In this document: positions 1-32,748 of the stretch, piece by piece
How the letters are laid out: every line of letters starts with the position of its first letter
How positions within the stretch are numbered: the first letter of the stretch is position 1
Assembly (NCBI GenBank): GCA_947651395.1
Contig: CANSYW010000021.1
Span: 1-32,748, forward strand
Direction: 5' to 3'
Length of the DNA stretch: 32,748 bases
Source of the DNA: an uncultured Pseudoflavonifractor sp.
Lineage (GTDB): Bacteria; Bacillota; Clostridia; Oscillospirales; Oscillospiraceae
Position numbers and translations under genes: made by a program
The notes under the pieces: model-generated
Told to the model about the DNA's origin: nothing
What the model saw: only the letters and a program-made list of their open reading frames with translations
Database searches by the model: none

Positions 1-4
1 ACGA

Positions 5-38
5 CCAAAGGGCAGGGCCTGCGGGCCCTGCCCTTTGG
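5..38. repeat. GC-rich perfect hairpin at left edge
   Basis: A 15-bp perfect inverted repeat (5-19 with 24-38) surrounds the tetraloop TGCG. No T-run follows on either strand, so it is not a typical intrinsic terminator. It resembles the palindromes at 272-305 and 324-361 and is probably part of the same intergenic repeat cluster. A contig edge inside such a cluster is what repeat-induced assembly breaks look like. Confidence 0.7.
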
Positions 39-458
39 AAACCCACCCGGGGCTGTCCTATTGCAGAAAACAAGCCCGAAGTCCGCACTTCGTAGCAGAC
101 TTCGGGGCACGTGCCCCCGGCGGGCGCATACTATGCGCCCCTACATTTTGCCGGCCTGCCCTTTGTAGGGGCGGATATTATCCGCCCGGTCCTTCACCCT
201 CGTGCCCGAGGCCCGTTACGGAGTAAGGGCCGCAGGCTTGCTTTCTTTTTCAGAACAACCTTGGGGTGTTTCCAAAGAGGGGGAACCGCAGTTCCCCCTC
301 TTTGGTCGTTGAGAGGAGGGAGTCCAGAGGGGGGAGAGAGTCGAAACTCTCTCCCCTCTGGCCCTTTTCGGGAAAAGGGGTCTCTCGTTCTCTTTCAGGT
401 CAGGGGCCTGTATCATCAATACAAATATCTACCAAATTTCGCAAATCGAAATCATATT
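39..458. repeat. Non-coding intergenic stretch with a cluster of palindromic repeats
   Basis: No convincing gene is seen here. Perfect palindromes lie at 122-140 (GGGCGCATA-C-TATGCGCCC) and 169-187 (GGGCGGATA-T-TATCCGCCC). Further hairpins lie at 272-305 (15-bp arms, loop CGCA), 324-361 (loop CGAA, with a two-base bulge) and 362-379 (CCCTTTTC/GAAAAGGG). The first two palindromes face each other, because CGCCCCTACA after the first is the exact reverse complement of TGTAGGGGCG before the second. From memory, GTAGGGGCGGAT-type palindromes are dispersed in Oscillospiraceae genomes; the copy number here cannot be counted from one window. Short open frames across this stretch have no recognisable protein character. 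Confidence 0.65.
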
Positions 459-704
459 TTATACTGATTTTTCCTTGCACTGAATTGTCATTTCAATTTT
501 GGCGACCAATTCACTTGGCTTCATGTCAAGGGCCAACGCAATTTTCCACAGCGTTTCAAAGTTCGGTTGTTTACTTCCGTTTTCTATCATGGAAAGATGT
601 GAACGGGCAATTCCGGCAAGACCGCTCAAAACATCTTGGGATATCTTCCTGTCTTTGCGTAATTTGCGGATCGTCTGTCCAACGATTATGTTGTCAAATT
701 GTAT
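459..704 (-). CDS. Small XRE-family HTH regulator without a canonical start codon
   Basis: A clean 81-codon frame encodes a single helix-turn-helix domain of the Cro/C1 (XRE) type. The recognisable stretches are GQTIRKLRKDRKISQ, LAGIARSHLSMIENG and QPNFETLWKIALALD, which cover nearly the whole protein. It should be a DNA-binding transcriptional regulator. It sits 30 bases downstream of the Fic gene on the same strand, so the two are probably cotranscribed. The frame has no ATG, GTG or TTG at a suitable place: the codon where family members usually start is ATA (704-702), about 8 bases after AGAGGTGG. Another ribosome-bound ATG (722-720) reads a nine-codon frame that would join this one if one base were removed. 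Either a rare start, a start-codon mutation or a frameshift explains this. The domain call is firm and the start is not. Confidence 0.7.
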   Translation of the reverse strand: MQFDNIIVGQTIRKLRKDRKISQDVLSGLAGIARSHLSMIENGSKQPNFETLWKIALALDMKPSELVAKIEMTIQCKEKSV

Positions 705-734
705 ATACCCACCTCTTTCTCATCGGTCCTTTCC

Positions 735-1505
735 TTATTGTGTTTCTTTGTCCCGTTGCTTTTCCGCTCGTTCTATCTGCTTTGCCCAGGTCTTTTCTGT
801 CTGCGCCCGGAGAAAGGTCAGCAGCGGCTCCAGCTCCTGTCGGGCGTCCCATGCCTCCAGGGCTTCATAATAACTCCGCCGATCCTCCTCGTGGATGATG
901 ATAGGGGGATGGCCGTGGAGAACAAGCAGATAGTTCATGGTCAGTCTGCCCGCTCTGCCGTTTCCATCGGCGAAGGGGTGGATATTCTCAAACTTGGCGT
1001 GGAAGTAGGCCGCAGCCGTCAGAATGTCTTTGGGATCAATGTCCCGCACTTCCTCCAGCAGCTCCGCCATTTCCAAGCCCACATCCTCCGGGGTGGCGCC
1101 CACTTCCTCCCTGCCCGTCACATAGTCGTGACGCTTGTACTCGCCGGGGCGCTCCCCAAGCTGCCAACGGCGGGCGTCGTAGGTTCCATGGGTCAACTGG
1201 AGCTGAAATTCACGGATCAATGCTTCGTCCAAAGGGCGTCTGTCCCGAAAGGCCAAAAGAAACAGCTCGTTGGCCTCCTTGGCGTTGCGGATCTCAAAGA
1301 GGGTCCGCAGATCCCCGGTATAGGAGGTAACGCCGTCATGCTCAAAGACCTCTCTGGTGTCATGATAGGTGACCTTTTCATTTTCGATTTTCCCGGAGTG
1401 GTAAGCAAAGGCGATGCTGTGGCCGTTCAAGGCCTCGGCCAGCTCCGCGTCTGTCTGTGGTTTTTTGCGCCGCCACAGTTCCAGCGCCCTCTCATAGTTG
1501 TTCAT
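735..1505 (-). CDS. Fic-domain protein (predicted AMP-transferase, N-terminally auto-inhibited class)
   Basis: The 256-residue protein carries the full Fic core motif HPFADGNGRAGR at residues 176-187. This matches HxFx(D/E)GNGRxxR, so the catalytic His176, the metal-binding Asp180 and both arginines are present. Near the N-terminus SGKIEN (37-42) matches the inhibitory-helix motif (S/T)xxxE(G/N). That motif places it with Fic proteins whose inhibitory helix precedes the Fic fold and blocks ATP until relieved. Family members transfer AMP from ATP to a hydroxyl side chain of a target protein; the target is unknown here. The charged C-terminal tail (about 225-256) may be coiled coil. The start ATG has AGGAGGA upstream and an extended -10 promoter at 1535-1543. 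XRE regulators lie on both sides on the same strand. Confidence 0.9.
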   Translation of the reverse strand: MNNYERALELWRRKKPQTDAELAEALNGHSIAFAYHSGKIENEKVTYHDTREVFEHDGVTSYTGDLRTLFEIRNAKEANELFLLAFRDRRPLDEALIREFQLQLTHGTYDARRWQLGERPGEYKRHDYVTGREEVGATPEDVGLEMAELLEEVRDIDPKDILTAAAYFHAKFENIHPFADGNGRAGRLTMNYLLVLHGHPPIIIHEEDRRSYYEALEAWDARQELEPLLTFLRAQTEKTWAKQIERAEKQRDKETQ

Positions 1506-1534
1506 GGAGAATCCTCCTACGTTTGGTAAGAGGT

Positions 1535-1543
1535 ATTATACCA
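1535..1543 (-). promoter_or_regulatory. Extended -10 promoter of the Fic gene
   Basis: On the minus strand TATAAT (1540-1535) is preceded by TGG, giving an extended -10 (TGnTATAAT). The -35 region 17 bases upstream (TCCGCA) is weak. It lies 30 bases before the Fic start codon. Confidence 0.6.
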
Positions 1544-1619
1544 CAAAGCGGGAGCCTTGCGGAAAGAAATTTGCGGTACTGACGTTTTGCAGCAAATTAA
1601 CTGAAATAGTCCCCAGCGT

Positions 1620-1838
1620 TTATTGAACTTCCTGCTCGTCAAAATTGATCTCAAAAAGCTCGTTTGGCGTACATTCCAAGAGCAGACAGAGCGTTTCGAT
1701 ATTGGCATACTGGATCGATTTTGTGCGGTTCTCAATCATGTTTGTGAAATTCTGATAGCTCATACCCAGCTGCTTATAGAGCCAATATTTTGTCTTGCCG
1801 CGCTTTTCCAAAAGCCGGAGTGCGTTTAATCTTATCAT
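1620..1838 (-). CDS. Small XRE-family HTH regulator
   Basis: The 72-residue protein is almost entirely one Cro/C1-type helix-turn-helix domain. KTKYWLYKQLGMSYQNFTNMI forms the turn and recognition helix region (about residues 15-35), and NIETLCLLLECTPNELFEI is the usual fourth and fifth helix. It should be a DNA-binding repressor. The ATG follows AAGGAAA at a fitting distance. It is transcribed toward the Fic gene and lies about 115 bases upstream of it. The remote ancestry of such stand-alone domains (phage, conjugative element or toxin-antitoxin) cannot be settled from sequence alone. The surrounding DNA is richer in A+T than the rest of the window, which suggests acquired DNA. Confidence 0.85.
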   Translation of the reverse strand: MIRLNALRLLEKRGKTKYWLYKQLGMSYQNFTNMIENRTKSIQYANIETLCLLLECTPNELFEINFDEQEVQ

Positions 1839-1872
1839 ATTGTATTTTCCTTATCCGCTTTGGAAGTTGCCA

Positions 1873-2115
1873 TCATAAATCTTTTTTGTCTTTTGGGTAC
1901 GGTTTTGGCTGATCGGTAAGTCCAACCAGATAGTCTAAAGAGACGTTATAGAGTTCCGCAATACGAACCAGGATCTCCAGGCTGGGTTCTCTGGTCATTA
2001 GCTCATAGTTTTGATATGCCTTTTCGGTGATGTCACAATAGATCGCCACCTGTGCCTGCGTCAATTTTGATTCTTTCCTGCACGCCTTTAAACGTTCAGC
2101 TAAAATATTCTTCAT
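1873..2115 (-). CDS. XRE-family HTH regulator
   Basis: From the ATG at 2115 the frame gives 80 residues starting MKNILAERLKACRKESKLTQ. The helix-turn-helix is at about residues 6-60, with TQAQVAIYCDITEKAYQNYE as the DNA-contacting part and PSLEILVRIAELYNVSLDYLVG as the usual C-terminal half. The frame is open another 52 codons upstream, but that extension has no domain character and crosses the AT-rich promoter region, so the internal start is preferred. The protein ends in a basic tail. It is divergent from the unknown gene at 2253, and an inverted repeat in between (2147-2179) may be its operator. It probably represses itself and perhaps that neighbour. Confidence 0.87.
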   Translation of the reverse strand: MKNILAERLKACRKESKLTQAQVAIYCDITEKAYQNYELMTREPSLEILVRIAELYNVSLDYLVGLTDQPKPYPKDKKDL

Positions 2116-2146
2116 CTCGTAACACCTACAATCGTTCTTGGCAAAA

Positions 2147-2179
2147 TCAGTATACGAGATTACAATATTTAATATACTA
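2147..2179. promoter_or_regulatory. Candidate operator in divergent promoter region
   Basis: TCAGTATA (2147-2154) and TATACTAA (2173-2180) form an imperfect inverted repeat around an AT-rich spacer. It lies between the divergent XRE gene and the unknown plus-strand gene. The location and symmetry suit an XRE-type repressor. There is no experimental support. Confidence 0.35.
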
Positions 2180-2252
2180 ACGTTTGTTGGTGTCTCTGGC
2201 TTTATTTGAGGGGAACAAAATGGATGATTCGCTGTTTGAGGGAGGAGAAAGT

Positions 2253-2759
2253 ATGGTATCTCACACTCCAATTTTTGCCGGAAGGGAAGAATACCTGTAC
2301 TCCCACTGTCTCAGTTATCGGATCAACTGCCTGATCCTGGGGGAGCTGGCCCAATACTTGAAGGACTGCCCCGGATTTTCAAAATATGACGCCCTTCACC
2401 GCGCCCAGTGGACACGCTCCTGTGAGGCCAGCTATGAGCGGGGCGGACAGCGGGCCGGGGGAGAGGAGACGCTGCTGGAAAGCTGTGATGTGGGGCAGGA
2501 GAACTTTCTGGATATCCAATGTGCTCCGGAGGAGCTTCGTGAGCATCGGAAGGCGATGTGCCGGGATCTGCCCGCGGGATGGAACGGATACTTTAAACTA
2601 TACGATATGGTAATGTCCGACGCCGGAGACTTTGAGGCGATGTACGCTTCCTTTCTCGGCGTAAAAGACGCTGACCCCTCGCCGGAGTTTCTGGCCCTGG
2701 TCAAGCGTACTGTAGGCCTCTCCGATCAGATGGAGGGGAGCTGGTTTCCGACAAACTAA
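2253..2759 (+). CDS. Conserved-looking hypothetical protein, cysteine-rich
   Basis: I do not recognise this 168-residue protein. The ATG at 2253 is chosen because GGGAGGAG lies 7 bases upstream; an ATG at 2220 after GAGGGGA is a less favoured alternative. The product has no signal peptide or membrane segment. It is acidic and contains seven cysteines spread along the chain, none in a CxxC pair. It is mostly predicted helical by eye, with aromatic and charged clusters such as RAQWTRSCEASYERG near residue 55. It is transcribed away from the adjacent XRE regulator and is followed by a terminator-like hairpin, so it is probably monocistronic. It may belong to the accessory patch to its left. Confidence 0.6.
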   Translation: MVSHTPIFAGREEYLYSHCLSYRINCLILGELAQYLKDCPGFSKYDALHRAQWTRSCEASYERGGQRAGGEETLLESCDVGQENFLDIQCAPEELREHRKAMCRDLPAGWNGYFKLYDMVMSDAGDFEAMYASFLGVKDADPSPEFLALVKRTVGLSDQMEGSWFPTN

Positions 2760-2811
2760 AGGGTGTTATCGGATCTGTTATGGGGGAAAAAGCAAAGGGA
2801 TGAGAGATATG

Positions 2812-2847
2812 AAACGCCTGGAGGCCAAGGGCCCCAGGTGTTTTCTT
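2812..2847 (+). terminator. Intrinsic terminator after the hypothetical gene
   Basis: AAACGCCTGG (2812-2821) pairs with CCAGGTGTTT (2834-2843), including one G-U pair, and is followed by a T-rich run. It lies 52 bases after the stop codon at 2759. Confidence 0.6.
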
Positions 2848-2898
2848 TGTTGGAAAGAAATGGATATATCGAAAACGAAAAATTCGCACAAAAAAGAC

Positions 2899-2927
2899 TT
2901 GTGTAATGTCTGGGCAAATGGTATACT
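2899..2927 (+). promoter_or_regulatory. Promoter of the flavoprotein reductase gene
   Basis: TTGTGT (2899-2904) and TATACT (2922-2927) are separated by 17 bases and lie 48 bases before the start codon. The -10 matches the sigma-A consensus at five of six positions; the -35 is partial. Confidence 0.6.
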
Positions 2928-2974
2928 GCCCTTGCAGGAGCCATTGTTCCAAAACATAAAAAGGAGAGGATCAA

Positions 2975-4840
2975 ATGAAAAAGAAAGTTTTGTCTCTGGT
3001 CCTGGCTGGGGCGTTGTGTCTGAGCCTGGGCGCTTGCGGAAACGGAGCGGGGAAGGAGACCCCCGAAGCCAAAGGGATCTACACCCCCGGCACCTATGTG
3101 GGGATCTCCGAAAAGGGCGTGGGAGGCAAGGTGAAGGTGGAAGTGACGGTGGATGAAAACGCCATCACCGCCGTCGACGTGGTCAAGCACGCTGAGACGC
3201 CCGGCATCTCCGACCCGGCCATGGAACAGATCCCCGCCGCTATTATGGAAGCGAACTCTCCCGAGGTGGAGGCCGTGTCTGGCGCGACCCTGACCTCCGA
3301 GGCCATTAAGGAGGCCGTATCGGGCGCTCTGGCGGTGGCCAGAGGCGAGGCGGAGCCCGTGGATGAGACGAACACAGCCAGCGTGGAGCTCCCCTTTGAG
3401 AGCCCCGACGTCATCGTCATCGGCTGTGGCTTTGCCGGTATGAACACCGCACTGGGCGCCGCGGAGGCGGGGGCCAACGTGCTGGTGCTGGAGAAGACCG
3501 GCAAGTGGGGCGGCTCCGCCAATGTGGGCGGTTCCACCCTTTCAGGCGCGGGCACCAGGATGCAGAAGGAAGCCGGCATTGAGGATACCCCCGAGCTGCT
3601 GGTGGAAGAGGTGGAGAAGCGCAACGCCGACAACGGCGGCAAGGAGAACTACAACGAAGAGCTCACCTGGTACTACGCCCGCCACTCCGGCGAGGCGGTG
3701 GACTGGCTGGACAGCCTGGGCGTGGATCTGGGCGACCGGGTGCCCCGGATGCCCAGTCTCTACGAGCCCATGAACGTGGCCCGTGTCTACAGCTCCGGTA
3801 AGATCTCCACCTATATCGAGGCCGTGGGCAAGCTGCTCACCGAGCAGGTGGACGCGGGCAAGGTGGCCATTCTCTACAACACCCCGGCCACTGAGCTTAT
3901 TATGGACGGAAGCTCCGTCGTGGGCGTAAAGGCCCAGACTGAGGACGGCTCTGAGGTGGAGTTCCGCGCCCCCGCCACCGTCATGTGCACCGGCGGCTAC
4001 GGCCACAGCGAGGAGCTGCTCCACCAGTACAATTTCCAGAACTGCCTGACCACCAGCCCTGAGTTCTGTACCGGCGACGGCTTCCGCTTCGCGGTGCAGG
4101 CCGGCGGTGTGCTGAAGAACATGGATTACTGCTCCACTTACGCCGGCGGCGTTCGGGACGGGGACAACTTTGTCAAAACCATGAGCGTTCGGGTCAAGGA
4201 CTTCCCCTACATGATCTTCGTCAATAAGGACGGCGAGCGGTTCGTGGACGAGCTGGGCGCTGAGGACGGCTCCGACTACGACGAGATCACCTCCTGGTGG
4301 AAGAAGGGGGACAACACCGTTTACATCATGTTCGACCAGGCCATGGTGGACGAGCTCCACGCCAGGGAGATGCCCATCTTCTCCGGCGACAAGGATTGGA
4401 GCAAGTGGGACAAGGCCGTGGAGAGCGGCCAGGAGGTCTTTAAGGCCGACACCGTGGCTGAGGTCGCCAAGCTGGCGGGGATCGACGGCGCCGGGCTGGA
4501 GGCCACCATTGAGCGTTACAACGGCTTTGTGGCCGCCGGGAAGGACGATGATTTCGGCCGCACCCGGGAGATGAAGAAGTTCGAGACCGGCCCCTACTAC
4601 ATCATCCGCACCATCCCCTACGTGATGATCACCTCGGGCGGCGCCTGGATGAACGACAAGTGCCAGCTTCTCAACGAGGCGGGCGAGCCCATTCCCGGCC
4701 TTTACCAGGCGGGCGAGATGGTGGGCAACGCCAATATCTGCGGCCACACCACCTTCGGCGGTATCCAGAATACCGGCTGTGTGGTCTTTGGTAAACAGGC
4801 GGGCACCCAGGCTGCCGCCTACGCCGCGGAGCAGAAGTAA
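2975..4840 (+). CDS. Lipoprotein FMN-binding / FAD-dependent reductase (flavocytochrome c family, substrate unknown)
   Basis: The 621-residue protein has a lipoprotein signal with lipobox LGAC (Cys21), so it should be anchored outside the membrane. Residues 35-122 form an FMN-binding domain with SGAT at 102-105, where Thr105 is the expected site of covalent flavin attachment by ApbE. Residues 145-617 form an FAD-dependent oxidoreductase domain with the dinucleotide motif GCGFAG (150-155) and EK at 173-174. The architecture is that of extracellular fumarate/urocanate-type reductases used for anaerobic respiration. The active site is not that of a fumarate reductase: the usual NRLGG is TTFGG (592-596), HTMGG is ITSGG (552-556) and TRD after RFVxE is absent. 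The acceptor is therefore probably not fumarate. SD AAGGAGAGG precedes the ATG. A strong terminator follows, so it is transcribed alone. Confidence 0.88.
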   Translation: MKKKVLSLVLAGALCLSLGACGNGAGKETPEAKGIYTPGTYVGISEKGVGGKVKVEVTVDENAITAVDVVKHAETPGISDPAMEQIPAAIMEANSPEVEAVSGATLTSEAIKEAVSGALAVARGEAEPVDETNTASVELPFESPDVIVIGCGFAGMNTALGAAEAGANVLVLEKTGKWGGSANVGGSTLSGAGTRMQKEAGIEDTPELLVEEVEKRNADNGGKENYNEELTWYYARHSGEAVDWLDSLGVDLGDRVPRMPSLYEPMNVARVYSSGKISTYIEAVGKLLTEQVDAGKVAILYNTPATELIMDGSSVVGVKAQTEDGSEVEFRAPATVMCTGGYGHSEELLHQYNFQNCLTTSPEFCTGDGFRFAVQAGGVLKNMDYCSTYAGGVRDGDNFVKTMSVRVKDFPYMIFVNKDGERFVDELGAEDGSDYDEITSWWKKGDNTVYIMFDQAMVDELHAREMPIFSGDKDWSKWDKAVESGQEVFKADTVAEVAKLAGIDGAGLEATIERYNGFVAAGKDDDFGRTREMKKFETGPYYIIRTIPYVMITSGGAWMNDKCQLLNEAGEPIPGLYQAGEMVGNANICGHTTFGGIQNTGCVVFGKQAGTQAAAYAAEQK

Positions 4841-4855
4841 AAAGTCTGTCAGATC

Positions 4856-4900
4856 AAAAAACTCTTCCCCATTCTGAGAATGGGGAAGAGTTTTTCTTTT
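4856..4900 (+). terminator. Intrinsic terminator of the flavoprotein reductase gene
   Basis: A 14-bp perfect stem (4861-4874 with 4878-4891) with a TGA loop is flanked by A5 and followed by TTTTCTTTT. Confidence 0.95.
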
Positions 4901-5007
4901 GAAAAAATTTCCACAAAAAATTGCAACAAATTTAACACTCTGATGTGCTATTATTACGGACAGAAAGGAAACTGTCTCATGTTGCTTGAAGTCGAAAGGA
5001 GTATACA

Positions 5008-5291
5008 ATGAAAAAGACGAAACTTGCGGCTCGTTCCCTTTGCGCGGCAATGCTCCTGTCCAGCTGCGGAACCCCCTGCGGCCAGGGAGACGCCCGCCCC
5101 CCCAGGAGGGGACTTACACAGCGGGTACATATGAAGCCGGTGCCGATGGCAGAAACGGCCCGGTGAAGGTGTCCGTCACCTTCACTGCGGAGGCCATTGA
5201 AAAGGTGGAGATCGTCGAGCACACTGAGACCGCCGGGATCGCAGATCCCGCCATCGCCGGCATCCCCGGCGAGAACGCGGCAAAAAAATAA
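5008..5291 (+). pseudogene. Frameshifted and truncated FMN-binding lipoprotein
   Basis: The ATG at 5008 follows AAAGGAG and opens a lipoprotein signal (lipobox LSSC, Cys20). That frame stops at 5166. From about 5104 a different frame encodes the first half of an FMN-binding domain (GTYTAGTYEAG, then VKVSVTF and EIVEHTETAGIADPAI), ending with TAA at 5289-5291. The two frames join into one sensible protein if the run of seven C at 5097-5103 had eight. The joined product aligns with residues 1-90 of the upstream flavoprotein. It ends before the SGAT flavin-attachment motif, so even the repaired gene lacks the functional end. This is probably a decaying paralogue; a sequencing error at the C run is possible for the frameshift but not for the missing end. 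Confidence 0.75.
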
Positions 5292-5304
5292 GGGAAAATA
5301 AGGA

Positions 5305-5338
5305 GAGGGGATCGGCTGAAGCCGATCCCCTCTTTTTT
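5305..5338. terminator. Bidirectional intrinsic terminator
   Basis: GAGGGGATCGGC (5305-5316) pairs perfectly with GCCGATCCCCTC (5321-5332) around TGAA, followed by six T. It ends the FMN-binding pseudogene. It also serves the opposing rqcP gene, though with fewer U residues on that strand. Confidence 0.9.
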
Positions 5339-5351
5339 GTCTTTTGTCCGA

Positions 5352-5594
5352 TTACCGTATTTCCTCATACATACCGGCGGCGTCGGCCTTGCCCACGATG
5401 TCCTGGACGGTAAGGACTTTTACCTTGGTGACCCGCTCGCCGAACCGCAGCTCCAGTACATCGCCGGGCTTTACTTCGTAGGAGGCCTTTACCGGCTTCC
5501 CGCCCACGCAGACCCGGCCCGCGTCACAGGCCTCGTTGGCCACCGTCCGCCTCTTGATGAGCCGGGAATTTTTTAACCATTTATCAAGCCGCAC
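5352..5594 (-). CDS. rqcP: RqcP-like S4-domain RNA-binding protein
   Basis: The 80-residue protein begins MRLDKWLKNSRLIKRRTVA and contains one S4 RNA-binding domain (about 1-60), with CDAGRVCVGGKPVK and VKPGDVLELRFG as the strand and loop part. This matches the size and sequence pattern of RqcP (YabO of Bacillus). RqcP binds 50S subunits carrying stalled nascent chains and assists RqcH in adding alanine tails during ribosome-associated quality control. The gene order flippase, mazG, HU, rqcP agrees with the yabM-yabN-yabO region of Firmicutes. The genes that usually follow (yabP, yabQ, divIC) are not next. A strong hairpin terminator lies just upstream, so expression depends on read-through or on an unseen promoter. 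Confidence 0.9.
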   Translation of the reverse strand: MRLDKWLKNSRLIKRRTVANEACDAGRVCVGGKPVKASYEVKPGDVLELRFGERVTKVKVLTVQDIVGKADAAGMYEEIR

Positions 5595-5611
5595 AAAAAA
5601 GACCGCCTTTC

Positions 5612-5653
5612 AGAAAAAGAAAGCGGGTACGGGCCCAGGCCCGTACCCGCTTT
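5612..5653 (-). terminator. Intrinsic terminator of the HU gene
   Basis: A 14-bp perfect stem (5620-5633 with 5640-5653) is followed on the minus strand by CTTTTTC. It lies 11 bases past the HU stop and 18 bases before the rqcP start. Confidence 0.85.
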
Positions 5654-5664
5654 GGTTTAGATAA

Positions 5665-5940
5665 TTACTTGGACACGGCGTCCTTCAGAGCCTTGCCGGG
5701 CTTGAAGACGGGAACCTTGGAGGCGGGGATCTGGATGGTCTCCTTGGTCTTGGGGTTGCGGCCGATGCGGGCGGCGCGGGACTTCACCTCGAAGGCGCCA
5801 AAGCCAACGAGCTGGACCTTGTCGCCGGAAGCCAGGCAATCGGCAATGGCCTCGATGGCGGCGTTGACAGCGGCCTCGGTGTCCTTCTTGGACAGACCGG
5901 CCTTCTCGGCGGCGGCATTGATCAGTTCAGCTTTATTCAT
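5665..5940 (-). CDS. hup: HU-family DNA-binding protein
   Basis: The 91-residue protein is a complete [22 protein letters not shown] at the N-terminal helices, [17 protein letters not shown] at the core strands, and the DNA-embracing arm with [17 protein letters not shown] dimers bend DNA and help compact the nucleoid. The ATG follows AGGAGG. The gene lies 60 bases after mazG in the conserved spoVB-mazG-HU-rqcP block, and its own terminator follows. High expression is expected because HU is abundant. A promoter may lie in the mazG-HU gap, but none with consensus quality is seen. Confidence 0.97.
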
Positions 5941-6000
5941 GGTGGATTCCTCCTGTTTTTTCTTGACGCGTGAGCGTCTGTATACTTAAGGCCGAAGCCA

Positions 6001-6789
6001 TTAAGTCAATTTTGCTTCCTCCCAGAGCTTGTCCAGTGCCGCGAGGGACATATCCTTCATGTCCTTCCCCTGGGCTCGGGCCAGAGCCTCGACCCTGGCG
6101 AAACGGGAGATGAATTTTTCCGTGGCGGCGTTGAGGCACTCCTCCGGGTCGGTCCCCACAAAGCGGGAGACATTCACCGCGGCGAACATCAGGTCTCCCA
6201 GCTCCTCGGTGACGTTGGTGCCCAGGTCGATGGCCTCCCGGAGCTCACCCAGCTCCTCGGCGAGCTTGTCCACCGCGCCGGAACAGTCGTCCCAGTCAAA
6301 GCCGGCCTTTTTCGCCTTTTTCTGTACCTTCTCCGCCCGCCACAGGGCGGGCAGGGATCTGGCCACGGAGGTGAGGGTGTCGGTATAGGTCTCCTGGTGC
6401 TTTTCCTCCCGCTTGAGCTCGTCCCAATTGACCAGCACCTCGTCGCTGCCGGAGACAGACACGTCTCCAAAGACATGGGGGTGGCGGAAGATGAGCTTTT
6501 TGCAGACGCCGTCCGCTACGGCCTCCAGATCGAACCGGCCGGCCTCTCGCTCGATGTCGGCGTGAAAGACCACCTGGAGCAGCACGTCCCCCAGCTCTTC
6601 CTTCAGATGCTCAGGGTCTTGCTCGTTGATGGCCTCGATGACCTCGCAACTCTCCTCCATAAGACCGCGGCGGAGACTCTCGTGGGTCTGCTCTTTGTCC
6701 CAGGGGCAACCCCCGGGGGCGCGGAGAATGGAGACAATGTCTTCCAAGTCCTTGAGACCATAGGTTTCTTTCCTAACAAAATCTATCAT
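6001..6789 (-). CDS. mazG: Nucleoside triphosphate pyrophosphohydrolase MazG
   Basis: From the ATG at 6789 (GGGAGG 7 bases upstream) the protein has 262 residues, the usual size of two-domain MazG. The frame is open 11 codons further upstream without a ribosome site. Both domains carry the metal-binding EExxE...ExxD pattern: EESCE (45-49) with EELGD (64-68), and EELGE (178-182) with EELGD (195-199). MazG hydrolyses NTPs or dNTPs to monophosphates and pyrophosphate, which removes aberrant nucleotides. CPWDKEQTHESLR at 28-40 is a signature of the family. It lies between the SpoVB-like flippase and HU on the same strand. This position equals that of yabN in Bacillus, although the N-terminal methylase domain of YabN is absent. 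Confidence 0.95.
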   Translation of the reverse strand: MIDFVRKETYGLKDLEDIVSILRAPGGCPWDKEQTHESLRRGLMEESCEVIEAINEQDPEHLKEELGDVLLQVVFHADIEREAGRFDLEAVADGVCKKLIFRHPHVFGDVSVSGSDEVLVNWDELKREEKHQETYTDTLTSVARSLPALWRAEKVQKKAKKAGFDWDDCSGAVDKLAEELGELREAIDLGTNVTEELGDLMFAAVNVSRFVGTDPEECLNAATEKFISRFARVEALARAQGKDMKDMSLAALDKLWEEAKLT

Positions 6790-6898
6790 ATTTTGCCTCC
6801 CACTGCAAGAGGTTTTTCGCAAAAAGTGCTTGAAATCACTGAATTTTTTTCCTTTGTTTCCATAACTTTGGAGGTTATGTCGCCCTTGGAGAGAAAAG

Positions 6899-8605
6899 TT
6901 ACTGAATATGAAGGATCCGGGCGATCTTATCCCCCTTGGGCATGAGGGCCAGATCCTCCCTGGTGAGCACCCGAAGGGCCAGGACCAGAATGAGATAGAG
7001 GAGGACGCCCATCAAAATAGCCCCCAGGGTGGCCACCGCGTTGCCCGACCAGGACAGGGAGGAGAAGGACCCCTCGAGATAGAACCGGGGCATTCCGGCC
7101 AGAAGACGGGCGAGCAGACCGTAGACGGCCTTGACTCCGATCCCCATGATGACGGCGGCGATCAGAGGTTTGAGTGCGGAGCGGAGGATGCTGGGGGGCT
7201 TGGGGATGGCCCGGCGGATGATGAAGATCTCCAGAACGTCGATGATGAGGAAACAGCAAAGGGTGCCCACCGGCGCACCGTTGATGCGGATGTCCGGATT
7301 GCCCACCAGGGTGTAATTCACAATGATCTTCACAATGCCGCCCACCACCACCGCCAGGATGGGCAGATTCACCATGTTATTGGCCTGGAGGATAGAGTTG
7401 CAAAGCAACTGGAGGGCCACAAACATGGAGGCCAGGCCCAGGATGGACAACAACGGCCCGGCAATGGACACGTTGATGCCCTTGACCAGCAGACCCATGA
7501 TGGGCCCGCCCAGAGCGAAGAGACCCATGCCCATGGGGAAGGCCACCAGCAGTCCCACCCGAAGGGCGGACTCACTGACCTGCTTGGCCTCCCGCCGGTC
7601 CTTTCTGGCCAGGGCGGCGGAGACGGCGGGGATGATGCAGGCGGTGAGAGGGACCATCATGGAGAAGGGCAGGTTGTAGATGGCCATGCACTTGCCGTAA
7701 ATGCCCTTCATGGCCCGGGCGGCATCCAAAGCGGGGCCGGTGCCGTCGGCGGCCAGGGCCAGACCGTCCACCATGTGGAAGATGTTGGTGAGCTGTCCCA
7801 TGACCAGGCTGCCGTCGATGAGGGTCACCAGGGAGGTGGCCGCCTGGCTCAGGGTGATGGGGATGGCCAGCCGGAGCAGGTTGGAGAGAATGTCCCCGGA
7901 GGGATCGGGCCGGTCGGAACCCCGTTGTCTGTTTCGGCGGTGGCGGGCGTAGATAAAGAGCATGAAGACAAGGGCCACCACACTGCCGATGGACACGCCA
8001 ATGATAGCGCCCACCGCCGGGAGCCGTTCCCCCAGATCGGGGATCTCCGGGTTCCGGACATTCATTTTCAGCAGGGCGTAGGCCAGGGCCAGTCCGACCA
8101 CCAGCTTGAAAAAGGCCTCAATGATCTGGGACACTCCGGTGGGCCACATGTTGAAGTGGCCCTGGAAATAGCCCCGGAAGGAGGACATGATACACACGCA
8201 CAGCACCGAGGGGGATAGGGCCACCACGCAGTAGAGGGCCTTGGGGTTGTTGAGTATGCCGTCGGACAGAGGCTTTGCCAGCACCGACATGCAGAAGAAG
8301 CTGATGAGGCCCATGGTGAGGAAGGCGGTGAAGGCCACCCGGAAGATCCTCTGGACCTGGTTGTAGCGGCCCAGGGCGTTGCTCTCCGAGATGGTCTTGC
8401 TCAACGCCACAGGTAAACCCGCCGTGGAGATGGTCAAAAAGACGTTATAGATGGCGTAGGCGCTGTCAAAGTCGGCATAGGCCGCATCGGTGAGAATGTT
8501 GGCCAGAGGCAGCTTATAGACCGCGCCGATGAGTTTGACCACAATGGCGCTGGCCGCCAGAATGGCGGCCCCGCCGAAGAAGGTGCTCTTTTTGGATTCA
8601 GACAA
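6899..8605 (-). CDS. SpoVB-like MOP-superfamily lipid flippase
   Basis: The 568-residue protein has about 14 hydrophobic segments and the polysaccharide-biosynthesis/MATE-like fold of the SpoVB/YabM/MurJ group. Characteristic features are an early GAxYKLPLANIL near residue 27 and SSFRGYFQGHFNM near residue 143. Family members flip lipid-linked sugar intermediates, in several cases the peptidoglycan precursor lipid II, across the membrane. Its place directly before mazG is that of yabM (a spoVB paralogue) in Bacillus, which supports a cell-wall or spore-cortex role. Which lipid it carries cannot be read from the sequence. The start is TTG at 8605, giving MSESKKSTFF, 23 bases after the deaminase stop; the GGAAAGG upstream is rather far, so the start is less certain. 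Confidence 0.88.
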   Translation of the reverse strand: MSESKKSTFFGGAAILAASAIVVKLIGAVYKLPLANILTDAAYADFDSAYAIYNVFLTISTAGLPVALSKTISESNALGRYNQVQRIFRVAFTAFLTMGLISFFCMSVLAKPLSDGILNNPKALYCVVALSPSVLCVCIMSSFRGYFQGHFNMWPTGVSQIIEAFFKLVVGLALAYALLKMNVRNPEIPDLGERLPAVGAIIGVSIGSVVALVFMLFIYARHRRNRQRGSDRPDPSGDILSNLLRLAIPITLSQAATSLVTLIDGSLVMGQLTNIFHMVDGLALAADGTGPALDAARAMKGIYGKCMAIYNLPFSMMVPLTACIIPAVSAALARKDRREAKQVSESALRVGLLVAFPMGMGLFALGGPIMGLLVKGINVSIAGPLLSILGLASMFVALQLLCNSILQANNMVNLPILAVVVGGIVKIIVNYTLVGNPDIRINGAPVGTLCCFLIIDVLEIFIIRRAIPKPPSILRSALKPLIAAVIMGIGVKAVYGLLARLLAGMPRFYLEGSFSSLSWSGNAVATLGAILMGVLLYLILVLALRVLTREDLALMPKGDKIARILHIQ

Positions 8606-8628
8606 GGTTTGACACAGCCTTTCCGGGG

Positions 8629-9933
8629 TTATTTACCCTTGAACAGCATGGGCACGGCGTACTCCCGCACCTCCCGGAGGGTCTTTTCCCGGTCGATGGT
8701 GAGGAAGGCCCCGTTTTCATATATGACCTTGCCCCGGCACATATTCAGCTTTACGTCACAGCCGTGGGCGGCGTAGGCGATGTTATTGGCGGCATCGTGA
8801 CAGGGGATGAGGTTCAGGGCGTCGGCGTCCAGCAGAATGAGGTCGGCCTGCTTGCCCACCTCAATGGAGCCGGTGTCCCGTCCCAGGGCCTTTGCCCCGT
8901 TGACGGTGGCGAAGCGAAGGGCGTCCTGGGCGGTGAGGGCCAGAGGATCCCGGCGCACCCCGTTTTGCAGGATGGCGGCCAGCTTCATATCCTCAAACAT
9001 ATCGGTGGTGTTGTTGGAGCTCACCCCGTCGGTGCCCAGAGCCACGTTGACCCCCGCCTTCATCAGCTCCACGATGGGGGCCACCCCGGAGCCCAGCTTC
9101 AGGTTGGAGGCGGGGTTGTGGACGGCGGTGACCCCTCTGGCGGCCATGACGGCCCAGTCCTCGGGCTGGGTCCACACGCAGTGGGCGGCGGTGCAGCGCA
9201 CGTCCAGCACCCCATATTTCTCCATGACCTGGATGGGGGTCAGTCCACCGTGGCGGGCCTTGCACTCCTCGTGCTCGGTCTGAGTCTCGGAGATGTGGAC
9301 GTTGATGCCCAGGCCGTGGGACTTGGCGAAGTCGGCCACCCACTCGTAGACCCCCGGCTTGGAGGTGTACTCGGCGTGGATGGAGCCGTCCACCAGGATA
9401 CGCCCGTTATCAAAGCCGTGCCAGGCGTCATAGAGCTCCTGAGACTTGGCGCAGTCGCCGCAGGCCTCGGGGGAGAAGGTCTCCCCGAAGAACACCGCCC
9501 CCAGCCCCAGATTGGCGGATAGGCCCGCGTCGGCCACGGCCTGGCCGATGGTGAGGGTGTTCATGTACATGTCGCACAGGCAGGTGGTGCCCGAGGCGAT
9601 CATCTCCATGAGGCCCAGGTCGGCGCAGGCGCGGATGGCCCGGTCGTCCCACTTGGCCTCCACAGGAAAGATGAAGTTGTTGAGCCAGTCGTGGAGATCG
9701 TGGCCGTCTCCATAGCCCCGCATGGCGGTCATGGGCACGTGGGTGTGGGCGTTGACCAGGCCGGGCATGAGGATGCCCCCCTTGCCGTCGATGACCCGTT
9801 CAAAGACGCCCTCGGGCTTTTTCGCGCCCACCGAGGCGATCTTTCCCCCCTCCACCGCCACAAAGGCGTTGGAGAGGACGGTGCTGGCGCCGTCCATGAG
9901 GACGGCGGTGACGTTTTGGAAGAGGATAGACAT
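8629..9933 (-). CDS. mtaD: 5'-methylthioadenosine / S-adenosylhomocysteine deaminase
   Basis: The 434-residue amidohydrolase has the zinc ligands His63 and His65 (NAHTH), His213 (NVHISE) and Asp302 (GTDGVSSNN), with Glu216 as the catalytic acid. HAEYT (His186) is typical of the MTA/SAH branch. The enzyme deaminates methylthioadenosine or S-adenosylhomocysteine to the inosine forms, disposing of by-products of S-adenosylmethionine use. It follows the purine nucleoside phosphorylase gene by 57 bases on the same strand. The phosphorylase could split methylthioinosine or inosylhomocysteine, so the pair makes a plausible salvage route alternative to MTA/SAH nucleosidase. AAAGGAG precedes the ATG. 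Related deaminases act on other purines, so the substrate remains an inference. Confidence 0.88.
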   Translation of the reverse strand: MSILFQNVTAVLMDGASTVLSNAFVAVEGGKIASVGAKKPEGVFERVIDGKGGILMPGLVNAHTHVPMTAMRGYGDGHDLHDWLNNFIFPVEAKWDDRAIRACADLGLMEMIASGTTCLCDMYMNTLTIGQAVADAGLSANLGLGAVFFGETFSPEACGDCAKSQELYDAWHGFDNGRILVDGSIHAEYTSKPGVYEWVADFAKSHGLGINVHISETQTEHEECKARHGGLTPIQVMEKYGVLDVRCTAAHCVWTQPEDWAVMAARGVTAVHNPASNLKLGSGVAPIVELMKAGVNVALGTDGVSSNNTTDMFEDMKLAAILQNGVRRDPLALTAQDALRFATVNGAKALGRDTGSIEVGKQADLILLDADALNLIPCHDAANNIAYAAHGCDVKLNMCRGKVIYENGAFLTIDREKTLREVREYAVPMLFKGK

Positions 9934-9990
9934 GGATAGCTCCTTTCAGATGGAAGGGGCGCGGCCTGTGGGCCACATTGGTTTACATCA

Positions 9991-10815
9991 TTACATCTTT
10001 TCCAGACACTTGAGCACCAGCTCCGAAAAGGGGCCCTTCCGGGCCTCGGCGGTCTCGTTGACCTCCTCGCCGCTGAGGGGCTGATCCAGAATGCCGGCGC
10101 ACATGTTGGTGAGCATGGAGAAGCCCAGCACCTCCATGCCCGCGTGGGCGGCGGCGATGGCCTCGGGGGCGGTGGACATGCCGCAGGCGTCGCCGCCCAG
10201 CACCCGGGCGGCCCGGACCTCGGCGGGAGTCTCAAACTGAGGGCCGGGGAAGTAGCAGTACACCCCCTCCCGCAGGGTGAGGCCCAGCTTTTGGGCGCTC
10301 TGACGGGCGGCGTCCTGGAACCGGGGGGTGTAGATATGGGACACGTCGGGGAACCGGGGGCCGAACTCGTCCAGGTTATCTCCGCGGAGAGGGGACTCCA
10401 TGAAGAACTTGATGTGATCGGTGATGAGCATGATGTCGCCCACCTCCCAGTCCCTGTTGACGCAGCCGGCGGCGTTGGTGAGCACCAGCTTGGTGCAGCC
10501 CACCAGCTTCAGTACCCGCACGGCGTAGGACACCTCCTCATAGGAGTAGCCCTCATAGTGGTGCATCCGGCCCTGCATGACCGCCACCTTTTTGCCCGCG
10601 AGAGTGCCGCAGACCAGCTGGCCCTTGTGGCCGGGGGCGGTGGAGACTTTGAAATGGGGAATGTCTCCGTAGGGGATGACGATGGGGTTTTCCACCACAT
10701 CGCCCATAAAGCCCAGGCCGGAGCCCAGAACCATGGCTACCTCAGGCTGAAAAGCACCCAGCTTATTCTGAATGACCTGGGCGCTCTCCTGGTAAAAGGA
10801 AAAGGGAAAGCTCAT
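9991..10815 (-). CDS. punA: Purine nucleoside phosphorylase, trimeric (class I) type
   Basis: The 274-residue protein has the family landmarks: the phosphate-binding GSGLG (31-35) and GRMHHYEG (82-89), and the nucleoside-pocket residues FE (194-195), MST (213-215) and Asn237. The length is normal for the trimeric PNP/MTAP group. It cleaves inosine, guanosine or related nucleosides with phosphate to the free base and ribose-1-phosphate. Asn237 favours 6-oxopurines over adenine nucleosides in this family. Placed before the MTA/SAH deaminase, it probably handles the deaminated nucleoside as well as bulk purines. A promoter at 10858-10886 fits as the start of a long transcript that may run through mtaD, the flippase, mazG and HU. 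Confidence 0.93.
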   Translation of the reverse strand: MSFPFSFYQESAQVIQNKLGAFQPEVAMVLGSGLGFMGDVVENPIVIPYGDIPHFKVSTAPGHKGQLVCGTLAGKKVAVMQGRMHHYEGYSYEEVSYAVRVLKLVGCTKLVLTNAAGCVNRDWEVGDIMLITDHIKFFMESPLRGDNLDEFGPRFPDVSHIYTPRFQDAARQSAQKLGLTLREGVYCYFPGPQFETPAEVRAARVLGGDACGMSTAPEAIAAAHAGMEVLGFSMLTNMCAGILDQPLSGEEVNETAEARKGPFSELVLKCLEKM

Positions 10816-10857
10816 AACAATTGACCGTCCTTTCTCTTATAGGTGTTATCACAGGCC

Positions 10858-10886
10858 ATTTTACATCAAATTGGGAGAAAATGCAA
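10858..10886 (-). promoter_or_regulatory. Promoter of the PNP-mtaD transcription unit
   Basis: On the minus strand TTGCAT (10886-10881) and TAAAAT (10863-10858) are exactly 17 bases apart. They lie 43 bases before the PNP start codon. Confidence 0.7.
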
Positions 10887-10918
10887 TCGCTATTCCCGCC
10901 CGCACCGGGGCGCGGGCC

Positions 10919-10940
10919 GTCCTTTTTGTACAAAAAGGAC
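10919..10940. promoter_or_regulatory. Perfect 22-bp palindrome between divergent genes
   Basis: GTCCTTTTTGT (10919-10929) is followed immediately by its exact reverse complement ACAAAAAGGAC (10930-10940). It lies 33 bases upstream of the PNP -35 box and 28 bases upstream of the opposite -35 box. The absence of a loop and its position between divergent promoters favour a protein-binding operator over a terminator. The regulator is unknown. Confidence 0.5.
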
Positions 10941-10968
10941 GATTTGACTTAAAACCGGGGACAGGTTC

Positions 10969-10997
10969 TTGCGCTCTCCGATGGAGAGGGGTATAAT
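10969..10997 (+). promoter_or_regulatory. Promoter of the stalk-domain lipoprotein gene, with palindromic spacer
   Basis: TTGCGC (10969-10974) and a perfect TATAAT (10992-10997) are 17 bases apart. The spacer contains CTCTCC-GAT-GGAGAG (10974-10988). A protein bound at that inverted repeat would block RNA polymerase. Confidence 0.75.
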
Positions 10998-11033
10998 GAA
11001 AAAAGTTCAAATCTATGTGAGGAGGGAACCATT

Positions 11034-12539
11034 ATGAGAAAAATCACCCGTTGGCTCACCGTTCTGGGCCTTACCGTGGCCCTGGTGGGCTGCGGCAGCG
11101 CGATGGCGGCGGAGGAGAGCGTCATCAGGGTCCAGCTGGACGGCCGGGAGCTGACCTTCACCGACGCCGTGCCTCAGGTACAAAGCGAGCGCACCTTCCT
11201 GCCCTTCCGGGCCGTCTTTGAGGCCCTGGGGGCCCAGGTGGACTGGGACGCCGACACCGGCGCCATCTCCGCTGCCCGGGACGGCAGGACCGTCACCATG
11301 CTCCCCGGCTCCACAGAGGCCTCTGTGGAGGATGGCGGTGTGACCACCGCCATCCAAATGGGCGTGGCCCCCTATGCCGCCGCCGATGAGGCGGGGGTGT
11401 GGCGCACCTATGTGCCCGTCCGTTTTGCCGCCCAGGCCTTCGGCTGTGCCGTGGGCTGGGATCAGGGGGCGTCCACCGTGCTCCTGGTGGACGCCGACAG
11501 GCTCCTGAAGGAGGCCATGGAGGGGAAGAGCTACACCTATCTGGACAAGCTGTGCGCTTACGGTGAGAAGTATAACGAGGGGATCTGGAACGCCGAATTC
11601 ACCATGGACGGCTCCATGACCATGCTGGGGGCCGTCATGCCCCTGAACGCCGCCGCCGACATGATCATGGAGGGCGGAGCGAAGGTGGAGATGGACATGA
11701 ACATGAAGCTGGACATGACCCAGCTGGGCGCCCTCGTGTCCGCCATGTCCCAGACCCCTCTGGAGGCCGAGGATCAGGCCATGTTCGAGCTGATGAAGAA
11801 CGAGGGCTTCCGCATTGCCGCCCGGGGGGATCTGGCCCAGGGGAAGCTTTACATGAACATGAGCGGCAAGCTCTTCGAGGAGGCGTTTGCCGGCGAGCTC
11901 ACCCCTGAGGAGAAGGCGGAGATGCCCTTCGAGATGAAGGATCTGTGGTTCTCCATGGACATGGCCGATCTGGCGGAGGAGTCCGGCATGGACTGGGTCG
12001 GGCTGATGAAGGCATTCAAGAGCGTTGCGGGAGAGGACTATGCCCGGGAGTATGCACGGCTGTTCCTGGCCGGACTGACCCTGAACGCCGCCTCCAACGA
12101 GGGGGAGGGGATCTCCTACGAGGTCTACAGGGACTCGGTGGAGAGCCTGGCCCTGGCCTTCTCCGATGAGGGCTTCAGCAAAGAGGGGGACATCTATACC
12201 GCCTTTGTGGACGGCGGGCTCCAGAAGATGGAGCTGAGCCTCACCATGGACAAGGAGACGGTGACAGGCTACGGCATGGTGCTGAACAACCAGGTGTCCC
12301 AGCAGGGCATGGTCATGGGGATGATCATCGACACGGCGGTGACCGGGGACGAGATGACCGCCGTGATCACCGTGGACGCCGCCGGGCTCATCAGCGCGGA
12401 GCTGACCATGGAGGGGAGCTACGCCCCCGGCGAGACCGCTCCCGCCACTCAGCCGCCCGAGGGGGCCACGGTGTTGGATCTGACCCAGATGGTGAACACC
12501 CCCGGGGTAGGGGAATTGAGCCTTTCCGCTGAGGAGTAA
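11034..12539 (+). CDS. Lipoprotein with copper-amine-oxidase N-terminal-type stalk repeats
   Basis: The 501-residue protein has a signal sequence whose LVGC matches a lipobox (Cys19); cleavage after AMA is an alternative, so it is exported and probably membrane-anchored. Residues 30-150 hold two half-repeats of the copper amine oxidase N-terminal (stalk) domain: RTFLPFRAVFEALGAQVDWD and RTYVPVRFAAQAFGCAVGWD. In Firmicutes this domain is common in surface proteins without any oxidase. The rest (150-490) is not a family I recognise. It is rich in methionine and acidic residues, with repeated beta-like stretches such as MDGSMTM and MDMNMKLDM, reminiscent of lipid-binding lipoprotein folds. AGGAGG precedes the ATG. 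The gene is transcribed alone. No catalytic residues can be claimed. Confidence 0.8.
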   Translation: MRKITRWLTVLGLTVALVGCGSAMAAEESVIRVQLDGRELTFTDAVPQVQSERTFLPFRAVFEALGAQVDWDADTGAISAARDGRTVTMLPGSTEASVEDGGVTTAIQMGVAPYAAADEAGVWRTYVPVRFAAQAFGCAVGWDQGASTVLLVDADRLLKEAMEGKSYTYLDKLCAYGEKYNEGIWNAEFTMDGSMTMLGAVMPLNAAADMIMEGGAKVEMDMNMKLDMTQLGALVSAMSQTPLEAEDQAMFELMKNEGFRIAARGDLAQGKLYMNMSGKLFEEAFAGELTPEEKAEMPFEMKDLWFSMDMADLAEESGMDWVGLMKAFKSVAGEDYAREYARLFLAGLTLNAASNEGEGISYEVYRDSVESLALAFSDEGFSKEGDIYTAFVDGGLQKMELSLTMDKETVTGYGMVLNNQVSQQGMVMGMIIDTAVTGDEMTAVITVDAAGLISAELTMEGSYAPGETAPATQPPEGATVLDLTQMVNTPGVGELSLSAEE

Positions 12540-12574
12540 GGGCCTGTCCTCCTGTGCCCTTTCAAAATTTCCTA

Positions 12575-12603
12575 TTGACAGATGGACCCACCGGTGGTAA
12601 TAT
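12575..12603 (+). promoter_or_regulatory. Promoter of the methionine transporter operon
   Basis: A perfect TTGACA (12575-12580) lies 17 bases before TAATAT (12598-12603). An overlapping TATAAC at 12601-12606 is a less well-spaced alternative -10. Transcription would start near 12610, just before the leader ribosome binding site. Confidence 0.75.
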
Positions 12604-12638
12604 AACGAAAAATCACTCAGGAAGGAGGCGCGTTGAAA

Positions 12639-12731
12639 ATGACTCACGGTTATGGCATGATGATGGGTATGATGGACATGGCGATGATGCCGATGCCCAC
12701 GCTTTTGCGCGCCTCCACACAAAAATTCTGA
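12639..12731 (+). CDS. Methionine-rich leader peptide of the metNIQ operon
   Basis: A 30-codon reading frame follows AAGGAGG (12622-12628). Ten of its 30 codons are ATG, nine of them between codons 7 and 19 (MMMGMMDMAMMPM). The ATG at 12639 is 10 bases from the ribosome site, and an in-frame TTG two codons earlier is an alternative start. The stop TGA (12729-12731) is followed by an intrinsic terminator and then metN. This is the layout of amino-acid leader peptides such as TrpL, HisL and PheL, in which ribosome stalling at codons for the scarce amino acid prevents termination. The predicted role is sensing of charged methionyl-tRNA to control methionine import. A copper-binding peptide is a less likely reading, because the downstream genes are for methionine. 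Confidence 0.8.
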   Translation: MTHGYGMMMGMMDMAMMPMPTLLRASTQKF

Positions 12732-12757
12732 GAATACCGGCCTTGGGCCGATTTCTG

Positions 12758-12797
12758 AGAATGGGAAGCGCGTAGGCGCTTCCCATTCTTGTTTTTT
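12758..12797 (+). terminator. Intrinsic terminator between leader peptide and metN
   Basis: AGAATGGGAAGCGC (12758-12771) pairs perfectly over 14 bp with 12776-12789 around the loop GTAG. T-G and six T (12792-12797) follow. It lies upstream of metN inside the operon, as an attenuator does. Confidence 0.95.
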
Positions 12798-12818
12798 GAG
12801 CGGAAAGAGGGTATGACC

Positions 12819-13889
12819 ATGATAAAGCTGGAACAGGTGAGCAAGACCTTCGGCAGCGAGAGCGCCGGCGTCCACGCGGTCCGGGACGTGTCGCTCCACA
12901 TCGCGCCCGGGGAGATCTTCGGCATCATCGGCTACTCCGGGGCGGGCAAGTCCACTCTGGTGCGCTGTATCAACCTGCTGGAGGAGCCCACCGCCGGAAA
13001 GGTGACGGTGGACGGTCAGGTGCTGACAGACAGACCCGTGGCCGGGCCGGGGGAGCTTCAAAGGGCCTTTCGAATGCCCCCAGCCCAGCTGCGCCAGGCC
13101 CGGAAGAAGATCGGCATGATCTTTCAGCAGTTCAATCTGATGCCCTCCCGCACCGTGGCCGGGAATGTGGCCTTTCCCCTGAGGGGGAGCGGCCTTTCCG
13201 GGGAGGCCGTGACCGCCAAGGTCAAAGAGCTTCTGGAGCTGGTGGGTCTGCCGGACAAGGCGGAAGCCTATCCCGCCCAGCTCTCCGGCGGCCAGAAGCA
13301 GCGGGTGGCCATCGCCCGGGCCCTGGCCAGCGAGCCGAAGGTGCTCTTGTGCGACGAGGCCACCTCCGCCCTGGATCCCCAGACCACCCAGTCCATCCTC
13401 CGGCTCATCAAGGACATCAACCGAAAGACGGGGATCACGGTGGTCATCATCACCCATGAGATGGCGGTGGTGAAGGAGATCTGTCATCGGGTGGCCGTGA
13501 TGGAGGCGGGCTGTGTGGTGGAGGAGGGCAGCGTCTACGACGTGTTCTCCAACCCCAGGCAGCCGGTGACCCGTTCCTTTATCGCCACCACCTCCAATCT
13601 GGGGAAGATCCGGGAGCTGATCGACGCCGGGGATCCCATGGTGGAGCTGGAGTCCGGCCAGATCATTGCCCGACTCAACTATGGCCGGGGCAACGTGGGA
13701 GAGGCTACCATCTCCCAGATTTCCCGGAAGTTTGACGTGGACGTGAGTATCCTCTACAGTAATGTGGAGATCCTGAGCAGTCAGCCCCTGGGCGGGCTGG
13801 TGGCCCGGCTCAGCGGCGACAGGGTCTCTGAGGCTGTGAATTATCTGAGCGAACGAAACGTGGTGGTGGAGGTGTTGAAGCGTGGCTGA
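12819..13889 (+). CDS. metN: Methionine ABC transporter ATP-binding protein MetN
   Basis: From ATG 12819 (AGAGGG 7 bases upstream) the protein has 356 residues; ATG 12813 is an alternative start, and the longer TTG frame from 12789 overlaps the terminator and is rejected. The Walker A motif GYSGAGKST is at 38-46, the Q-loop at MIFQQFN, the signature at LSGGQKQR and Walker B at VLLCDEATSALD. The last 75 residues form a NIL domain, the ligand-binding regulatory domain of MetN through which methionine inhibits transport. A 15-20 residue insertion (around VAGPGELQRAF) precedes the Q-loop compared with typical MetN. It energises uptake of methionine through MetI. metI overlaps its end by 8 bases. 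Confidence 0.95.
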   Translation: MIKLEQVSKTFGSESAGVHAVRDVSLHIAPGEIFGIIGYSGAGKSTLVRCINLLEEPTAGKVTVDGQVLTDRPVAGPGELQRAFRMPPAQLRQARKKIGMIFQQFNLMPSRTVAGNVAFPLRGSGLSGEAVTAKVKELLELVGLPDKAEAYPAQLSGGQKQRVAIARALASEPKVLLCDEATSALDPQTTQSILRLIKDINRKTGITVVIITHEMAVVKEICHRVAVMEAGCVVEEGSVYDVFSNPRQPVTRSFIATTSNLGKIRELIDAGDPMVELESGQIIARLNYGRGNVGEATISQISRKFDVDVSILYSNVEILSSQPLGGLVARLSGDRVSEAVNYLSERNVVVEVLKRG

Positions 13890-14562
13890 GCTTTTGAATG
13901 TGATCATGCCCAACGTGGTGGAACGCTCCGGCCAGTTCTGGCAGGCCTTTGGGGAGACCCTTCAGATGGTGGGCATTGTGGGGGTGCTGGCGGTGCTCAT
14001 CGGCATTCCCTTCGGCGTGCTCCTCTTTGCCACCAAGCCTGACGGGATCCTGAAGAGCCGCCCCATCCACTTTGTCCTCAATAAGATCTGCGACATTTTC
14101 CGCTCCATCCCCTTCATTTTGCTGGCCGTGATCCTGATGATGCTCAGCCGCCTCATCGTAGGCACCGCCATCGGAGTCAAGGGCGCCATCATCCCGCTGA
14201 CCGTGGCCACGGTGCCCTTTCTGGGCCGGCAGATCGAAGGGGCTCTCTCGGAGGTGCCCTCCGGACTTCTGGAGGCGGCCCAGGCCATGGGCTGCTCTCC
14301 CTGGGAGATCATCTGGCGGGTCTATCTGAAAGAGGCCATCCCCGGCATCGCCCGGGGGGTCACCATCACCCTGATCTCTCTGATCAACTTCACCGCCATT
14401 GCCGGCGCCGTGGGCGCGGGAGGTCTGGGCAACTTCGCCATCTCCTACGGCCACAGCCGGGGGCTTGCGGATATCATGTGGACGGTACTGCTGATCATCA
14501 TCGTTATGGTGAGCGTCGTCCAGGCTGTCGGCAACCTGGTGGTACGGAAGACCACCCATTAA
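13882..14562 (+). CDS. metI: Methionine ABC transporter permease MetI
   Basis: The 226-residue protein has five or six hydrophobic segments and the permease coupling motif EAAQAMGCSPWEIIWRV (about 130-146), which contacts MetN. SINFTAIAGAVGAGGLG-type residues near 173-188 are characteristic of MetI. It forms the membrane channel of the methionine importer as a dimer. The start is GTG at 13882, overlapping the end of metN by 8 bases, with GGAGGTG upstream, so the two are translationally coupled. It is followed by metQ after about 100 bases. Confidence 0.95.
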   Translation: MAELLNVIMPNVVERSGQFWQAFGETLQMVGIVGVLAVLIGIPFGVLLFATKPDGILKSRPIHFVLNKICDIFRSIPFILLAVILMMLSRLIVGTAIGVKGAIIPLTVATVPFLGRQIEGALSEVPSGLLEAAQAMGCSPWEIIWRVYLKEAIPGIARGVTITLISLINFTAIAGAVGAGGLGNFAISYGHSRGLADIMWTVLLIIIVMVSVVQAVGNLVVRKTTH

Positions 14563-14662
14563 GCAGGGGCGCGCCCATGTGTGCGCCCGCCCGGACGCTG
14601 TGATGTCCGGCCAAAGGTACAAACCATCTGTCAAAGGATTTTATATGAGGAGGAAACCAACC

Positions 14663-15547
14663 ATGAAAAAGAAGAATATCATCGCCCTGACTCTGTCCGC
14701 CGCCCTGACCCTCAGCCTGCTCACCGCCTGCGGCGGGGGGGCCGCGACCACTCCCGCTCCTGCGGAGAGCAAGGCCGCCGAGGAGACCGCCCCCGTGGAG
14801 ACCCCCGCCGCCGAGACCACCGTGGTCACCGTGGGCGTGGTGGGCGCCAACAACGACCAGTGGGACACCGTCAACGAGCTGCTGAAGGCGGAGAACATCC
14901 AGGTGAAGATCGTGGAGTTTTCCGAGTACAAGCTGCCCAACGATGCCCTGAACGCCGGGGAGATCGACCTCAACGCCTTCCAGCACAAGGCCTATCTCAA
15001 CAACGAGGTGGAGAAGTACGGCTATAAGGTCTCCGTGCTGGGCGACACCATCATTGCCCCTCTGAGCCTGTATTCGGAGAAGGTGGGAAGCGTCAGCGAG
15101 CTCAAGGAGGGGGACAAGATCGCCGTGCCCCAGGATCCCACCAACGAGGGCCGCTGCTTTAAGATCCTGGAGGCCCAGGGCGTGCTGAAGGTGGATCCCG
15201 CCGCCGGGTATATGCCCGAGCTCAAGGACATCACCGACAACCCCCTGAAGCTGGAGTTCGTTGAGGTGGAGGCCGCCAACACCGCCAGCCTGCTGCCCGA
15301 CGTGGCCGGCTCCTTCATCAACGGCGCCCACGCCTCCGACCACGGCCTCACCCCCGAGGACGCCATCTGCACCGAGACTGTGGAGCCGGGCAGCGACAAC
15401 CCCTACATCAACATCATTGCCTGCCGCACCGACGACCTTCAGAACGAGACCTATCTGAAGGTGCTGGCCGCCTACCAGTCCGCCGAGACCGCCCAGGCCA
15501 TCAAGGACATCTACAAGGGGCTGTACATCCCCGCCTTTGAGTATTAA
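14663..15547 (+). CDS. metQ: Methionine-binding lipoprotein MetQ
   Basis: From ATG 14663 (AGGAGG upstream) the protein has 294 residues. The lipobox LTAC gives acylated Cys23. The mature part is a NlpA/MetQ-type binding protein, with VTVGVVGANNDQWD at the first strand, LNAGEIDLNAFQHKAYL near residue 100, IAVPQDPTNEGRCFKIL and the hinge region VEAANTASLLPDVAGSFINGAHA. It captures L-methionine (some members D-methionine or Met-peptides) outside the membrane and delivers it to MetI. The frame is open 28 codons upstream but without signal-peptide character. A hairpin follows the gene. Confidence 0.95.
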   Translation: MKKKNIIALTLSAALTLSLLTACGGGAATTPAPAESKAAEETAPVETPAAETTVVTVGVVGANNDQWDTVNELLKAENIQVKIVEFSEYKLPNDALNAGEIDLNAFQHKAYLNNEVEKYGYKVSVLGDTIIAPLSLYSEKVGSVSELKEGDKIAVPQDPTNEGRCFKILEAQGVLKVDPAAGYMPELKDITDNPLKLEFVEVEAANTASLLPDVAGSFINGAHASDHGLTPEDAICTETVEPGSDNPYINIIACRTDDLQNETYLKVLAAYQSAETAQAIKDIYKGLYIPAFEY

Positions 15548-15557
15548 AAAAGAAGAT

Positions 15558-15587
15558 AAAGAGGTGGGCCCCCGGCCCACCTCTTTT
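15558..15587 (+). terminator. Hairpin terminator between metQ and the amidohydrolase gene
   Basis: AAAGAGGTGGGCC (15558-15570) pairs perfectly with 15574-15586 around CCC; only TTTT follows. The short U-tract suggests partial termination that lowers expression of the next gene. Confidence 0.75.
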
Positions 15588-15614
15588 CCCACCGGTTAAA
15601 AAGGAGGTTCCACC

Positions 15615-16802
15615 ATGGATTTTCGCAAAGAGGCGCAGGCCCTTGCGCCCTACCTCTCCGCTCTGCGCCGGGAGTTCCATATGCACCCCGAGGTGAGCCG
15701 CCGGGAGTTTTGGACGGCGGAGCGCATTGAGAAGGAACTGGACGCCATCGGCATCACCGACCACAGACGGGTGGACGGAAGCGGGGTCTATGCCGTCTTT
15801 CACGGGGAAAAGCCCGGGGATCGGGTCGTCACCCTCCGGGCGGACATCGACGCCCTGCCCATTCAGGAGGTCAACGATACGCTGTCCTACTGCTCCGGGG
15901 AGCCGGGGTGTATGCACGCCTGCGGTCACGACGGCCACGCCGCCGGGCTGTTGGGCGGAGCCAGACTGCTCTATGCCCATAGGGGCAAGTTTGGCGGCGA
16001 GGTGCGGCTGTTTTTCCAGCACGCCGAGGAGATCGGCTACGGGGCCAAGCAGTTTGTCAAGGCTGGCCTGCTGGAGGGCTCCGGACGGGTCTTCGGCGTC
16101 CACATGGCCCCCGACATCCCCTGCGGAAGGGTGGGGGTGAAGCTGGGGCCCAACAACGCCAGTGTGGATCACTTCACCGTGAAGATCGGGGGCAAGGCCG
16201 CCCACGTCTCCACCCCTCACCTGGGGGTGGACGCCCTCTATATCGCCAGTCAGATCGTGGTCGCCCTCCAGGCCCTGGTGACCCGGCGCACCGCGCCGGC
16301 GGATCCCCTCATCATCGGGGTGGGGAAGCTCTGCGCCGGCACCGCCTATAATATCGTGGCTGAGTCCGCCCTGCTGGAGGGTACCACCCGGGCCTTCTCC
16401 CCCCAGACCCGGGCCCAGGCCAACGCCGAGCTGGACGCGCTGTGCAAGGCCACCGCCCGGCTTTACGGCGGCACGGCGGAGGTGGAGTGGGAGGACTTTG
16501 CCGCTCCGGTGGTCAACCCCCCGGAGATCTGCCGGGAGGTCTCCGGTGTGGTCGCCGGCCTCTTCGGCCCCGACGCCCTGGTCACCGACCGGCCCCTGAG
16601 CTGCGGGGGAGACGACTTCGCCGACTATCAGGCCGTAGTGCCGGGGGTCTACGCCTTTGTGGGCAGCTCCAGCCCGGATAAGCCCGACACCTGCCGGGCC
16701 CTCCACAACGATCGCTTTGACCTGGACGAGGAGGCCCTGACGGTGGCCGCCGCCCTCCACGCCCGGTATGCCGTGGACTATCTCACCGGTGTGATTGGTT
16801 GA
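15615..16802 (+). CDS. M20-family amidohydrolase (N-acyl-amino-acid deacylase type)
   Basis: The 395-residue protein belongs to the M20D peptidases that hydrolyse N-acyl amino acids (hippurate, N-acetyl amino acids, IAA conjugates). Metal-site residues are visible: RADIDALP (75-82), the HACGHDGH region with Cys103 and His105 (101-108), Glu138-Glu139 (HAEE) and His163 (GVHMAP). The small dimerisation domain begins at about 180 with FTVKIGGKAAHVS. No signal peptide is present, so it acts in the cytoplasm. AAAAAGGAGG precedes the ATG. Being the last gene of the methionine import operon, it may release methionine from N-acyl-methionine taken up by MetNIQ, but substrate specificity cannot be read from the sequence. 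Confidence 0.88.
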   Translation: MDFRKEAQALAPYLSALRREFHMHPEVSRREFWTAERIEKELDAIGITDHRRVDGSGVYAVFHGEKPGDRVVTLRADIDALPIQEVNDTLSYCSGEPGCMHACGHDGHAAGLLGGARLLYAHRGKFGGEVRLFFQHAEEIGYGAKQFVKAGLLEGSGRVFGVHMAPDIPCGRVGVKLGPNNASVDHFTVKIGGKAAHVSTPHLGVDALYIASQIVVALQALVTRRTAPADPLIIGVGKLCAGTAYNIVAESALLEGTTRAFSPQTRAQANAELDALCKATARLYGGTAEVEWEDFAAPVVNPPEICREVSGVVAGLFGPDALVTDRPLSCGGDDFADYQAVVPGVYAFVGSSSPDKPDTCRALHNDRFDLDEEALTVAAALHARYAVDYLTGVIG

Positions 16803-16820
16803 CATAATTTCATGAGAGAC

Positions 16821-16853
16821 AAAAAAGGCTCCGGAACTCCAGGGTTCCGGAGC
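16821..16853 (-). terminator. Intrinsic terminator serving the minus-strand ccdA-thioredoxin pair
   Basis: GCTCCGGAAC (16828-16837) pairs perfectly with GTTCCGGAGC (16844-16853). Six T follow on the minus strand. The plus-strand side has only a weak T-rich stretch (TATATTTTT, 16861-16869), so it may also end the metNIQ operon, less efficiently. Confidence 0.7.
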
Positions 16854-16874
16854 TTCACGGTATATTTTTAAATC

Positions 16875-16887
16875 TGAACAATGTTCA
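16875..16887. promoter_or_regulatory. Perfect inverted repeat TGAACA-A-TGTTCA, candidate operator
   Basis: The 13-base site lies 17 bases before the truncated membrane-protein start and just before its AGGAGG. Its symmetry is that of a dimeric repressor site such as TetR-type; the regulator is not in the window. Confidence 0.5.
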
Positions 16888-16904
16888 CTCGAGGAGGATA
16901 AACA

Positions 16905-17105
16905 ATGCAGGCAATTGTGGAAACGATATTTGACACAGTCTATCTGATCACTGTGATTACCATCGGAGTTTTGATGATCCGGGGCGGCAGGGGGGAGCGT
17001 CAGTTCCGCCTGTTCGGCTGGATGGCGGTGGCGCTGTGGGCGGCGTCCGCGCCCGGGGGTCGGTTGAATCATTCCTGCTCCAGGATCATGTCGATCCCCC
17101 GTTGA
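16905..17105 (+). pseudogene. 5' fragment of a membrane-protein gene
   Basis: After GAGGAGG (16892-16898) an ATG begins MQAIVETIFDTVYLITVITIG, a convincing first membrane segment, followed by a basic loop GGRGERQFRLFG and the start of a second segment (MAVALW). From memory, a Firmicutes membrane protein family begins this way and continues for about 200 more residues. Here the similarity ends near codon 46 and the frame runs antisense into the thioredoxin gene until 17105. The real homology therefore stops at about 17045. A deletion removed the rest, or a frameshift near GGCGCTGTGGGCGG also occurred. The ribosome site and upstream operator are intact, so a short membrane peptide could still be made. 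Confidence 0.6.
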
Positions 17106-17677
17106 AGGGTGGCGCTGTCGATGGCGCCGATGGCCCGGGCGATGACATAGCCTTCGGCGTCAATAAAGTATGTGGTGGGGAGGGAGTAGGCGCCGTATGT
17201 GGTGACGGCGTCAGCCTGGGTGTCGAAAAACACGGGGAAGGTATATTCGTTCTCCTCAATAAAGTCGCAGGCGCTTTCCTGGGTCTCCCGACCGCCGGTG
17301 GCGTTGATCATCAGAAAGTGGATCTCCTCCCCGAGCTCCAGATACTTCTCGTGGAAGTCCGGCATCTCCGACTGACAGGGGCCGCACCAGCTTGCCCAGA
17401 AGTTCAGAATGATGGGCTTTCCGGTGTAGTCCGAGAGACAGACCTCATTTTCCTCTGCGTCATAGACGGTGAAATCCGGGGCGGATATTTTTTCGGGTTC
17501 GCTCTCCTCCGGCGCGGCGTCCTCCGGATCCGCGCTTTGGGCCGGAGCCTGGGGGGGCTGTGTGACCAGCTGGTCCGGGGCCGCCGAGGTGCTCAGCCGG
17601 GTATAGAGCAGATAGGCCCCGCCCAAAAGGAGGACAAAGAGGAGGAGAAGAAGGGGGAGCGTTTTCCTGTTTTTCAT
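17069..17677 (-). CDS. Membrane-anchored TlpA/ResA-like thiol-disulfide oxidoreductase
   Basis: The 202-residue protein has an uncleaved-looking N-terminal membrane anchor (7-25) and a proline/acid-rich linker (35-65). A thioredoxin-like domain follows (about 66-200) with the active site WCGPC (Cys98, Cys101). The cis-proline motif is LPTTYFID, as in TlpA/ResA reductases. It would reduce disulfides of exported proteins on the outer face of the membrane, fed with electrons by the adjacent CcdA. The ccdA gene precedes it by 9 bases, so they are cotranscribed. No cytochrome c maturation genes are seen nearby, so the client may be other extracytoplasmic proteins. AGGAGG precedes the ATG. Confidence 0.93.
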   Translation of the reverse strand: MKNRKTLPLLLLLFVLLLGGAYLLYTRLSTSAAPDQLVTQPPQAPAQSADPEDAAPEESEPEKISAPDFTVYDAEENEVCLSDYTGKPIILNFWASWCGPCQSEMPDFHEKYLELGEEIHFLMINATGGRETQESACDFIEENEYTFPVFFDTQADAVTTYGAYSLPTTYFIDAEGYVIARAIGAIDSATLQRGIDMILEQE

Positions 17678-17686
17678 AGCGCCTCC

Positions 17687-18349
17687 TTAACTGAGCAGGC
17701 TGAGAAGCCGCCCGAAGGTTCCTGTGGCCATCAGTATGCCCATCACAACAAGAAGAATGCCGCTGAGGGCGTTGATGACCCTGTAGTTTTTCTTGATCCA
17801 TTGGAAGGCGGTTTTCAGGTAGTCGATCAGGATCGCGCTGAGGAGGAAGGGGATGCCCAGGCCCAGAGAGTAGGCCAGCAGCATCAGCATGCCCTCGGCC
17901 ACGTGGCCCTGCTGGGAGGCCAGCATCAGCGCGGAGCCCAGGAAAGCGCCCACACAGGGGGTCCAGCCCACGGAGAAGATCATGCCCAGCAGCATTGTGG
18001 AGAAAAACCCCGATGCGCCGCCTTTTACCGAGTGGCGGCTGCCCTGAAACAGATTCAGCTTGAGCAGGCCAAGAAAGTTCAGTCCGAAGAGGATCACCAC
18101 CAGGCCGGAGAAAAGGTTGACGGCGGTCTGATATTCCCGCAGAAAGCTTCCCAGAGTGCCGGCCAGAGCGCCCAGGCCCATGAAGACCACCGTAAAACCG
18201 GTGACAAAGCCCAGAGCCCCCTGCACGGTCCTGCCCACGTCCCGCTCGCCGCCCCCCGCGAAATAGGAGATATAGATGGGGAGCATGGGGAGCAGGCAGG
18301 GGGAGATGAAGGTGATGATGCCCTCGAGAAAGGTGATCACGTACTGCAT
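17687..18349 (-). CDS. ccdA: CcdA-type thiol-disulfide transporter
   Basis: The 220-residue protein has six membrane segments and the two redox cysteines of CcdA, Cys18 in FISPCLLP and Cys132 in GWTPCVGA. It carries reducing equivalents from cytoplasmic thioredoxin across the membrane to the partner encoded next (thioredoxin-like protein at 17069-17677). The pairing of CcdA with a membrane-bound TlpA-like protein is common in Firmicutes. Its start lies shortly after the rpsI terminator on the same strand, with GAGGAGGAA upstream, so it must be transcribed from its own promoter or by read-through. Confidence 0.94.
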   Translation of the reverse strand: MQYVITFLEGIITFISPCLLPMLPIYISYFAGGGERDVGRTVQGALGFVTGFTVVFMGLGALAGTLGSFLREYQTAVNLFSGLVVILFGLNFLGLLKLNLFQGSRHSVKGGASGFFSTMLLGMIFSVGWTPCVGAFLGSALMLASQQGHVAEGMLMLLAYSLGLGIPFLLSAILIDYLKTAFQWIKKNYRVINALSGILLVVMGILMATGTFGRLLSLLS

Positions 18350-18385
18350 GGATCCTGTTCCTCCTCTTCACAAACAGGTGATAAG

Positions 18386-18420
18386 AAAAACCTCGGAACC
18401 ACTGGGATTCCGAGGTTTTT
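18386..18420 (-). terminator. Intrinsic terminator of the rplM-rpsI operon
   Basis: AAAAACCTCGGAA (18386-18398) pairs with TTCCGAGGTTTTT (18408-18420). On the minus strand a T-run follows, 9 bases after the rpsI stop. Confidence 0.88.
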
Positions 18421-18429
18421 TGTGAGCGA

Positions 18430-18834
18430 TTATCTCTTGGAGAACTGAGGAGCCCGACGGGCGGCCTTGAGGCCGTACTTCTTACGCTCCTTCATACGAG
18501 GATCGCGGGTGAGGAAACCGGCGGCTTTCAGGGCGGGCCGGTACTCGGGGTTGACCTCCAGCAGGGCCCGGGCGATGCCGTGGCGGATGGCGCCGGCCTG
18601 GCCGGTGACGCCGCCGCCGGTGACGGTGGCGGAGATATCCACCTTGCCCAGCAGGTCAGTAGTGACCAGGGGCTGACGGACGATGAGCTTCAGGGTGTCC
18701 AGACCGAAGTAGTCGTCGATGTCACGGCCGTTGATGGTGATGGCGCCGGTGCCGTTGGGGAACAGGTGCACCCGGGCCACGGAGGACTTCCGGCGGCCGG
18801 TGCCGTACAGATAAGGCTTCTTGCTCTTATACAT
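18430..18834 (-). CDS. rpsI: 30S ribosomal protein S9
   Basis: The 134-residue protein shows the S9 hallmarks: [12 protein letters not shown] near the start, [16 protein letters not shown], the central [19 protein letters not shown] and the invariant C-terminus PQFSKR, whose last residues reach the P-site tRNA in the 30S subunit. The gene follows rplM by 14 bases, the usual L13-S9 pair. The start has AGGAGG upstream. Confidence 0.98.
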
Positions 18835-18848
18835 GGTCAGTTACCTCC

Positions 18849-19280
18849 TTAGTCCATCGTCCAGGGCTCGGGCTTCTGGGCGGCGTACTTGTGCTCGGCG
18901 CCGCGGCAGATGTGCAGCCGGCTCAGGGAGTCCTTGGTGATGGTGTTGCGGGGCATCATGCCCCGCACGGCCAGCTTCATGGCCAGCTCGGGCTTGGTCA
19001 GCATCAGGGTCTTGTAGTCGACCTCTTTCAGGCCGCCCACCCAGCCGGAGTGATGGCGGTAATACTTCTGCTCCAGCTTCTTGCCGGTGAGCACAGCCTT
19101 CTCGGCATTCAGAATGATGACGAAGTCGCCGCAGTCGGCGTGGGGAGTGTACTCGGGCTTACGCTTGCCCCGCAGCAGGTCGGCAGCGATGACAGCGGTC
19201 TTGCCCAGGGGCTTGTTCGCCGCATCAAGGATGTACCACTTGCGGACGATGTTGCCCTTGTTTGCCATAAATGTGGACAT
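18849..19280 (-). CDS. rplM: 50S ribosomal protein L13
   Basis: The 143-residue protein matches L13 along its whole length: RKWYILDAANKPLGKTA, LLRGKRKPEYTPHADCGDFVIILNAEK, YYRHHSGWVGGLKE and the conserved AVRGMMPRN. It is an early-assembling component of the 50S subunit. Its operon has a perfect consensus promoter at 19361-19389 and a leader of about 75 bases with a stable hairpin, which could be the autoregulatory site known for L13 in other Firmicutes. GGAGGT precedes the ATG. Confidence 0.98.
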   Translation of the reverse strand: MSTFMANKGNIVRKWYILDAANKPLGKTAVIAADLLRGKRKPEYTPHADCGDFVIILNAEKAVLTGKKLEQKYYRHHSGWVGGLKEVDYKTLMLTKPELAMKLAVRGMMPRNTITKDSLSRLHICRGAEHKYAAQKPEPWTMD

Positions 19281-19328
19281 GGTCTAACCTCCAATTTAAT
19301 GCTCAAAAGAGCGTTTTCACAAGGAAAG

Positions 19329-19354
19329 CGCTCCGAAACTGGACGTTCGGAGCG
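19329..19354 (-). promoter_or_regulatory. Stem-loop in the rplM leader RNA (candidate L13 autoregulatory leader)
   Basis: CGCTCCGA (19329-19336) pairs with TCGGAGCG (19347-19354) in the 5' leader right after the promoter. No T-run follows on the minus strand, so it is not a terminator. L13 leaders that bind L13 are known in Firmicutes; a match to that family cannot be confirmed by eye. Confidence 0.4.
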
Positions 19355-19360
19355 TTTTGT

Positions 19361-19389
19361 ATTATAATACGGCTGGCAGCGCCTGTCAA
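19361..19389 (-). promoter_or_regulatory. Consensus promoter of the rplM-rpsI operon
   Basis: On the minus strand TTGACA (19389-19384) and TATAAT (19366-19361) are both perfect and 17 bases apart. This is the strongest promoter in the window, as expected for ribosomal proteins. Confidence 0.92.
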
Positions 19390-19501
19390 CGGATTTTCCG
19401 GATTTTTTTATTTGAAAAGCCGAAATCTCGTGATTGCTCTTGTTTTCTCTTTAAAACGCGGAAAATCTCCGTTTCGATTTTCAAATTTTCGGAGGGATAC
19501 C

Positions 19502-20272
19502 ATGGAAAAGATCCTCTCTTTGGTCCGGCGGTGCGTGGAGGACTACGATATGATCCAGCCCGGGGACCGGGTGGCGGTGGGGGTGTCCGGGGGAAAGGAC
19601 TCCCTGGTGACCCTGGCCGCCCTCCACAAGCTTTCTCTGTTTTATCCCAAGCCCTTCACCGTGGAGGCGGTGACCCTGGATATGGGGGCGGTGGACGGGG
19701 GCGCGGGGATGGACTTCGGCCCCGTGGCCGACTACTGCGCCGGGCTGGGTGTGCCCTTCACCCTCATTCCCAGCGAGATTGCCCATATCATTTTTGATCT
19801 GCGCCGGGAAAAGAACCCCTGCTCCATGTGCGCCAAGATGCGCCGTGGAGCGCTTCACAACGCCCTGGCGGAGCGGGGGATCCGGAAGATCGCCCTGGGC
19901 CACCATTTTGACGACGCGGTGGAGACCTTTTTCCTCTCCCTGTTTTATGAGGGACGTATCTCCTGCTTCCAGCCGGTCACCGAGCTGACCAGGACGGGGA
20001 TCACCCAGATCAGGCCCCTTCTGTACTGCGGGGAGGGGATGGTGCGGGGGACGGCCGGGCGGCTGGGCCTTCCGGTGGTCTTCAACCCCTGCCCCGCCGA
20101 CGGCTATACCAAGCGCCAGGAGGTAAAGGAGCTCATCCGGGATCTGGAGCGCCGCTATCCGGGGCTGAAGGAGCGGGTCTTCGGCTCCATGCAGCGCCTG
20201 CCTCTGCCGGAGTGGGGCCCCGTGGAGCACCGGAGGCGGCCCTATGCGGAGCAGCGGGAGAAAGGGGAATAG
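19502..20272 (+). CDS. ttcA: TtcA-family tRNA thiolation enzyme
   Basis: From ATG 19502 (GGAGGG upstream) the protein has 256 residues. The PP-loop SGGKDS (29-34) binds ATP. Cys107 and Cys110 in CSMC and Cys197 in NPCP are the three cysteines expected to hold an iron-sulfur cluster in TtcA/TtuA enzymes. GHHFDDAVETF is also typical. TtcA adds sulfur to cytidine 32 of tRNA; related enzymes modify other positions or, in Clostridia, are of unproven specificity. The frame is open 77 codons upstream, but that part runs over the rplM promoter on the other strand and has no domain character. A strong terminator follows, so it is transcribed alone. Confidence 0.87.
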   Translation: MEKILSLVRRCVEDYDMIQPGDRVAVGVSGGKDSLVTLAALHKLSLFYPKPFTVEAVTLDMGAVDGGAGMDFGPVADYCAGLGVPFTLIPSEIAHIIFDLRREKNPCSMCAKMRRGALHNALAERGIRKIALGHHFDDAVETFFLSLFYEGRISCFQPVTELTRTGITQIRPLLYCGEGMVRGTAGRLGLPVVFNPCPADGYTKRQEVKELIRDLERRYPGLKERVFGSMQRLPLPEWGPVEHRRRPYAEQREKGE

Positions 20273-20280
20273 GACAGAGC

Positions 20281-20313
20281 AAAGGACGGAGCCTCCGGGG
20301 CTCCGTCCTTTTT
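20281..20313 (+). terminator. Intrinsic terminator of ttcA
   Basis: AAAGGACGGAGCC (20281-20293) pairs perfectly with GGCTCCGTCCTTT (20299-20311), ending in a T-run. Confidence 0.92.
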
Positions 20314-20442
20314 ACGTGCATATATGCAAATATTTATGAATAATATGAGGTAAAAAAATCTAAACAGAGACAGGGGTATGTGGGGTTGAGTTGTGATTTT
20401 TGTAGGAAAATCAAGAGAGGAAAAGAAAAACCCACGGAGGAA

Positions 20443-20471
20443 TTGACAGGCGGGGCGGGATGTATTATACT
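20443..20471 (+). promoter_or_regulatory. Promoter of the D-peptide/oligopeptide operon
   Basis: A perfect TTGACA (20443-20448) and TATACT (20466-20471) are 17 bases apart. The start codon of the first gene is 70 bases downstream. The 128 bases before the promoter (20314-20442) are AT-rich and hold no gene. Confidence 0.85.
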
Positions 20472-20541
20472 GCATATATATTTTGGAGAGGGTACAATTC
20501 TTGAAAATATACGCAATTCCACGATTTTGGAGGTAAGGAAG

Positions 20542-22128
20542 ATGAAATTTTATCGCGCGGCAGCTTTGGGTCTGGGCCTGAGCCTGGCTCTGACCTCTTG
20601 CGGTGGAACCAAGACGCCCAATGGCGGCCAGGGCTCCGGAGATCAGAGCGGCTCTGTGCTCACCATCGCCATTCAGGACGAGGTGGAGGGCTGCGACATC
20701 CAGCAGATCGGCTGGGAGAACGTGGTGCAGTCCCTGCTCTATGAGCCCCTGGTGGTCTTCAATCCCGACCTGTCTGAGATCCAGCCCGCCTTTGCCGAGA
20801 GCTATACCGTGGCGGAGGACGGCTCCTACATTGAGTTCGTTTTGCCCGCCGACGCCAAGTTCTCCAATGGCGACGTGTGTGACGCCGCCGCGGTGAAGGC
20901 CTCGGAGGATCGGTTCCTGGCGCTGAGCGAGTACGCCGGCGACCTGGACGCCGTGTCCGATATTGAGATCATCGACGAGCGGACCATCCGCTACAACCTG
21001 TCCGGCCCCGCCCCCTACATGTGGGCCTCCCTCACCAGTACATACGGCGGTATCAATAATGTGGCCGTGGCCGAGACCATGGACGACGCCGCTTTCAACC
21101 GCAAGCCCGTGACCAACGGCCCCTACTATGTGGAGGAGTGGGTCCAGGGCTCTCAGATCACCCTGAAGCGCAACGAATATTATAAGACCAACAACCCCAA
21201 TGTGACCAACAAGGGCGCCCTGACCTTTGACACCATCGTGGTGCGCTTTATCCCCGACGAGTTCACCCGGGTCAGCGAGCTCAAAAGCGGCAACGTGGAC
21301 ATCATCTACGATGTGCCCGCCGCCAGCATCAGCGAGCTGAAAAGCAACCCCGATCTGACCACCTACGACTATAAACAGTCCGGCGTGTCCTATCTGAATG
21401 TGCAGACCGGCAAGGGAGTCACCGCCGATGTGAAGGTGCGTCAGGCCCTGTCCCATGCCATCGACCGGGAGCAGATCAAGGACGCGCTGGAGGGTGTGGT
21501 CACCCCCACCTACGGCTTCATCTCCGAGGCGCAGGCCGGCTACAGCGCCGCCAAGGAGCAGGAGCTTGCCCAGAAGCTGGCCTACGACCCCGATCTGGCC
21601 AAGTCCATCCTGGCGGAGGCCGGCTGGACTGACAGCAACGGCGACGGCATTCTGGACAAGAACGGAGAGAACCTGTCCTTTGAACTGCTGATCCCCTCTG
21701 ACCGGGCCGCCATGAAGGCGGCCGGCCCAGTGATCCAGAACCAGTTCGCCGCCATCGGCGTAGACGCTCAGATCCGGGAGTATGAGGGCTCCTACATCAA
21801 GCAGCTGATGAAAGAGGACGACTATGTGATGGGCGGCCGGAACTATGTGTGGAACGACGCCGACATTCTCTACTATGTCTTCACCGCCGCCTCCGGCTAT
21901 CCCTGGGATGATCCAGCTGTCACCGCCGCCTTTGAGGCCGCCCGTGTGGAGAACGACGTCACCGCCCGTGTGGCCGCCTATGAGAAGGCCCAGGATCTGC
22001 TGGTAGATCAGTACAAGGCCATCTCCGTCTTCGCCGACAACTACTGCGTCGCCTCCAAAAACAACATCAAGGGCCTGGTGGTCACCAACGACGGCCGCTC
22101 CTGGTTCAATGATGTGACCGCTGAGTAA
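20542..22128 (+). CDS. Oligopeptide/dipeptide ABC transporter substrate-binding lipoprotein
   Basis: From ATG 20542 (AGGTAAGGAAG upstream) the protein has 528 residues. The lipobox LTSC gives acylated Cys20. The rest is a family 5 (DppA/OppA type) binding protein, with SLLYEPLVVFNPDLSEIQPAFAE near 60, the family signature region KPVTNGPYYVEEWVQGSQITLKRNEYY near 190 and VRQALSHAIDREQI near 305. It captures peptides or other ligands outside the cell for the DppBCDF-type transporter. The frame is open upstream to 20380, but that part contains the promoter and is rejected. Two genes for D-amino acid enzymes downstream suggest that the ligand contains D-residues. Confidence 0.92.
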   Translation: MKFYRAAALGLGLSLALTSCGGTKTPNGGQGSGDQSGSVLTIAIQDEVEGCDIQQIGWENVVQSLLYEPLVVFNPDLSEIQPAFAESYTVAEDGSYIEFVLPADAKFSNGDVCDAAAVKASEDRFLALSEYAGDLDAVSDIEIIDERTIRYNLSGPAPYMWASLTSTYGGINNVAVAETMDDAAFNRKPVTNGPYYVEEWVQGSQITLKRNEYYKTNNPNVTNKGALTFDTIVVRFIPDEFTRVSELKSGNVDIIYDVPAASISELKSNPDLTTYDYKQSGVSYLNVQTGKGVTADVKVRQALSHAIDREQIKDALEGVVTPTYGFISEAQAGYSAAKEQELAQKLAYDPDLAKSILAEAGWTDSNGDGILDKNGENLSFELLIPSDRAAMKAAGPVIQNQFAAIGVDAQIREYEGSYIKQLMKEDDYVMGGRNYVWNDADILYYVFTAASGYPWDDPAVTAAFEAARVENDVTARVAAYEKAQDLLVDQYKAISVFADNYCVASKNNIKGLVVTNDGRSWFNDVTAE

Positions 22129-22132
22129 GGCC

Positions 22133-23191
22133 ATGGAGACACTGGAACAAGCGATCGACCGGGTGGTGGGCCGCACCGTCACCCACCATACCCCCGGCTG
22201 TGCCATCCTGCTGGCCAGGAACGGTCAGGTGCTTTTCCGCAAGGGCTACGGCATGGCCGATCTGGAAAAGGGGATCCCTGTCCGACCGGAGGACAACTTC
22301 ATCATCGCCTCCAACACCAAGCAGTTTACCTGCCTTGCCATCCTTATGCTCCGCGACCGGGGCCTGCTGGATCTGGACGAGCCCATTGAGCGGTTCTTTC
22401 CTGACTTCCCCGACTACCGCGGGAAGGTCACCCTCCGGATGCTCATGTGCCACACCTCCGGCATCCGGGAGTACTTTGAGGAGGGTTACCGCTTCAATGA
22501 GGAGGCCCTGAAGACGGCGGACACCGCCAAGCTGCTGGAGATCGCCAAGGGCTTTGGTCCGGAGCTGAACTTTGAGCCCGACACCAAGTGGGACTACTGC
22601 AACACCGCCTATGTGATGCTGGGGGACATTGTTCGCCAGCTCACGGGCAAGAGCTTCGGCAAATTCCTGGAAAGCGAGATCTTCGCCCCCCTGGGTATGA
22701 CCCATACGGTGGCCCCCGACTACATGGATGAGCCCGATCCCCGCCAGGTGGTGGGTTACTCCGACGAGAAGGAGAAGGGGGTCTTTGTCCCCCAGCCCTA
22801 CGATATGCTGCTGGTGGGCTACGCCGACGGCAACATCTCCTCCAATGTGGACGACCTGCTCAAATGGCATCAGTTCCTCTATGAGAGCGACAGCGAGATC
22901 CTGGTGAAACGGGACACCCTGCAAGAGATGTTTGTCTCCCACAGGCTCATAGACGGTACCCCCACCAACTACGGCCTGGGCTTCTTCCTGGGTCAGATCG
23001 AAGGGAAGTCCAGCTGCTATCCCGGCCACGCCGAGATCTGGCACACCGGGGGCACCACCGGCTTCATCTCCCGGCTGAGCCGGTTTACCCACGACGGCGT
23101 CACCGCCGCCATTCTCACCAACTGGAACGGCGTTCCCCGGGACGACGAGCTGTTCTTCCCGGTGCTGGATGAACTGTTCCGCCGGCTGTGA
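22133..23191 (+). CDS. Beta-lactamase-fold serine hydrolase (candidate D-peptidase)
   Basis: The 352-residue protein has the three motifs of class C beta-lactamase-like hydrolases: SxxK as SNTK (Ser60, Lys63), YxN as YCN (Tyr155, Asn157) and HTG (304-306). This family includes D-aminopeptidases, alkaline D-peptidases, DD-peptidases and esterases. No signal peptide is seen, so it should work in the cytoplasm, after import, rather than in cell-wall synthesis. It starts 4 bases after the binding-protein stop (GAGTAAGG overlaps that end) and lies inside an operon with a D-aminoacylase and a racemase. Together these favour hydrolysis of D-amino-acid peptides. True beta-lactamase activity is unlikely for an intracellular enzyme. 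Confidence 0.85.
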   Translation: METLEQAIDRVVGRTVTHHTPGCAILLARNGQVLFRKGYGMADLEKGIPVRPEDNFIIASNTKQFTCLAILMLRDRGLLDLDEPIERFFPDFPDYRGKVTLRMLMCHTSGIREYFEEGYRFNEEALKTADTAKLLEIAKGFGPELNFEPDTKWDYCNTAYVMLGDIVRQLTGKSFGKFLESEIFAPLGMTHTVAPDYMDEPDPRQVVGYSDEKEKGVFVPQPYDMLLVGYADGNISSNVDDLLKWHQFLYESDSEILVKRDTLQEMFVSHRLIDGTPTNYGLGFFLGQIEGKSSCYPGHAEIWHTGGTTGFISRLSRFTHDGVTAAILTNWNGVPRDDELFFPVLDELFRRL

Positions 23192-23228
23192 GAGGCGGGA
23201 AGACCCTGCGACCCAAAACAGTTCAACG

Positions 23229-23263
23229 GGGAGCAACGGCATATTTTTGCCGTTGCTCCCTTT
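23229..23263 (+). terminator. Hairpin within the peptide operon, weak terminator
   Basis: GGGAGCAACGGCA (23229-23241) pairs perfectly with 23248-23260, but only TTT follows. It separates the binding-protein and hydrolase genes from the permease genes. It may reduce downstream transcription or protect the upstream mRNA. Confidence 0.6.
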
Positions 23264-23303
23264 GGGCACTTTCCGTGTGCCCCTTTCATAAGGAGGGATC
23301 TGC

Positions 23304-24233
23304 TTGAGCGATATGGGCAAATACATTATACGGCGCCTGCTCACCGGCGTGCTGGTGGTGCTGTGCGTGACCGTCATTATCTTCGGCATCATGCAGGCCA
23401 TGCCGGGCAACCCCATCGACCTGATGGTGGACACCCGGGTCTCGGCGGAAAAGGTGGCCGAGCTGAAGGCCCGCTGGGGTCTGGATAAGCCGGTGATCGT
23501 CCAGTACTTCTACTGGCTGGGCAACATTCTCCGGGGGGATTTCGGCACCTCCATCACCACCAAGCAGGAGGTGCTCTTCCTCATCAAGCAGCGCCTGCCC
23601 TACACCCTGATGCTCACCGGTACGGCGGTGGTCATTGAGTACCTGGTGGCGGTGCCCCTGGGGCTTGCCGCCGCGGTGCGCAAGGGCCGGCTCATGGACA
23701 AGTCCATGACGGTGATCATGGTGGTGCTCTGGTCCATGCCCACCTTCTGGCTGGGCGTGCTGTTTATGATGGAGTTCGCCATCAACCACCGCTTCTTCCC
23801 CATCTCGGGCTACAGCGGTCTGCGCTCCCTGGTGCTCCCGGCCATGACTCTGGCCCTTCCCTCCCTGGCCCAGATCTTCCGTCTGACCCGCAGCGAGGTG
23901 CTGGATGTGATGGAGGAGCGGTATGTGGAGACCGCCTGCGCCAAGGGCGTGTCCAACCGGGGGGTGCTGGTGCGTCATGTGCTGCGCAACGCCCTGATCC
24001 CGGTGACGGTGACCTTCTTCCTCAATCTGCCCTGGCTCATCGGCGGATCTGTGGTGGTGGAAAACGTCTTTGCCTGGCCGGGGATGGGCCAGCTGCTGTG
24101 GAAGGGGATCGCCAAACAGGACTTTCCCATCGTCCAGGGCATCACCTTTGTCATCGCCATCCTCACGGTGATCTGCAATCTCATCGGAGACATCATCTCC
24201 GGCGTCCTGGATCCCCGGATCCGGATGGAATAA
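23304..24233 (+). CDS. dppB: Dipeptide/oligopeptide ABC transporter permease, DppB type
   Basis: The 309-residue protein has six membrane segments and the coupling motif region ETACAKGVSNRGVLVRHVLRNALIPV (about 212-237), which contacts the ATPases. MGKYIIRRLLTGVLVVLCVTVIIFG at the start and MPGNPID near 33 are typical of DppB/OppB. It forms half of the transmembrane channel. The start is TTG at 23304, 7 bases after AGGAGG; an ATG at 23313 is an alternative. dppC follows after 12 bases. Confidence 0.93.
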   Translation: MSDMGKYIIRRLLTGVLVVLCVTVIIFGIMQAMPGNPIDLMVDTRVSAEKVAELKARWGLDKPVIVQYFYWLGNILRGDFGTSITTKQEVLFLIKQRLPYTLMLTGTAVVIEYLVAVPLGLAAAVRKGRLMDKSMTVIMVVLWSMPTFWLGVLFMMEFAINHRFFPISGYSGLRSLVLPAMTLALPSLAQIFRLTRSEVLDVMEERYVETACAKGVSNRGVLVRHVLRNALIPVTVTFFLNLPWLIGGSVVVENVFAWPGMGQLLWKGIAKQDFPIVQGITFVIAILTVICNLIGDIISGVLDPRIRME

Positions 24234-24245
24234 GGGGGTGGGCGC

Positions 24246-25082
24246 ATGAAAAAGAAGAGCAAGCTCTCCCAAGTGCTGCGTAAGCCCCTGTTTCTCATCG
24301 GCTTCATTATGCTGGCGGTGGTGATCCTGGCGGCGCTGTTCGCCCCCCGGATCGCGCTGCGGGACTATGCGCAGATGGATCTCTCCCTGAAGTTTGTCGC
24401 CCCCTGTGCCCAGTTCCCCCTGGGGACCGACCAGTATGGCCGGTGTATTTTCAGCCGTATCGTCTATGGCTCCCGCATCGCCTTGAAGGTGGGGCTCATG
24501 GCGGTGGTCATTGAGACGGGGATCGGCGTGACCCTGGGCATCATCGCCGGCTATTACGGCAAAAAGCTGGATCAGGCCATCATGTTCCTCACCGACATGA
24601 TCTGGTCCATTCCGCCCATCATTCTGGCCATGGCCATCGTGCTGCTGCTCACGCCCAGCGCGGAGAATGTGGCCATCTCCATCGCCCTGGTCACCTGGGC
24701 CCAGTTCACCAAGATCGTCCGTGTGAAGGTCCAGGCCATCAAGAACCTGTCCTATATCCAGGCCGCCCGGGTGTATGGAGAGAGCGACCTGCAGATCATT
24801 GTGCGCTATATCCTGCCCAATCTGACCTCTACCATCGTCATACTGGCCTCGCTGGCCCTGCCCTCGGCCATTTTGTCCACCACCTCCATGGGCTTCCTCA
24901 GCCTGGGCGCTCAGGAGCCCCTTCCGGACTGGGGAATGATCCTCTCGGGCGGGATCCAGTTCATCGAGCGGGCCCCCTGGATCTCCTTCTGGCCCGGGGT
25001 GGCGATCGTGTGGACGGTGCTGGGCTTTAACCTGGCGGCAGAAGGATTGAAGGAACTTTTGGATCCCCGGATGAAGGTGTGA
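24246..25082 (+). CDS. dppC: Dipeptide/oligopeptide ABC transporter permease, DppC type
   Basis: The 278-residue protein is the second permease subunit, with [25 protein letters not shown] near residue 60 (a DppC/OppC signature) and the coupling motif [23 protein letters not shown] near 175. Six hydrophobic segments are visible. It pairs with the DppB-type subunit encoded upstream. GGGGGTG lies before the ATG, and the first ATPase gene begins 3 bases after its stop. Confidence 0.93.
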
Positions 25083-25085
25083 GCC

Positions 25086-26057
25086 ATGGAAGAGAAAATT
25101 TTAGAAGTAAAAGATCTGTCGGTCAGCTTTGACGGCGGGGTCCAGGCGGTCTCCGGCGTCAGCTTCGATCTGCGCCGGGGGGAGTGCTTCGCGCTGGTGG
25201 GGGAGTCGGGCTGCGGCAAGTCCACCACCGCCCGGGCCATCCTGCGCCTGATCCGTGCCCCCGGCCGGATCACCGGCGGCCGGATCCTCTTTGAGGATGA
25301 GGAGCTGCTGGGGCTGAGCGAGGGGGAGATGGGGAAGGTTCGGGGCAGGAACATCGGCATGATCTTCCAAAACCCCCTGGACTCCCTCAACCCGGTCTAC
25401 ACCGTGGGCAGTCAGGTCTCCGAGGGCCTCATGGTGGACAAGATGGAGAAGGCCCAGGCGTGGAAGCTGGCCGCCGACACCTTCCGGGACGTGAAGATCC
25501 CCGATGCGGAGGAGCGGGTACGCTCCTTCCCCCATGAGATCTCCGGCGGCATGCGTCAGCGGGTGATGATCGGCATGATGCTCTGCCGCCACCCCAAGCT
25601 CCTCATTGCCGACGAGCCCACCACCGCCCTGGATGTGACCATCCAGGCGGGCATTATTGAGCTGATGAACGACCTGCGCCATAAATACGACACCGCCGTT
25701 TTGATGATCACCCACGACTTCGGCATCGTGGCCGACATGGCCGACCGGGTGGGGGTGATGTACGCCGGCCAGATCGTGGAGCTGGGCGACGTGTTCACCA
25801 TTTTCGACCATCCGCTCCACCCCTACACCAAGCTGTTGATGAAGGCGCTGCCCGTCATCACCAAGAAGGAGGGGCGGCTGGAGACCATCCCCGGCACGGT
25901 ACCCGACCTGTCCAAGCCCATCCAGGGCTGCCGGTTTGCCGACCGCTGCCCCGACGCCTGCGACCGCTGTCACCAGGTTTCCCCTGCCATGACGCAGGTC
26001 ACACCGGGCCACCTGTGCGCCTGCCATCTGGTGAAGGGAGGTGAGGCACATGTCTGA
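25086..26057 (+). CDS. dppD: Dipeptide/oligopeptide ABC transporter ATPase, DppD type
   Basis: The 323-residue ATPase has the Walker A motif GESGCGKST (about 38-46), the Q-loop [13 protein letters not shown], the signature ISGGMRQRV and Walker [13 protein letters not shown]. The C-terminal extension carries [17 protein letters not shown], a cysteine pattern that in DppD/OppD subunits can hold an iron-sulfur cluster. It drives transport together with the DppF-type partner. The next gene overlaps its end by 8 bases, so translation is coupled. Confidence 0.94.
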
Positions 26058-27030
26058 GGCATTGCTTCAGGTGGAGCACCTGAAAAAATACTTTCCCCTG
26101 GGCCGGGGGCTGAAAAAGAACGCCTCCTTTGTCCGGGCGGTGGACGATGTGAGCCTCACCATCGCCCCGGGAGAGACCCTGGGGCTGGTGGGGGAGTCGG
26201 GCTCAGGAAAGACCACGCTGGCCCAGATGATCCTGGGGCTTCTGCCCCCCACGGAGGGAACCATCACGCTGGACGGGATGGACATCCACGACAGGAGCTG
26301 CCGGAAGGAATTCCACCGCTCCATCGGGGCAGTGTTCCAGGATCCCGCCTCCTCGCTGAACCCCCGGACCACGGTGTATCGCTCCCTGGAGCGGCCCCTG
26401 GCCCTCAATGGGTACAGCGCCGCCGACGCCCGGGAGCTGATCCGTGAGACCGCTGAGAAGGTGAACCTGGGGTGGGAACTGCTGGAGCGCTTCCCCCACG
26501 AGCTCTCCGGCGGTCAGCAGCAGCGGGTGTCCATTGCCCGGGCCATCATGCTCAAGCCCAAGCTGTTGGTGCTGGACGAGCCCACCTCCGCCCTGGACGT
26601 CTCCGTCCAGGCCCAGACCCTCAACGAGCTGCTGGATCTGCAACAGAGGTTTGGTCTGGCCTATCTCTTTATCACCCACAATTTGTCGGTGGTGCGGTAC
26701 ATGAGCGACCGCATCTGTGTCATGTACGGCGGCAGGATCATGGAGCTGGGGGAGACAGAGGAGGTCTATCACCGGCATGTCCACCCCTACACCCTGAGCC
26801 TGCTGTCCTCGGTGCCGCCCCTCCACCCCAGGCAGCGTGACCGAAAGAAGTATCTGCTCACCGGCGACATGCCCAGCCTTATCGGGGAGCTGAAGGGCTG
26901 CCGCTTCGCCTCCCGCTGTCCCTTTGCCCGGGAGGCCTGCCGGGAGGCGGAGCCCCCCATGCGGGATCTGGGGAAGGGACACCTGGCCGCCTGCGCCTTC
27001 GCGGGAGAATTGGAGTTTGAAAAGGGATAA
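26050..27030 (+). CDS. dppF: Dipeptide/oligopeptide ABC transporter ATPase, DppF type
   Basis: From ATG 26050 (GGAGGTGA upstream) the protein has 326 residues; a GTG three codons earlier is rejected because it lies inside the ribosome site. Walker A is GESGSGKTT, the signature LSGGQQQRV and Walker B LLVLDEPTSALD. The C-terminal GCRFASRCPFAREAC shows the cysteine pattern of this transporter class. It forms the ATPase dimer with the DppD-type subunit. Confidence 0.94.
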   Translation: MSEALLQVEHLKKYFPLGRGLKKNASFVRAVDDVSLTIAPGETLGLVGESGSGKTTLAQMILGLLPPTEGTITLDGMDIHDRSCRKEFHRSIGAVFQDPASSLNPRTTVYRSLERPLALNGYSAADARELIRETAEKVNLGWELLERFPHELSGGQQQRVSIARAIMLKPKLLVLDEPTSALDVSVQAQTLNELLDLQQRFGLAYLFITHNLSVVRYMSDRICVMYGGRIMELGETEEVYHRHVHPYTLSLLSSVPPLHPRQRDRKKYLLTGDMPSLIGELKGCRFASRCPFAREACREAEPPMRDLGKGHLAACAFAGELEFEKG

Positions 27031-27036
27031 CGCAGG

Positions 27037-27065
27037 GCGGCTCCGGGGCACGGCTCCGGAGCCGC
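27037..27065 (+). other. GC-rich hairpin between dppF and the deacylase gene
   Basis: GCGGCTCCG (27037-27045) pairs with CGGAGCCGC (27057-27065). No T-run follows, so termination is unlikely; mRNA protection or processing is possible. Confidence 0.45.
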
Positions 27066-27084
27066 TTGAGAAAGGAAGGTCAGA

Positions 27085-28455
27085 ATGATGTATGATACCC
27101 TCATTGTGGGAGGTCAATATCCCAATTTTGAGACCGGAAAGCTGGAGCGCGCGGAGATCGCTCTGAAGGACGGGAAGATCGCCGACCTGCTGCCCGCCGG
27201 GGAGCGGCCCCAGGCCGGGCAGGTCATAGAGGCCGCCGGGAAGGTGGTCTCTCCCGGCTTCATCGACCTGCATATGCACGAGGAGGAGTTCAAAAACGGC
27301 TCCCACAGCTACGACATCGCCCAGTACATGGCCAGGCAGGGGGTTACCACCTGTGTGGCGGGCAACTGCGGCCAGCAGAACCATCCCATCGCCCGGTTCA
27401 GAGCCATCCTGGAGGAGAACGGTGGCGCGCCGGTGAACTACATCCTCCTGGCGGGCTACAACTCCATCCGGGAGGGGGAGGGGCTGGGCTGGTATGACGC
27501 CATCACCCCGGAGCGGCAGGCGGTCATCCTGGAAAAGCTGAATAAGGAGCTGCGGGACGGGGCCTGGGGGGTATCCTTCGGCCTGGAGTACAGCCCCGGC
27601 ATCTCTGCCCTGGAGATGACCCGGGCGGTGGAGGCGGTGAAGGGATACGACCCCTTCGTGTCCATCCATTTCCGGGCCGACTGCGAGGGGTGCATGGACT
27701 CGCTGAAGGAGATGGCCCGGCTCTCCCGGGACACCGGGTGCCGGGTGCAGGTGTCCCACCTGAGCAGTTTGGCGGGCACCGCCCGCAATATGCCCGCCTC
27801 CCTGGAGTATCTGGCCGGGGAGATGAAGGAAAACCCCCTGCTGGGCTACGACACCTATCCCTACTGCGCCTTCTGTACCGGGATCGGCACCGCCGTTTTC
27901 GATATGGACTGGCGGGAGAAGTGGGGGGTGGACTATGACATCATCCTCCTGCTCCACGAGCCCTACGCCGGGCAGCGGTGTACCAAAGAGCTCTATGAGA
28001 AGGTGCGCCGGGAGACGCCGGAGGCCCACGTGGTGGCCTTTGCCATGGATGAGGAGAGCATCCGTGCCGCCATTGCCCACCCCATGGGACTGCTGGGCAG
28101 CGATGGAGGCATTGCCGACGGCATGAGCCATCCCCGCTCCGCCGGCACCTTCCCCCGGATCTTGGGCAAGTATGTCAGGGAGGAGAAGGCTCTCACCCTC
28201 ATGGAGGCTCTGGACAAGATGACCCGCCGGGCCGCTGAGCGGGTGGGTCTGTCCGCCAAGGGCCAGGTGAAGCCGGGGCTGGACGCCGATCTGGTCATCT
28301 TTGACCCCGACACCATTGCCGACGGGGCGGAATTTACCGATATCACGCTGCCCAACCGGGGTATCGACGCCGTGCTCGTCGCCGGACAGACGGTGGTGGA
28401 GCACAATGCCCTCACCGGCGCCCTGCCCGGCCGGTTCCTGAGCCGGAAGGGCTGA
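27085..28455 (+). CDS. N-acyl-D-amino-acid deacylase family amidohydrolase
   Basis: The 456-residue protein is an amidohydrolase of the D-aminoacylase/D-glutamate deacetylase branch. DLHMH gives metal ligands His63 and His65. GNCGQQNHP contains Cys95, the metal-binding cysteine characteristic of D-aminoacylases, and GLEYSPG, SIHFRAD, VQVSHLSS and GSDGG supply further conserved positions, the last including the catalytic Asp. The enzyme removes acyl groups from N-acyl-D-amino acids; in some members the substrate is a dipeptide with a D-residue. It follows the peptide transporter in the same operon and precedes a racemase, which supports a D-amino-acid route. AAAGGAAGG precedes the ATG at 27085; the next codon is also ATG. 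Confidence 0.9.
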   Translation: MMYDTLIVGGQYPNFETGKLERAEIALKDGKIADLLPAGERPQAGQVIEAAGKVVSPGFIDLHMHEEEFKNGSHSYDIAQYMARQGVTTCVAGNCGQQNHPIARFRAILEENGGAPVNYILLAGYNSIREGEGLGWYDAITPERQAVILEKLNKELRDGAWGVSFGLEYSPGISALEMTRAVEAVKGYDPFVSIHFRADCEGCMDSLKEMARLSRDTGCRVQVSHLSSLAGTARNMPASLEYLAGEMKENPLLGYDTYPYCAFCTGIGTAVFDMDWREKWGVDYDIILLLHEPYAGQRCTKELYEKVRRETPEAHVVAFAMDEESIRAAIAHPMGLLGSDGGIADGMSHPRSAGTFPRILGKYVREEKALTLMEALDKMTRRAAERVGLSAKGQVKPGLDADLVIFDPDTIADGAEFTDITLPNRGIDAVLVAGQTVVEHNALTGALPGRFLSRKG

Positions 28456-28468
28456 GAGGAGCGTTCCC

Positions 28469-29560
28469 ATGGAACAAAAGAGATATCCCCGGCTGGTGTG
28501 CGATCTGTCCCGGCTGGAACAGAATGTAAAAGAGGTCACCCGCCGCTGCCACGATGAAGGGATCCGGGTGGCCGGCGTGGTGAAGGGAGTCAACGGCCTG
28601 GAGCCCATGGCGGAGCGGTTCGTCCGGGGGGGCTGCGATCAGCTGGCCTCCTCCCGGCTCAGCCAGCTGGAGAAATTGGGGGAGCTGGGTCTGCCCACCA
28701 TGCTCATCCGGGTGCCCATGCCCTCCGAGGCGGAGGATGTGGTCCGCATTGCCCGGTACAGCCTCCAGAGCGATCCGGAGGTGCTGGATGCCATCGAGGC
28801 GGCCTGCCTTCGCCAGGGAAAAACCCACAAGGTGGTGCTCATGGCCGACCTGGGAGACCTGCGGGAGGGCTGGTGGAACAAGGAAGAGCTGGTGGAGGCG
28901 GCGATCCGTGTGGAGCGGGAGCTGCCCCATGTGGAGCTGGCCGGCATCGGCACCAACCTGGGCTGCTACGGGGCCATCAAGCCCACGGTGGAGAAGATGG
29001 AGGAGCTTGCCGCGCTGGCGGAGAAGGTGGAGGCGGCTGTGGGCCATCCACTGGAGATCGTCTCCGGCGGAGCCACCACCTCCTTCCTTCTGGTCCATCA
29101 GCACAGGATGCCCAGGAAGATCAACCACCTGCGGGTGGGGGAGAGCGTTTTGGTGTGCTACGACCTGAAGTATGAGTGGGGCGTCACCGATATGGACTAT
29201 CTCTCCTCCCATGTGTTCACCCTCCAGGCCCAGGTGCTGGAGTGCCGGGTGAAGCCCAGCCATCCCGTGGGGGAGATCTTTGTGGACGCCTTCGGGAACC
29301 GGCCCACCTATGAGGATCGGGGGGATCGCCGCCGGGCCCTCATCGGAGTGGGGAAGCTGGACATGGGCTCCTCCGCCCGGCTCCTTCCCCGGGAGGAGGG
29401 GATCACCTATCTGGGGGGTGCCAGCGACCTGACCATACTGGATGTGGAGGATTGTCCCCGGCCTGTCAGGGTGGGGGATATTCTGGAGTTTGACATCTCC
29501 TACAGCGAGGTGGTCTTTCTCACCGCCGCCGCCGATGTGACGGTGGAGTATATCGGGTAA
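28469..29560 (+). CDS. PLP-dependent amino acid racemase (alanine/ornithine racemase family)
   Basis: The 363-residue protein has an alanine-racemase-like N-terminal barrel, with Lys39 in GVVKGVNG as the residue expected to bind pyridoxal phosphate. Further landmarks are LASSRLSQLEKL (60-71), LMADLGDLREGWW (near 128-140) and IVSGGATTSFL (near 195), all seen in the alanine/ornithine racemase group that includes the ornithine racemase of ornithine fermenters. It interconverts the L and D forms of an amino acid; which one is not evident. It ends the operon: released D-amino acids could be converted here to L-forms for metabolism. GAGGAG precedes the ATG, 14 bases after the deacylase stop. Confidence 0.85.
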   Translation: MEQKRYPRLVCDLSRLEQNVKEVTRRCHDEGIRVAGVVKGVNGLEPMAERFVRGGCDQLASSRLSQLEKLGELGLPTMLIRVPMPSEAEDVVRIARYSLQSDPEVLDAIEAACLRQGKTHKVVLMADLGDLREGWWNKEELVEAAIRVERELPHVELAGIGTNLGCYGAIKPTVEKMEELAALAEKVEAAVGHPLEIVSGGATTSFLLVHQHRMPRKINHLRVGESVLVCYDLKYEWGVTDMDYLSSHVFTLQAQVLECRVKPSHPVGEIFVDAFGNRPTYEDRGDRRRALIGVGKLDMGSSARLLPREEGITYLGGASDLTILDVEDCPRPVRVGDILEFDISYSEVVFLTAAADVTVEYIG

Positions 29561-29578
29561 AGAAGGCATACAAAAAAC

Positions 29579-29618
29579 ATCCCCTGAGCTGATCCGGTCA
29601 GCTCAGGGGGTGTTTTTT
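29579..29618. terminator. Bidirectional intrinsic terminator between convergent operons
   Basis: CCCCTGAGCTGA (29581-29592) pairs perfectly with TCAGCTCAGGGG (29598-29609). GTG and a run of seven T follow on the plus strand, and TTTTTTG follows on the minus strand. It ends the peptide operon and the dehydratase-TRAP operon. Confidence 0.93.
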
Positions 29619-29633
29619 TGTTAAGTATGTGGT

Positions 29634-30833
29634 TTACTGGACGGTGATGACCGCGGCTTCCTTCATGCACTGCTCGGACAGCTCCTGGCCGATGCCGGGC
29701 AGCTCGGGCACGTCATAGCTGCCGTTCACAGGCTGATGGTCGTACTTGCACAGCGCCCGGATCTCCGGCTTCAGGCCACCCTCGTGAACCTCGTGGATGA
29801 CGAAGTTGGGGATGGCGGCCTCCAGCTGAAGGGCGGCGGCGGTAGAGATCGGGCCGCCGCAGGCATGGATCTGGACGCCGGCGTCGTAGATGTTGGCCAG
29901 GTCGCAGATCTTCTTGCCCTCGGTCAGGCCGCCGGTAACGCACAGGTCGGGCTGGACCACCTGGACGGCGCCGGCCTCCAGGAAGGGCAGGAAGGCCCAA
30001 CGGGTAGCCATGCGCTCGCCGGTGGCAATGGGCATATTCAGCTTATCCCGAACCTGCCGCATGCACTGGACGTTGGTGGGATCGGTGGCCTCCTCCAGAT
30101 AGAAAATGCCCAGCTCCTCCAACCGCTGACCCAACTGAATGGAGGTGTTCATGTCGGAGAAGGCGTGAAGCTCGATGATAATATCCAGGTTGGGATCCAC
30201 ATCCCGCATGGCCTTTACCCGGTCATAGGCGACCCGCAGCACCTCGGGGGAGAGGGAGCCCCGGGTGCGCCAGGTGGGATCGGGGCGGGGCTCACGGGCA
30301 TAGACGCCGTTGGGCTTGACACACATGGGATCCACCTTGATGCAGCTATAGCCTTCAGCCAGGGCGTTTTCCGTGGCCTTGGCGTAATCCTTGGGGTCGG
30401 AGATGTTGCGGTGCTCCTTGCCCCAGTCAAACTGGAGCTGGCTGGCGTAGGCCCGGATCTTGGAGTTGGTCTTGCCGCCCAGCAGCTTGTAGCAGGGGAC
30501 GCCCAGGGCCTTGCCCTTGATGTCCCAGGTGGCGATATCCAGAGCGCTGACCGCCCCCTGGAATACTACGCCGCCGCAGTCGCGGCCCTGGCCCCAGAAG
30601 GTGTTGCGCTTGTACATCTCCCACAGGGCCTCGTTGTCCATGGGATCCCAGCCGATCATCAGCTTGGCCAGATCCCGGACTTGGCCGATGCCGCCATACT
30701 TACTCTTGCCGTATGCGAAGCCCACCTCGCCGAAGCCGGAGATGCCCTCGTCGGTGTTCACACGGACAAAAATGGGGTCAAGAAGGGGGTTGCCCGTAGA
30801 ACATTCAAAAATATCGACACTGGTTACTTTCAT
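29634..30833 (-). CDS. Enolase-superfamily sugar-acid dehydratase (mandelate racemase/muconate lactonizing family)
   Basis: From ATG 30833 (AAAGGAGT upstream) the protein has 399 residues; the frame continues 16 codons upstream into the dctM gap without a ribosome site. The N-terminal lid domain covers about 1-125 and the barrel the rest. Metal ligands are expected at Glu221 (IIIELHAFSD), Glu247 (FYLEEATDP) and Glu273 (TGERMATR). His223 and His323 (VQIHACGG) are placed as the catalytic histidines are in D-galactonate and related acid-sugar dehydratases. The second-strand motif is KVD rather than KxK. The likely reaction is dehydration of an aldonic or aldaric acid to a 2-keto-3-deoxy acid. 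A TRAP transporter encoded upstream probably imports it. The exact sugar acid is not predictable. Confidence 0.85.
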   Translation of the reverse strand: MKVTSVDIFECSTGNPLLDPIFVRVNTDEGISGFGEVGFAYGKSKYGGIGQVRDLAKLMIGWDPMDNEALWEMYKRNTFWGQGRDCGGVVFQGAVSALDIATWDIKGKALGVPCYKLLGGKTNSKIRAYASQLQFDWGKEHRNISDPKDYAKATENALAEGYSCIKVDPMCVKPNGVYAREPRPDPTWRTRGSLSPEVLRVAYDRVKAMRDVDPNLDIIIELHAFSDMNTSIQLGQRLEELGIFYLEEATDPTNVQCMRQVRDKLNMPIATGERMATRWAFLPFLEAGAVQVVQPDLCVTGGLTEGKKICDLANIYDAGVQIHACGGPISTAAALQLEAAIPNFVIHEVHEGGLKPEIRALCKYDHQPVNGSYDVPELPGIGQELSEQCMKEAAVITVQ

Positions 30834-30858
30834 TGGGAAAACGACTCCTTTGCTAACG

Positions 30859-32139
30859 TTACTTAAACAGATGCAGGACACCCATAGAGATGCCGGGGAT
30901 ATAGGCGACCATAATCATGGCAATGAACAGCATGATGATGAAGGGGACTGCTTTCTTCACAATGTCCAGCATACCAAGGCCCGTCATGGAGGTAGCCACG
31001 AAGAGGTTGGCCGCCACAGGCGGGGTGACAAAGGCGATGGCCAGGGACAGATCCATGACCAGGCCGAATTGGATGGGATCCATGCCCAGAGATTGGACGA
31101 TGGGCAAAAGGATGGGGGCAAAGATGACGATGGCCGGCGTGGTCTGGACGAACATACCCACGATGAACAGCAGGATGAAAATGGGGATCATGACCACGAT
31201 CAGGCTGTTGGACATGCCCAGGAAGAACTCCTGGATGGCGGCGGTCACGCCCATCATGGAGAACACGGCGCCCAGGCTGGCGGCGGGGGCGAAGACGAAC
31301 ATCATGCCGCCGATAAAGGGCACGTTGTCCTTGTACATCTTCCAAAGCTCGGTAAAGGACAGCTCCCGGTACACGAACTTACCGATGACGATGCCGTAGA
31401 CCGTGGCCACCACGCCGGCCTCGGTGGCGGTAAAGACGCCGGAGTAGATGCCGCCCAGGATGATGACGGGCATCAGCATGGCCCACTTGGCGTTCCACAG
31501 CTCCTTGAGGGCGTTGCCGATGGAGAACTTTACGTCGGTGCCGGTGTAGCCGTGCTTTTTGGAGTAGAAGTAGTTGACGATCATCAGCAGAGCGCCTACC
31601 AGGATGGCGGGGCCCCAGCCGGCCATGAACAGGTCGCTGATGGAGACGTCATTGGTGATGCCGTAAACCACCAGGGGATAGCTGGGAGGCACAATGACGC
31701 CCAGGCCGCCGGCCACCGCGCACAGGGCGGTGGCATAGTACTTATCGTAGCCGGCCCGGATCATCTGGGGGATCATGATACCGCCGATGGCCGCCACGGT
31801 GGCGGGGGAGGAGCCGGAGATGGCGCCGAAGAACATACAGGCAAGGATGGACACCATGCCCAGACCGCCGGTGGTGTTACCCAGCAGAGAGTTGGCAAAG
31901 CTGACGATCCGCTTGGAAATGCCGCCCTTTTCCATGATGGAGCCGGAAATGATGAAGAAGGGCAGGGCCAGCAGGGTAAAGTTGCCCACGCCGGTGTACA
32001 TGGCCTGGGTGATAAAGGTCATGCTGGTGACGGGATCGACAAAGAGCAGCAGGATCATGGAGCCGGCCAGCGCGATGCCGATGGGAACGCCGATGAGCAG
32101 CATCAGGAACATGGAGCCAAACATGATGGCATAAGGCAT
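30859..32139 (-). CDS. dctM: TRAP transporter large permease DctM
   Basis: The 426-residue protein has about twelve hydrophobic segments and the DctM family landmarks: LLALPFFIISGSIMEKGGISKRIV near 55, FGAISGSSPATVAAIGGIMIP near 104 (the substrate/sodium region) and VTPPVAANLFVATSM near 372. TRAP transporters use a sodium gradient to import organic acids delivered by a binding protein. dctQ precedes it by 2 bases and the dehydratase follows after 25 bases, forming one operon. The third component, the DctP binding protein, is not in the window and probably lies beyond the right edge. Confidence 0.95.
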   Translation of the reverse strand: MPYAIMFGSMFLMLLIGVPIGIALAGSMILLLFVDPVTSMTFITQAMYTGVGNFTLLALPFFIISGSIMEKGGISKRIVSFANSLLGNTTGGLGMVSILACMFFGAISGSSPATVAAIGGIMIPQMIRAGYDKYYATALCAVAGGLGVIVPPSYPLVVYGITNDVSISDLFMAGWGPAILVGALLMIVNYFYSKKHGYTGTDVKFSIGNALKELWNAKWAMLMPVIILGGIYSGVFTATEAGVVATVYGIVIGKFVYRELSFTELWKMYKDNVPFIGGMMFVFAPAASLGAVFSMMGVTAAIQEFFLGMSNSLIVVMIPIFILLFIVGMFVQTTPAIVIFAPILLPIVQSLGMDPIQFGLVMDLSLAIAFVTPPVAANLFVATSMTGLGMLDIVKKAVPFIIMLFIAMIMVAYIPGISMGVLHLFK

Positions 32140-32141
32140 GA

Positions 32142-32701
32142 TCAGTTCCCTCCTTCCACTTTCTTAGCCTTCTGGGCCTGGAGCGCAGCGGCTTCACTTT
32201 CCAGAGCGGCCATATCAATGGTGGGCTTGGACACGCCCAGATCCTCTTCCTTTTCCTTCGCCAGGCGGATGATCTCCTGGACCAGCCGGACACAGGTCAG
32301 GGCAAAGGTGAGGGGCAGCATGCCGTAAGCCACAGCGTTGGGGAACTTGAGCAGAGGCGTAGCGGCGCCGCGGGAGGCGTAGTTCTGCACCATCTTCATC
32401 AGGGGGAAGATCAGATAGATCAAAAAGGCGATGAAAATAATGTTGGAGATGATAAGCAGCACTTTTTTCACCTTAAAGGGCATGGCCTCCACAAAGGCGT
32501 CGATGCGCAGATGCTTCCGGCGCAGAACGGCGGAGCACACGCCCAGATAGACCATCCACACAAAGAAGATGGTGGCGATCTCCTCCGTCCAGGTAAAGGA
32601 ACGGTGGAGCAGGTACCGGGTGACCACCTGGATAAACAGCAGGACGGTCATGGCGATAAAGATGATGGCGCCAAAGTAGATCTCAAACTCGTTCAGAAAT
32701 T
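32142..32701 (-). CDS. dctQ: TRAP transporter small permease DctQ (5' end missing)
   Basis: The frame gives FIQVVTRYLLHRSFTWTEEIA near the start, the DctQ signature, with four hydrophobic segments, and a C-terminal charged tail (about 60 residues, alanine/lysine-rich). The first ATG inside is at 32651, but the frame stays open upstream as FLNEFEIYFGAIIFIA to position 32699, which matches the first membrane segment of DctQ. The true start therefore lies outside the window. The sequence is cut at 32701 by adapter-like sequence. DctQ is the small membrane subunit pairing with DctM. Confidence 0.92.
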
Positions 32702-32748
32702 AGATCGGAAGAGCACACGTCTGAACTCCAGTCACCGCTCATTATCTC
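32702..32748 (+). other. Illumina adapter and index sequence (contaminant)
   Basis: From 32702 the 34 bases beginning AGATCGGAAGAGCACACGTC and ending CCAGTCAC are the TruSeq read-1 adapter. CGCTCATT (32736-32743) sits at the i7 index position, and ATCTC continues the adapter. It is not genomic and should be trimmed. Confidence 0.98.

Follow-up and report, generated by a model that had tools for sequence, protein, structure and literature searches.

We find a promoter-like site, a Shine-Dalgarno (SD) sequence, a methionine-rich ORF and an intrinsic terminator upstream of the methionine importer operon metNIQ of an uncultured Pseudoflavonifractor sp., and these elements are conserved in related genomes. 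The leader is a real and conserved feature and, judged from its sequence, very probably a methionine leader-peptide attenuator. More specifically, we consider it highly likely that it acts as a transcription attenuator specific for methionine, in the form of charged elongator tRNA-Met.

The metNIQ leader

The leader ORF lies at 12639-12731 of the window (the whole stretch of DNA analysed, 32,748 nucleotides; all features given here are on the forward strand) and consists of 30 codons followed by TGA at 12729-12731 (MTHGYGMMMGMMDMAMMPMPTLLRASTQKF). Ten of its codons are ATG, and nine of these fall within 13 codons (12657-12695), which we take, on the basis of simulation and conservation, to be the putative regulatory codons. 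When all six frames were searched, the richest other 13-codon stretch in the 32.7-kb window had 5 ATG, which was also the maximum in 180 windows simulated with Markov models (60 for each of orders 1-3), where it was reached in 3/180; the methionine richness of the leader ORF is therefore not due to chance. An SD sequence, AAGGAGG (12622-12628), is located 10 nt 5' of the ATG at 12639. We prefer this ATG over an alternative TTG start two codons upstream (12633) because the TTG is absent from 12/15 aligned rows of the genus.

The ORF is preceded by a sigma-70-type promoter-like site at 12575-12603, composed of TTGACA (12575-12580), a 17-nt spacer and TAATAT (12598-12603), and is followed by an intrinsic terminator at 12756-12797, in which a stem-loop (12756-12791) of 14-16 bp, according to how its ends are counted, is formed by segment 3 (12756-12771) and segment 4 (12776-12791) and runs into TTTTTT (12792-12797). 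A weaker second promoter-like match (9/12 positions) lies inside the leader ORF at 12633-12661, and the promoter scan of the window reported no such site between the terminator and metN. The leader has three features of a leader-peptide attenuator: a short ORF whose translation is predicted from its ribosome-binding site near the predicted transcript start, more codons for methionine, which the operon serves, than expected, and an intrinsic terminator between the ORF and the first gene.

Downstream, the best NCBIfam models of the three genes score below their curated cut-offs yet above the other models listed. For metN, the importer ATPase (12819-13889, with an alternative ATG start at 12813), this is TIGR02314 MetN with 384 bits against an equivalog cut-off of 499.7 and 218 bits for the runner-up model; for the permease metI (13882-14562), NF008049 MetI with 195 bits (cut-off 212); and for the substrate-binding lipoprotein metQ (14663-15547), NF008285 MetQ with 191 bits (cut-off 374) and TIGR00363 with 181 bits (cut-off 228.85). 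The initial annotation had described a ribosome-bound 30-codon ORF with ten ATG codons, nine of them in 13 codons, between a good promoter and a 14-bp terminator and ahead of a methionine importer; all of these elements are found as claimed, with ribosome binding represented by the SD in the sequence and the importer genes by models below their cut-offs.

The same annotation recognised neither a SAM riboswitch nor a Met T-box, and Rfam scans agree. No family attains its gathering score in the window, and a lax scan of 12500-12850 returned just two sRNA matches (E 0.21 and 0.52), both far below their gathering scores. In the absence of a covariance-model match, the S-box (RF00162 and relatives), the T-box (RF00230) and other Rfam RNAs are ruled out for the window leader. 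We also considered whether the leader ORF belongs to a named protein family: the window peptide matches none in NCBIfam, and among seven other leaders there were just two sub-threshold matches, which we judged to be noise.

The surroundings of the operon can be briefly described. An amidohydrolase gene (TIGR01891; 15615-16802) follows metQ beyond a terminator-like hairpin near 15560-15590, and a similar gene also trails the operon in two other loci (L274 and L030). Upstream, the ORF at 11034-12539 is lipoprotein-like and has no NCBIfam match above cut-off; some relatives in the genus have Met-rich stretches in an ORF that ends where this one ends.

Conservation within the genus

We find metN in 15/16 genomes of the genus, and at all 15 of these loci it is preceded by the leader ORF with its terminator and, upstream of the leader, by TTGACA; the SD core GAGG is invariant in 15/15 rows. 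A leader profile search gave one strong match in each of 16/16 genomes (E of at most 2.9e-13; the next match had 0.028) and no strong second leader of the genus type in any of the 16, which ties the leader to the metN operon. The missing metN of the 16th genome is explained by the position of its leader, 53 bases from a contig end. A search of the genome contigs for an exact 35-base pattern gave 0 matches.

Within the Met cluster, eight ATG positions are kept in 16/16 rows and the ninth in 6/16, while neighboring codons vary, partly synonymously. The synonymous/nonsynonymous comparison that had been suggested as a test of the leader reveals constraint, with pN/pS = 0.23 over a 17-codon core (120 pairs). 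The C-terminal residues of the leader drift, and one genome (L013) has a frame-changing indel, as expected if the final codons act mainly as RNA. The terminator covaries, with two-sided changes at 3/12 pairs. The number of such pairs alone is ordinary (89/500 shuffles as high), and the number of alignment cells with a two-sided change, 11 against 3.5 in shuffles, was equalled in 0/500.

A proposed attenuation mechanism

The predicted switch depends on segment 2 (CGCGCCTCC; 12708-12716), which lies within the end of the ORF and can pair either with segment 1 (GGAGGCGCG; 12624-12632), which includes the leader SD and pairs with segment 2 in the folds, or with segment 3, where its partner in the terminator 5' arm is GGGAAGCGCG in the window and in the genus. 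In the folds, a central hairpin (12726-12760) begins at the stop codon and sits inside the antiterminator. We propose that transcription starts near 12610 and that, behind the RNA polymerase, a ribosome begins to translate the leader ORF. When methionine is plentiful, the ribosome would pass through the cluster of nine Met codons, reach the stop (12729) and cover segment 2, the terminator at 12756-12797 would form and metNIQ would be off. A shortage of Met-tRNA would stall the ribosome in the Met cluster and leave segment 2 free to pair with the terminator 5' arm, so that RNA polymerase would read into metNIQ. Without translation of the leader, segment 2 would pair with the SD in segment 1, the terminator would form and the operon would be off.

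Predicted RNA structures are consistent with these states. The leader fold (12605-12800) is more stable than 200/200 dinucleotide shuffles (z -5.4). For nascent RNA ending at 12775, with the ribosome assumed to cover 15 nt back and 16 forward and folding restricted to the RNA downstream of it, we obtained the expected state in all four settings: the SD helix (1:2) without a ribosome, the antiterminator with the ribosome at codon 9, a shorter antiterminator with the ribosome at codon 19, and neither helix with the ribosome at the stop. In full-length folds the terminator is present in every state, and the switch must therefore be kinetic.

Across the 15 rows of the genus, helix 1:2 is paired in 94% of cells and helix 2:3 in 93%, compared with 20-75% when the helices are slid. 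Helix 1:2 has no two-sided change and neither helix has real covariation within the genus, where changes are too few; covariation thus failed as proof of the switch helices, which are conserved without it. We also compared complementarity with shuffles in 32 leaders, 11 of the 15 in the genus and 21 others. At p<0.05, helix 1:2 stands out in 4/11 genus rows and 4/21 others, and helix 2:3 in 1/11 and 3/21; Fisher values for this comparison count related rows as if they were independent, and we give them no weight. The clearest antiterminators are those of L044 and L049, in which the ORF end bears a near-copy of the terminator 3' arm (for helix 2:3, p is 0.003 in both, as low as 300 shuffles allow). 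L024 and L025 have no 2:3 pairing in this test. These two leaders, with MMM in 15 and 11 codons, share a similar hairpin between stop and terminator in a different RNA layout.

Leaders, T-boxes and SAM riboswitches beyond the genus

Met-rich leaders are also found outside the genus. Among 47 metN loci of the family and order (L023-L069; best ~30 matches per search), 20 have one: thirteen leaders ahead of metN have a 13-codon stretch with at least 5 Met, four others, each followed by a terminator, are shorter or less dense in Met (L024, L025, L027, L043), and three precede metQ (L030, L058 (= L298), L067 (= L297)). In 15 extra loci chosen from the family and order lists (L300-L314), four have a leader (L300, L306, L311, L313). 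More distantly, leaders precede metN, with MetN as the best NCBIfam model, in a Peptostreptococcaceae MAG (L093), a Christensenella MAG (L095), Slackia piriformis (L096) and Lacrimispora celerecrescens (L099), and a leader precedes metQ in Oscillibacter sp. ER4 (L087). Where metQ leads the operon and its identity was checked, the leader is found before metQ (L030, L087, L297, L298, L300, L306); the leader therefore tracks the head of the operon and not metN. Outside the genus, the peptides are dissimilar except for their Met runs. A terminator follows 32/32 leaders tested (11 of the genus and 21 others), its 5' arm beginning 6-59 nt past the stop (that of L096 is weak), and among eight leaders found later and tested for terminators only, it is convincing in 7/8; the exception is L306.

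Several counts define the extent of this distribution. A Met-dense ORF is present at none of 27 phylum-level loci parsed of 29, two of the 27 having little upstream DNA. In a scan of named genomes we found one in 4/75 among the matches listed (at least 80), and since many of these matches are other ABC ATPases, 4/75 is not a rate for metN. Matches in the viral contig scan are ABC ATPases. Loci without a parsable Walker motif (L214, L222, L090, L102, L104, L131, L144) were dropped from the upstream Met-density count, three others in it have short upstream DNA (L234, L241, L128), and L031, with 5 Met, was excluded from the leader count. On a MetN tree of 116 rows built by a quick method, four changes of the leader label suffice versus ten in shuffles, counted among 46 labelled rows with the 70 unlabelled rows set aside and L067 labelled leaderless though its leader was found later. 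On this tree the leader is clustered in clades yet patchy.

Other RNA sensors occupy the same position in relatives. A T-box stands at the operon head in 4/47 of L023-L069, namely L032, L055 (= L284), L061 (= L289) and L068 (= L292), with scores of 83-92 bits for L284, L289 and L292, under the Rfam gathering score of 93. Another is found at the head of a related met transporter operon (L070), and five of L300-L314 have a T-box before metN (L301, L302 and L304 above the gathering score, L307 and L310 below it). At phylum level, a SAM riboswitch precedes metN in 10/20 loci scanned and a T-box in one. None of the leader-bearing loci scanned has a T-box or S-box, and at 23/47 of L023-L069, some of them cut by contig ends, we recognised neither leader nor T-box. 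The initial annotation had called for a comparative search and named homologous operons without the ORF as counter-evidence. The search is mostly favorable, in that 15/15 loci of the genus keep the ORF and Met-rich leaders with terminators occur elsewhere; operons lacking the ORF do exist, some with a T-box or SAM riboswitch instead and others with no recognised element.

The lineage is not short of these RNAs, as genomes of the genus possess both S-box and T-box, with 6 to 14 T-box matches per genome at E up to 0.001. In the window's own genome (an assembly 78.5% complete), the one SAM riboswitch match (L272; G000:C3:111906-112000) precedes not metN but a gene that, from its opening sequence, we take to be metK. 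The leader peptide is thus used for the importer despite the presence of other sensors.

Relatives' leaders differ from that of the window in the residues between their Met codons. We compared 26 diverse leaders from other genera and families (L023-L049, L087-L099, L297-L311; near-copies L033, L050 and L313 left out). Their Met clusters hold 134 residues other than Met, 26% of which are Cys, and MC or CM occurs in 22/26 leaders, which suggests that sulphur amino acids may be read in relatives. The 15 non-leader Met-dense ORFs in control tiles have no Cys in their Met runs. One extension, compatible with methionine attenuation as the best explanation, is that these leaders sense both methionine and cysteine while the window's own senses methionine only. 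We regard it as possible but doubtful: the clusters of the window's genus contain no Cys, and the enrichment, for which Met-dense control ORFs are the comparison, may also be a trait of leaders of other operons or have RNA-level causes.

Alternative explanations

A very unlikely reading is that the nascent Met-rich chain itself arrests the ribosome, through a ligand (SAM or methionine, for example) or its own sequence, and that empty Met codons play no part. In the genus, the D, A and P residues that surround the Met codons vary little or not at all, so the peptide itself could matter, and an MP pair occurs in 10/26 diverse leaders. However, diverse leaders have little in common beyond Met (and Cys), the Met run of two of them, 11 and 15 residues long, is just MMM, and a stall upon plenty would, in the present layout, induce the importer at the wrong moment. 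The lack of peptide conservation between genera also speaks against another reading, in which the ORF encodes a functional Met-rich small protein (metal-binding, for example) on a short transcript of its own that ends at an ordinary terminator, and metN has a separate promoter. Met-rich motifs can bind copper, and the terminator is strong; nevertheless, given that the leader tracks the operon head, that a T-box or S-box replaces it in relatives and that the promoter scan listed no candidate site in the gap from terminator to metN, we assign this reading a very slight probability. Met-dense short ORFs do arise elsewhere, in 17/2110 control tiles (the ORFs of two, L030 and L087, being true leaders), and ATGATGATG occurs 72 times in the window's own genome versus 4 for the reversed pattern; other-type Met-rich leaders before further genes of this genome are possible. 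Yet it is scarcely credible that the Met-rich ORF arose by chance next to a terminator that has nothing to do with it, as this is contradicted by the simulation, the profile matches across the genus, the terminators after leaders, the invariant Met positions and pN/pS.

Methionine attenuation, by comparison, is supported by Met density, genus-wide conservation, terminators, position at the operon head, replacement by T-box or S-box, and the folds. It is weakened by switch helices without real covariation, by the weak performance of helix 2:3 against shuffles, by the loci in the family and order where neither leader nor T-box was recognised, by the unconvincing terminator of L306, by the promoter-like match inside the ORF, by the terminator that forms in every full-length fold, by a segment 1 that lies upstream of the stalled ribosome and by the conserved D, A and P residues.

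Comparison with known systems

Leader-peptide attenuation is textbook knowledge for several amino acids, with trpL, hisL, pheL, thrL and ilvL as examples. The window leader shares with these a short ORF with many codons for the amino acid of its operon and an intrinsic terminator before the first gene, and the end of its ORF is predicted to overlap one arm of an antiterminator. It differs in its methionine specificity, in governing a transport operon, and in that the protector strand is the leader's own SD, upstream of the regulatory codons and not among them. In trpL, segment 1 lies under the stalled ribosome; in the window it would lie upstream. In Firmicutes, S-box, T-box or repressors are credited with methionine control, and we know of no solid case of methionine leader-peptide attenuation. 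Methionine is very probably a new specificity of this known mechanism, as far as sequence can tell.

The initial annotation knew of no well-described methionine example. Our literature search, which covered few subscription journals, also found no solid case, and the one Met leader that it found described is the weak predicted metL before metNIQ in Streptomyces lividans (available part of PMC8079986). According to that part of the report, metL resembles the window leader as a predicted methionine leader peptide ahead of the same operon, and differs in that its 29 residues contain three Met with the start counted and no run of Met codons, in its leaderless start and in the lack of a typical Rho-independent terminator; that part gives no comparative test. 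In the accessible portion of an Actinobacteria survey, methionine operons are described as having no conserved RNA structure upstream (PMC1262725). Leader-peptide attenuation as such is described in Firmicutes, with other specificities and other genes, in the available text on hisS/hisZ of bacilli (His; PMC2965389) and on the leucine-responsive BCAA operon of S. aureus (PMC5794164).

Met T-boxes of the Lactococcus lactis met transporter operon (PMC7058034) and of Staphylococcus aureus metICFE-mdh (PMC3771891), as presented in the accessible parts of these papers, likewise respond to tRNA-Met charging and govern a terminator before methionine genes. They bind tRNA directly, with a preference for the initiator in S. 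aureus according to the same part of PMC3771891, whereas the window leader would use elongator tRNA-Met via translation. The SAM riboswitch (S-box, RF00162) occupies the same place before metN at phylum-level loci and differs in that it senses SAM and involves no ORF. Based on these comparisons, we tentatively suggest, as a possibility that falls somewhat short of an even chance, a widespread undescribed class of sulphur-amino-acid attenuators. In this class, Met-counting leaders, reading Met and Cys in most lineages outside the genus, would control metNIQ or metQNI across Clostridia and perhaps in the coriobacterium Slackia, would, in repeated exchanges at this operon, have replaced or been replaced by Met T-boxes and SAM riboswitches, and would read elongator tRNA-Met where the staphylococcal T-box reads the initiator. 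The window leader provides a candidate example of Met attenuation with good comparative support. With it, the same importer would be under three RNA sensors in related bacteria, acting through SAM, tRNA binding or translation, so that cost, speed and the choice of initiator versus elongator tRNA become directly comparable.
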